Source of the DNA: Gemmatimonadetes bacterium bin94
GTDB taxonomy: Bacteria > Gemmatimonadota > Gemmatimonadetes > Longimicrobiales > Gaopeijiaceae
DNA length: 46,152 bases
Assembly: GCA_002238865.1 (NCBI GenBank)
Contig: MPNE01000033.1
Span: 1-46,152, forward strand
Reading direction: 5' to 3'
Shown: positions 1 through 46,152 of the stretch, piece after piece
Position numbering within the stretch: position 1 is the stretch's first letter
Layout of the letters: each line of letters opens with the position of its first letter
Program-made: the position numbers and the translations under genes
Notes under the pieces: model-generated
Seen by the model: the letters and a program-made list of their open reading frames with translations, nothing else
What the model was told of the DNA's origin: nothing
The model's database searches: none

Positions 1-947
1 TGGGGAGCCTGCTGCTCAAGGCGCTCGAAGTGGCCGAAGACAAGCTCTACCGCGCCGAGCGCGCCGCCGGGACCGAGGACCGGACCACGGCGGCGCAGCG
101 TCGGGCCGACGCCCTGGGGCTGTGGCTGGAAGAGCGCGTCCAGCCCCGGGTGCAGCTTGTGGTGCACTCGCTCGAAGGCGACGCGGCGCAGAAGCGGGAA
201 GCCCAGCAGAGTCAGGAGGCGCCGCAGAAGCAGGAGGCGCCGGCGGGAGCAGCGCCGGCCTCTCTTGTGACTGCCTCTCTGGTTACCGAAGACGGCTCGA
301 ACGTTTCAGCTGAAACGTCTTCGCGGCTCGCCTGCGACGCAGATGTCGTGCGCATCACGCGGGCCGGCGACGGCTCGGTACTCGATGTCGGGCGCCGCCA
401 AAGGAGCGTGGGGTGGCGGCTGCGCAGGGCGCTCGACGCCCGCGACGGCGGGTGCCGCTTCCCCGGATGCGGATCACGGCTGCGCACCCACGCCCACCAT
501 ATCACCCACTGGGCCCACGGCGGAGAGACCGCCATGAACAACCTGGTGCTGCTGTGCCCCTTCCACCACCGCGCGGTCCACGAAGGAGGCTGGCGGGTCG
601 AGATGGACGCGCGGGGAGTCCCGCGCTTCTTCAACCCCCTGGGTGTCCCCGTGCCCGTGGTTCCCGCGCCCCCGGACATTGGCGGCCTGCTGCCCCAGGG
701 CGCCTCTGCCGGATCAGCGGCGGACCTGTCGGCATCGCTGCCAGCAGACCGGTCGGGATCCCTGCCGGCGGATGCCTCGGCACGCTCGCCGCGGGACTTC
801 GGACTCGCCCGCTGGCACGGCCATCCAGGCATCGGTGCCCACACCGGAATGACGCGATGGCGGGGCGAACGCCCCGACTGGGGCTGGACTCTGGCGTGTC
901 TCTGGCAGGAAGGTGCGACGGTAGACCGAGGACCGGCCACAACGTAG
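1..947 (+). CDS. DUF222/HNH endonuclease domain protein, 5' truncated by window edge
   Basis: The reading frame is open back to the window edge, so the N-terminus lies outside; about 314 residues are visible. The first visible residues (GSLLLKALEVAEDKLYRAER) fit the helical DUF222 region that precedes an HNH domain in REP13E12-like proteins. The HNH core lies at about nt 440-610: paired CxxC-type cysteines (CRFPGC), the metal-binding HAHHITHW stretch, and LCPFHHRAVHEGGW. Such proteins carry a beta-beta-alpha-metal nuclease fold, but their biological role is mostly unknown; many are scattered, multi-copy genes. The C-terminal tail (nt 700-790) is low-complexity Ser/Ala/Pro with two imperfect copies of a SGSLPAD-type unit. 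It is followed after 9 nt by an unrelated lipoprotein gene on the same strand. Family assignment is good; function is unknown. Confidence 0.85.
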   Translation, partial: GSLLLKALEVAEDKLYRAERAAGTEDRTTAAQRRADALGLWLEERVQPRVQLVVHSLEGDAAQKREAQQSQEAPQKQEAPAGAAPASLVTASLVTEDGSNVSAETSSRLACDADVVRITRAGDGSVLDVGRRQRSVGWRLRRALDARDGGCRFPGCGSRLRTHAHHITHWAHGGETAMNNLVLLCPFHHRAVHEGGWRVEMDARGVPRFFNPLGVPVPVVPAPPDIGGLLPQGASAGSAADLSASLPADRSGSLPADASARSPRDFGLARWHGHPGIGAHTGMTRWRGERPDWGWTLACLWQEGATVDRGPATT

Positions 948-956
948 CTTCGCAAC

Positions 957-2163
957 ATGACAAGACATCACCCGAGAGCCCGTGTCTTTGCGGTGCACCT
1001 CCCGGCCCTCGTCCCGTGGCTGCTCCTTTGCGCCTGCGCTCCGTCCGACGATGGTCCGGCCGCGTTCGCCCAACGCGACAGCGCCGGCATTGCGATCATC
1101 GAATCCGTCCGGCCCGCCTGGGGCGACTCGGCTCATTGGCAGGTCCATCCGGAACCCGTGGTCGATCTGGCCGAATCAGGCACCGCCGCCGCTCACGACT
1201 TCTATCGGGTCCTCGACGTCAGACGGTTCTCGGACGGCTCCCTCGTCGTCGCCAACCGCGGTTCGAACGAGATCCGCAAGTTTTCCGCCGACGGGAGCTT
1301 CATCGGTTCGGCGGGGCGGAGACGCCCAGGGGCCGGACGAGTGGGAGAACATGCAGCAGACCAACCCCGCCGGTGACTCCCTGCTCGTGCTCGATTGGGA
1401 CGGTCGCATGACCTTGTTCGGACCCGATCTCACGCTGGTGCGCACCCTGTGGCCCAATGACGATGTCTCTGAAATGCACTACCTGGGCGATGGTCTAATG
1501 GTCACGGAGGTCGTGGTCCCCGATATCGAGGGTGTCGGACTGGTCCGGCATCGCGGGGTGCTGGTCGTCTTCGACCTGGAAGGTGAGGGTGGGGACAGCA
1601 TCGGGTGGACCTTCGGCCACGAGGAGTACGTGACCGATATCCTCAGTAGTCGACCTCTCTTCGGGAAAAACTCCCTGCTCGACACCCACGGCGACAGAAT
1701 CTTCCTGGGGAGTTCGGACCACATGCAGGTGGAAGAGATCAACGCGCGCGGTGACACCCTTCGCGTCCTCCGGATCCCGGACTTCCCGCTGTCCCTCAGC
1801 GCGGAACAGGTTGAAGCCGAACGGAATGCCCGCTTCGACATCCCGCTTCCGCAGGGAGTGACGTCCCTTCCCCCGCCCTTCGTCGCGGCCATCGAAGGCA
1901 TGCCGTCGCCTGAACGCAGACCCGCCTACGCCAACATGCTGGTGGACCCGATGGGCGCTGTGTGGCTCCTACCTCACAGGGGGTTCAGCGAAGAGGGCGG
2001 TCCGGAGGACTGGCAGGTGCTGGGCCCCAACGGGAACTGGCTCGGGAGCGTCGAGATTCCCGAAGGTTTCCGGGTGACGGAGCTCGGCACGGACGAGGTC
2101 CTCGGCGTCTGGACCGACGAATTGGACGTGCAGCATCCACAGGTGCTGCGGTTGAGCCGGTAG
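957..2163 (+). pseudogene. 6-bladed beta-propeller lipoprotein, split by a frameshift
   Basis: The N-terminal part (957-1376) begins with a signal peptide ending in a lipobox-like LLCAC, then RDSAGIAIIESVRPAW and strand repeats such as FSDGSLVVANRGSNEIRKFSADG. The matching remainder (about 1317-2163) continues in the +1 frame with GPDEWENMQQ, LLVLDWDGRMTLFGPD and a C-terminal VLGPNGNWLGSVEIPEGF. Together they make one propeller of about 400 residues, as in the 6-bladed beta-propeller lipoproteins abundant in Gemmatimonadota. Removing one G from the GGGG run at 1313-1316 joins the frames as SAGGDAQGPDEW. This is therefore either a single-base insertion that killed the gene or an assembly or sequencing error. 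If unrepaired, only a truncated lipoprotein is made; a C-terminal fragment could start at ATG 1351. The protein probably sits in the periplasm; no enzymatic residues are recognised. Confidence 0.78.
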
Positions 2164-2177
2164 GAGGCCATTGTCGG

Positions 2178-4916
2178 ATGAAATCTCCACCCTCCCCCCA
2201 TCCCGCGGCCCACTCCTCGCCCGCGCTGGCCCGGATCTTCGCCGTGAGCGCCATCTTCGCGCTCACACCCCTCGCCACCCCCCCCCCCCCCACCGCCGGG
2301 CAGCGCCTCCCCGACCTCTCCGTCCCCCGCTTCCCCATCGCCCCCTCCCCCATCGAGCTCACCGGCCCGGTGCGTCCCGGCGAATACCTCGGCGTCACCG
2401 GCCCCCGCGCGGCCTGGCTCGGCCTCGAGACCGGCGAAGCCGAGCTGTGGGTGCATCCGCTCAAGGTCGGACGCGGCTTCCAGCTCGGCTTCTCGACCGC
2501 CAGCTACGGCGAGCCCATTCCCGGCAGCCAGGTCGCGCGCACGGTTCACGTCCGCCCCGAGGTCACCACGATCACCTACAGCCACGCGGCCTTCCAGGTG
2601 CGGCAGCACATTCTCGCGCCCCGGGACACGGCCACCGCCGGAATCCTCGTCCTCCTCGAGGTCGACAGCCAGGACTCGATGGAGATCGTCGCCGAGTTCC
2701 ACCCGGTCCTCAACTACATGTGGCCTGGCTCGCTCGGCGGGCAGTACGCCTACTGGGATGCGGGGCGGCGCGTGTTCGTCCTCTCCGAGAGCCTGCAGAC
2801 GCGCAACGCCGTGGTGGGGTCCCCCTGGGCGACGAATTCGGTCGAGCACCCCGCGCACCAGCTCGGCGACGCCCCGCGCACGATGGTCATCCCGGTCGAT
2901 CCCGAGCGCGCCCGTAACGAGTTCATTCCCATCGCGGTAGCCGCCGGGACCGTCCCGCGCGACACCGTGTTCACCCGCTACGCGCGCCTGATCGCGGGCG
3001 CCGAGATGCTCTACCGGGACACACGCGCCTGGGCCGACTCGGTGCTCGCCTCCACCGCCTCGGTCGAAACTCCCGACCCCGCACTCGACCTGGCCCTCGA
3101 ATGGGGCAAGATCAACCTGGAGGAACAGCGCGTCTGCAACCCGGATCTGGGCTGTGGGTTCGTCGCCGGCTGGGGGCTTTCGGGCGACGGCGGCCGCCCC
3201 GGCTTCGGCTGGTTCTTCGGGGGCGACGCGATGATCAACACCTACGCCATGGACGCGCTCGGCCAGTTTGAACTGGTCGCCGAAGAGCTGGCCTTTCTCG
3301 CGAAGTACCAGCGCGACGACGGCAAGATCACGCACGAGATTTCGCAGGCCGCGGCGCACATCGACTGGTTCGACACCTACCCCTACGCCTACTACCACGC
3401 CGACACGACTCCCCACTGGATGTTCGCGCTCTTCCAGTACTGGCGCGCAAGCGGCGACGACGAGCTGCTGCGCGAGCTGTGGCCGGCCTACCGGCGGGCG
3501 TGGGCGTGGTGTCTGAGCGCCGAAACCGACGGCGACGGCATCATCGAGAACACGGTGGGCGGACTCGGCGCGGTCGAGGTCGGGGGGCTGGGCGAGGCGC
3601 TCCACCAGGACATCTACCTGGCCGGGGTATGGGTCGCGGCGCTCGAGGGCACGCTGGCGATGGCCGAGCACATGGGCGATGCGGAGGTCGCCGACGAAGC
3701 CGCGCGGATCGCTCCCACCGCGCGCGAGACCCTGAACGACGACTACTGGCGCGAGGCCGAAGGGCATCACGCGTTCGGCATTCTGGCCGGTGGCGGCACC
3801 AACGACAACTTGACGGTGTGGCCCGCCACCGCTGCCGCGTTCGGGCTCTTCGACGACGAACGTGCGCGCTCGACACTGACCCGGATCGCCGGCGACCGCA
3901 TCTCGTCGGATTGGGGCGCGCACATGTTGTCGACCGAAAGCGAGCTCTACCACCCGCTGCAGTACAACATGGGCACCGTGTGGCCCTTCGTGACGGGGTT
4001 CGCATCCTGGGCGCAGTACCGCTACCGGCGACCGTGGGCGGGGTTCCACCTGATGGACGCGGTCAAGCAGATGACCTTCGACTGGTCGCTGGGCCGTCAC
4101 GGCGAGCTCTTCTCGGGAAGCTTCTACCAGCCGCTCGACCAGACCGTCCCGCACCAGTTCTTTGCCACGTCAATGCTCGTGACCCCCCTGCTCCGCGGCG
4201 TCTTCGGGTGGGACCCGGACGCGCCGCGGGGACGGGCCCGGTTGGCACCGCAGCTGCCGGCGGACTGGCCGGAGGCGTCGGTGCGGGGGCTGCGGGCGGG
4301 GGCCGCTACGATCGATGTGGAGGTGCGGCAGCGATGGAGCGGTACCGGCGGCGAGCAGCGGGTGGCGATTTCGAGCGAAGGGCCGCCGGTGGACATCGAT
4401 TTCGTGCCGGATGTGCCGGTCGGGGCGACACGGGTGATGTATGAGACATACGACGGTGTTACTCACGACCTCTTTCGCAGGGATCCAACCGCTCCGGCGG
4501 ATTCCCGCGACACCCCGCCGATTCGGGTCGCCATGACCGAAGGTGAGCCCGTCGAAATCGCAGTGTGGTGGGACGGTGGCCTTACGGTGGCCCCGCCCCG
4601 GATCGACTTGGAGCCCGGGCAGCGAAGCACGGGACTGCGGATTCTCGACTTCGGCGCGGACGGGGACGAATGGCTGCTCACGATCGAGGGGACCGCCGGC
4701 CACGCCTACACGGTCGACCTCTTCGGAACAGCGGTGACCGCTACGGTGGTTGGCGGCGGCGCGCGGCTGTTCTCGCCGGTGGCAGCCCGCGCGGGAGAGG
4801 CCGGCGGAGCGGGTCGGGCCGCAGCCGCCGTTGAAGGCGCCAGGCCGTTGACGGTCGAAATCCCCGATGGCGAAGGACGGTACGAAGTTACGCTCCGCCT
4901 GACGCCGCGTGGTTGA
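2178..4916 (+). CDS. Secreted amylo-alpha-1,6-glucosidase-like (six-hairpin) glycoside hydrolase
   Basis: The protein is 912 aa from ATG 2178, with GGAGG at 2163-2167 as ribosome-binding site. This start puts an Ala/Leu-rich signal peptide (residues about 15-40) in front of the mature protein, so it should be exported. Residues about 50-290 form a beta-rich N-terminal domain. Residues about 310-720 resemble the (alpha/alpha)6 toroid of glycogen-debranching-type glycosidases: GWFFGGDAMIN (Asp350), KITHEISQ, DGDGIIENTVGGLG and YNMGTVWPFVTGF. A beta-sandwich tail follows. The likely job is hydrolysis of an alpha-linked oligosaccharide in the periplasm or outside the cell; the substrate cannot be read from sequence. 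A run of 14 C (2278-2291) encodes TPPPP at the signal-peptide end and makes the frame vulnerable to slippage. It follows the propeller gene by 14 nt. Confidence 0.85.
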   Translation: MKSPPSPHPAAHSSPALARIFAVSAIFALTPLATPPPPTAGQRLPDLSVPRFPIAPSPIELTGPVRPGEYLGVTGPRAAWLGLETGEAELWVHPLKVGRGFQLGFSTASYGEPIPGSQVARTVHVRPEVTTITYSHAAFQVRQHILAPRDTATAGILVLLEVDSQDSMEIVAEFHPVLNYMWPGSLGGQYAYWDAGRRVFVLSESLQTRNAVVGSPWATNSVEHPAHQLGDAPRTMVIPVDPERARNEFIPIAVAAGTVPRDTVFTRYARLIAGAEMLYRDTRAWADSVLASTASVETPDPALDLALEWGKINLEEQRVCNPDLGCGFVAGWGLSGDGGRPGFGWFFGGDAMINTYAMDALGQFELVAEELAFLAKYQRDDGKITHEISQAAAHIDWFDTYPYAYYHADTTPHWMFALFQYWRASGDDELLRELWPAYRRAWAWCLSAETDGDGIIENTVGGLGAVEVGGLGEALHQDIYLAGVWVAALEGTLAMAEHMGDAEVADEAARIAPTARETLNDDYWREAEGHHAFGILAGGGTNDNLTVWPATAAAFGLFDDERARSTLTRIAGDRISSDWGAHMLSTESELYHPLQYNMGTVWPFVTGFASWAQYRYRRPWAGFHLMDAVKQMTFDWSLGRHGELFSGSFYQPLDQTVPHQFFATSMLVTPLLRGVFGWDPDAPRGRARLAPQLPADWPEASVRGLRAGAATIDVEVRQRWSGTGGEQRVAISSEGPPVDIDFVPDVPVGATRVMYETYDGVTHDLFRRDPTAPADSRDTPPIRVAMTEGEPVEIAVWWDGGLTVAPPRIDLEPGQRSTGLRILDFGADGDEWLLTIEGTAGHAYTVDLFGTAVTATVVGGGARLFSPVAARAGEAGGAGRAAAAVEGARPLTVEIPDGEGRYEVTLRLTPRG
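2278..2291 (+). repeat. C14 homopolymer inside a coding region
   Basis: Fourteen consecutive C residues span the Thr-Pro-Pro-Pro-Pro codons 34-38 of the secreted glycosidase, just at the end of its signal peptide. Gain or loss of one base would shift the frame and abolish the enzyme. It is the longest mononucleotide run noticed in the window. Confidence 0.95.
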
Positions 4917-4938
4917 CGCCGCGTGGTTGACGCGGCGT
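4901..4938 (+). repeat. 14-bp tandem repeat (2.7 copies) over the glycosidase stop codon
   Basis: The unit GACGCCGCGTGGTT occurs at 4901-4914 and 4915-4928, followed by a partial divergent copy at 4929-4938. The first junction supplies the TGA stop (4914-4916) of the glycosidase gene. This looks like a small recent duplication. Confidence 0.9.
4916..4938 (+). terminator. GC-rich hairpin between convergent genes
   Basis: A perfect 9-bp stem (ACGCCGCGT with ACGCGGCGT) and a GGTTG loop begin at the last base of the glycosidase stop codon. No T-tract follows on either strand, so it may stall or protect an mRNA end rather than act as a classical intrinsic terminator. It lies between converging transcripts (glycosidase on plus, reductase on minus), where a bidirectional terminator would be expected. 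The remaining bases to 5019 show nothing else. Confidence 0.45.
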
Positions 4939-5019
4939 AGTGCCGCTCGCGGCCACGCTCCCTCGCAGCCCGCGGATGCATTGCCGCTCGATGCCGGGAG
5001 GATTCCGTCCACGCGCTCC

Positions 5020-6075
5020 CTACCCCGGCTGCTCCCATTCCACTCCGTCGAACTGTCGCATGAAGTCGGCTCCGTACGCTGAAGAGGGTGTCTGGTAGCC
5101 GACGTGGACGTCACCGACCAGGGCGCGCATCGCAATGGCCACGGCGGCCTTCGCGGTGAACCCGTAGGGATCCGGAACACGCATGCGCGCGGCGGTCCGC
5201 CCGCCACCGGAATCCTCGATTTCCGCGACCAGGACTCCGTAGCTCGTTCGGCGTTCCGCTGCGCTCGGTCCCGGCGTCCCCCGGTCGACTCGACTGTTCA
5301 GAACGGCCTGGGCCATCCGTCCGGCCAGCAGCCACCCCCACCACCGGCTCACGCGGGTCATCATGCGGAATCTTCTGCCCGCCCGATTGTACGTCTCGAT
5401 GTTCGGGACTCCCGTCGACCACCAGGCCGTGGACACGTCGCCCAGGGCGCTCACCAGAGCCGTCGCCGGCCCGTCACCGAAATCGAACTCATGGCGCAGG
5501 CTGCCGGGCGCAACCCGCGCGATCACCCCCGCGCGCCGAATGCGAAAGTCGTTGACGCTCTCCAGCACCGTCCGCATTGTGCCGCGGGAAACTCCGGAGT
5601 GGGTGGCGAGAGCGAGCCGCAAGACGTGCCCGCCCGGATGTCGCGCGGCAAGATCCGCGATCAGGCAGTCGCTCGGCACGACATCGAATCCCGCGCCCGG
5701 CAGCACCATGATCCCCGCGCGTCTGGCCTCCTCGTCGCGTGCCGCCAGGGTCTCGAACACCGCGATCTCTCCCGTGATGTCGATGTAGTGCGTGCCGCTG
5801 GCGAGGCAGGCTTCGAACATCGGCACGGCTGTCTGCGAAAAGGGACCCGCGCAGTGCAGAACCACGTCGATGTCCGCCATGGCCTCCGCGAGCCGGTCGG
5901 CGTCGCCCAGGCCGATCGCTGTGGCCGCGAGTCCAAGGGTGTGCGCCATCGGCTCGAGCTTCTGCGCCCTGCGCCCCGCCAGGACGGTCCGCAGACCGGC
6001 ATCCAGCGCCTCCGCCGCAACCAATCGGCCGGTGTAGCCGGTGGCGCCGTAGATCATCAGCTTCGTGCCGCTCAC
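5020..6075 (-). CDS. Saccharopine dehydrogenase-like / trans-acting enoyl reductase family oxidoreductase
   Basis: The protein is 351 aa. The start chosen is GTG 6075, preceded on the minus strand by GAGGAGG about 8 nt upstream; a nearby out-of-frame ATG runs straight into a stop. It opens with an NAD(P)-binding Rossmann motif (YGATGYTGRLV, residues 9-19) and continues with VLAGRR, CAGPFSQ, YIDITGE and LPGAGFDVVPSD. These are typical of the saccharopine dehydrogenase NADP-binding fold and of the trans-acting enoyl reductases of lipid or polyketide synthesis. There is no lysine-catabolism or polyketide neighbour, so the true substrate is unknown. It is transcribed divergently from the cytosolic glycosidase and converges on the secreted one. 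Confidence 0.85.
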   Translation of the reverse strand: MSGTKLMIYGATGYTGRLVAAEALDAGLRTVLAGRRAQKLEPMAHTLGLAATAIGLGDADRLAEAMADIDVVLHCAGPFSQTAVPMFEACLASGTHYIDITGEIAVFETLAARDEEARRAGIMVLPGAGFDVVPSDCLIADLAARHPGGHVLRLALATHSGVSRGTMRTVLESVNDFRIRRAGVIARVAPGSLRHEFDFGDGPATALVSALGDVSTAWWSTGVPNIETYNRAGRRFRMMTRVSRWWGWLLAGRMAQAVLNSRVDRGTPGPSAAERRTSYGVLVAEIEDSGGGRTAARMRVPDPYGFTAKAAVAIAMRALVGDVHVGYQTPSSAYGADFMRQFDGVEWEQPG

Positions 6076-6265
6076 ATGTATTTCCTCCTCGGCTGGACCT
6101 ATCCCGCTGTTTGCCGACCGGCTCGTCGACCGGCATGTTGCCACCGCGGTTCAGGGTGGTTCCCCAACTACCCGGCAGCTTACAGTGGATCTCGATGCCC
6201 GACCAGCCGAAAGCTCGTCTCATCGCTACGTTTCGTGCGACTCCGCACCTGACCGTGTCCGGCAC
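6076..6265. other. Divergent intergenic region (190 bp)
   Basis: This stretch separates the start codons of the reductase (minus) and the GH63-like enzyme (plus) and must hold both control regions. The reductase ribosome-binding site is at its left end (about 6079-6086). Two GACCGGC direct copies lie near 6117-6138. No convincing -35/-10 pair was found. Third-position GC of the plus frame is low here and rises only near 6266, which is why this stretch is treated as non-coding. Confidence 0.45.
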
Positions 6266-8209
6266 GTGACCGTACACGCCGGCGCCCTCGAGGCCCGTCG
6301 CTGGGCCGGTCTGGTCGTCGCCGCCGGACCCGACGACGGCATCGCGGTCCATCTCGCCTTCACCGACCCCAGGGGCCGTCGCCGCGAACTCGACGACTGG
6401 CACTGGATGGTCTCGCGCGTCGGCCCTCACGCTCCCGACGGCTCGTATGCCCGGATGGAGTTCGATCTCGCCGCGCAGCCGTCACCCGAATCAACCCCGT
6501 CGGCAAGTACCCTGATCCTGGAATGGTCTCGCCGGGACGATGCCGTTGCCTTGCGCGCGGTCGCCAGCACCCCCGGCCGCCTGGAACTGGTCGGAGACGC
6601 GCCGTGGGACTGGAAGGCGCGCTGGGAGGAGGTGACCGGGCACGACAGCGCGACCACGCCGGGCGCGGGTCGAAACCCGCACCCTACCGTTTGGCAGACC
6701 GCGCTCAAGAGCATGGAAATCGCCACCGCATTCACACTGGAGCCCGATCAGCGTCTGGCCGCCGTCATCGCGTGGGGAGCCGGCCCGGCCGCCCGCGCAC
6801 GCTCTATCCTTCCCGAAATCGACCCCTGGATCGATGAGGCGCGCGCGGAGTGGGGGCGGCGGCGGCCCCGCTCGCCGGCCGCCTGCCCGGATCTCTTCGA
6901 AAGCATCCACGACAACCTGATGTGGACGGTCCTGCTCCAGCCGGAGACGGGCAGGCTGTACACCCCCGCGGGCCGCCGCTGGATCTTCCCGCGGCCGGCG
7001 CGGAAAGCACCCCGGGCGGGCGTCCCGGAAACCGGCGCGCCGTCGGCCTCAACCGGAACGCGCGCATCCGTCACCGAAGATGGCTCGCCCAAGCCCGACG
7101 ACTGGACCGTCTTCGGCTGGGACAGCTTCTTCAACGCCCTCGAACTCGCCACCGTGTCGGGAGACCTCGCCTGGGCCACCCTCCTCGCCGGCACGAAGTC
7201 CCGCTACCCGAACGGCAACATCCCCAACTGGCGCAGCCGCCGTGGCGGCACCCCTGACCGCTCCCAACCGCCGATCGGTTCCTTTGCGGCCCTCAAGCTT
7301 CACCAGCTCCACCCCAACCGCGACGCCCTGGCCACCACCTACCCCCACCTCCTGTCCTGGAACACCTTTTGGGTAACGGAAAGGAAGGGGAGGCCGCGGC
7401 GTGAAGGCCTCACCCCGGGACTGCTCTCGTGGGGCTCGGACACGGAACTCGTTCCCGGCCCCGACCAGGTCCCGCCCTGGGAGGCGGGCGCCAGCGGTCA
7501 TCAGCGCGCCGCGTGGGAGTCGGGCCAGGACGACCTGCCCCTTTGGGACGAGGCCGAGTGGGATCCCGATCGGCAGATCCTCGCGATGTCGGCGGTCGAC
7601 CTGTGCAGCTACCGCGCCCTCGACCTGGAGTGTCTGTCACGCATTGCCCGCCTCCTCGGGGACAACCCCACGGCCGACCGCCTCGACGCCGAGCGCGGCA
7701 ACCTCGTCACCACAATGAACCGGGTCCTTTGGTCCGAGGACGACGGCCTCTACCTCGACGAACTCCCCTCGGGCCACTCCACGCGCGTCGCGGCCTCGAA
7801 CTTCCTCCCCCTCGTCGCCGGCGTCCCTTCCCCCCGTCGCGCGGCACGCATGATCGACACCCTGCGCGACCCCTCCCGGTTCTGGGGCGAATGGGTCCTC
7901 CCCACCATCTCGCGCGACGACCCCGCCTTCAAGGACCAGCAGTACTGGCGCGGGTCGATCTGGCCGCCCATGAACTACCTCGTCCTGCAAGGCCTCCGCC
8001 GGTACGGCTTCAACGACCTCGCCGACGACCTCGCCTGGAAGGGCGCACGCATGTTCCTCGCCGACCATCGCCGCACGGGCTTCTGCCGCGAGAACTTCGA
8101 TTCGCGCACGGGAAAGGGGTGCGGCCAGCGCTTCCAGAGCTGGGCTCCCCTCTTCGCCCTCGGTGCCCTGGAGCAATTGAACCGCACCACGCGCTGGTTG
8201 GGCAGGTGA
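6266..8209 (+). CDS. GH63/MGH1-like (alpha/alpha)6 glycoside hydrolase, no signal peptide
   Basis: The protein is about 647 aa from GTG 6266; the same frame is open back to 6065, and GTG 6185 is another possible start. GTG 6266 is preferred because G+C at third codon positions rises there and because earlier starts would overlap the divergent gene or its leader; no good ribosome-binding site decides it. The C-terminal two thirds carry the toroid motifs of mannosylglycerate/glucosylglycerate hydrolase-like and GH63 enzymes: FGWDSFFNALE (Asp286, likely general acid), NWRSRRGGTPDRSQPP, LLSWGSD, YWRGSIWPPMNYLVLQGL and CRENFDSRTGKG (Glu609, likely base). It probably hydrolyses an alpha-glycoside, possibly a compatible solute or short oligosaccharide, in the cytoplasm. 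Residues about 240-270 are a Pro/Ala/Arg-rich insertion. Confidence 0.82.
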   Translation: MTVHAGALEARRWAGLVVAAGPDDGIAVHLAFTDPRGRRRELDDWHWMVSRVGPHAPDGSYARMEFDLAAQPSPESTPSASTLILEWSRRDDAVALRAVASTPGRLELVGDAPWDWKARWEEVTGHDSATTPGAGRNPHPTVWQTALKSMEIATAFTLEPDQRLAAVIAWGAGPAARARSILPEIDPWIDEARAEWGRRRPRSPAACPDLFESIHDNLMWTVLLQPETGRLYTPAGRRWIFPRPARKAPRAGVPETGAPSASTGTRASVTEDGSPKPDDWTVFGWDSFFNALELATVSGDLAWATLLAGTKSRYPNGNIPNWRSRRGGTPDRSQPPIGSFAALKLHQLHPNRDALATTYPHLLSWNTFWVTERKGRPRREGLTPGLLSWGSDTELVPGPDQVPPWEAGASGHQRAAWESGQDDLPLWDEAEWDPDRQILAMSAVDLCSYRALDLECLSRIARLLGDNPTADRLDAERGNLVTTMNRVLWSEDDGLYLDELPSGHSTRVAASNFLPLVAGVPSPRRAARMIDTLRDPSRFWGEWVLPTISRDDPAFKDQQYWRGSIWPPMNYLVLQGLRRYGFNDLADDLAWKGARMFLADHRRTGFCRENFDSRTGKGCGQRFQSWAPLFALGALEQLNRTTRWLGR

Positions 8210-8268
8210 AACCGGGTCGCTTCAACCCAGGTCCGCACGCCGGCGATCGCGCTTCATTCCCGGAGTCT

Positions 8269-9417
8269 TCAGCGTGAGCCGGGGCCCGACGCAAATCGCT
8301 GAGCCGAATTCGCGGCGGTGGCCCGGGATTGGGACGTTGGCTCCGGGTAGAATTGCCGGCAATACAGGCGGAACTTCCCTATGGGACCGTCGGCACGGCA
8401 GAGCCGGGGGGGAGACCGATAGCGCTTTCGCTCCCAGATGACCACATCCTGCCTGACGTACCGCTTCTCCTCCAGCAGGAGCAAGCGACTCATCAGCCTG
8501 TGGCGCAGCTTCATCGGCAGGAACCCCAGGCCCACGATGAACCGCCGGGGCTTGCGGATTTCCCGTGCCTGAGTGACCAGCGTCAACCTGATGAACGTGC
8601 CGTCGACGGGCGTACCGAGCACCCACATTCTCGCATCCATGCCGATCGTCTTTTCGTGGATTTCGACGAACGAGTAGCCCAGTCCATGGACGTGGGTCAC
8701 GGTCTCGATATCGGACAGGATGTCGATCACGCCCGCGATCTTGCGAACGCTAGTGAAGTCGAAGCAGCTCTTCAGGTAGGCACCGTCGATCGACAGCGTA
8801 CCAACCGGCTCCACATCGCCGTAGCCGTGCGTGTAGCCGAGATGTTCCAGGTCCACGGAGTTCTCGGCCGTTTCCTGGGGATGACCTCGGAACCGGAAGG
8901 TGTAGGATCGCATCGGTGACCACTCCGGGCCGTCGGGCGGCTCGGGCGGCAGGTCCCACTGTGGCGGCCGCCCGCCAATCCCCCACCAGGCGAAGATCAT
9001 GCCGAGGATCTCTCTGGTCTCGTATACCTTCAGCTTCGCGGCTCTGGGAGCCGGGGCGTTGGGCGTGGCGACGCACGCGCCGGAGGTGTCGAACTCGAAG
9101 CCGTGAAAGGGACAGACGAGGCAGCCGTCGCGCACCACGCCGCCAACCGTCGGTCCCATGTGCGAGCCCAGGTGCGGGCAGAACGCACCGGCCACGCAAA
9201 TGCGACCGTTTCGGTCACTCCATACGACAATTTCCTCGCCCAGCCACGTCAGCTCGATCAATTTCCGGCGCAGAATGGACTCTCGGCTGGCGACAAAATA
9301 CCACCCCTCCGGGAACGGAGGCAGCTCATCCACACGATTGAGACGCCGCCGACCGGACGTCGTGGACGGTGTTTCCAAAGTTGATCTCAAGGCTGCCTGC
9401 TCGCCGCCTGGGGCCAT
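8269..9417 (-). CDS. Rieske [2Fe-2S] non-heme iron oxygenase, alpha-subunit type
   Basis: The protein is 382 aa from ATG 9417. The Rieske cluster ligands are clear: Cys80-x-His82 (CPHLGSHMG) and Cys102-x2-His105 (CPFHGF). The catalytic-domain iron motif follows: Asn186-x2-Asp189-x2-His192-x4-His197 (ENSVDLEHLGYTH). Overall layout and length resemble KshA/Neverland-type sterol or steroid oxygenases more than aromatic-ring dioxygenases, but the substrate is inferred. No ferredoxin, reductase or beta subunit lies nearby, so electrons must come from elsewhere. It lies downstream of lysJ on the same strand, with an 86-bp gap that holds a promoter candidate of its own. The C-terminal 25 residues are low complexity. 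Confidence 0.88.
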   Translation of the reverse strand: MAPGGEQAALRSTLETPSTTSGRRRLNRVDELPPFPEGWYFVASRESILRRKLIELTWLGEEIVVWSDRNGRICVAGAFCPHLGSHMGPTVGGVVRDGCLVCPFHGFEFDTSGACVATPNAPAPRAAKLKVYETREILGMIFAWWGIGGRPPQWDLPPEPPDGPEWSPMRSYTFRFRGHPQETAENSVDLEHLGYTHGYGDVEPVGTLSIDGAYLKSCFDFTSVRKIAGVIDILSDIETVTHVHGLGYSFVEIHEKTIGMDARMWVLGTPVDGTFIRLTLVTQAREIRKPRRFIVGLGFLPMKLRHRLMSRLLLLEEKRYVRQDVVIWERKRYRSPPRLCRADGPIGKFRLYCRQFYPEPTSQSRATAANSAQRFASGPGSR

Positions 9418-9464
9418 GGAATAGCCGATGTTCCTCTTCGCCGCTACAACCGACTCTTGTTATA

Positions 9465-9494
9465 AGTGTAGCGCCGGGCGCGGCTGCTGTTCAA
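9465..9494 (-). promoter_or_regulatory. Candidate sigma-70-type promoter for the Rieske gene
   Basis: On the minus strand TTGAAC (9494-9489) and TACACT (9470-9465) are separated by 18 nt, giving a start of transcription about 40 nt before ATG 9417. An AT-rich TTATAAC follows. It sits in an otherwise GC-rich gap after lysJ. This is a motif match only. Confidence 0.4.
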
Positions 9495-9503
9495 GCGTGC
9501 CGG

Positions 9504-10658
9504 TCATTCCAGTACCTCGGCCAGCACGTCCACCACCTCGTCGATCTGCGCCTCGGAGATCACGAGCGGAGGCAGAAGACGGATCACGGTCGTCCCCGCG
9601 GGGAGTGTCAGAATCCCCTTCGCGGCCAGCGCTTCGATGTAGGGCCGGCAGCGTTCCTTCAGCTCGACCCCGATCATCAGGCCGATCTGGCGCAGGGCGC
9701 GGACGCGGGCGGGCATGCGGCGCTCGAAACGCTCCCGGAAGCGCGCGCCGAGCAACTCGGCCCGTTCCGCGAGCCGCTCGTCCTCCATGAACCGGATCGC
9801 GGCCAGCGCGGCGGCGCAGGCGAGCGGGTTGCCGCCGAAGGTCGTGCCGTGTTTGCCGGGGGGCAGCTGAATGCGTGGATCCGCAAGCACGGCGCCCAGG
9901 GGCACGCCACCGGCGATCGCCTTGGCCAGGCACAGCATGTCGGGGGTCACCCCATGGTGTTCGCACGCGAACATGCGGCCGGTGCGGCAGAATCCCGTCT
10001 GGATCTCGTCGAAGACCAGTATCGCGCCCGTCTCGTCGCAGATCTCGCGTGCTGCGCGCAGATATTCCGCGCTGGCCGGACGGATGCCGCCCTCACCCTG
10101 CACCGGCTCGATCATCACTGCCGCGGTGTCATCGCCCACGGCCTCCCGCAACCTTGCCGGGTTGTTGAACGGGACGAACGAGAACCCCGGCACCAGGGGC
10201 TTGAAGAGTTCCCGGTACTCCTTCTTGTAGGTGGCCGACAGCGCGCCCATGGTCCGGCCGTGGAAGCCGCGCATGGCCGAGACGATCCCGGTCCGCCCCG
10301 TCGTGAGGCGCGCGAACTTGATGGCCGCTTCGACGGCTTCGGCGCCGGAGTTGCACAGGAAGCCGCGCTGCAGGCCCGGTGGCGCCACGGCGGCCAGCTT
10401 CGCCAGGAGCCGGGCGCGCACGTCGTTGTAGAAGATCCCCGGGCAGGTCACCAGGGTCCGCGCCTGCCCGGCCAGGGCATCCGCCACAGCCGGGTTCGCG
10501 TGGCCGACGCTCGCCACCCCGATCCCCGCAACGCAGTCGATGTAGCGGCGGCCCTCGTCGTCCCACACCTCCGCCCCCCTTCCCTTCACGATGGTGATGT
10601 CCCGCTTCGGATAGACCTCCAGCCCGTACCGGCGCTCGGTGTCGCGGTAGATGCTCAT
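9504..10658 (-). CDS. lysJ: LysW-gamma-L-lysine / acetylornithine aminotransferase (class III, PLP)
   Basis: The protein is 384 aa. It is a fold-type I, class III aminotransferase of the ArgD/LysJ group: phosphate-binding [16 protein letters not shown] (around 102-117), [10 protein letters not shown], Asp217 in [14 protein letters not shown] and the PLP Schiff-base Lys246 in [12 protein letters not shown]. It should transfer the amino group of glutamate to the semialdehyde carried on LysW, giving LysW-lysine, or LysW-ornithine if the cluster serves arginine. As the last gene of the LysW cluster, 13 nt after lysZ, it is assigned to that pathway rather than to free acetylornithine. Sequence alone does not separate LysJ from ArgD. 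Confidence 0.9.
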
Positions 10659-10671
10659 GGGCTCACATACC

Positions 10672-11463
10672 TCACCCGATCAGGGTCCCTTTCCCGGCCA
10701 GCACGTCCGCGACCGGCGATTCGGTGCGTCCGTCCGCGATCACCACCTTCGTCGAACCTGACGTCACGATCCGGCTGATCGCCAGAAGCTTGCGCTTCAT
10801 GCGGCCACGAGCCGCGTCCTCGCGCCGCTTCAACTCCGCGCGGGGTATGCGCGCGACCACCGAGTCCGGATCATTCTCGTCGTCCAGGAAGCCGGGTGCC
10901 TCGATCAGATGCACCACCACCTCGGCACCGAGCACCGCGCTCATCAGCGCCACCATGTCGTCGTTCTCCGAGTTGACCGCCACGTTGCGTTCGTCGATCA
11001 GAGGCATCGTCACGACCGGCGTGTAGCCGTTGTCCAGCAGCAGCCCGAGCAGCTTGCGGTTGATTGCCACGGGCTTGCCCGAGAGATCGCGCTTGATCAG
11101 GGTCTTGCTCCCCTCCCGGACCCGGATCCCCTTGTTGCGCACGGCGCGCACGAGCGCGCCGTCAAGTCCGGTGAGGCCGACCGCGTTGACGCCATTCCGC
11201 TGGAAAAGTTCTACAAGCCGCTTGTTGCGCACGCCCGCGTACGCCATCAGCATCACGTCGATCAGCTCCGCGTCGGAGAACACGCTGTCGTAACCCGAAA
11301 CCGACGTCAGAACCCGTTTCTCGACCCCCATGCGCCGAGCCAGTTCATCGCGCAGTGCGTTGGCGCCGTGCACGATCACCTTGGGGGTCTCGACACTGGC
11401 CAGATCGCAGGCGATTCCGGCCAGGTTGATCGTTTCCCCGCCACCGATCTTGATCACCAGCAT
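10672..11463 (-). CDS. lysZ: [LysW]-aminoadipate / [LysW]-glutamate kinase
   Basis: The protein is 263 aa, in the amino acid kinase family. Visible are the N-terminal KIGGGE phosphate loop (5-10), VIVHGANALRDELARRMG, the LTGLDGALVRA stretch, and VNSENDDMVALMSAVLGAEVVVHLIEAPGFLDDEND near the substrate site. It phosphorylates the side-chain carboxylate of the amino acid attached to LysW, making the substrate for LysY. The RGRMKRKLLA segment (about 222-231) fits the basic surface that LysZ proteins use to hold acidic LysW, in contrast to ArgB. It starts 12 nt after the amidotransferase gene, so the two are almost certainly co-transcribed. Confidence 0.92.
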   Translation of the reverse strand: MLVIKIGGGETINLAGIACDLASVETPKVIVHGANALRDELARRMGVEKRVLTSVSGYDSVFSDAELIDVMLMAYAGVRNKRLVELFQRNGVNAVGLTGLDGALVRAVRNKGIRVREGSKTLIKRDLSGKPVAINRKLLGLLLDNGYTPVVTMPLIDERNVAVNSENDDMVALMSAVLGAEVVVHLIEAPGFLDDENDPDSVVARIPRAELKRREDAARGRMKRKLLAISRIVTSGSTKVVIADGRTESPVADVLAGKGTLIG

Positions 11464-11475
11464 TGTGCCCCCCCT

Positions 11476-12168
11476 TCAGTCGGAGTGGATCGCCGCCACG
11501 GTGCCGTTGCCGACCGGGGTCCAGGAGGGTGTCGCTTCCGCGGCCGGCCCGGCAATCGACCGACCTCGGCCACGGGATTGCGGATAGGGCTCCGAACAGA
11601 CAACGTGCGCACCGTTCACTTCGGCAGTGTGCATCTGGAAGTACTCCGGATCTTCACGGAAGTTCGTGGCGACATGAACCCGTGCCGAGGAGTCGGCAAC
11701 GATCATGTTCATCGCACGCACAAGGCGCGACCTCTTCCGGATCGCGTCGATCCCCCGCTCCAGCGCCAGCCGAAAATCTCCATGGTCAAAGCGTTTGACG
11801 AAGTTGAAGACCTTCTCCGCTCCGATCCTTCCGTGCTCCTTGATCCGAACGCCGTGCAACTCCCCGTTGAAGATGAAGACCCGTTCACCGTCAAAGAACG
11901 GCATGTTGTTCTCGACTCGTATCCCCTCGTCGCGAAACGCGCTCCTGGCGTGTGCGAGCAGGAGCGTCGTGCTGCCCGAAGGCCTCCAGCGATCCTCCCA
12001 CAGGGGTGCGATGTTGCGGTACAGGCGCCAGCGGCCACCCTCCAGCCAGGCGCAGCCCCACCCGTGGCCCTGGTACTCGCGGCTGTCCCGCGCGATCGCG
12101 GTGAAGGCGGCCAGGTGCTCTTCCATTTCGAATTCTTTGTCCTTGCGGACACAGAGGAGACGGCACAT
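11476..12168 (-). CDS. Class II glutamine amidotransferase / gamma-glutamyl hydrolase-like Ntn protein in LysW cluster
   Basis: The protein is 230 aa and begins Met-Cys-Arg, so Cys2 becomes the N-terminal nucleophile once Met is removed. The fold signature follows: LAHARSAF (Arg75), NNMPFFDGERVFIFNGELHG (Asn88, Asn101, Gly102), as in stand-alone class II glutaminases. The MCR start is shared with EgtC and Dug3, which cleave gamma-glutamyl amides, and with YafJ. No synthase domain is attached. The gene lies between lysY and lysZ in a pathway where the product stays bound to LysW through a gamma-glutamyl amide and where no LysK peptidase is present nearby. It may therefore release lysine or ornithine from LysW; alternatively it just supplies glutamate or ammonia. 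The C-terminal about 30 residues are poorly conserved in appearance. Function is inferred. Confidence 0.85.
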   Translation of the reverse strand: MCRLLCVRKDKEFEMEEHLAAFTAIARDSREYQGHGWGCAWLEGGRWRLYRNIAPLWEDRWRPSGSTTLLLAHARSAFRDEGIRVENNMPFFDGERVFIFNGELHGVRIKEHGRIGAEKVFNFVKRFDHGDFRLALERGIDAIRKRSRLVRAMNMIVADSSARVHVATNFREDPEYFQMHTAEVNGAHVVCSEPYPQSRGRGRSIAGPAAEATPSWTPVGNGTVAAIHSD

Positions 12169-12240
12169 GCCCTGTCAGCCGCCCAGCCAGGGGCGCCGGC
12201 GCGCAAACCATGTGGAGCAGAGCATCCGGGCACCTCCCTC

Positions 12241-13263
12241 CTACGCCGGATGCAGGCCCGGGAATTCCAGCCCGCGCGTCTCGGGCAACCCGTGCATGAC
12301 GTTGAAGGCCTGGACCGCCTGCCCGGCCGCACCCTTCATCAGGTTGTCGATCGCACTCATCACGACTACGCGGTTGGCAAGCGGGTCGCGCTCGAACCCG
12401 ACGTCGCAATAGTTGGATCCGCCCAGAAGATGCGGGTCCGGGTAGCGGTGTATCCCGGACCGCTCCTTCACGAGGCGCACGAAGGGCTCGCCGGCGTACG
12501 CGCTTCGGTAGATCCGCCACAGCGCCTTGTCGTCCAGGTCGCGGTTGACAAAGACATGGCACGTCGCGAGAACGCCCCGCACCATCTCGACCGAGGTGGC
12601 GGAAAAGTGGATATCGCCGCCCAGCGCCGCTCTGATTTCGGCGAGGTGGCGGTGCCCGGTGGGCTTGTAGGAGCGCATCGCGCCGCTCCGCTCGGGGTGG
12701 TGGCTCCCCGGGGTCGACCGGTTCCCGGCTTCGCTCGAACCGACCTTGACCTCGATCACCGCCGAGTCGGCCACCCCTGCCCGGTAGAGCGGGTGAAGCC
12801 CCAGGATTGCGGCCGTGGCGTTGCACCCCGCGCAGGCTACCAGGTCTGCTCGCACAAGCGCGTCCCGGCCGAGTTCGGCGATACCGTACACGAAGCTCCC
12901 GAGCAGATCCGGTCGCGGGTGGGGGCCACCGTAGAAGCGCTCGTACTCGGCGGGATCGCGCAGGCGGAAGTCTGCGCCCAGGTCGATGACGCGCCCGCCG
13001 AGGCGGCGAAAATCGTCGATTCGGCGTGACGACTCACCGTGCGGAAGGCACAGGAAGAGCACGTCGCACTCGGTCAGGTCGGCGAGGGTGCTGAAGCGGA
13101 GCCGTGTGCGCCCGCGCAGGTTGGGGTGGACCCGCTGCGCAAACCTGCCGGCAAAGCGTTCAGAGGTGATCTGGCGGACTTCGGCGTCGCCGTGGCCAAG
13201 CAGCAAGCGCAACAATTCGCCCCCGGCGTATCCGGAAGCGCCCGCGATCGAGACGCTGATCAC
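12241..13263 (-). CDS. lysY: [LysW]-aminoadipyl / [LysW]-glutamyl phosphate reductase
   Basis: The protein is 340 aa from GTG 13263, which overlaps the lysX stop by 4 nt (GTGA). It has the NADP loop [17 protein letters not shown] (5-21), the catalytic Cys147 in [19 protein letters not shown], the [19 protein letters not shown] segment and a TGHRHLAEI helix with the likely catalytic His. It reduces the acyl phosphate made by LysZ to the semialdehyde used by LysJ and is a paralogue of ArgC. The SHHPERSG segment and the LysW context favour LysY over ArgC. A 72-nt gap separates it from the amidotransferase gene; no promoter was seen in it. Confidence 0.92.
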
Positions 13264-14099
13264 GCGCGTGCCGCCTCTATCACATGGGAAACGACCCGCT
13301 CCGGTATGTTCACGCCCGTAACCTCGATGCTGTTCCTGAACTCCATGGTGTAGTTGACCTCGTTGACCAGGAGCCCGTCCGCGGTCTCGAAGAGATCCAC
13401 GGCGAGGACGCCGCCCCCGACCGCGGCCGCCGCCCTCAGCGACATGTCCGCGATGGCCGGGGTGACCGGGCAGTTCGTCGCTCGTCCGCCCCTCGCCGTG
13501 TTCGTGATCCAGTGTTCGGAAGTCCGGTAGATCGCTGCGATGCACTCGTCGCCGACCACGAAGGCACGGATGTCGCGACCGCCCTTCCTCACGTATTTCT
13601 GCACAAAGAAGATCGAGTGGTGGTAGCTGCCCAGAATGGACTTGTGCTCCAGGACCGTTTCGGCTGCGTCGCGGTCGTTGATCCTGGAAAGCAGGCGGCC
13701 CCACGAGCCGACCGCCGGCTTGAGCACTACCGGGTAGCCCATCTCCTCGATGGCCACCAGGGCCGATTCGGGGGTGAACGCCACCCTCACGTCAGGCTGC
13801 GGCACCCCCGTCTCGCGCAGCGACGCAGCCGTGAGGATCTTGTCTCCGCAGCGCCGCGCAACTTCGTACGTGTTGACGCACACCGTTCCGACGCCCTCAT
13901 AGAGCCTGAGCGCGTGCATGGCGCGTGAATGGTTGATCGAACGCTCCAGGACCACGTCCACGTCCGGGCGCGCATGGAAGTCGAAGACGAGCGTGCGGTC
14001 GTTCAGAAGGACCAGTTCGATGTCACTGTGCCTGCGCAGCTCGGAAATAAGTAGCTTTTCGTCCTTGCGGATGAGGGAATGCAGGAACCCGACCCTCAT
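13260..14099 (-). CDS. lysX: LysW ligase (alpha-aminoadipate or glutamate--LysW ligase)
   Basis: The protein is 279 aa and is an ATP-grasp ligase of the RimK/LysX group. Visible are Lys127 in [16 protein letters not shown] (the Gly-rich ATP loop 131-136), [19 protein letters not shown], the [15 protein letters not shown] substrate loop (197-211) and the metal-binding [11 protein letters not shown] (246-256). It joins the alpha-amino group of aminoadipate (LysX) or glutamate (ArgX) to the gamma-carboxylate of the C-terminal Glu of LysW. The NTARGG loop matches what I recall of Thermus LysX, but I cannot decide between lysine and arginine, or both. ATG 14099 overlaps the lysW stop by 4 nt, so carrier and ligase are translationally coupled. 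Confidence 0.93.
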
Positions 14100-14260
14100 T
14101 CACCCCAGTCCTCTTCCGCATCGGGAGCTTCCCCGAGCGTAAGCGGATCAAGCCCCAGGATCTCGAGCTCCACACCGCACTCGGCACACTCGAGCAGCTC
14201 ACCTTCGACGGGATCGGCGGAGATCTCGACTTCCCCACCGCATACGGGACATTCAGACAT
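14096..14260 (-). CDS. lysW: Amino-group carrier protein LysW
   Basis: This is a very small acidic protein (54 aa) from ATG 14258-14260. It has a zinc ribbon made by Cys4-x2-Cys7 (CPVCGG) and Cys25-x2-Cys28 (CAECG), then an acidic tail ending in the diagnostic EDWGE. The terminal Glu54 carries the growing amino acid as a gamma-glutamyl amide, protecting its alpha-amino group through the kinase, reductase and aminotransferase steps. It is the first gene of the cluster and overlaps lysX by 4 nt. An AGGGGG stretch about 10 nt before the ATG probably serves as ribosome-binding site. The identification is firm because of size, zinc ribbon and C-terminus together. Confidence 0.95.
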
Positions 14261-14484
14261 TGGGTGTGATCCCCCTGTTGCGCCTGGCGCGCTCAGATGC
14301 GCGGAACCGATGGGCGACACAATGGGCCGACGGGCGGCGTCCAGTGAGCCGTCGGGCTCCGCAGGCGTTGCGAAGACAGAAATCTACGCCATTGCGCGGG
14401 CCGGAAAAGCCCGGCCGGTGGGCCGAGCCACGACCTGTGCGCCGGTCGCGGGTGCGGCGACGGGCGTCACCACGCACGGCCGGC
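14261..14484 (-). promoter_or_regulatory. Leader/intergenic region upstream of lysW
   Basis: These 224 bp separate the nagB-PIG-L stop from lysW. On the minus strand a perfect 6-bp hairpin GGCCGG-GCTTTT-CCGGCC (14416-14399) lies about 70 nt after the fusion-gene stop and could end that transcript, although no U-tract follows. A weak -10-like TAGATT (14386-14381) comes shortly after it and may start lysW transcription; its -35 is poor. A small GAGCC-CGAC-GGCTC hairpin (14363-14350) follows. No known riboswitch was recognised. Confidence 0.3.
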
Positions 14485-16398
14485 TCATGCGGGAGGGTCC
14501 GCCAACGAAGACGTGGGAATCTCCCGGGCCTCGACCCGGCGCCCGTCGCGCAGGGTCACGTACGCTTCCATCGCACGGTAGGCGGGCAGGCCCAGCGCGT
14601 GAAGCAAGTCTGCCGTACCCCGGTTTCGATCCACCACACGCTGCCAGAACTCACGCTCGTCCGGACCCGGGAATGGCGCGGAGTCCTTCTGCGACTCGTG
14701 TCTGAAAATCGCCTGGACCTTGCCCCGCATCTCGCCCTCCGACAGCGGCACGAGCACGGTTGCTTCGTTCACGCTCCACTCCTGCCAGGCACCCCGGTAC
14801 AGCCACAGCCACGGTGGCTCGCCGCTGTAGCGTTCGAGAGCCCCTTCCACCGTTTCCAGGCACATGCGGTGCGTGCCGTGGGGGTCGGAAAGGTCTCCCG
14901 CGGCGAACACCATCGACGGACGCACCTCTTCCAACACCCCGGTTACGATGTCCACGTCCGCCTCCGTAACCGGGTGCTTCCTGACCTTCCCCGTCTGGTA
15001 GAAGGGCAGATTCAGGAAGCGGGCGCGGTCCGCCGGCAGCCCCAGCGATTCGATCGCCGCCGAAGCCTCGCTCTCCCGGATGATCCGCTTGAGATCCTGC
15101 ACCACCGCGGGATCGACGTCGCCGGACATCTTGTGTGAGAGATCCACCTCGATGGACTTCAACACTGCCTCCAGGGCCTCCCGGTCGCCCACGTCGATCA
15201 CCTTGGCCGCGCGCCTCATCACGTCGAGGTAGCGGCGGACCTCATGGTCGAAGACGGCGATGTTCCCGGACGTCTGATACGCGACCGTGACGTCGTTGCC
15301 ATTCTCGGCGAGCTTGCGGAGCAGGCCGCCCATCGAGATCACGTCGTCGTCCGGGTGCGGCGAGAAGACAAGCATCTTCTGGCCGCGCGGGAGCCGGCTC
15401 TTGCCGCGAATCTTCGAGATCAGCGCATTGAAGACCTGGCCGTTGAGCGGCTCCGCCGACCCGTGCCGGGACACCAGCGACCCGAGGTGGTGCTCCCGGT
15501 AGTCGTCGGTGGCAAGGTGGAGGATGGGCTTGCCGGTGCGACGGCTCAGCCAGATGACGGCCTCGGTCTCCCGGTGCGGGGTCCATTCCATGTCGTCGAC
15601 GAGCCACGGCGTCCGGTTCCGCGTGAGGTCGGCGGCCGCGGGCGGATCGAGGTAGACGGTGGCCGCGGGGTGCTGCTGCAGGAACGTCGCCGCGACATCG
15701 GGGTGGATCTCCCCCTCGACAGCCCGCCGCACGATCCCCGCCTTGTGTTCGCCGGTCGCCAACAGTGCGATCTCGCGAGCCTCGAGGATCGTCGCCACGC
15801 CCATCGTGATCGCCTGGGGGGGCACATTGTCCTCGCCGAAGAAATCGGCAGCCGCATCCGCGCGCGTGACCGTGTCCAGGTAGAGCCGCCGTGTGCGCGA
15901 CCTCCGCCCCGAGCCCGGTTCGTTGAACCCGATGTGGCCGCTGCGGCCGATCCCCAGAATCTGCAAATCGATCCCTCCCGCTTCGCGAATCCGGCGTTCG
16001 TAGTCGAGGCAGTGGGCCTCCACATCGGCATCGGGAAGGTCGCCACGGGGAATGTGGCAATGGCTGGAAGGGATATTCACATGCGCGAACAGGTTCTCCC
16101 CCATGTAGCGGTGGTAGCTGTGAATGCTCCCGGGCTGCATGGGGACGTACTCGTCGAGGTTGAAGACAACGACGTTGGAGAAGTCGAGCCCTTCTTCGCG
16201 GTGCATCCGGATGAGCTCGCGGTAGACGCCTACCGGCGTGGACCCGGTCGCAAGGCCGAGCACGGCGGCCCGGCCCTCGCCGGCACGATCCCGAACCAGG
16301 GCCGCAATCCGCCCGGCGACCTCGGCGGCGATGCTGTCGTGATCCGGCATGACGCGAACCGGAATGCGTTCGCGCCGTGCCGAATTGGATGCGCTCAT
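14485..16398 (-). CDS. NagB-like isomerase/deaminase fused to PIG-L (LmbE) deacetylase
   Basis: The protein is 637 aa with two domains. Residues about 15-285 are glucosamine-6-phosphate deaminase-like: GLATGSTPVGVYREL (48-62), VFNLDEYV (78-85) and GIGRSGHIGFNEPGS (149-163; His155, Glu160). In classical NagB the last motif reads DGH; here Ser153 replaces the catalytic Asp, so chemistry or substrate may differ. Residues about 340-600 are a PIG-L/LmbE zinc deacetylase with HPDDD (348-352) and a late DPHGTH. Such fusions are known in other phyla. A role in amino-sugar turnover (N-deacetylation plus deamination/isomerisation) is inferred. Its start is 37 nt after the M16 protease stop, so co-transcription is possible. 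Confidence 0.9.
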   Translation of the reverse strand: MSASNSARRERIPVRVMPDHDSIAAEVAGRIAALVRDRAGEGRAAVLGLATGSTPVGVYRELIRMHREEGLDFSNVVVFNLDEYVPMQPGSIHSYHRYMGENLFAHVNIPSSHCHIPRGDLPDADVEAHCLDYERRIREAGGIDLQILGIGRSGHIGFNEPGSGRRSRTRRLYLDTVTRADAAADFFGEDNVPPQAITMGVATILEAREIALLATGEHKAGIVRRAVEGEIHPDVAATFLQQHPAATVYLDPPAAADLTRNRTPWLVDDMEWTPHRETEAVIWLSRRTGKPILHLATDDYREHHLGSLVSRHGSAEPLNGQVFNALISKIRGKSRLPRGQKMLVFSPHPDDDVISMGGLLRKLAENGNDVTVAYQTSGNIAVFDHEVRRYLDVMRRAAKVIDVGDREALEAVLKSIEVDLSHKMSGDVDPAVVQDLKRIIRESEASAAIESLGLPADRARFLNLPFYQTGKVRKHPVTEADVDIVTGVLEEVRPSMVFAAGDLSDPHGTHRMCLETVEGALERYSGEPPWLWLYRGAWQEWSVNEATVLVPLSEGEMRGKVQAIFRHESQKDSAPFPGPDEREFWQRVVDRNRGTADLLHALGLPAYRAMEAYVTLRDGRRVEAREIPTSSLADPPA

Positions 16399-16435
16399 GG
16401 ACCTGGGCGAGTCGCGCTGCGATCAGCCACGGCCG

Positions 16436-19267
16436 CTACGGCACCTTCTGTTCCGGCAGCAGAACGAACTTTGCGTACTGGTCGGTGCGCAGGTAGCGCA
16501 TTGCGGCCTGCTGAACCTGCTCGGCCGTCCAGCTCTCGATGAGTTCGTAGCTCGGAATGTCACGGAAGTCGCGGCCAAGCACCTCGAAGGAAGCCAGCTG
16601 CCTCAGCCAGAACGCGTTCTCCTCCAGGCTGGTCTCCCGGGAACGCCGCTGGGTCTCCCGCACCTTGGCCACGGTCTCCGCGTCCGGCCCATCGGCCCTG
16701 AGGCGCTCGATCTCCTCGAACACCACTGCCGACAGCTCGTCGGCGCGAGCCGGGTCAGATCCGAAGCTCACCTGTACGCGGTACTCCTCGTCGGGCCGGG
16801 TGGACAGCGAAGCGCTCACGCCCACACCGTACGTTCCGCCCATGTCCTCCCGCAGCAGCTCCCGCAGTCGAATGCGAAGGATGCCGGCCAGCGCGGTCAT
16901 TGCGTTCGACTCCTCCAGCGAGTATTCGGCGTCGCCGGCGAAGATGATCCGGGTCTGGCTTTGCGGCTCCAGACCCTTGTGCACGACCTTTTCGATGACC
17001 CCGGAAGGGGGGTCCACGCCGACGTCCACCCAGGTCTCGACCCGGCCCAGGTTGGGCAGTGACCCGAGGTACCGCTCCACAAGGGGCCTGATCTCATCGA
17101 GCTCGAAGGCCCCGACGAAGTAGAAGGTGAAGTCGCTGGCATCCGCGAAGCGGTCCTGATACTGGCCGTAGATCTCATCGAGGTCGGCCTCCTGGAGCGC
17201 CTCCAGCGTCTGCGCCAGGCTCTGAACCCGCGGATGCCCCTGTGCCATGGTCACGGAGATCGTGTCCGAGAAGACGGCGTTGGGGGCCGCCCCCATGTTG
17301 CCGAGGAACCCCAGCTGCATCGCCTTCATGGCCTCGAACGCGGTTTCATCCTTGCGCGGCGCATGGAAGTACAGGTAGACAAGCTGGAACGCCGTCTCCA
17401 GGTCCTTGGGCGACGCCGAGCCTCTCATCCCCTCCGACAGCTCACCCACGGTTGGCGAAACCGACGCCACCTTGCCGGTCAGCTTCTTCTGAAGTGCGGT
17501 CTGGTCGAATTCGCCGACCCCCGCCTGGCCCACGAACACCGCCAGGGTAGCGCTCATGTACTGATCGTCCGACACCAGTGAGCTGCCTCCCGGGCTGGTC
17601 GCGGAAAAACGGATCTCGTCGTCCTTGAAGTCGGTCGGCTTCAGGACCACGCGGACCCCGTTCTCGAGGGTCCAGACCGTCACGCCCACCTCTTCCGCAA
17701 CGTCCTCCGACACGACGGGCGACCCCTCGGGAATCGTCGCCAACAGCGGGGCGTCCGTCGCAGCGTCCTCGTAGGGCGCGATGTCCTTGCCTCCGATCCC
17801 GGCAAAGACGCCGACCATGTCCTCCTCGGTGGGTATCTCCAACCCTTCCTTCTCCGGCGAATTGACGAGGATGACCCGGCCCTGCTCGGTGAGCCACCCC
17901 TGCGCCACCCCGTCGACCTCGGCAAGCGTGATCCCGGGCAGCAGCGCCCCCGCCAGAGCTGCACGCGTCTCGACGCTCGGATAGCTGTTGCCCTGAAGGA
18001 ATACCTGGGTGTAGCGGTTGGCGAGCGACGCCGATTCCACGTTGTCCTTCTCGGCGAGGCTCCGCTCGTACGACCGCATCATATCGATCTTCTGCCGGTC
18101 CAGTTCGGTGGCGGTGAACCCGTGCCGCACCACCCGTTCCGCTTCGGTAAGCAACGCATCGAGTCCCCGCTCGACCCCACCCTCCGGGACCATGGCGGCG
18201 AGCTGGAATGCGTCCACCCCCCGCACGAAGGCTCCCCGCCCCCCAAAGCCCATCACGAAGGGCGGATCGGCCTGCAGGCGCAATTCGTTCAGCCTGTTGT
18301 TGAGCATCCCGGAGTAGAGACCCTGGACGAGGGTGCGGCGGAAGTCGCCGATGGTCCCCCGCGGCGCCGGCGCCTGCTTGTACATAACGGCAACCTGGCT
18401 TTGCGCGGCCTCCACGTCGCTGGCAATTGCCACGCGCGAGGGCTGATCGATCGGTACCGTCACGTTGATCCGCGGACGCGGATCCGCCGGGTTGAGGAGT
18501 CCGCTGAAGCGCTCCCGGATCAACGCCTCGATCTCGCTACCATCGAAGTCGCCGACCGCGACGATGGCCATCAGGTCGGGGCGGTACCAATCCGCGTAGA
18601 AGCGCTGTAGCACCTCGGGGGGAGCCGACTCGAGTATCTCCGGCTTCCCGATCGGGAGGCGCTCCCCGTACAGCGACCCCTCGAACATGACAGGGAACTG
18701 CTCATCCTGCATGCGTGCCTGGGCCCCGCGGCGGCCTCGCCACTCCTCGATCACGACACCCCGTTCCTTGTCGACCTCCTCGGGGTCGAACAGCAGGCCC
18801 TGCGCCCAGTCCTCGAGGATCTGGAACCCGGTCGACAACACCTCGGGGTCGTCCATCGGCACACGCAGCATGTACACGGTCTCGTCGAAGCTCGTGTAGG
18901 CGTTGACGTGGGGCCCGAACTGCATCCCGATCGATTCCAGGTAGTTGACCAGCGCCTGCTTTTCGAAGTTGCGGGTCCCGTTGAAGGCCATATGCTCGAC
19001 GAAGTGCGCCAATCCGAGCTGGTCGTCGTCCTCGAGGATCGACCCGGCGTTGACCAGGAGCCGCAAATCGGCCCGGTTCTCCGGCTGATCGTTTTCGTGC
19101 ACGAAGTAGGTGAGTCCGTTGTCCAGCGTTCCGGTGAGGACGGCCGGGTCCGGGGGGATGGGCACGGTCGGGTCGGGCGTCTGCGCGGCCGCGCCGGTCG
19201 CGGCGACGGCAGTGATCGCGGCAAGTCGCATCGCGACGGACAATGGACGACATGACGAAGCATTCAT
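16436..19267 (-). CDS. M16 family zinc metalloprotease, exported
   Basis: The protein is 943 aa. ATG 19267 is chosen because GGGAG lies 8 nt upstream and the N-terminus is then a signal peptide ending AATGAAAQ (about residue 29). The inverted zinc motif HFVEH is at 88-92, and the third ligand is Glu174 or Glu175 in ERGVVIEEW. Two M16 halves follow: an active N-terminal half (about 45-480), then an inactive-type half starting near TLENGVRVVLKPTDFKDDEI with a C-terminal GGTYGVGVSASLS segment. The layout resembles PqqL-like periplasmic peptidases, which degrade peptides or small proteins. It is about 120 nt downstream of radC on the same strand. No peptide-synthesis operon is present, so a housekeeping periplasmic role is likely. 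Confidence 0.92.
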   Translation of the reverse strand: MNASSCRPLSVAMRLAAITAVAATGAAAQTPDPTVPIPPDPAVLTGTLDNGLTYFVHENDQPENRADLRLLVNAGSILEDDDQLGLAHFVEHMAFNGTRNFEKQALVNYLESIGMQFGPHVNAYTSFDETVYMLRVPMDDPEVLSTGFQILEDWAQGLLFDPEEVDKERGVVIEEWRGRRGAQARMQDEQFPVMFEGSLYGERLPIGKPEILESAPPEVLQRFYADWYRPDLMAIVAVGDFDGSEIEALIRERFSGLLNPADPRPRINVTVPIDQPSRVAIASDVEAAQSQVAVMYKQAPAPRGTIGDFRRTLVQGLYSGMLNNRLNELRLQADPPFVMGFGGRGAFVRGVDAFQLAAMVPEGGVERGLDALLTEAERVVRHGFTATELDRQKIDMMRSYERSLAEKDNVESASLANRYTQVFLQGNSYPSVETRAALAGALLPGITLAEVDGVAQGWLTEQGRVILVNSPEKEGLEIPTEEDMVGVFAGIGGKDIAPYEDAATDAPLLATIPEGSPVVSEDVAEEVGVTVWTLENGVRVVLKPTDFKDDEIRFSATSPGGSSLVSDDQYMSATLAVFVGQAGVGEFDQTALQKKLTGKVASVSPTVGELSEGMRGSASPKDLETAFQLVYLYFHAPRKDETAFEAMKAMQLGFLGNMGAAPNAVFSDTISVTMAQGHPRVQSLAQTLEALQEADLDEIYGQYQDRFADASDFTFYFVGAFELDEIRPLVERYLGSLPNLGRVETWVDVGVDPPSGVIEKVVHKGLEPQSQTRIIFAGDAEYSLEESNAMTALAGILRIRLRELLREDMGGTYGVGVSASLSTRPDEEYRVQVSFGSDPARADELSAVVFEEIERLRADGPDAETVAKVRETQRRSRETSLEENAFWLRQLASFEVLGRDFRDIPSYELIESWTAEQVQQAAMRYLRTDQYAKFVLLPEQKVP

Positions 19268-19286
19268 CGGACTTTCTCCCGGAAAC

Positions 19287-19298
19287 TGTGCATGCACA
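19287..19298. other. 12-bp perfect palindrome in the M16 leader
   Basis: TGTGCATGCACA lies 20 bp upstream of the M16 protease start codon, close to its ribosome-binding site. It could be a regulator site or just chance. Its internal ATG opens a 9-codon reading frame (MHSFREKVR) whose TGA overlaps the protease ATG. Confidence 0.4.
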
Positions 19299-19385
19299 AC
19301 GGCAGCCGCACGGCAGCGCGACCCTCGGAAGGTGTCATGTTGCGGACCGGAACACAAACCGCTCCGACCCGCTCCCGTGGCGGCG

Positions 19386-20072
19386 TCAGCCGGCCCCGTC
19401 CGCCCCCCGCAAGAGCCCCCTCCCCGCCAGCGAAGAAAACGTGCCGCCCGCGACGATGACGTGGTCCAATACAGGGATCCCGAGCTGCTCCCCCGCCTTG
19501 CCGAGCTGCCGCGTAACCTTGAGGTCCTCCGCCGAGGCCTCCGGGTTCCCCGACGGGTGATTGTGGACCAGGATCAGGGCCGCTGCCCTGAGCACGATCG
19601 CGTCGCGGAACACCTCGCGGGGATGGATCAGGGACGCGTCGAGGATGCCTCGCGTAACCTGCCGTTGACAGATCGGGACGTTCTGCGAATTGAGGAGGAG
19701 GACGTGGAACTCCTCGTGCGCGAGGTGAGCCATGACGGGCGCGAAGATGTCGTGGACATCGCCCGGCCCGGTGATGGGGTCTTCGCGGTCCGCGCGCGCC
19801 GATCCGACGCGCTTCCCGAGCTCGATCGCCGCAACGATCCGGGCCGCCATCGCGGGACCTATCCCCGGGATTGCGACCAACCGCCCCGCGTCCATCTGCG
19901 CAAGGTCGCGAAGGTGGTCGCCCGAGAGGTCGAACACCCGGTCGGCGAGCGTTCCGGCCGGCGCAGCACGGTTGCCGGACCCGATCACGAGCGACAGAAG
20001 CTCGTGCTCCGACAGAGGACCGGCACCCAGGCGCCTCAGTCTCTCGGAGGGGTGGCCCTCCGCGGGGTGCAC
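19386..20072 (-). CDS. radC: RadC family JAB/MPN-domain protein
   Basis: The protein is 228 aa from GTG 20072, only 5 nt after the secA stop. The N-terminal part has a UPF0758-type region with a helix-hairpin-helix segment (IPGIGPAMAARI, 68-79). The C-terminal part is a JAMM metalloprotease-like fold with Glu120/121 (AHEEFHVLLLN), His170-x-His172 (LVHNHPSGNPEASAED) and Asp183. The family is named for a misassigned DNA-repair locus; its molecular role is still unsettled, although the zinc site is intact here. Position after secA suggests it is simply carried at the end of the long operon. The start is less sure than the identity. Confidence 0.9.
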   Translation of the reverse strand: MHPAEGHPSERLRRLGAGPLSEHELLSLVIGSGNRAAPAGTLADRVFDLSGDHLRDLAQMDAGRLVAIPGIGPAMAARIVAAIELGKRVGSARADREDPITGPGDVHDIFAPVMAHLAHEEFHVLLLNSQNVPICQRQVTRGILDASLIHPREVFRDAIVLRAAALILVHNHPSGNPEASAEDLKVTRQLGKAGEQLGIPVLDHVIVAGGTFSSLAGRGLLRGADGAG

Positions 20073-20077
20073 CGCCG

Positions 20078-23000
20078 CTAGCCCGCCGCCCCGTGACACT
20101 TCTTGTACTTCCGTCCGCTTCCACAGGGACAGGGAGCGTTGCGGCCGGGCGCCTTGGCCACGGCGACCGGTGTCTTGCGCCGCTCCTCGCCCCGGTTGGT
20201 CGCCAGGCGCCGCACGTCGGGTCCGGCTGCGGGATCCATGGCCGCGCCGCGCCGCGCGCCGGACGCCACGCCCATGGAATCCAGCGTCCCACCGGCTTGT
20301 CGGCCCACCGAGGCTGCCGCCCGCTCCGCACCTCCTCCCTGCCTGCGGGGGTCGGGGCTTCCCGGCGCCCGCAGTCCGCCGCCCGGCGAGTCCGACGGTC
20401 CGGAGTACGCGAGCCTTCGCTGACCCTGGTAGCGCATCGTCGGCCGCTGCTCGAGCCGTACACGGAAGAACTGCCGGGTGATGGTGCGCCGGATGTCGTC
20501 CATGAGGCCCACGAACATCTCGTAGGCTTCCTTCTTGTACTCGACCAGCGGATCCTTCTGTCCCCAACCCCGGAAGCCGATCGACGCCTTCAGGTGGTCT
20601 AGGTCGTAGAGGTGGTCCTTCCACTTGCCGTCGATGGTCGACAGCATGACGAAGCTCATGACCCGCTCGCCGTGCTCGCCGAAGGACTCGATCTTCCGAT
20701 CGAAGGCTTCCTGAACGGCCTCTTCCGCGACCCGAAGCACCTCTCCGCGGTCCACCTCCTCGGGGTCGTCCTCGTTGTCGAGCGCGGGGAGCACGGTGTG
20801 GAGGTCGAGCAGCATCCGCTGCCTCAACCCGCCGACCTCGATCCCCTCTTCCAGCTGTGACTCGGGCAGGTTTTCCTCGAAGACGACATCCATCGTGTGA
20901 TGGATCATCTCCCAGATCTCGCCCTTCAGATCCTCGCCACCCTCCAGGGCGAAGAGGCGCAGGTCGTAGATGACCTCGCGCTGCTGGTTCATGACGTCGT
21001 CGTAGTCCAGCAGCCGCTTTCGCGCTTCGAAGTTGTTGCCCTCGACCCGCTTCTGGGCCCGGCCGATCGATCGGGTGACGAGCGGGTGCGTGATGACCTC
21101 GCCCTCGTCCGCCCCCATCCGCTCCATGGCCCCGGCTATGCGCTCCATGCCACCGAAGAGGCGCATCAGGTCGTCCTCGAGCGAGAGGAAGAACTGCGAT
21201 GCGCCCGGATCGCCCTGGCGACCCGCACGGCCGCGCAGCTGGCGGTCGATCCGGCGGGCTTCGTGCCGCTCCGACCCCAGGATATGAAGGCCGCCGTCCT
21301 CGATCAGGAAGTCTCCGGGCTTGCCGTCCAGCTCCTCGTAGCGGGTCGGGTCGGTCGGCGCGACCGTCTCCAGCTCCAGATCCCGTTCCAGCGCCCAGTC
21401 GATGGTGCGCGGGTCGGTCACTCCCGGTCCGAGTTTGATGTCCGTGCCCCGCCCGGCCATGTTCGTCGCGATCGTCACCGCGCCCGGCCGCCCCGCCTCG
21501 ATCACGATCTGGGACTCGCGCTTGTGCTGCTTGGCGTTGAGGACGTTGTGCCCGATGCCCCGCCGCCTGAGCATGCGCGACAGCGTCTCGGATACCTCCA
21601 CGTTGGTGGTACCGACAAGAACGGGCAGCTCCAGGCGGTGGAGGCGCTCGATCTCGTCCATGATGGCCGTGTACTTCTCCCGCTTGGTGCGGAAGATCAG
21701 GTCGTCACGGTCGTCACGCTCGATGGGCCGGTTGGTGGGAATGACCGAGACGTCCAGGTTGTAGATCTGGTGGAACTCGGTCTCCTCGGTCTCCGCCGTA
21801 CCCGTCATCCCCGCAAGCTTGTCGTACATGCGGAAGTAGTTCTGGATCGTGATCGTCGCCAGGGTCTGGGTCTCCCCACGGATTTCGACCCCTTCCTTGG
21901 CCTCGACGGCCTGGTGGAGCCCGTCGCTCCACCGTCGGCCCGGCATCTGCCGTCCGGTGAATTCGTCCACGATGACGATGGCGCCGTTGTCACCGATGAT
22001 GTAGCGCTCGTCCTTGTGGAAGAGGGTGTAGGCCTTGAGCAGCTGGTGGATAACGTGGATGCGCTGCGATTTGTCCGCGTATTCCGTCTCCAGCTCCGCG
22101 ATCCTCGCCCGCTTCTCGTCAATGGAGAGGTCTTCGTCTTCCTGGATCTCTCCGACGACCTCCGAAAGATCGGGCACGACAAAGGCCTGGGGGTCGCCCG
22201 GCGACAGTTCGTCCAGCCCTGCGTCCGAGAGGTGGACGTTCTGTCCCTTCTCGTCCATGGCGAAGAGCAGCATCTCGTCGACTTCGTAGAGACGCTTCTC
22301 GCGCATGTAGTCGCCCTCGACCTTCTCCACCAGCTTCACAAGCGCCGGCTGGTCCGCGAACAGCTTCATCAGGCGCTTGTTCTTCGGGCCACCTCGCTTC
22401 GCGGCGAGCAGCTTCTCACCCGCCGCGAATTCATCCTCCTCGGCCTCCAGGCCCGCAACCGCTCCCGCGATCAGCCGGTTGACCATGCGGCTCTGCTTGC
22501 GGTGCAGGGCGCCCACCGACGGCGCCATCTCCTTGAAGGGCGTGGACGTGTCGCGGCTGACCGGCCCCGAAATGATCAGGGGCGTCCGCGCCTCGTCGAT
22601 CAGGATGGAATCGACCTCGTCGATGATCGCGTAGTGGTGCGCTCGCTGAACCCGCTGTTCCAGCGAATGGACCATGTTGTCGCGCAGGTAGTCGAAGCCG
22701 AATTCGTTGTTGGTCCCGTAGGTGATGTCGGCGTTGTAGGCGCCGCGGCGCTCCTGGGTGCCCGGCTCGTGGAGATCGATGCAGTCCACCGTGAGGCCGA
22801 GCAGCGTGTAGATGGCGCCCATCCACTCGGCGTCGCGCTGGGCCAGGTACGAGTTCACGGTGACCAGGTGGGCACCCCGGCCCGCCAGGGCGTTCAGGTA
22901 GAGCGGCATGGTGGCCACGAGGGTCTTCCCCTCTCCGGTGGCCATCTCCGAGGCGCGCCCCCGATGCAGCTGGACCGCCCCGATGAGCTGCACGTCGTAG

Positions 23001-23416
23001 GGGATCATGTCCCAGACCAGCGTCTGCCCCGTGACCTTGACCTCCTGACCGCAGAGACGCCGGCAAGCCTCCTTCACGACCGCGAACGCCTCCGGCTGGA
23101 TCTCCTCCAGCATCTCCGCCAGTTGGCTCTTGTACTCTTCCTCGAGCTTGCCGATCTGGAGGCTGAGGATCTCCCGCTCCTCCGGATCGGTGAGCGTGCG
23201 CTTCCGTGCCCGGATGGACTCGATCTCGGACAGCGTCGCCTCCGTGTGCTCGGCGATCCGTTCCCTGAACTCGTCGGTCTTCCCTCTGAGCTCTTCCGTG
23301 GAGAGCGCCGTCAGGGAGGCGTAGTGTTTGTTGATCTCATCGACCAGGGGCGCCAATCGCCTGACTTCGCGCGCGTGCCGGGAACCGACGATCTTCTTGA
23401 TGATTTTCTTGATCAT
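20078..23416 (-). CDS. secA: Preprotein translocase ATPase SecA
   Basis: The protein is 1112 aa, longer than the 800-900 usual for SecA. Motor motifs are intact: Walker A MATGEGKT (Lys164), IIDEVDSILIDEARTPL, the preprotein-binding domain, MAGRGTDIKLG and QLRGRAGRQGDPG. Extra length comes from an N-terminal coiled-coil stretch (about 52-105), acidic insertions around 320-450, and a Gly/Pro/Ala-rich linker (about 1000-1085). It ends in a SEC-C zinc motif (CPCGSGRKYKKCHG: Cys1096, Cys1098, Cys1107, His1108), which binds SecB or ribosomes. It drives Sec-dependent export through SecYEG; secY is in this same window. ATG overlaps the nadD stop by 4 nt (ATGA). Confidence 0.97.
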   Translation of the reverse strand: MIKKIIKKIVGSRHAREVRRLAPLVDEINKHYASLTALSTEELRGKTDEFRERIAEHTEATLSEIESIRARKRTLTDPEEREILSLQIGKLEEEYKSQLAEMLEEIQPEAFAVVKEACRRLCGQEVKVTGQTLVWDMIPYDVQLIGAVQLHRGRASEMATGEGKTLVATMPLYLNALAGRGAHLVTVNSYLAQRDAEWMGAIYTLLGLTVDCIDLHEPGTQERRGAYNADITYGTNNEFGFDYLRDNMVHSLEQRVQRAHHYAIIDEVDSILIDEARTPLIISGPVSRDTSTPFKEMAPSVGALHRKQSRMVNRLIAGAVAGLEAEEDEFAAGEKLLAAKRGGPKNKRLMKLFADQPALVKLVEKVEGDYMREKRLYEVDEMLLFAMDEKGQNVHLSDAGLDELSPGDPQAFVVPDLSEVVGEIQEDEDLSIDEKRARIAELETEYADKSQRIHVIHQLLKAYTLFHKDERYIIGDNGAIVIVDEFTGRQMPGRRWSDGLHQAVEAKEGVEIRGETQTLATITIQNYFRMYDKLAGMTGTAETEETEFHQIYNLDVSVIPTNRPIERDDRDDLIFRTKREKYTAIMDEIERLHRLELPVLVGTTNVEVSETLSRMLRRRGIGHNVLNAKQHKRESQIVIEAGRPGAVTIATNMAGRGTDIKLGPGVTDPRTIDWALERDLELETVAPTDPTRYEELDGKPGDFLIEDGGLHILGSERHEARRIDRQLRGRAGRQGDPGASQFFLSLEDDLMRLFGGMERIAGAMERMGADEGEVITHPLVTRSIGRAQKRVEGNNFEARKRLLDYDDVMNQQREVIYDLRLFALEGGEDLKGEIWEMIHHTMDVVFEENLPESQLEEGIEVGGLRQRMLLDLHTVLPALDNEDDPEEVDRGEVLRVAEEAVQEAFDRKIESFGEHGERVMSFVMLSTIDGKWKDHLYDLDHLKASIGFRGWGQKDPLVEYKKEAYEMFVGLMDDIRRTITRQFFRVRLEQRPTMRYQGQRRLAYSGPSDSPGGGLRAPGSPDPRRQGGGAERAAASVGRQAGGTLDSMGVASGARRGAAMDPAAGPDVRRLATNRGEERRKTPVAVAKAPGRNAPCPCGSGRKYKKCHGAAG

Positions 23417-24087
23417 TCTGCCGTTCGGATCCCCCCGGGAACGAAGGTCTCCGCCTCTTCTGGCTTCCTTGGCTCCCCACCGCTTCGCGGCCGGTGCGCC
23501 TGGTAAAGTCGTTCACTCTCAATAATGGACATCACGCGGGTCACGACCATGGCTCGAACGGACTTCCCGAGGCGGACCCTCTCCCGGATGCGGGTCGACG
23601 AGACGTCGACCGGCGTCACGGAGACGATCCGCACGGGAAAATCCACCTCGTCGGACAGCCCTCCCTTCGCGGCCCCGGCCCTGGAAATCGCAACCACCTC
23701 GGCCAGTTCCAAGATCGCGTCCGGCTCCCTCCATCGCGAGAACCCGGCCAACAGGTCGTCTCCGATCACCAGCATCAGCGACCAGTCCGGATGAGCCGCC
23801 TTCAGCGCTCGCAGCGTATCGACAGTGTACGATACACCCCCCCGCTCCAACTCCAGTTCACAAAGCTCGAACCTGGGGTCGTTGCGTATGGTGGCACTTA
23901 CCATCCGGCTACGCACCTCTGCCGACGTGACCGGCCATCCGGTCTTGTGGGGCGGGGTCGATGCCGGAACCCAGAGCACCCGGTCCAGACCGACCACATC
24001 CGCGACCTCTGCGGCCACGACTGCATGGCCCCGGTGGGGCGGATCAAAGGTGCCGCCGAAGACGCCTACCCGCGGACCGCCGTCCAT
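23413..24087 (-). CDS. nadD: Nicotinate-nucleotide adenylyltransferase
   Basis: The protein is 224 aa from ATG 24087, with GGAG about 10 nt upstream. The nucleotidyltransferase signature GGTFDPPHRGH (11-21), the VPASTPPHK loop, the GDDLLAGFSRWREPDAIL segment and the C-terminal SSTRIRERV (motif of the ISSTxIR type) identify NadD. It transfers AMP to nicotinate mononucleotide in NAD synthesis. It is longer than the ORF neighbours' typical partners would require only at the C-terminus, where about 25 residues after YQAHR are charged and probably disordered. Its start lies inside bamD (22-nt overlap) and its stop inside the secA start, so translation is coupled on both sides. Confidence 0.95.
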   Translation of the reverse strand: MDGGPRVGVFGGTFDPPHRGHAVVAAEVADVVGLDRVLWVPASTPPHKTGWPVTSAEVRSRMVSATIRNDPRFELCELELERGGVSYTVDTLRALKAAHPDWSLMLVIGDDLLAGFSRWREPDAILELAEVVAISRAGAAKGGLSDEVDFPVRIVSVTPVDVSSTRIRERVRLGKSVRAMVVTRVMSIIESERLYQAHRPRSGGEPRKPEEAETFVPGGIRTAE

Positions 24088-24878
24088 GCCATCAGTCTCT
24101 CCGGTCGTGGAGGAGCGCGGCTTCTGACCACCGAGACCGTGTCGCTCGCCGCCGGCTGCTCGAGAGCCTTTGCCTCGGGCGAGTCCGGGTAGGTCTGCAG
24201 CAGCCTGGTCCTGAACTCCTCCTCCTGCTCGTCCCACTCCCACTGCTCGTAGATCTCGATGAGGCGCGCAATGGCCTTCGGCGCAACCTCGGTTTGGGGA
24301 AACACGTCCAGAATGTCGAGAAAGACGAGCTCCGCCGACGGATAAATGTCTCGCTGGAAGTAGAAGTGCCCTTCCCCGTACGCCTTCTCGGCCAGCTTCG
24401 CGTGCATTTCCCGAGCCACGACCGCCGCTGAATCTCCCACGGGCATGCCCTGGAAGTCACTGGCTACGTTCTGGCAGGTGGTGCGCGCCTGAATGGTATA
24501 CTGCTGATCCCGCTGGGGATGCGGAGACATCGCCGCATAGGAACGGCAAAGACCCATCCACGCTTCGAGGGTACGATCGTGATCCGGGTACACCTGCACA
24601 ATGCGGGTGTACTCCGACACCGCGCTCAGAAACTGGTCGTCCGAGAGGAAGGACCGGGCCAGGTAGTGGCGCGCCTCGACGGCCTGTTCGAAGCCCGGGA
24701 AGGTGAGGACCAGGCGCTCGAAAGCGCGGCGCGCCTCTCCCCAATCACCCTCGTCGAACGCGCGCTGGCCGTGCTCGAAGAGCTGTTCGGGCGTCCAGCC
24801 GGAATACGGTGGCGCCGATGCGCACGCTACTCCCAGCAGGCTCATCAGGGCACCGGCAGCAACGGAACGACTCAGCAC
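24066..24878 (-). CDS. bamD: Outer membrane assembly lipoprotein BamD (YfiO family)
   Basis: The protein is 270 aa from GTG 24878, overlapping the upstream TPR gene stop. The signal peptide ends in a lipobox (LLGVAC, Cys19), so it is a lipid-anchored periplasmic protein. TPR-like helices follow: LFEHGQRAFDEGDWGEARRAFERLVLTFPG, AVEARHYLARSFLSDDQFLSAVSEYTRIVQVYPDH and later GEGHFYFQRDIYPSAELVFLDILDVFP. This is the YfiO/BamD pattern; BamD works with BamA to insert beta-barrel proteins into the outer membrane. It supports a diderm envelope. The last 25 residues, which overlap nadD, are probably not structured. Confidence 0.9.
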   Translation of the reverse strand: MLSRSVAAGALMSLLGVACASAPPYSGWTPEQLFEHGQRAFDEGDWGEARRAFERLVLTFPGFEQAVEARHYLARSFLSDDQFLSAVSEYTRIVQVYPDHDRTLEAWMGLCRSYAAMSPHPQRDQQYTIQARTTCQNVASDFQGMPVGDSAAVVAREMHAKLAEKAYGEGHFYFQRDIYPSAELVFLDILDVFPQTEVAPKAIARLIEIYEQWEWDEQEEEFRTRLLQTYPDSPEAKALEQPAASDTVSVVRSRAPPRPERLMAWTAVRG

Positions 24879-25861
24879 GGGGTACCCTCCCCATCGCTGA
24901 ACCTGATCTCGTCCACCCGGTCGAGCGCTCGCCGAACCAGGGATCCCGAGCCGGAAGCGTCAGCGTCCGTCACGGCACGGTAGGCATTCAGTGCGGCCGC
25001 GCAGTCTCCGAGCTTGACAAGAATCTCGCCCTTCTCGAAATAGGCCTGGGCAAGCAGCGTTCTGGGCTCCTGCAACTCGAGGACCGCGTCCAGGTGCTGC
25101 AACGCCTCGTCCACGGAGCCCTCCTCAGCAACCTCCAGGGCCATCTGGAAGGAACACGATCCCACATGCCAGCGAACTTCGTCCTCGCGCCGGGGCGCCA
25201 GCTCGCGAAACTCTTCCAGAAAGATGAGGGCGCTCTCGCAGTCGCCGATCTCCTCGTGGGCAAGTGCCGTCTCGAGGATGATGTCGGGATCGGCCCGGTT
25301 CTCCCCGAGCGCCCTCAGATAGAGCGGCCGGGCCCGGCCGTATTCGCCGCTGTTGCTGTAGTGCCGTGCCATGGGCAGCGCCAGCTCCTCGACCGCGAGC
25401 CCGGGCCGGAAGTGCAACGCCGCCTCCATCGCGGAAGCCATCCCGTAGTTGTCCCTCGACTGGTGGGCCCGCCTGGCCAGCGCGACCAGATCGGACACCG
25501 CCTGGTCCGCATGGACGCTGTCCTGGGCGACGGCTTCATCGTAAAGGGCCCGGGCTTCGTCGACCCGCCCCAGCGCCACGTAGGCGTGGGCCGCGCGGAC
25601 CGCGCCCGCCGTGCCCGGATCTTCGCGAAGCAGGGATAGACGGTATTCGGCCAGAGCCTCGTCGTAGTCCCCCCGGGCGAAGGCGCGGTCGCCGCGAATC
25701 CGGGCGGTCTCGCCCGCGGGATCCGTGCCGCACGCGCCGGCAAGAGGAAGAAGCAACGCCAGGAAGAGGACGACCCTCAATTCCCGGTGGCCCGATGGGC
25801 CGGCCCGCTCTCCACTCTGCCGCTTTCGTCGCTGCTCTGCGTACACCTGTCGATTTCGCAT
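24872..25861 (-). CDS. TPR-repeat lipoprotein
   Basis: The protein is 329 aa from ATG 25861. A basic N-region is followed by a hydrophobic core and lipobox (LAGAC, Cys44); the unusually long N-region suggests that a TTG near 25780 may be the true start. The mature part is a chain of tetratricopeptide-like helices: RGDRAFARGDYDEALAEYRLSLL, AHAYVALGRVDEARALYDEAV, HEEIGDCESALIFLEEFREL and AQAYFEKGEILVKLGDCAAALNAYRAV. Such repeats bind other proteins. It sits directly upstream of bamD, with overlapping stop and start, and may help envelope assembly. No specific family beyond TPR lipoprotein was recognised. Confidence 0.82.
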   Translation of the reverse strand: MRNRQVYAEQRRKRQSGERAGPSGHRELRVVLFLALLLPLAGACGTDPAGETARIRGDRAFARGDYDEALAEYRLSLLREDPGTAGAVRAAHAYVALGRVDEARALYDEAVAQDSVHADQAVSDLVALARRAHQSRDNYGMASAMEAALHFRPGLAVEELALPMARHYSNSGEYGRARPLYLRALGENRADPDIILETALAHEEIGDCESALIFLEEFRELAPRREDEVRWHVGSCSFQMALEVAEEGSVDEALQHLDAVLELQEPRTLLAQAYFEKGEILVKLGDCAAALNAYRAVTDADASGSGSLVRRALDRVDEIRFSDGEGTPC

Positions 25862-25878
25862 GTAATCGCCGGCCCGCT

Positions 25879-26877
25879 CTACCTCGGACTCCCCGGATCC
25901 GGCTGATCGTACCTCGGGGTTCCTTTGAAGTTCCACCTTTCCTCGCGCCCCACAAGCTCCCGGAAGTACGGCACGGTCTTCCGCAGTCCCTCGCGCAGGC
26001 TGACAGTCGGAGTCCATCCAAGCTCCCGCCGCGCGGCGGTGATGTCCGGACGCCGCATCGCGGGATCGTCCACAGGCAGGGTCCGGAAGTCCGGCGGCAC
26101 CGCCGAGCCGGTCTCCTCCATCACCAGCTCGGCCAGCTCGCGAATCGTGAATTCCGCGGGATTGCCGATGTTCACGGGATCGACGCGCGTCGACTGGAAG
26201 AGCCGGTAGATCCCGTCGATCTCGTCGTCGACGAAGCAGAACGACCGGGTCTGTGTCCCGTCGCCATACACCGTCATGGGCTCCCCGCGCAGCCCCTGCA
26301 TGATGAAGTTGGAGACCACCCGGCCATCGTGCGGCCGCATTCGCGCACCGTAGGTGTTGAATATCCTGACGATGCGGGTGTCCAGCCCGTGGGCACGGTG
26401 GTAGGCCATCGTCATCGCCTCGGCGAAGCGCTTCGCCTCGTCGTAGACGCCTCTCGGGCCGACGGGGTTGACGTTGCCCCAGTAGTCTTCGGTCTGGGGA
26501 TGAACCTGCGGATCGCCGTACACCTCCGACGTCGACGCCAGCAGGTAGCGGGCGCCATGCCGCAACGCGAGGCCCAGGGTGTTGTGAGTTCCCAGGCCTC
26601 CGACCTTGAGGGTCTGTATGGGAAGGTCGATGTAGTCCACCGGGCTGGCCGGCGACGCGAAGTGCAGCACGCCGTCCAGCGGAGAATCCAGGAACAGGGG
26701 CTTCGAGATGTCGTGCTCGATGAGGCTGAACCCGGGCTCGTCGTCGAGGTGCGCCAGGTTGCCGCGGCATCCGGTGACAAGGTTGTCGACTCCGACGACC
26801 TCGTATCCCTCCGCAAGGAAGCGATCCGCGAGATGGGAGCCGAGGAATCCGGCCGCACCGGTGATCAGGACGCGCAC
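25879..26877 (-). CDS. UDP-glucuronate decarboxylase (UDP-xylose synthase), extended SDR
   Basis: The protein is 332 aa from GTG 26877, overlapping the upstream dehydrogenase by 13 nt. The Rossmann motif [11 protein letters not shown] (6-16), [46 protein letters not shown] and the catalytic Tyr145-x3-Lys149 (YDEAK) are diagnostic of UXS-type decarboxylases. It turns UDP-glucuronate into UDP-xylose using bound NAD. The gene immediately upstream makes UDP-glucuronate, so the two catalyse consecutive steps. The product probably goes to a capsule, exopolysaccharide or lipopolysaccharide; no glycosyltransferases lie in the window. Confidence 0.92.
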
Positions 26878-28196
26878 GAGGCGGCCTGCGGGGCGAGGCG
26901 ACGGCCCACTGAATGGTACTCGAAGCCCAGCGCCCCCACGACACGCGGCGCATAGAGGTTCCGCCCGTCCATGATCACGGGCTCCCGGAGCAGGGAACGC
27001 ATGCGGGCGAAGTCCGGATGGCGGTAGGGATGCCATTCGGTGTGGATGAGGAGCGCATCGGCCCCGTCCAGCACATCGTAGTTGTGGTCCCGGTATTCGA
27101 TGCTGTCGCCGAGGATGCGCCGGGTCGCCGGCATCGCCACCGGGTCGTGGGCCACGACCCGCGCGCCCCGCCGAAGCAGGCCGCCGATTGTCACGAGACT
27201 CGGAGCATCGCGCATGTCGTCCGTGTTGGGCTTGAAGGCGAGCCCCCACAGCGCGAAGGTACGCCCGCTCAATTCGTCGCCGAAGCGCTCGACCACCCAG
27301 TCCAGGAGCAGCCGCTTCTGGGTCTCGTTCAACCCCTCCACGGCGTCCAGGATCGACGAGTCGAGCCCCAGATCCCTCATCGTGCGTGCGAGCGCCTTGA
27401 CGTCCTTGGGAAAGCACGAGCCGCCGTACCCCACGCCGGGGAACAGGTAGGTGGGACCGATGCGCCGATCGGAACCCACCCCGAGCCGGACACTGTCCAC
27501 GTCGGCGCCGGTGCGCTGGCACAATCGGGCGATTGCGTTCATGAAGCTCACCCGGGTTGCGAGCATGGCGTTGGCCGCGTACTTGGTGATTTCGGCGGAG
27601 GCAACGTCCATGACCAGGATCTCGTTGCCGGTGCGGACGAAGGGCGCGTAGAGGTCCTGAAGCACATCGCCGGCCTTCGGGTCGTCCACGCCGAGGACCA
27701 CCCGGTCCGGCTTCTTGAAGTCGCTGACCGCGGCACCCTCCCGCAAGAACTCCGGGTTGGCGCACACATGGACCGGGTGGTCCGTCTCGGCTTCGATCGC
27801 CTCGCGAACGAGGGGCGCGGTCCCCACGGGAACCGTGCTCTTCGTGATCACGATACGCTCGCCGTCCATCGCGCGTCCTATGTCTCTGGCCGCCGCCACC
27901 ACGTGCTGGAGGTCGGCCGACCCGTCGTCGCCCGGTGGCGTCCCGACCGCGATGAACACGATGTATGACTCGCGGACGGCCCTCGCCACGTCAGTGGTGA
28001 AGGCGAGGCGGCCCGCGGCGAGGTTCTGCTCCACGAGGGCGTCGAGGCCGGGTTCGAAAAACGGGATCTCGCCCCGGTCAAGCGCCTCCACCTTCTCCTC
28101 TACGATGTCCGCGCAGATGACATCGTTGCCCGTCTCAGCCAGGCAGGCGCCGGTCGTGAGCCCGACATATCCGCTCCCGACAACCGCGATCTTCAT
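26865..28196 (-). CDS. ugd: UDP-glucose 6-dehydrogenase
   Basis: The protein is 443 aa from ATG 28196, which overlaps the upstream stop by 4 nt (ATGA); an in-frame ATG at 28211 is the alternative. It starts with [16 protein letters not shown] (NAD loop) and has [31 protein letters not shown], the central [19 protein letters not shown] helix, and catalytic Cys261 in [15 protein letters not shown] third domain closes with [16 protein letters not shown]. It oxidises UDP-glucose twice to UDP-glucuronate with NAD. It pairs with the decarboxylase next door and with a second, different sugar-nucleotide dehydrogenase upstream. Confidence 0.93.
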
Positions 28197-29515
28197 CCCT
28201 TCACGATCCATCGCCGCGCGTTGGCAGCTTTTCTGGAAGCCGCCACCGACGCGGTCGCGTTACGCGCGTCGACGAGCACGCGCGACAGCTCGAAAATCCG
28301 TTCAGGGTCGAAGTTCGAGTGGTCGGTCACGATCACTACCGCGTCCGCATCCCGCAGCAGGTCGTCCGCGAGGGGCACGGACTGCAGCGTGCGGCCGTCG
28401 CTGGTCGGCCACCGTGGCACATGGGGGTCGTGGTAGGCCACCTGCGCCCCATCCCGCTCCAGGAGTTCCAGTATCTCCATGGCCGGGGACTCGCGCACAT
28501 CGTCGACATCCTTCTTGTATGCCACCCCCAGGAGCAGAATCCGCGAGCCGTTGACCGGCTTCCCCGCTCCGTTCAGGGCTTCCCTGACCTTGCCCACGAC
28601 GAAGGTGGGCATCTCCGCGTTGATCTCGGTTGCCATGTCGATGAAGCGGGTCCTGAAGTCCATCGTCCGCATCTTCCACGACAGGTAGTGAGGATCCACG
28701 GGCAGACAGTGGCCCCCGAGCCCCGGACCCGGCGTGAACTTCATGAAGCCGAATGGCTTTGTCGCCGCGGCTTCGATGACCTCCCAGATGTCCAGACCGA
28801 GCTTGTCGGCGATGAGTGCCATCTCGTTCACCAGCCCGATATTCACGGCGCGGTATGCGTTCTCCAGGATCTTGGTCAGCTCGGCGGCCTCGGCGGAAGA
28901 CACGGCGACCATTTCCTCCACGAAACGGGCGTAGAATGCGGCCCCCGCCTCGGTGCACGCCGGCGTGATCCCACCGATGATCTTCGGAGTGTTGCCCGTC
29001 TTCCAGACCTTGTTGCCGGGGTCCACGCGCTCCGGCGAGAAGCACAGGAAGAAGTCCTCGCCCGGCTGGAGGCCGCTCTTTCCGAGAATCGGCAGCACCA
29101 CCTCGCGGGTCGTTCCCGGGTAGGTGGTCGACTCCAGAACGATCAGCTGCCCCTTCACAAGGGTCGCCGCCACCGCTTCGGCCGCCGCGAGGATGTGGGA
29201 GATGTCGGGATCCCGCGTCCTGGAGAGCGGCGTGGGCACACAGATCGAGACCGCGTCGCAGCGGCCGAGCCGGGACATGTCGGTGGTGGCTTCCAGCAGG
29301 CCCTGCCGGCGCGCGTCGGCCACCTCGCCGTTGCTCAGGTCCTGGATGTGGCTCCGACCTGCGTTGACACCGTCCACCACGTCCTGGACCACATCGAAGC
29401 CGATGACACGGACGCCGCGGGAGGCGGCCGCGGCGGCAAGGGGCAATCCGACGTAGCCGAGGCCGACAACGCCCAGAAGCGGCGGACCGGAGTCGCGGTT
29501 GCGCGGCATGTTCAT
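28193..29515 (-). CDS. Nucleotide-sugar dehydrogenase of the WbpA/WecC type (UDP-HexNAc 6-dehydrogenase)
   Basis: The protein is 440 aa from ATG 29515; ATG 29509, two codons on, has a better spaced GGAG and may be the real start. The NAD loop is GVVGLGYVGLPLA (15-27). CVPTPLSRTRDPDIS, STTYPGTT, FSPERVDPGNK, ENAYRAVNIGLVNEMA and Cys270 in LGGHCLPVDPHYLSWK follow. These features place it with UDP-N-acetylglucosamine or -mannosamine 6-dehydrogenases rather than with Ugd. It likely makes a uronic-acid amino sugar for surface polysaccharide. The stop overlaps ugd by 4 nt. The exact sugar cannot be assigned. Confidence 0.88.
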   Translation of the reverse strand: MNMPRNRDSGPPLLGVVGLGYVGLPLAAAAASRGVRVIGFDVVQDVVDGVNAGRSHIQDLSNGEVADARRQGLLEATTDMSRLGRCDAVSICVPTPLSRTRDPDISHILAAAEAVAATLVKGQLIVLESTTYPGTTREVVLPILGKSGLQPGEDFFLCFSPERVDPGNKVWKTGNTPKIIGGITPACTEAGAAFYARFVEEMVAVSSAEAAELTKILENAYRAVNIGLVNEMALIADKLGLDIWEVIEAAATKPFGFMKFTPGPGLGGHCLPVDPHYLSWKMRTMDFRTRFIDMATEINAEMPTFVVGKVREALNGAGKPVNGSRILLLGVAYKKDVDDVRESPAMEILELLERDGAQVAYHDPHVPRWPTSDGRTLQSVPLADDLLRDADAVVIVTDHSNFDPERIFELSRVLVDARNATASVAASRKAANARRWIVKG

Positions 29516-29615
29516 CTCCGCCGTCCGCCCGGCACGCAGGTTGGCCTCTTCTTCCGAGGCTCGCGTCCGGCCGGCGCCGCCCTCATCCTCCGGCAGCCCC
29601 GGCGCGGGCGTCCCT

Positions 29616-30158
29616 TCAGGAGGAGGGCTCTTCCGACTCGGTGGCGCTGGACGCTGCCCCCTCGATCGAGGTGACCTCGACGAAGTTCTCGGCAAACTCC
29701 GCCAGCGTCCGGTCGATGTCCTGCGGGAAGGCGCCCGCGGCCTGCCATGCGTCCAGGATGGAGTCGGACATGGCCGTGACCATCCCCGTCACATCGACCG
29801 TGGTGCCCGCGGTGACCGAGGTTGAATCGGTAACGAGCGCCTCGGAGAAGTGGAGCAGGTACGCCGTGTTTTGCAGGTCGGTCAACTCCGTCCAGAAGGC
29901 GTGCTGTCCCAACAGGGTTGTCACCGTGATGCCCTGCAGGGTGATTTCCTGACCGACGTAGCTGGCCGTACCCGCCGAGAAGTCGTCGAATGGCACTGCG
30001 TTCAGCACTTCCTCCTCAGGTTCCACCACCACCACTTCCGTCGGTTCGGCCGTGATCGAGAGCCAGTACATAAAGCCGCCAATCGCCACGAAGCACAGAA
30101 TCATGAGCATGGTACCCAATCTGACCGACCCTGCGCGGGATTTCACGAACGTTCCCAT
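29616..30158 (-). CDS. Membrane-anchored protein of unknown function
   Basis: The protein is 180 aa from ATG 30158, with AAAGGAAAGG just upstream. One membrane segment (about 16-34, MLMILCFVAIGGFMYWLSI) follows a short basic N-region, so the rest should face the periplasm. After an acidic linker (VVVVEPEEEVL) there is a beta-rich domain of about 110 residues: YVGQEITLQGITVTTLLGQ, AFWTELTDLQNTAYLLHFS and TVDVTGMVTAM. The alternation of short strands resembles an OB-like fold, but this is only an impression. I do not recognise the family. It lies between rplQ and the sugar-nucleotide genes, 100 nt from the latter, and could head that operon. Confidence 0.75.
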   Translation of the reverse strand: MGTFVKSRAGSVRLGTMLMILCFVAIGGFMYWLSITAEPTEVVVVEPEEEVLNAVPFDDFSAGTASYVGQEITLQGITVTTLLGQHAFWTELTDLQNTAYLLHFSEALVTDSTSVTAGTTVDVTGMVTAMSDSILDAWQAAGAFPQDIDRTLAEFAENFVEVTSIEGAASSATESEEPSS

Positions 30159-30194
30159 CTGGCCTTTCCTTTGTGCTGTTCGGACTCCGGTGCC

Positions 30195-30212
30195 GAGGTC
30201 CGTAGGGACCTC
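30195..30212 (-). terminator. Hairpin after rplQ
   Basis: A perfect 7-bp stem GAGGTCC-CTAC-GGACCTC lies 20 nt after the rplQ stop on the minus strand. It marks the probable end of the ribosomal superoperon. No U-run follows, so termination may be partial and let transcription continue into the next genes. Confidence 0.45.
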
Positions 30213-30231
30213 CCCTTGCGGCCCGATTCTA

Positions 30232-30582
30232 TCACACCAACTCGATGAGCGCCATATCCGCCGCGTCACCCTTGCGATTGCCCAGCTTGAGGATCCGCGT
30301 ATAGCCGCCCGGACGTCCTTCGTACCGCGGTCCGATCTCGTCGAAAAGCTTGCCGAGCACCTCACGGTCGGCAACGCGCCGCGCCGCCTGGCGCCGTGCG
30401 TGGAGATCCCCGCGCTTCGCCAGCGATATCAACCGCTCCGCGTACGGCCGCAGCTCCTTGGCCTTCGCGGTCGTCGTGGTGATCCGCTCATGGCGGAAAA
30501 GCGACATGGCAAGATTCCTCAGCGTTGCCTTCCTGTGGCTCGGCGACCGTGAGAGGCCCCGCCCTTTCTTTCTGTGACGCAT
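30232..30582 (-). CDS. rplQ: Ribosomal protein L17 (bL17)
   Basis: The protein is 116 aa. The start [19 protein letters not shown] and the body [31 protein letters not shown] are the L17 signature; L17 lines the peptide exit tunnel region of the large subunit. It ends [12 protein letters not shown], as usual for the family. It is the last gene of the ribosomal superoperon, 15 nt after rpoA, the normal position in the alpha operon. Confidence 0.98.
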
Positions 30583-30597
30583 CGTCTGTTATCCTCG

Positions 30598-31641
30598 CTA
30601 CTCGCCGGCCCTCGTGGCGGCCTCCTGCTTCAGGAAGAACAGCTTCCCGTCCTTGTCTTCTTCGGTCCTGATCCCGAACCGCAGACCGTGCTGGTCGAGA
30701 ATCTCGTAGATCTCGCTGAGGGACTTCTTTCCGAAGTGTTCGATGTTCAGCATCTCGGCTTCGGTCTGGCTGATCAGATCACCCAGCGTCTTGATGGACT
30801 TTCTCTGGAGCGAGTTGCGCGACCGGACGCTCAACTCCGTCAGGTCCTCTACCGAGGTCCGAAAGAGTTCGGCCAGCTTTTCCGGCACGGGCAGCCGATC
30901 GCTCTCCTCTTCCCTGGGCGGACCGCCCTGGGCAAAGTACAGCATGTACTCCAGGTGACGGCGCACGAGTTCCACCGCATACCGGATCGCGCCGTCGGGG
31001 TCGACGGAACCGTCGGTCTCCACATGTATCGTCAGGCGATCGAAGTCGGTGCGCTGCTCGACCCGCGTCTCCTCGACCGTGAAGTTTGCGCGCAGGACGG
31101 GATTGTAGATCGCGTCGATGCACACAAGGTCGACCGGCGCGTCGGAGGGCACCTTCTGCTGATCGGCGAGCACGAATCCCCGCCCCTTGTTCACACGAAG
31201 CTCGATGTTGATCTCGCGGTCGTCTTCAAGGGTGAGGATGTGGTGGCCCGGGTCGTGGATCGTAACGGACCCCGGCGCCCTGATCTGCTTGGCGGTGACC
31301 GGGCCCCGCTTGCTGGCCCGGATCGACAGAATCGCTTCGGCCACGTCGTCGTCGAGGCTGACCACGAGCGACTTCAGGTTCTGAATGATCTGGTGGACAT
31401 CTTCCACCACGGACGAAATGGTCTGGTGCTCATGAACCACCCCGTCGATCCGGAAAGCCCAGACCGCGGATCCCTGTAGGGACGAAAGAAGCACGCGGCG
31501 AACCGAATTGCCCAGCGTGTGCCCGAAGCCCCTCTCGAGCGGCTCCAGGACGAACGCCGCGGAACGGCCGTCTTCGGACATCTCGGCGATTTCAACGCGC
31601 TCTGGAAGCACGAGACCGGTGAGGTCAATATCCAAATTCAC
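30598..31641 (-). CDS. rpoA: RNA polymerase alpha subunit
   Basis: The protein is 347 aa from GTG 31641, with GGAG 9 nt upstream. The alpha N-terminal domain shows LEPLERGFGHTLGNSVRRVLLSSLQGSAV and VNKGRGFVLADQQ (dimerisation and assembly with beta). The alpha-CTD shows LTELSVRSRNSLQRKSIKTLGDLISQTEAEMLNIEHFGKKSLSEI, which binds UP-elements and activators. It ends with a charged KDGKLFFLKQEAATRAGE tail. The 78-nt gap before it holds a strong hairpin, unusual between rpsD and rpoA. Longer in-frame starts up to 31698 would cover that hairpin and lack a good ribosome-binding site. Confidence 0.97.
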   Translation of the reverse strand: MNLDIDLTGLVLPERVEIAEMSEDGRSAAFVLEPLERGFGHTLGNSVRRVLLSSLQGSAVWAFRIDGVVHEHQTISSVVEDVHQIIQNLKSLVVSLDDDVAEAILSIRASKRGPVTAKQIRAPGSVTIHDPGHHILTLEDDREINIELRVNKGRGFVLADQQKVPSDAPVDLVCIDAIYNPVLRANFTVEETRVEQRTDFDRLTIHVETDGSVDPDGAIRYAVELVRRHLEYMLYFAQGGPPREEESDRLPVPEKLAELFRTSVEDLTELSVRSRNSLQRKSIKTLGDLISQTEAEMLNIEHFGKKSLSEIYEILDQHGLRFGIRTEEDKDGKLFFLKQEAATRAGE

Positions 31642-31682
31642 CCTGTTTATCTCCCTGGCCTGGTTTAAGTCTCTGTGGATCC

Positions 31683-31711
31683 CCGGGACCGCCGGCAATG
31701 GCGGTTCCCGG
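31683..31711 (-). other. Stable hairpin between rpsD and rpoA
   Basis: On the minus strand CCGGG-A-ACCGCC pairs with GGCGGT-CCCGG around an ATTGCC loop: 11 base pairs with one bulged A. It starts 9 nt after the rpsD stop and ends about 40 nt before the rpoA GTG. It is too short of U residues for an intrinsic terminator. It could tune rpoA expression, protect mRNA ends or bind a ribosomal protein. Confidence 0.6.
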
Positions 31712-31719
31712 CAACAGGA

Positions 31720-32355
31720 TCACTTGGAATAGAGTTCGACGATCAGCTGCTCCTGGGCCGCCAGCGGGATGTCTCCCCGTACCGGTGCCCGAACGACCCT
31801 GCCGACCCGTTTCTTGTCATCGACCGAGAGCCAGTCCAGCAATTGAGGCCGGGAGCGCGAGCCAAGACTCACCTCCACCAGCTCCAGATCGCGGGAATTC
31901 TCGCGCACGGCCACTTCGTCACCCGCCGAGAGCCGGAAGCTCGGGATGTTGACCACCCTGCCGTTGACTTCCACATGGCGGTGGCGAACGAGCTGCCGGG
32001 CCTGGCGGCGGCTCATCGCGAGACCCATGCGGAAGACCACGTTGTCAAGCCGGCTCTCCAGCGCAATAATCAGGTTTTCGCCGGTGACCCCCGGCCGCCC
32101 GGCCGCATACTCGAAGAGGTTGCGGAACTGCTTTTCGTGCAGCCCGTAGATGCGCTTGACCTTCTGCTTCTCGCGCAGCTGCATCGCGTAGTCGGACTGT
32201 TTGCGGCGGCGCACCGAGGCGGGCCCGTGGTGTCCCGGCGGATACTGCCGCCGCTCAACCGGGCATTTTTCGGTGTAGCACTTCGTGCCCTTCAGGAAAA
32301 GCTTCTGCCCTTCCCTGCGACAGCGCTTGCAGACCGGACCTGTATATCGTGCCAT
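31720..32355 (-). CDS. rpsD: Ribosomal protein S4 (uS4), zinc-binding form
   Basis: The protein is 211 aa. The N-terminus has Cys9, Cys12, Cys26 and Cys31 (CKRCRREG and CYTEKC), the zinc-binding C+ type of S4. The S4 RNA-binding domain follows with [39 protein letters not shown]. It nucleates 30S assembly on 16S rRNA and in other bacteria represses its own operon. It comes 21 nt after rpsK; its ATG is well supported. Confidence 0.98.
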
Positions 32356-32376
32356 CAGCGGTTCTCTTCTTCTGCC

Positions 32377-32769
32377 TCAGACGCGGCGTTTCTTGGGAGG
32401 CCGGCACCCATTGTGGGGCAACGGCGTCACATCGTGGATCGACTGGATGGTGAGCCCCGCCGCCGCCAGGGCCTGAATCGCGGACTCCCTGCCTGAACCG
32501 GGGCCCTGGACGCGCACGACGACCTTGCGCACCCCCATCGCCACGGCGTCACTGCCCGCCTGCTCGGCGGCCATCGTAGCGGCGAACGGAGTGGACTTCT
32601 TGGACCCCTTGAAGCCCGCCGTCCCGGCGGACGCCCACACCAGCACGTTGCCGGACTGGTCGGCGATCGTGATCAGCGTGTTGTTGAAGGTGGCCTTGAT
32701 ATGGGCCACGCCTTCCGCCGCCACGATCTTCTTGGTTTTCTTCTGTCTGGTCGACCTGGGCTTCGCCAA
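32377..32769 (-). CDS. rpsK: Ribosomal protein S11 (uS11)
   Basis: The protein is 130 aa. It begins at TTG 32769, preceded by AAGGAAGG about 7 nt upstream; no ATG is near. It has the S11 core: [42 protein letters not shown] and the C-terminal [20 protein letters not shown]. It lies on the platform of the small subunit near the mRNA exit. The gene is 39 nt downstream of rpsM. Confidence 0.97.
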
Positions 32770-32808
32770 ACGGAGCCTTCCTTGGGAGCTGGGTTGATCC
32801 TTCGCGGT

Positions 32809-33189
32809 CTACTTCTTGGGTGCTTTCTTCTTGCCTGCGATCGCGCGCCGCGGGCCCTTCTTGGTCCGAGCATTCGTGTGGGTCCGCTGACCCCTCACGG
32901 GGAGCCCCCGGCGATGCCGCAGACCACGGTAGCAGCCGATATCCATGAGTCGCTTGATGTTCATGGACACCTCGGTCCGGAGAGCACCCTCGACCTTGTA
33001 GTTCTGCTCGATCTCGCGACGAAGGCGACTCGCGTCCTCGTCGGTCAGCTCGTAGGTGCGCAGATCGGGGTTGATTCCCGTGGCCTCCAGAATCTTCTTC
33101 GCTCCCGTGCGGCCCACTCCGAAGACGTAGGTGAGCGCGATTTCGATACGCTTGCTTCGGGGAAGATCGACCCCCGCGATACGTGCCAT
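32809..33189 (-). CDS. rpsM: Ribosomal protein S13 (uS13)
   Basis: The protein is 126 aa from the ATG of [21 protein letters not shown]. It has the helix-two-turn-helix region [16 protein letters not shown] and the C-terminal basic tail [27 protein letters not shown] that reaches the tRNA site in the 30S head. Upstream in-frame codons overlap rpmJ in another frame and are not used. It follows rpmJ by 13 nt. Confidence 0.97.
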
Positions 33190-33202
33190 TCCCCCGTCCC
33201 CC

Positions 33203-33319
33203 TCAGCCCTGACGCTGCTTGTGCCGGGGATTCCGGCTACAAATGATCCGCACGACGCCCTTCCTGCGGACGACGCGGCAATACTCACACATGGGCTTTA
33301 CGCTGGTACGGACCTTCAC
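33203..33319 (-). CDS. rpmJ: Ribosomal protein L36 (bL36), zinc-binding form
   Basis: This 38-aa gene is easily missed because of its size. It is read from GTG 33319 (GGGAG 9 nt upstream) to TGA 33203. The product starts with [20 protein letters not shown] and has zinc ligands Cys11, Cys14, Cys27 and His33, the C+ type of L36. It sits between map and rpsM as in many bacteria. The infA gene that usually lies between map and rpmJ is not present: only 64 nt separate the two genes. Confidence 0.96.
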
Positions 33320-33345
33320 GTCGGCTGACTCCCTTGGCTATCGCG

Positions 33346-33363
33346 GCCCCGATCGTTCGGGGC
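33346..33363. other. Hairpin between map and rpmJ
   Basis: GCCCCGA and TCGGGGC form a perfect 7-bp stem with a 4-nt loop, in the position where infA would be. A run of five T follows on the plus strand (33370-33374), so it resembles an intrinsic terminator for plus-strand transcription only. All nearby genes are on the minus strand, where the same run is A-rich and precedes the stem. It may stop antisense transcripts or mark where infA was lost. Confidence 0.5.
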
Positions 33364-33383
33364 ACAGCTTTTTAAGATAACTG

Positions 33384-34235
33384 TCATATTTGCTTCACGG
33401 TAGTGGTCACGGAAGCGCCGTCGGCCGCACGATCAATGACCGCGCTCAACGCGGCTTCCCAGATGCCGCCGCCGGTGAGGATCACCGGACCTTCGGCGGT
33501 CACGGCGACGGTATGCTCGTAGTGGGCCGACAGCGTTCCGTCCTGCGTGGCCACCGTCCACCTGTCGTCCAGGGTGACGATCTCGTCCGTCCCCACGGCC
33601 AACATCGGCTCGATGGCCAGCACCATACCCACCCTGAGGGGCACGCCGAAGCCGGCGCGGCCCACATTCGAGACCTGCGGCTCCTCGTGGATGTCGCGAC
33701 CGACGCCGTGGCCCACCAGGTCGCGGATGATCGCGAAGCCGCTGTCTCCGACGGTGTCCATCACGGCCGCCCCGATATCCCCTACGTGATTGCCGGGCCG
33801 TGCCGCCACCACCGCCGCCCCGAGCGACGCCTCCGTCACCGCCATGAGGCGGGCCGCTTCCGTGCCGATTTCGCCCACCGGGAACGTATACGCCGAGTCG
33901 GCGCACCAGCCCCGCCTCTTCACACCCACGTCGATCGACACGATGTCACCGTCCCGCAGCGTCCGCGCGGATGGTATCCCATGCACCACCTCGGCGTTGA
34001 TGCTGATGCAGGCACTGCCGGGGAAGCCGTAGAGGCCCTTGAACGCGGGAGTGGCGCCGTCGTGCGAACACACGAAGTCATCGACGAAGTGGTCGAGCGC
34101 CGCGGTGGACACCCCGGGACCCACCCGGGGCTCGATCTCCGCAAACAGGGCGGCGATGATGTCGCCGCAAGATGCGATCGCGCGGATTTCATCGGGCGAT
34201 TTGAGGTGCACCTGGGGACGCTTCTTCCGGCCCAC
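33384..34235 (-). CDS. map: Methionine aminopeptidase, type I
   Basis: The protein is 283 aa from GTG 34235, which shares one base with the adk stop (TAGTG). The pita-bread fold motifs are present: YGFPGSACISINAEVVHGIPS, the metal ligands in VSIDVGVKRRGWCADSAYTF (two Asp), GHGVGRDIHEEPQV (His), AIEPML (Glu) and SAHYEHTVAV (Glu). It removes the first Met from new proteins. The N-terminal MGRKKRPQVHLKSPDEI and the C-terminal about 35 residues extend beyond the minimal enzyme. The secY-adk-map order is typical. Confidence 0.96.
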   Translation of the reverse strand: MGRKKRPQVHLKSPDEIRAIASCGDIIAALFAEIEPRVGPGVSTAALDHFVDDFVCSHDGATPAFKGLYGFPGSACISINAEVVHGIPSARTLRDGDIVSIDVGVKRRGWCADSAYTFPVGEIGTEAARLMAVTEASLGAAVVAARPGNHVGDIGAAVMDTVGDSGFAIIRDLVGHGVGRDIHEEPQVSNVGRAGFGVPLRVGMVLAIEPMLAVGTDEIVTLDDRWTVATQDGTLSAHYEHTVAVTAEGPVILTGGGIWEAALSAVIDRAADGASVTTTVKQI

Positions 34236-34900
34236 TAGCCTTGCACCGCGCCGCGGAGTTCGGTCTGCACCTGGTCGATGTCGCCCACCCCGTCCACGCG
34301 GGCGAGGAGCCCCCTGGCTCCGTAGAAGCCGATCAGCGGCGCCGTGGCTTCCCGGTACACGGCCAGCCGGGTTCGCACGGTGTCCGGGCGGTCGTCGGCC
34401 CGGTGGATAAGCGGCTCTCCGGTGTCGTCGCAGAAGCCGTCCCGCCGCGGCGGATCGAAGTAGACGTTGTAGACCCGTCCGCTGGGCGACGACCTCCGCC
34501 CCGCGATGCGCTTGACCAAAACCGCGTCGTCGGCCTCCAGCAACGCGACCCGGTCCACGCTGCGGCCCACGGTAGCGAGCACATCGTCCAGCGCCTCGGC
34601 CTGGGGAACGGTGCGCGGAAATCCGTCGAAGATCACCCCTCTGTCCTGCTCCATACCCGCAAGATGCTCCCGCACGAGGTCGACGATCACGTCGTCGGGC
34701 ACGAGTTCTCCGGCGTCCATGTACCTCCTGGCCTCCAGACCCAGTGCGGTCCCGGCCTTGAGGGCCGCGCGAAGGAGGTCACCGGTCGACACATGGGCCC
34801 AGCCGAGTTCTCGACCCAGCCGAATCCCCTGCGTCCCCTTCCCAACCCCTGGCGACCCGAGGAGGATCACGACCTTGCCGTTGTCCGAGGGTGCGGCCAT
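34235..34900 (-). CDS. adk: Adenylate kinase
   Basis: The protein is 221 aa from ATG 34900, 4 nt after the secY stop. The P-loop is LLGSPGVGKGTQ, and GDLLRAALKAGTALG, DGFPRTVPQAEALD and the LID region GRRSSPSGRVYNVYFDPPRRDGFCDDTGEPLIHRADDRPDTV follow. The LID is the long type but has only one Cys, so it is not the four-Cys zinc form. It interconverts ATP, ADP and AMP. Coupling to secY and map is common in this superoperon. Confidence 0.97.
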   Translation of the reverse strand: MAAPSDNGKVVILLGSPGVGKGTQGIRLGRELGWAHVSTGDLLRAALKAGTALGLEARRYMDAGELVPDDVIVDLVREHLAGMEQDRGVIFDGFPRTVPQAEALDDVLATVGRSVDRVALLEADDAVLVKRIAGRRSSPSGRVYNVYFDPPRRDGFCDDTGEPLIHRADDRPDTVRTRLAVYREATAPLIGFYGARGLLARVDGVGDIDQVQTELRGAVQG

Positions 34901-34904
34901 CAAG

Positions 34905-36218
34905 CTACATGTAGCGTTGGCGACCACGCATCTTGACGCGGCCCTTCTTCATGAAGCCGTCGTAGTGGCGCAGCAGGAGGTGCTGCTGGGCCTGCTGGAC
35001 CGTGTCGAGTCCCACTCCGACCACGATGAGCAGGCTCGTGCCGCCGAAGGCGAAGTTCTGGATGCCGAAGATGTCGAAGATCCAGAACGGGATCAGCGCG
35101 ATGCAGGCCAGGTAAACGGAACCGGGCAGGGTCACCCGGGTCAGGATACGGTCGATGTACTCGGCGGTGCGCGCCCCCGGCTTGACACCCGGAATGAAGG
35201 CGCCCTGCTTCTTCAGGTTCTCGGCGAGGTCGACCGGGTTGAAGATGATGGCGGTGTAGAAATACGTGAAGAAGATGATGAGCGCGGCATAGGTGAGGTA
35301 GTACGCCCAGTTCCCCGGCTGGAAGATGTCGGCCAGATCGTTGAAGAAGGGGACCGAGCTGAAAGCCGCCACCGTGCCCGGCACGACGATGAAGGACTGA
35401 GCGAAGATGATCGGCATCACGCCCGCCGAGTTGATCCTCAGGGGGACGAAGCTCTTCTGCCCCTCTCTGATGCGTCCCCGCCCCACGACCTTGCGCGGAA
35501 TCTGCACGGGGATCTTTCGGGACGCCATGGTCATCGCCACCACCCCCGCGGTGATGCCGACCACCACCGCCAGGAGTGCAATCACTTCGACGAGGCCGAT
35601 CTCGCCGATGCTCACGGACTCCCAGGTCCGGACGATCGCCTGAGGGAAGCCCTGGATGATGGAGAAGAAGATCATGAGCGACATGCCGTTGCCCACGCCC
35701 CGCTCCGTGATCTGTTCGCCGAGCCACATGACGAAGACACCCCCGACGGTGAGCACCACCACCGTCGAGAAGGCGAAGCCCAGGCCGGGGTCGCGGACCG
35801 CGTCCGGGAGACCTTGCAGGAAGGACCCGTACGCGTACGCCTGGATGACGCAGAGCAGGACCGTCGTGTAACGCGTCCACTGCGTTAGCTTCTTCCGCCC
35901 CTCTTCGCCCTCCTTCTGCAGCTTCTCCACAGTCGGGACGACGGCCGCGAGGAGCTGGAACATGATGCTCGCGGAGATGTACGGCATGATGCCGAGCGCC
36001 AGGATGGTCGCCCGGCTGAGTCCGCCGCCCACAAACATGTCGTAGACGCCCAGGAACGTCCCCGAGAACTGGCCGGAGAGCAGCTCCAGCGCCCCCAGGT
36101 CCACGCCCGGCACGGTGATGTGCGATCCGATCCGGTACACCAACATGATCATGAGCGTGAACAGGATCTTCTTCTTCAGCTCTGGAGCTCGGAAGAGATT
36201 CGGGATCGGATTGGCCAT
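34905..36218 (-). CDS. secY: Preprotein translocase channel subunit SecY
   Basis: The protein is 437 aa, a ten-helix membrane protein. Visible are LFRAPELKKKILFTLMIMLVYRIGSHITVPG (first helix), SGQFSGTFLGVYDMFVGGGLSRATILALGIMPYISASI, and the cytosolic loop GQKSFVPLRINSAGVMPIIFAQS that contacts SecA. It forms the SecYEG channel fed by SecA (secA lies about 11.5 kb downstream here) and used by ribosomes. It follows rplO by 44 nt. Confidence 0.97.
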   Translation of the reverse strand: MANPIPNLFRAPELKKKILFTLMIMLVYRIGSHITVPGVDLGALELLSGQFSGTFLGVYDMFVGGGLSRATILALGIMPYISASIMFQLLAAVVPTVEKLQKEGEEGRKKLTQWTRYTTVLLCVIQAYAYGSFLQGLPDAVRDPGLGFAFSTVVVLTVGGVFVMWLGEQITERGVGNGMSLMIFFSIIQGFPQAIVRTWESVSIGEIGLVEVIALLAVVVGITAGVVAMTMASRKIPVQIPRKVVGRGRIREGQKSFVPLRINSAGVMPIIFAQSFIVVPGTVAAFSSVPFFNDLADIFQPGNWAYYLTYAALIIFFTYFYTAIIFNPVDLAENLKKQGAFIPGVKPGARTAEYIDRILTRVTLPGSVYLACIALIPFWIFDIFGIQNFAFGGTSLLIVVGVGLDTVQQAQQHLLLRHYDGFMKKGRVKMRGRQRYM

Positions 36219-36262
36219 CAGCCCCCCTCAGCCGCGCGGCGACAAAACACGATTGGCTTCCC

Positions 36263-36724
36263 CTATTTGTCTTCCCCGCCACGCGGGGGGAGAATCGCCA
36301 CCGAACCGCCGGCGGCTTCGATCTTCTTGCGGGCGCTGGCGGAGACCGCATGCACCGAGCACTCGTGGGCGCTCGTGACCTCGCCGCCGCCAAGAATCTT
36401 CACGGGCCGCCGCAGCGAACGGATCAGCCCTGCCGCCTTCAACGTTTCGGGCGACGCCACACCTTCCAGGATGTGCAGGTCCGCCACGTTGACGACCTGG
36501 TATTCGACCCGGTTCCGGTTCGTGAATCCCCGCTTCGGGATACGGCGCTGCAGAGGCATCTGCCCGCCTTCGAACCAGGCCGGCACACCACCCCCGGAGC
36601 GGGAGTTCTGTCCCTTGTCGCCGCGTCCCGAGGTCTTTCCCTTGCCCGAACCCGGGCCCCGGCCGACCCGCTTGCGGTCCCGGTGCGACCCCTTCGGTGC
36701 GCGCAGGTTGTGAAGTTCGATCAT
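36263..36724 (-). CDS. rplO: Ribosomal protein L15 (uL15)
   Basis: The protein is 153 aa. The Gly/Arg-rich N-terminus (LRAPKGSHRDRKRVGRGPGSGKGKTSGRGDKGQNSRSGG) that threads into 23S rRNA, and GGQMPLQRRIPKRGF, identify L15. The globular C-terminal half includes VKILGGGEVTSAHECSVHAVSASA. It is 3 nt downstream of rpmD. Confidence 0.98.
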   Translation of the reverse strand: MIELHNLRAPKGSHRDRKRVGRGPGSGKGKTSGRGDKGQNSRSGGGVPAWFEGGQMPLQRRIPKRGFTNRNRVEYQVVNVADLHILEGVASPETLKAAGLIRSLRRPVKILGGGEVTSAHECSVHAVSASARKKIEAAGGSVAILPPRGGEDK

Positions 36725-36727
36725 TGG

Positions 36728-36913
36728 TCAGTCCACCTCCGTGACTTCTACCAGGTAGTCCACCTTTGCGACCATCCCGCGGATCGCGGGCGTGTCATCA
36801 TGGACTACGCTGTGCTGGTGACGTCTGATTCCCAGCGCCTGCAGGGTACGTCGCTGGATCTTCTGCCTCTTCACTGCGCTGCGCACCTGCGTGATCCGGA
36901 TCCGCCTAGCCAC
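36728..36913 (-). CDS. rpmD: Ribosomal protein L30 (uL30)
   Basis: The protein is 61 aa from GTG 36913. The small L30 fold is seen as [37 protein letters not shown] and [14 protein letters not shown]. It overlaps the end of rpsE by 8 nt, implying translational coupling. L30 is missing in some bacterial phyla, so its presence is informative. Confidence 0.96.
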
Positions 36914-37427
36914 GGTTCATCACTCCGAGTTGATGGACGGTGATTCCCCGCTCGGCTGCAACGTCGTACGCGCTGACAAGGTTCTCGAGCCCTTCCATGG
37001 TCGCGCGGACCACATTGATCGGATTGTTGGTGCCCAGGCTCTTGGTCAGGACGTCGGTGATGCCGGCGGCTTCCAGAACCGCACGGACCGGACCACCCGC
37101 GATCACACCCGTACCGGGGGCCGCCGGGCGCATCAGCACCCTGCCCGCACCCCACCGCCCAATGATGTCGTGGGGGATGGTCCCGCGCGCAACAGGGACG
37201 TCCACCATGTTGCGCCGAGCCTGTTCGAACGCCTTGCGGATCGCCTCGGCAACCTCGTTGGCCTTGGCGTGGGCGATGCCGACGCGGCCGGCCTGGTTGC
37301 CCACGGCGACGAGAGCGGTGAAGGAGAAGCGGCGTCCGCCCTTCACGACTTTCGCCACGCGGTTGATGTGGATCAGGTTTTCTACCTGCTCCGCTCCCTC
37401 GCGGGGGGGTCTCTTGCCTCTAGCCAT
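36906..37427 (-). CDS. rpsE: Ribosomal protein S5 (uS5)
   Basis: The protein is 173 aa. The S5 N-terminal double-stranded-RNA-like domain reads [41 protein letters not shown]. The C-terminal domain has [48 protein letters not shown]. It helps translational accuracy and mRNA unwinding in the 30S. Its start overlaps the rplR stop by one base (TGATG). Confidence 0.98.
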
Positions 37428-37819
37428 CAGAACTCCAAACCTCCCGACCGCGCGCCTTCCGCGAATGCCTTGATCCGACCGTGATAGCGAAAGCCCCCGC
37501 GGTCGAATACGACTGTTGTGACACCATGTTCCCGCGCCTTCTCCGCAAGCAGTTTGCCCGCGGCGCGAGACGCTTCCACCTTGCGGTTCCCCTCGCCGGG
37601 AGCAGTGTTCCGCAGTTCGGGAGCGAGCGTCGAGAGCCCGACCAGCGTCCGTCCGGCGTCGTCGTCGATGATCTGCCCTTCGATATGCCGGATCGACCGG
37701 TAGACGGCGAGGCGCGGCCGGTCGACGGTGCCGAACACCTTCTTCCGGATGCGTGCGTGACGCCGCTTGCGCTGGAGCTGTCGGCTCTTCCTCAGTTTGC
37801 TGGGTTTGATCATCGTCAT
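37427..37819 (-). CDS. rplR: Ribosomal protein L18 (uL18)
   Basis: The protein is 130 aa. A basic N-terminal stretch ([20 protein letters not shown]) that binds 5S rRNA precedes the core [31 protein letters not shown] and [26 protein letters not shown]. Its ATG overlaps the rplF stop by 4 nt (ATGA). Confidence 0.98.
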
Positions 37820-38364
37820 GCCCCGGCCGTTTTGCCGGCCTTGCGCCGGACGTGTTCGCCTCTGTACCTGATGCCCTTGCCCTTGTACGGCTCGGGCGGA
37901 CGGAACGACCGGATCACCGCGGCGGTGTGGCCGACCTGCTGCTTGTCGGCCCCCTTCACCACGATCATGGTCTGGCTGGGAAGTTCAAAGCTGATCCCCT
38001 CCGGCGCCGGGAAGTCGACGGGGTGCGAGAACCCGAGGCTGAGCCGCAACCCCGTGCCCTGCGCCCGGGCCCGGTAGCCCACTCCGACGATCTCGAGGGT
38101 CTTGCTGTATCCCTCGTTCACCCCGTGGACGATGTTGGCCACGAGCGAGCGCGTCAGTCCGTGGAGCGCCCGGTGCATCTTCTCGTCCGAGGGCCGCTTC
38201 ACAACGAGCGTCTTTTGGTCTGTTCCTTCCCAGCCCACTGTGATCGGTGAGCGCACCTCGAGTTCCAGTTCGCCCTTGGGACCCCTGGCTGCGACCCGCT
38301 GTCCGTCGAGGGTGACGGTAACACCCGCGGGAATCGAAACCGGCTGCCTGCCAATGCGTGACAT
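37816..38364 (-). CDS. rplF: Ribosomal protein L6 (uL6)
   Basis: The protein is 182 aa. [21 protein letters not shown] opens the first of two similar domains; the second includes [35 protein letters not shown] and ends [24 protein letters not shown]6 sits near the sarcin-ricin loop where elongation factors bind. It is 8 nt downstream of rpsH. Confidence 0.98.
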
Positions 38365-38372
38365 CGATCCTC

Positions 38373-38765
38373 CTACCAGATCACCGCGAGGAGTTCGCCA
38401 CCGACCTTCGCCTCACGGGCAGCTCGGTCGGACATCAGTCCCCTGGACGTGGACAGCATGGCCATTCCCAGTCCGTTGCGGACCCGGGGGATCTCGTCCA
38501 CGCCCACGTAACGGCGCCAGCCGGGCCGGGAAACGCGGGAGATCCGGCGAATGACGTGCTTGCCTTCATGGTACTTAAGGTAGACGCGGACGAGTCCGTG
38601 GCGGCCGTCGTTCAGGACCTTGTAGTCGTAAACGAACGCGTTTTCCTTCAGAAGCCGCGCTACCTCGACCTTCAGCTTGGACAGCGGAATATCGGCCCAC
38701 CGGTGTCCCGCGCTGCCGGCATTCCGGATCCTGGTGAGCATGTCCGCGATGGGATCTGTCATCAT
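38373..38765 (-). CDS. rpsH: Ribosomal protein S8 (uS8)
   Basis: The protein is 130 aa. [14 protein letters not shown] at the start and [47 protein letters not shown] at the end are the S8 signature. S8 binds the central 16S domain and in E. coli represses the spc operon. Only 58 nt lie between it and rplE upstream, where rpsN (S14) would be expected. Confidence 0.98.
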
Positions 38766-38823
38766 GGTCGGTTCGCTTTCTCCTTCGGTCCGGGTGCCCC
38801 GGTGGTATCTCGCTCCATGTTCA

Positions 38824-39399
38824 TCAGGCCTGGGCCCCGATAATCACCGGAATCTCACCCCGAAAGGGGAATCCGATCTGTGTCAGGAGGGCGTATGCCT
38901 GGTCGTCCTTATTCGTCGACGTCACCACGGTGATGTTCATGCCGTGGATCTCCTTGACCTTGTCGTAGTCGACCTCGGGGAAGATGATCTGCTCCTTGAC
39001 GCCCACGGTGTAGTTGCCGCGACCGTCGAAGGAGCGGGTGTTGAGGCCCCTGAAGTCCCGGATCCGCGGCACCGCGACCGAAACGAAGCGGTCGAGGAAC
39101 TCCCACATCCCGCGCCGGCGCAGCGTCACCGAAGAGCCAACCGGCATGCCCTCGCGAAGCTTGAAGTTGGAGATCGACCGGCGTGCCCGCGTTACGACGG
39201 CCTTCTGGCCCGTGATCACCGCAAGTTCGCCGGCCACCGCATCGATCAGCTTCCGGTCGCGGCCGCCTTCGCCCACGCCGACGTTGAGGGTCACCTTGAC
39301 GACCTGCGGAATCTGGTGCGGGTTGGCAAAGCCGAACTTCTCCTGCAGCGCCGGCCTCGCGACACTCTTGTAGTGTGTCAAAAGTCGTGGTTCCATCAT
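38824..39399 (-). CDS. rplE: Ribosomal protein L5 (uL5)
   Basis: The protein is 191 aa (180-190 usual). PRLLTHYKSVARPALQEKFGFANPHQIPQVVKVTLNVGVGEGG, TGQKAVVTRARRSISNFKLREGMPVGSSVTLRR and PEVDYDKVKEIHGMNITVVTS identify L5, which binds 5S rRNA and contacts P-site tRNA. Two adjacent ATGs (39399 and 39396) are possible starts. Confidence 0.98.
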   Translation of the reverse strand: MMEPRLLTHYKSVARPALQEKFGFANPHQIPQVVKVTLNVGVGEGGRDRKLIDAVAGELAVITGQKAVVTRARRSISNFKLREGMPVGSSVTLRRRGMWEFLDRFVSVAVPRIRDFRGLNTRSFDGRGNYTVGVKEQIIFPEVDYDKVKEIHGMNITVVTSTNKDDQAYALLTQIGFPFRGEIPVIIGAQA

Positions 39400-39433
39400 C
39401 CTCTCGCTGTTTCCGTCACCGCCGAGAATCGGC

Positions 39434-39772
39434 TCACGCCACGCCTCTCGGCACCGGATTTCCGGTCTTTACGGCAATCCTTTCCTTCAGTCCGTCGGGT
39501 TCCACGCGCATGCGCACGCGGCTCGCCTCTCCACTCGCGGGATCAATGAGCATCACGTTCGACAGGTGAACCGGCGCTTCGGAGGTGATGATACCCCCTT
39601 CCGGATTGGCCTGCGTCGGACGTGTGTGTCGCTTCCGCATGTTGACGCCCTGGATCACGATCTGGTTCGAGCCGTACAGCACCCGCAGGACCGTACCCTC
39701 GGCATCGCGGTGGTTGCCGCGAATGACCTTTACCCGGTCGCCCTTGACGATCTTCGTTATAGCTCTGGCCAT
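39434..39772 (-). CDS. rplX: Ribosomal protein L24 (uL24)
   Basis: The protein is 112 aa. It has the KOW motif KGDRVKVIRGNHRDAEGTVLRVL, then VIQGVNMRKRHTRPTQANPEGGIITSEAPVHLSNVMLIDP, typical of L24. It is an early assembly protein of the 50S subunit. It is 3 nt downstream of rplN. Confidence 0.98.
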   Translation of the reverse strand: MARAITKIVKGDRVKVIRGNHRDAEGTVLRVLYGSNQIVIQGVNMRKRHTRPTQANPEGGIITSEAPVHLSNVMLIDPASGEASRVRMRVEPDGLKERIAVKTGNPVPRGVA

Positions 39773-39775
39773 GGT

Positions 39776-40144
39776 CTAGAGCACCTCCGGCGCCAGGGAG
39801 ACAATCCTCATGTAACGCTTCTCGCGCAGCTCGCGCCCCACCGGACCGAAGATGCGCGTTCCCCGGGGCTCCTTCTGCGCGTTGATCAGTACGGCCGCGT
39901 TGTCGTCGAAACGGATGTAGGTGCCGTCCCGGCGGCGCATCTCCTTGGCCGTGCGGACGACCACGGCTTCCGTAACCTCGCCCTTCTTCACGGGGGCGTT
40001 GGGCACGGCGTCCTTGATCGTCACGATGACCCGGTCCCCGATGCGGGCGTAGCGTCGCCCGGACCCACCGAGCACACGGATGCACAGCGCCCGCTTTGCC
40101 CCCGTATTGTCGGCGATCTTCAGCATTGACTCCTGTTGGATCAT
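39776..40144 (-). CDS. rplN: Ribosomal protein L14 (uL14)
   Basis: The protein is 122 aa from ATG 40144. [37 protein letters not shown] and [38 protein letters not shown] are the highly conserved L14 sequence. It lies at the subunit interface. It is separated from rpsQ by 28 nt. Confidence 0.98.
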
Positions 40145-40172
40145 CGGATCTTCCGTCTTCTCCCCGCGGGCG

Positions 40173-40436
40173 TCAGGCGGGCCGTTCGATGAGTTCAACC
40201 ACGCGCCACCTCTTGGTCTTCGAGAGCGGCCGTGTCTCCATGATCGAGACCGTGTCACCGACCCGGTACTCGTTCGTTTCGTCGTGCGCATGGTACTTCG
40301 TGGTGCGCTTGACCTGCTTGCCGTATAGCGGATGCGCGAACCGGCGCTCCACGATCACGGTGACCGTCTTGTCGGCCCTGTCGCCAACCACGACGCCGGT
40401 ACGCGTCTTGCGCCGGCTGCGGACACTCTCGCTCAT
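40173..40436 (-). CDS. rpsQ: Ribosomal protein S17 (uS17)
   Basis: The protein is 87 aa. [73 protein letters not shown] is the OB-fold S17, a primary 16S-binding protein. Its ATG overlaps the rpmC stop by 4 nt (ATGA). Confidence 0.98.
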
Positions 40437-40645
40437 CGTTGATCTCCCGCCGCGGCTGCACTGCGCCGCTCGTGAAGGATGGTCTTGATGCGCGCAATGT
40501 CCCGCCGGATCTCGCGCCGCAGCTTCGGGTTCTCAAGCTGCATGATCGAGCCGCGGAAACGAAGGCGGAACTGCTCCAGCTTCAATTCGCCAAGCCGGTG
40601 CCCCAACTCCGCGTTCTCCATCTCCCGAACTTCCTCTGCCTTCAC
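40433..40645 (-). CDS. rpmC: Ribosomal protein L29 (uL29)
   Basis: The protein is 70 aa from GTG 40645. It is a two-helix protein: [60 protein letters not shown]29 sits at the tunnel exit and forms part of the docking site for trigger factor and SRP. It is 10 nt after rplP. Confidence 0.97.
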
Positions 40646-40655
40646 TGTCTCGCTC

Positions 40656-41072
40656 CTATAGCTGCGATTCCCGGTCGACGAAGCGCGTCTTCACGGGAAG
40701 CTTGAAGGAAGCCAGTTCCATGGCCCGGCGGGCCGTCGCCATCGGAACACCTTCCAGCTCGAACATGATCCTGCCGGGCTTGACCACGGCAACCCACTCC
40801 TCCGGGTTGCCCTTTCCCTTGCCCATGCGCGTCTCCGCCGGCTTCTTGGTGACGGGCTTGTCGGGGAAGATGCGGATCCACACCTTCCCGCCCCTCTTCA
40901 CATGCCGGGTGATGGCGACACGGGCGGACTCGATCTGCCGGTTGGTGATCCAGCTCGCCTCGAGGGCCTGCAAGCCGTACTCGCCGAAGGAAACCTTGCT
41001 CCCCCGGTACGCTTTCCCGCGCATCTTGCCCTTGTGGGTCTTTCTGCGCCGTATCCGCTTCGGTGCCAGCAT
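40656..41072 (-). CDS. rplP: Ribosomal protein L16 (uL16)
   Basis: The protein is 138 aa from ATG 41072. [38 protein letters not shown] and [34 protein letters not shown] identify L16, which supports A-site tRNA near the peptidyl transferase centre. It is 11 nt after rpsC. Confidence 0.98.
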
Positions 41073-41083
41073 GTTCCCTCCTC

Positions 41084-41749
41084 CTAGGCGCCCGGTCCGG
41101 CCGAGTACGTCCGGCCGAAGCGGTCCTCGATCACTTCGCCCTTGAAAATCCAGCACTTCACGCCGACGGTCCCGTACGTGGTGCGGGCTTCTACGTTCGA
41201 GTAGTCGATGTCCGCACGCAGCGTGTGCAGGGGTACCCGGCCTTCGTTGTAGCCCTCCGTGCGGGCGATCTCGGCGCCGCCCAGGCGACCGGAGCACTTG
41301 ATGCGGATCCCCTCCGCCCCGGCGCGCATTGCCGACTGCACGGCCCGCTTCATCGCCCGCCGGAACGAGATCCGCTGCCGGATCTGGTGCGCGACGTTGT
41401 CCGCGACGAGGCGAGCGTTCAGTTCGGGGCGCTTGATCTCCTCGACGTTCACCGAGACTTCACTGTCGGTCAGGACGGCGAGCTCGTCACGCAGCTTGTC
41501 CACTTCCGCGCCGCGCTTGCCGATCACGACGCCGGGACGCGCGGTATGCACCGTGACGACCAGCTTGGACGGTTTCCGCGCGATATCCACGCTGGCGACA
41601 CCCGCGTGGTGCAGTCGCCGGTGCATGTACGTGCGGATGATGTGGTCTTCCTTCAGCAGCTCGGGAAAGTTGCGTTCGGCATACCAGCGGGAACGCCAGT
41701 CGGCAACGATGCCCAGACGGAATCCGTGGGGGTGGGTTTTCTGGCCCAT
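41084..41749 (-). CDS. rpsC: Ribosomal protein S3 (uS3)
   Basis: The protein is 221 aa. [28 protein letters not shown], the KH motif [27 protein letters not shown], and the C-terminal [32 protein letters not shown] are characteristic. S3 lies at the mRNA entry channel of the 30S. It is 3 nt downstream of rplV. Confidence 0.98.
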
Positions 41750-41752
41750 CCG

Positions 41753-42106
41753 CTAATTCTCCTTCTCTTTCACAACCACCGTGATGTGGCTCGACCTGCG
41801 CCGCCGTGGCGACGCGCGCCCCATTGCGCGGGCCTTCCACCGCTTGAGGGTGCGGCCCTCATCGACGAACGCGCGGCTCACCACGAGATCGTCGATGTCC
41901 ACCGAGTCCCCGTCCCGGTCCGCCTGGTCCTGGACGTTCGCCACGGCGGAGCGCAGCGTCTTGTCCACGGGAACCGCGGCCGCCTTCTTCGAGAACCGGA
42001 GCACGGAAATGGCCTCGTTGACGGACAGTCCCCGGATCAGATCGATGACCAGGCGAACCTTCCGCGGGCTCATTCTGATGTGTTTGGCGATCGCGCGCGC
42101 CTCCAT
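41753..42106 (-). CDS. rplV: Ribosomal protein L22 (uL22)
   Basis: The protein is 117 aa from ATG 42106, chosen because GGGAG lies 7-8 nt upstream; a TTG at 42121 overlapping the rpsS stop would add five residues. RAIAKHIRMSPRKVRLVIDLIRGLSVNEAISVLRFSKK and VDEGRTLKRWKARAMGRASPRRRRSSHITVVV fit L22, whose hairpin reaches into the exit tunnel and can carry macrolide-resistance changes. Confidence 0.97.
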   Translation of the reverse strand: MEARAIAKHIRMSPRKVRLVIDLIRGLSVNEAISVLRFSKKAAAVPVDKTLRSAVANVQDQADRDGDSVDIDDLVVSRAFVDEGRTLKRWKARAMGRASPRRRRSSHITVVVKEKEN

Positions 42107-42117
42107 GGCCAACTCCC

Positions 42118-42402
42118 TCAAATCCTCGACCGTTTGTCGGCCAGCTTGCCCCCGTGCCCCCGGAAGAGACGCGTGGGGGAAAACTCGCCGAGCTTGTGAC
42201 CGACCATGTTTTCGCTGATGTAGACCGGAATGAACTTGTTCCCGTTGTGGACCGCGACGGTATGTCCGACAAAGTCGGGCGAAATCGTGGACGCGCGGGA
42301 CCAGGTCCGAATGACCGTCCGCTCGTTCCGCGCATTCATGAGCTCCACCTTGCGGAGCAGCTTCTCATCGATGTACGGGCCCTTCTTGACGCTTCGCGGC
42401 AT
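42118..42402 (-). CDS. rpsS: Ribosomal protein S19 (uS19)
   Basis: The protein is 94 aa from ATG 42402. [65 protein letters not shown] is the standard S19 sequence in the 30S head. It is 31 nt downstream of rplB. Confidence 0.98.
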
Positions 42403-42433
42403 GGCTCCTATTCGCTCTCCGTCCGGTCCATGG

Positions 42434-43273
42434 TCAGCGCGTCGCCTTGCCGCGCTTGCGTCCACGGACGATGAACTTGCTCGATTTCTTCTTCGCCTTG
42501 CGGGTCTTCGTCCCCTCGCGCTTGCCCCAGGGGGTTACCGGAGGACGGCCGCCCGACGCCTTCCCCTCGCCACCGCCGAGGGGGTGATCGACGGGGTTCA
42601 TGGCGACGCCGCGCACCTTGGGACGGCGGCCGCGCCACCGGCTCGCGCCCGCCTTGCCCAGCGACTGCAGGTTGTGATCCGCGTTGCCGACCTGTCCCAC
42701 CGTGGCCATGCAGCGCTTGTGGATCCTGCGCACCTCGGTCGAAGGGAGGCGGAGCGTGACGTAGTCGCCTTCCCTGGCGACGACCTGGACTCCGGCGCCC
42801 GCCGAGCGCGCCATCTGCCCGCCCTTGCCCGGCTTCATCTCCACGTTGTGAACCGTGGTGCCGAGGGGGATCCGCTCCAGGGGAATGGCGTTGCCCGGGC
42901 GGATGTCCGCGTCGGGTCCCGACGAAATTACGTCGCCAACCTTCATTCCGCGCACGTAGAGGACGTAGCTCTTCTCGCCGTCTTCGTAGTGGATCAGGGA
43001 GATGAAGGCCGACCGGTTGGGATCGTACTCGATCTCGGCGATGCGTCCCTGCACACCGTGCTTCCGCCGCTTGAAGTCCACCTTGCGGTACCGGCGCTTG
43101 TTCCCGCCGCCACGACGCCGCATGGTGATCCGGCCATGATGGTTGCGGCCGCCGGACCTCTTCTTCGGTTCGGTAAGGGACTTCTCGGGCGTGGCACGGG
43201 TCACCACGTCCTTGGCCGTCACCGAGCGGAACCTGCTTCCCGGGCTAACCGGTTTGAATTTCTTCAGCGCCAT
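42434..43273 (-). CDS. rplB: Ribosomal protein L2 (uL2)
   Basis: The protein is 279 aa. The core [63 protein letters not shown] and the functionally essential C-terminal [31 protein letters not shown] identify L2. Its conserved His near the peptidyl transferase centre is in the MNPVDHP loop. It is 3 nt after rplW. Confidence 0.98.
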
Positions 43274-43276
43274 GGA

Positions 43277-43585
43277 TCAACCCATCTCGTAGAATTCGAT
43301 CTGATCGCCGTCGACCAGCTGCACCACCGCCTTCTTGTAGGAAGCGGTGCGGCCCAGATCCCAGTTCTTGACCATTCGGCCCATCATGGCCCGCTTGGCC
43401 TTGCCGGGATAACGCATGGTGCGGACACCGGCCACCTTGACGTCCCACAACGCCTCGACGGCGCGGGCGATCTCGTGCTTGTTGGACCGCTCGTTGACCA
43501 CGAAGGTGTAGAGGCTGGATTCCATCTGTGCCGTCGTCTTCTCGGTAACCACCGGAGAGACGATCACGTCGTAGGCTTCACGCAT
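43277..43585 (-). CDS. rplW: Ribosomal protein L23 (uL23)
   Basis: The protein is 102 aa from ATG 43585; GGAGG lies 8 nt upstream inside the end of rplD. VIVSPVVTEKTTAQMESSLYTFVVNERSNKHEIARAVEALWDVKVAGVRTM is the L23 signature. L23 is the main docking site for trigger factor at the tunnel exit. The start overlaps rplD by 8 nt. Confidence 0.97.
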   Translation of the reverse strand: MREAYDVIVSPVVTEKTTAQMESSLYTFVVNERSNKHEIARAVEALWDVKVAGVRTMRYPGKAKRAMMGRMVKNWDLGRTASYKKAVVQLVDGDQIEFYEMG

Positions 43586-44258
43586 CAGAGGCATCCTCCT
43601 CCCGGTCGATGGGACGGCGGCGCGCCCGGGTGTCCGCGGGCGTCTCATCGCCTATGGTCGCCAACGCGGCTTCCTCGATGACCACGGTCCCGGACCACAC
43701 GACGTCGTAGGTCGACTCGAGGCCGAACGGCATGACGCGCACGCCGGGCAGATTGCGGCCCGACAGGTACAGGTCACGGTTCACGCCGTGGGTGAGGAAC
43801 AGGACCTTGCCGGGCCGGTCGAGCGCGCTCAGCAACGTTGTCAGCTTGCGCGTCCTGGGCGCGTCGAAGTCGAAGCCCTCGATGATCGAGACCCGGCCTG
43901 CCTCTGCCCGGCTGTTGAACGCCGAGGTGCGGGCCAGAGCGCGCACACGCCTGGGCACCCGCTGGGTCCAGGAGCGGGGCTGCGGCGGAAACGCTCTCCC
44001 GCCGCCTCTCCACTGGGCCGCGCGGATCGTGCCCTGCCGGGCGCGTCCCGTGCCCTTCTGGCGCCAGGGCTTGCGGCTTCCGCCGGACACGGCCGCGCGG
44101 TTCTTCTTCGAGGCCGAGCCCTGACGCTGGTTGGCGAGGTGGGCCTTGACGACCTGATGGACCGCCGCCTCGTGAATGACTCCGTTGAAAAGACCGGCCG
44201 GGAGCGTGACCTCCGATCCGGCGGAGCCATCCGTATTGAAGTAGGGAGCCTGGTACAT
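43578..44258 (-). CDS. rplD: Ribosomal protein L4 (uL4)
   Basis: The protein is 226 aa from ATG 44258. The tunnel loop GSASKKNRAAVSGGSRKPWRQKGTGRARQGTIRAAQWRGGGRAFPPQPR is the hallmark of L4, followed by a Rossmann-like body with EGFDFDAPRTRKLTTLLSALDRPGKVLFLT. In E. coli L4 represses its own operon. The C-terminal DTRARRRPIDREEDASDA is a charged extension. It is 4 nt after rplC. Confidence 0.97.
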   Translation of the reverse strand: MYQAPYFNTDGSAGSEVTLPAGLFNGVIHEAAVHQVVKAHLANQRQGSASKKNRAAVSGGSRKPWRQKGTGRARQGTIRAAQWRGGGRAFPPQPRSWTQRVPRRVRALARTSAFNSRAEAGRVSIIEGFDFDAPRTRKLTTLLSALDRPGKVLFLTHGVNRDLYLSGRNLPGVRVMPFGLESTYDVVWSGTVVIEEAALATIGDETPADTRARRRPIDREEDASDA

Positions 44259-44262
44259 TTCG

Positions 44263-44880
44263 CTATTTCCGGATGAGAACGTAGCTGTTCCTGCTGCCTG
44301 GAATCCCGCCCCGTATGAAGAGCAGGTTCCGCTCCGAGTCGACCTGGACAACTTCCATGTTCCGGATCGTCTTTCTCTTCCCGCCCATGCGGCCGGGAAG
44401 CTTCTTTCCCTTGATGACCCTGGACGGATCGGTGCCGGGACCCATCGAGCCCGGGGTGCGGGACATGGGGTGTCCGTGCGAGGCGGGCCTTCCGGCAAAC
44501 CCGTAGCGCTTTACGACGCCCTGGAAGCCGCGCCCCTTCGTAACCCCGGTGACCCGGACCCGCTGTCCGGCCTCGAACAGTTCGACGGTCAACTGCTGGC
44601 CCGGTTCGTACGCGTCGCCGGCGCCGGGCTCGAATTCTCGAACCAGACGCGGGGCCGCGTCCAGGCCAGCCTTGGCCGCGTGTCCGAGCTGGGCCTTGTT
44701 CGACCGCTTGAGTTTCCTGGCGCCGAAGCCCACCTGAACCGCGGCATAGCCGTCGGTGCCGGGGGTCTTGACCTGAACCACCGAACAGGGGCCGGCCTCG
44801 AGCACGGTCACCGGAATGGCCCGTCCTTCCTCCGTGAAGACCCGGGTCATGCCGATCTTCTTGCCGATTAGTCCGGGCAT
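44263..44880 (-). CDS. rplC: Ribosomal protein L3 (uL3)
   Basis: The protein is 205 aa. [39 protein letters not shown] and [60 protein letters not shown] identify L3, one of the first 50S assembly proteins, with a loop near the peptidyl transferase centre. It is 2 nt downstream of rpsJ. Confidence 0.98.
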
Positions 44881-44882
44881 GG

Positions 44883-45191
44883 TCAGTCCACCTTGATCTC
44901 GACGTCCACGCCGGCCGGCAAATCCAGCTTGGTCAGCGCGTCAATGGTCTGGGGGCGGCTCTCGACGATGTCGATCAGGCGCTTGTGCGTCCTGAGTTCG
45001 AACTGCTCCCTGCTCTTCTTATCGATGTGCGGCGAGCGAAGCACCGTCCACCTCTGGCGGCGCGTCGGCAGGGGAATGGGCCCGCGGATCCGGGCGCCGG
45101 TCTTCTGCGCCGTACGCACAATGTCGGCGGCGGTCTGGTCCACGACCCAGTGGTCAAACGCCTTCAGACGTATGCGAATCCTGTTGGTCAT
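44883..45191 (-). CDS. rpsJ: Ribosomal protein S10 (uS10, NusE)
   Basis: The product is 102 aa from ATG 45191, the normal S10 length: [73 protein letters not shown]10 is both a 30S protein and the NusE elongation factor. The frame is open to ATG 45230 (GAGG just upstream), which would add 13 basic residues, so the start is not certain. It follows tuf, linking str and S10 operons. Confidence 0.96.
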
Positions 45192-45236
45192 CCCCTGTTG
45201 CCTTCGCGCCTGCGCCGGTTTCGCTGCCATGATCCT

Positions 45237-46152
45237 CTACTCGATGATGGAGGTGACGACGCCGGCACCGACGGTGCGGCCGCCTTCGCGGATCGCGAAC
45301 CGCAGTTCCTCGTCCATCGCGATCGGCGTGATCAGCTCCACTTCCATCTGCACGTTGTCTCCCGGCATCACCATCTCCACCCCGTCCGGCAACATCGCCG
45401 ACCCCGTCACGTCCGTCGTCCGGAAGTAGAACTGCGGCCGGTATCCGTTGAAGAACGGCGTGTGTCGCCCTCCCTCTTCCTTCGTCAGCACGTACACCTC
45501 CGCCTTGAACTTCGTGTGCGGCATGATCGACCCCGGAATCGCCAGAACCTGGCCCCGCTCGATCTCCGTCTTCCCCACCCCCCGCAGCAGCAGCCCCGCG
45601 TTGTCCCCCGCCTGTCCCTCGTCCAGCAGCTTCCGGAACATCTCCACTCCCGTCACCACCGTCTTGCGGTCCGCACCCATCCCCACAATCTCCACCTGCT
45701 CACCCTTCTTGATCACACCTCGCTCGATCCGCCCCGTCGCCACCGTCCCCCGTCCCGTGATCGAGAACACATCCTCCACCGGCATCAGGAACGGCTTGTC
45801 GATGTCCCGCTCCGGCTCCGGTATGTAGCTGTCGATCGCTTCCATCAGCTCCGTGACGCACTCCCCCGCCTCTCCCTCGCCACCCGCCTCCAGCGCGTGC
45901 AGCGCACTCCCCATCACCACCGGCAGATCATCCCCCGGAAACCCCTGCTCGCTCAGCAGCTCCCGTACCTCCAGCTCCACCAGCTCCAGGAGCTCCTCGT
46001 CGTCCACCATGTCCACCTTGTTCAGGAACACCACGATGTGCGGCACGTTCACCTGCCGCGCCAGCAACACGTGCTCCCGCGTCTGAGGCATCGGTCCGTC
46101 CGCCGCGCTCACCACCAGGATCGCTCCGTCCATCTGCGCCGCACCCGTGATC
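45237..46152 (-). CDS. tuf: Elongation factor Tu, N-terminus outside the window
   Basis: About 304 C-terminal residues are visible; the frame stays open to the window edge, so about 90 N-terminal residues (including the P-loop) are missing. Visible are [43 protein letters not shown] (G4 NKVD), [33 protein letters not shown] (domain 2) and [23 protein letters not shown] (domain 3). EF-Tu brings aminoacyl-tRNA to the ribosome. Codon choice is strongly biased to C/G-ending codons even against this GC-rich background, as expected for a very highly expressed gene. Confidence 0.98.

Follow-up and report, generated by a model that had tools for sequence, protein, structure and literature searches.

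A predicted LysW-gamma-amide hydrolase with the class II amidotransferase fold as a putative replacement of LysK in lysW operons

The lysW operon and its additional gene

The window, i.e. the whole analyzed stretch of 46,152 nucleotides from contig MPNE01000033.1 of Gemmatimonadetes bacterium bin94, carries a tight cluster of genes located on one strand in the order lysW-X-Y-[GAT]-Z-J, where GAT, the gene discussed here, lies between lysY and lysZ. The genes of the cluster are as follows.

14096..14260, minus strand: lysW, carrier protein ending in EEDWGE; passes the NCBIfam TIGR01206 cut-off
13260..14099, minus strand: lysX, ATP-grasp ligase with a GSWGR motif; passes the TIGR02144 cut-off
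12241..13263, minus strand: lysY, ArgC family, GTG start; passes TIGR01850 (the argC model)
11476..12168, minus strand: candidate LysW-gamma-amide hydrolase, class II amidotransferase-fold Ntn hydrolase of 230 aa with an MCR N-terminus
10672..11463, minus strand: lysZ, [LysW]-aminoadipate/glutamate kinase; passes the NF010659 cut-off
9504..10658, minus strand: lysJ, aminotransferase of the argD subfamily; passes TIGR00707

All components of a LysW operon are present in the window, namely a LysW with the C-terminal EDWGE, whose terminal Glu is the attachment site, together with LysX, LysY, LysZ, and LysJ. As to LysJ, its best model is LysJ_Th_th, with a score under the cut-off of that model. 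The initial annotation had described a stand-alone, MCR-starting protein of the class II amidotransferase fold between lysY and lysZ, in a cluster without LysK. Both statements are confirmed, the former by the open reading frame at 11476-12168, by profiles and by a structural model. Since the gene is kept across the phylum at 43-74% identity, it does not represent a chance open reading frame.

The gene that immediately follows lysJ on this strand (8269-9417, minus strand) encodes a Rieske oxygenase whose C-terminal domain is of the KshA type; it has no obvious connection with the LysW pathway. The gene at 14485-16398 (minus strand) seems, as far as its sequence can be read, to encode a domain of the glucosamine-6-phosphate deaminase type and an LmbE/PIG-L-like deacetylase domain with a PHPDD motif.

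Fold and active site

Taken as a single sequence, the window hydrolase matched no Pfam family, M20 included, and no NCBIfam family covers it. Its match to the EgtC model TIGR03442 is weak (E 2.9e-9; 36.6 bits vs. the cut-off of 218.65), and the same model is weakly matched by 55 of 55 relatives, 35 of which also match GATase_4. The profile of the relatives matches EgtC and PDB entry 3mdn, a protein with a class II amidotransferase domain. The AlphaFold model of the window protein (pLDDT 91.9) has EgtC as its best structural match (4zfl; Z 25.4, rmsd 1.8 over 201 residues), followed by GlmS and PurF. The weak EgtC match, the GATase_4 matches of the relatives and the AlphaFold model secure the assignment to class II amidotransferases, and the protein is thus predicted to be an Ntn hydrolase of this fold with an N-terminal Cys nucleophile.

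EgtC, the ergothioneine amidohydrolase (PDB 4zfj/4zfk/4zfl), hydrolyzes a gamma-glutamyl amide and shares with the window protein the fold, the N-terminal Cys2 and the organization as a small stand-alone enzyme. However, the two are only about 18% identical, the window protein falls far under the EgtC cut-off, and its presumed substrate is a protein C-terminus.

The active site was analyzed in an alignment of 114 family members with seven canonical class II amidotransferases (E. coli GlmS, PurF, and YafJ, and four EgtC/YafJ-like paralogues). The codons of its key residues in the window are given below.

12163..12165, minus strand: catalytic Cys2; Cys in 113 of the 113 members with an N-terminus
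11944..11946, minus strand: Arg75, equivalent of the Arg that binds the glutamine alpha-carboxylate in class II amidotransferases; 114 of 114
11863..11868, minus strand: Asn101-Gly102, oxyanion hole; 114 of 114
11821..11823, minus strand: Gly116; Gly in 114 of 114 members, the alpha-amine-binding Asp in 7 of 7 canonical enzymes

The Cys, the Arg and the Asn-Gly of the glutaminase site are shared with GlmS, PurF, and YafJ (GATase_4/GATase_6). In contrast to these enzymes, the hydrolases have neither a synthase domain, nor the Asp binding the free amine, nor the His ahead of Asn-Gly, in place of which Phe100 is found in all 114 members. EgtC, too, possesses the alpha-amine Asp at the position where the hydrolase has Gly, and the HMM alignment to 3mdn sets STDSE of the latter and RIGAE of the hydrolase in the same register. 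In the structures of PurF and GlmS, the Asp at the position equivalent to Gly116 binds the free alpha-ammonium group of glutamine. The C-terminal Glu of LysW has a free alpha-carboxylate, while its alpha-amine is tied up in a peptide bond, and for this reason the change of Asp to Gly at position 116 is the one to be expected of a LysW-directed enzyme. At five other positions (114, 119, 125, 146, and 151) a basic residue is found in over 90% of the family members and in at most one of the seven canonical enzymes; the employment of positive residues toward the acidic carrier is reported for LysW enzymes (PMC9303977).

A divergent member from an acidobacterium (genome G311; locus L229, 2868-3623), about 25% identical to the window protein, is encoded at the end of its operon, after lysJ, and contains GTIGSQ replacing GRIGAE; the key position is likewise occupied by Gly.

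Distribution of the hydrolase and LysK

Among 200 genomes of Gemmatimonadota, LysX is present in 29 (28 over the cut-off and G164 at 253 bits). Strong homologues of the hydrolase were found in 27 of these. The other two, G013 and G198, are the only genomes with LysK over the cut-off, which in both belongs to the LysX cluster with the order W-X-Y-Z-J-K, and no genome has both enzymes. None of the 171 LysX-negative genomes of the phylum contains the hydrolase, three LysX-less genomes of the window's own genus among them, and over the 200 genomes the association of the hydrolase with LysX has a Fisher p of about 2e-31. In G138 and G192, which belong to this genus, neither LysX, nor the hydrolase, nor an ArgC homologue was detected, and arginine synthesis has probably been lost. 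The hydrolase gene and lysW-X-Y are located on separate contigs of the two-contig genome G160 (loci L232, 5302-5991, and L233), the hydrolase gene standing alone and adjoining a glycosidase-like gene, and in G097 the lys cluster is split over contigs.

In Acidobacteriota, LysX occurs in 20 of 149 genomes, of which seven have the hydrolase, 11 have LysK, two have neither and none has both; 20 LysX-negative controls from this phylum have neither enzyme. The two genomes without either enzyme, G321 and G378 (L227 and L228), nevertheless carry lysW-X-Y. The contig of G378 stops just past lysY, and in G321 the gene next to lysY is oxidoreductase-like and unrelated, so that in this genome lysZ/lysJ and the release enzyme should be located elsewhere or be missing. 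Altogether, none of the 49 LysX genomes of the two phyla has both enzymes (Fisher p about 4e-10, a value that ignores relatedness). The hydrolase accompanies LysX far beyond chance and is complementary to LysK, as could be expected from the initial proposal that it takes the place of the latter.

In the LysX tree, GAT-type and LysK-type operons fall on opposite sides of one branch with a support of 92, and G321 and G378 group on the LysK side. The pattern therefore reflects two lineages of operons that have spread across phyla, each having its own enzyme for the release; many independent replacements are not supported, since the tree has one split. Because the two lineages are inherited, the co-occurrence counts are weaker as independent evidence. 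This does not affect the residue argument, the case of the archaeon AR15 (see below) or the constancy of the hydrolase gene, which was present in all tested genomes of its operon lineage.

When one genome of each species was scanned, 254 relatives were found, 80 of which were retrieved. These come from Gammaproteobacteria, Calditrichota, KSB1, Ignavibacteria/Melioribacter, Bacteroidetes, Acidobacteria, Deltaproteobacteria, Planctomycetota, Gemmatimonadota, and DPANN archaea. All 80 adjoin lys genes, lysX/Y/Z/J being found instead of an operon of the EgtC ergothioneine type, and in each of the 70 loci that include both lysY and lysZ the hydrolase gene lies between them. No LysK was found close by in those 70 loci, nor over the cut-off in any of 48 whole genomes to which the retrieved relatives belong. 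At four loci with lysX/lysY or lysZ/lysJ not nearby (L104, L120, L149, and L159), only unrelated genes or shadow open reading frames were seen.

The archaeon AR15 has a complete chromosome of 1.158 Mb (1,157,690 bases, including 2,673 masked ones), on which lysX, lysY, GAT, lysZ, and lysJ are encoded with lysW upstream; the genes of homocitrate synthase, homoaconitase and homoisocitrate dehydrogenase are located between lysW and lysX. No M20 peptidase was detected on this chromosome (best E 8.9), while the model used recovers all seven such proteins from the window's genome, each with an E below 1e-18. Lysine should therefore be released in AR15 by something else, for which the hydrolase is the conserved candidate within the operon. 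The search of a Woesearchaeota genome of 0.9 Mb gave no candidates. Three of the loci (L132, L095, and L136, from AR15 and Woesearchaeota) represent small-genome DPANN with complete LysW-aminoadipate lysine operons that include the hydrolase. Many bacteria with the LysW pathway, as well as some archaea, lack LysK and carry an unrelated Cys enzyme in the same operon.

Release of the product from LysW

No protein encoded in the whole genome to which the window belongs (4.42 Mb, 97.5% complete) exceeds the cut-off of the LysK model TIGR01902, the best score being 64 vs. 163 bits. Its seven M20 proteins are nearest to the ArgE/DapE, YgeY-like and dipeptidase families, and none reaches the [LysW]-lysine hydrolase model. 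The genome-wide search, revealing no clear LysK, leaves the replacement of this enzyme unrefuted, and a LysK encoded elsewhere, one of the simpler alternatives considered at the outset, was rejected at the curated cut-off for this genome and for 48 others.

As to the product, a homocitrate synthase is located near lysX in 18 loci (in six of them identified by curated models), which indicates lysine as the probable product of those operons. The window's genome and its complete relatives G017, G058, and G069 possess LysA but no ArgJ, and have LysY as their sole ArgC homologue; from this, ornithine for arginine is the likelier product and is most likely the one made in the window's lineage. A LysW-glutamate route to ornithine was reported for host-associated Gemmatimonadota (PMC11651109). 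The specificity motif of LysX, in the sequences in which it could be located, is nearly always EF[RK]NS and does not by itself decide the substrate; in the window it reads EFRNS and resembles that of aminoadipate-type enzymes, though the genome context suggests ornithine. The scope of the initial suggestion, release of lysine or ornithine, is thereby corrected: the hydrolase seems to act in operons of the lysine type, with homocitrate synthase in the cluster, and probably also in those of the ornithine type, that of the window included.

The operon, the distribution, the complementarity to LysK, the residue pattern and the predicted fold lead us to regard the window protein as very probably a dedicated LysW-gamma-amide hydrolase that has replaced LysK non-orthologously; the reading proposed in the initial annotation is supported both by the lack of a clear LysK in the genome and by the complementary occurrence of the two enzymes. 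The step proposed for it is that of LysK, i.e. release of the product from LysW, but LysK is an M20 metallopeptidase (TIGR01902/NF003367) encoded at the end of its operon, whereas the hydrolase, encoded between lysY and lysZ, has an unrelated fold and chemistry, being a Cys Ntn hydrolase with no metal site.

We infer the substrate, the chemistry and the docking to be as follows. LysX would attach glutamate (or alpha-aminoadipate) by its amino group to LysW, at the gamma-carboxylate of the terminal Glu; LysZ, LysY, and LysJ would then give LysW-gamma-ornithine (or LysW-gamma-lysine). Cys2, exposed by removal of Met, would attack the gamma-glutamyl amide; the free amino acid would depart, and hydrolysis of the LysW-acyl thioester would regenerate LysW. 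In the course of this reaction the free alpha-carboxylate of that Glu should be bound by Arg75 and the oxyanion by Asn101-Gly102, while Gly116 in place of Asp should make space for the peptide bond that links the Glu to the Gly before it in LysW. The basic, family-specific residues R114, K119, K125, R146, and R151 may dock the acidic EDWGE tail.

The product could instead be released by an M20 peptidase encoded elsewhere, a deacylase of the ArgE/DapE type, with the Ntn hydrolase doing something else. LysK, ArgE, and DapE are homologues (PMC10433800), most GAT genomes have other M20 proteins that could in principle act, and one of the seven in the window's genome (L001), nearest to acetylornithine deacetylase, is over the cut-off of the DapE-ArgE subfamily. 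Still, we consider this unlikely, as no M20 protein of that genome passes the cut-offs for LysK or [LysW]-lysine hydrolase, the complete AR15 chromosome carries the same operon and no M20 protein at all, the small Woesearchaeota genome offers no candidates, and the Ntn gene in every LysK-less operon would be left unexplained.

Hydrolysis of free glutamine, supplying glutamate to LysX/LysJ, would fit the class II amidotransferase fold with its intact Cys, Arg, and Asn-Gly. This simpler function is, however, weakened by the invariant Gly in place of the Asp that the canonical enzymes use for the alpha-amine of glutamine, and mutual exclusion with LysK is not expected of a glutaminase, which makes it very improbable in our opinion. 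Even less probability can be given to an editing or salvage hydrolase, which would strip wrongly attached amino acids off LysW while another enzyme releases the product. Such an enzyme would presumably have the same chemistry and substrate class, and the residue data alone fit editing and release alike, but it should sometimes occur beside LysK, which is the case in 0 of the 49 LysX genomes.

The predicted hydrolase quite probably represents a previously undescribed family of Cys hydrolases of the class II amidotransferase fold whose activity has moved away from free glutamine toward a gamma-glutamyl amide at the C-terminus of a protein. In a second, widespread lineage of LysW operons, bacterial as well as DPANN-archaeal, this family would probably release the product, lysine as well as ornithine, in place of LysK. 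In the open library searched, no paper was found that joins LysW with a glutamine amidotransferase. The genome paper on Caldithrix abyssi placed LysWXZYJ and Hcs in one locus and other homologues of the pathway elsewhere, and pointed out that lysine synthesis in this organism may involve non-orthologous displacement, calling for further work (PMC5317091).

If our reading is true, a gap in the last step of a primary biosynthetic route is filled, and automated pathway reconstructions that require LysK would score organisms with GAT-type operons as incomplete. The pattern FNGEL-GVR-...-GRIGAEK provides a sequence marker for annotation of the hydrolase family, and the Asp-to-Gly change would show how a single position can signal the turn from free glutamine to a glutamyl amide bound to a carrier.
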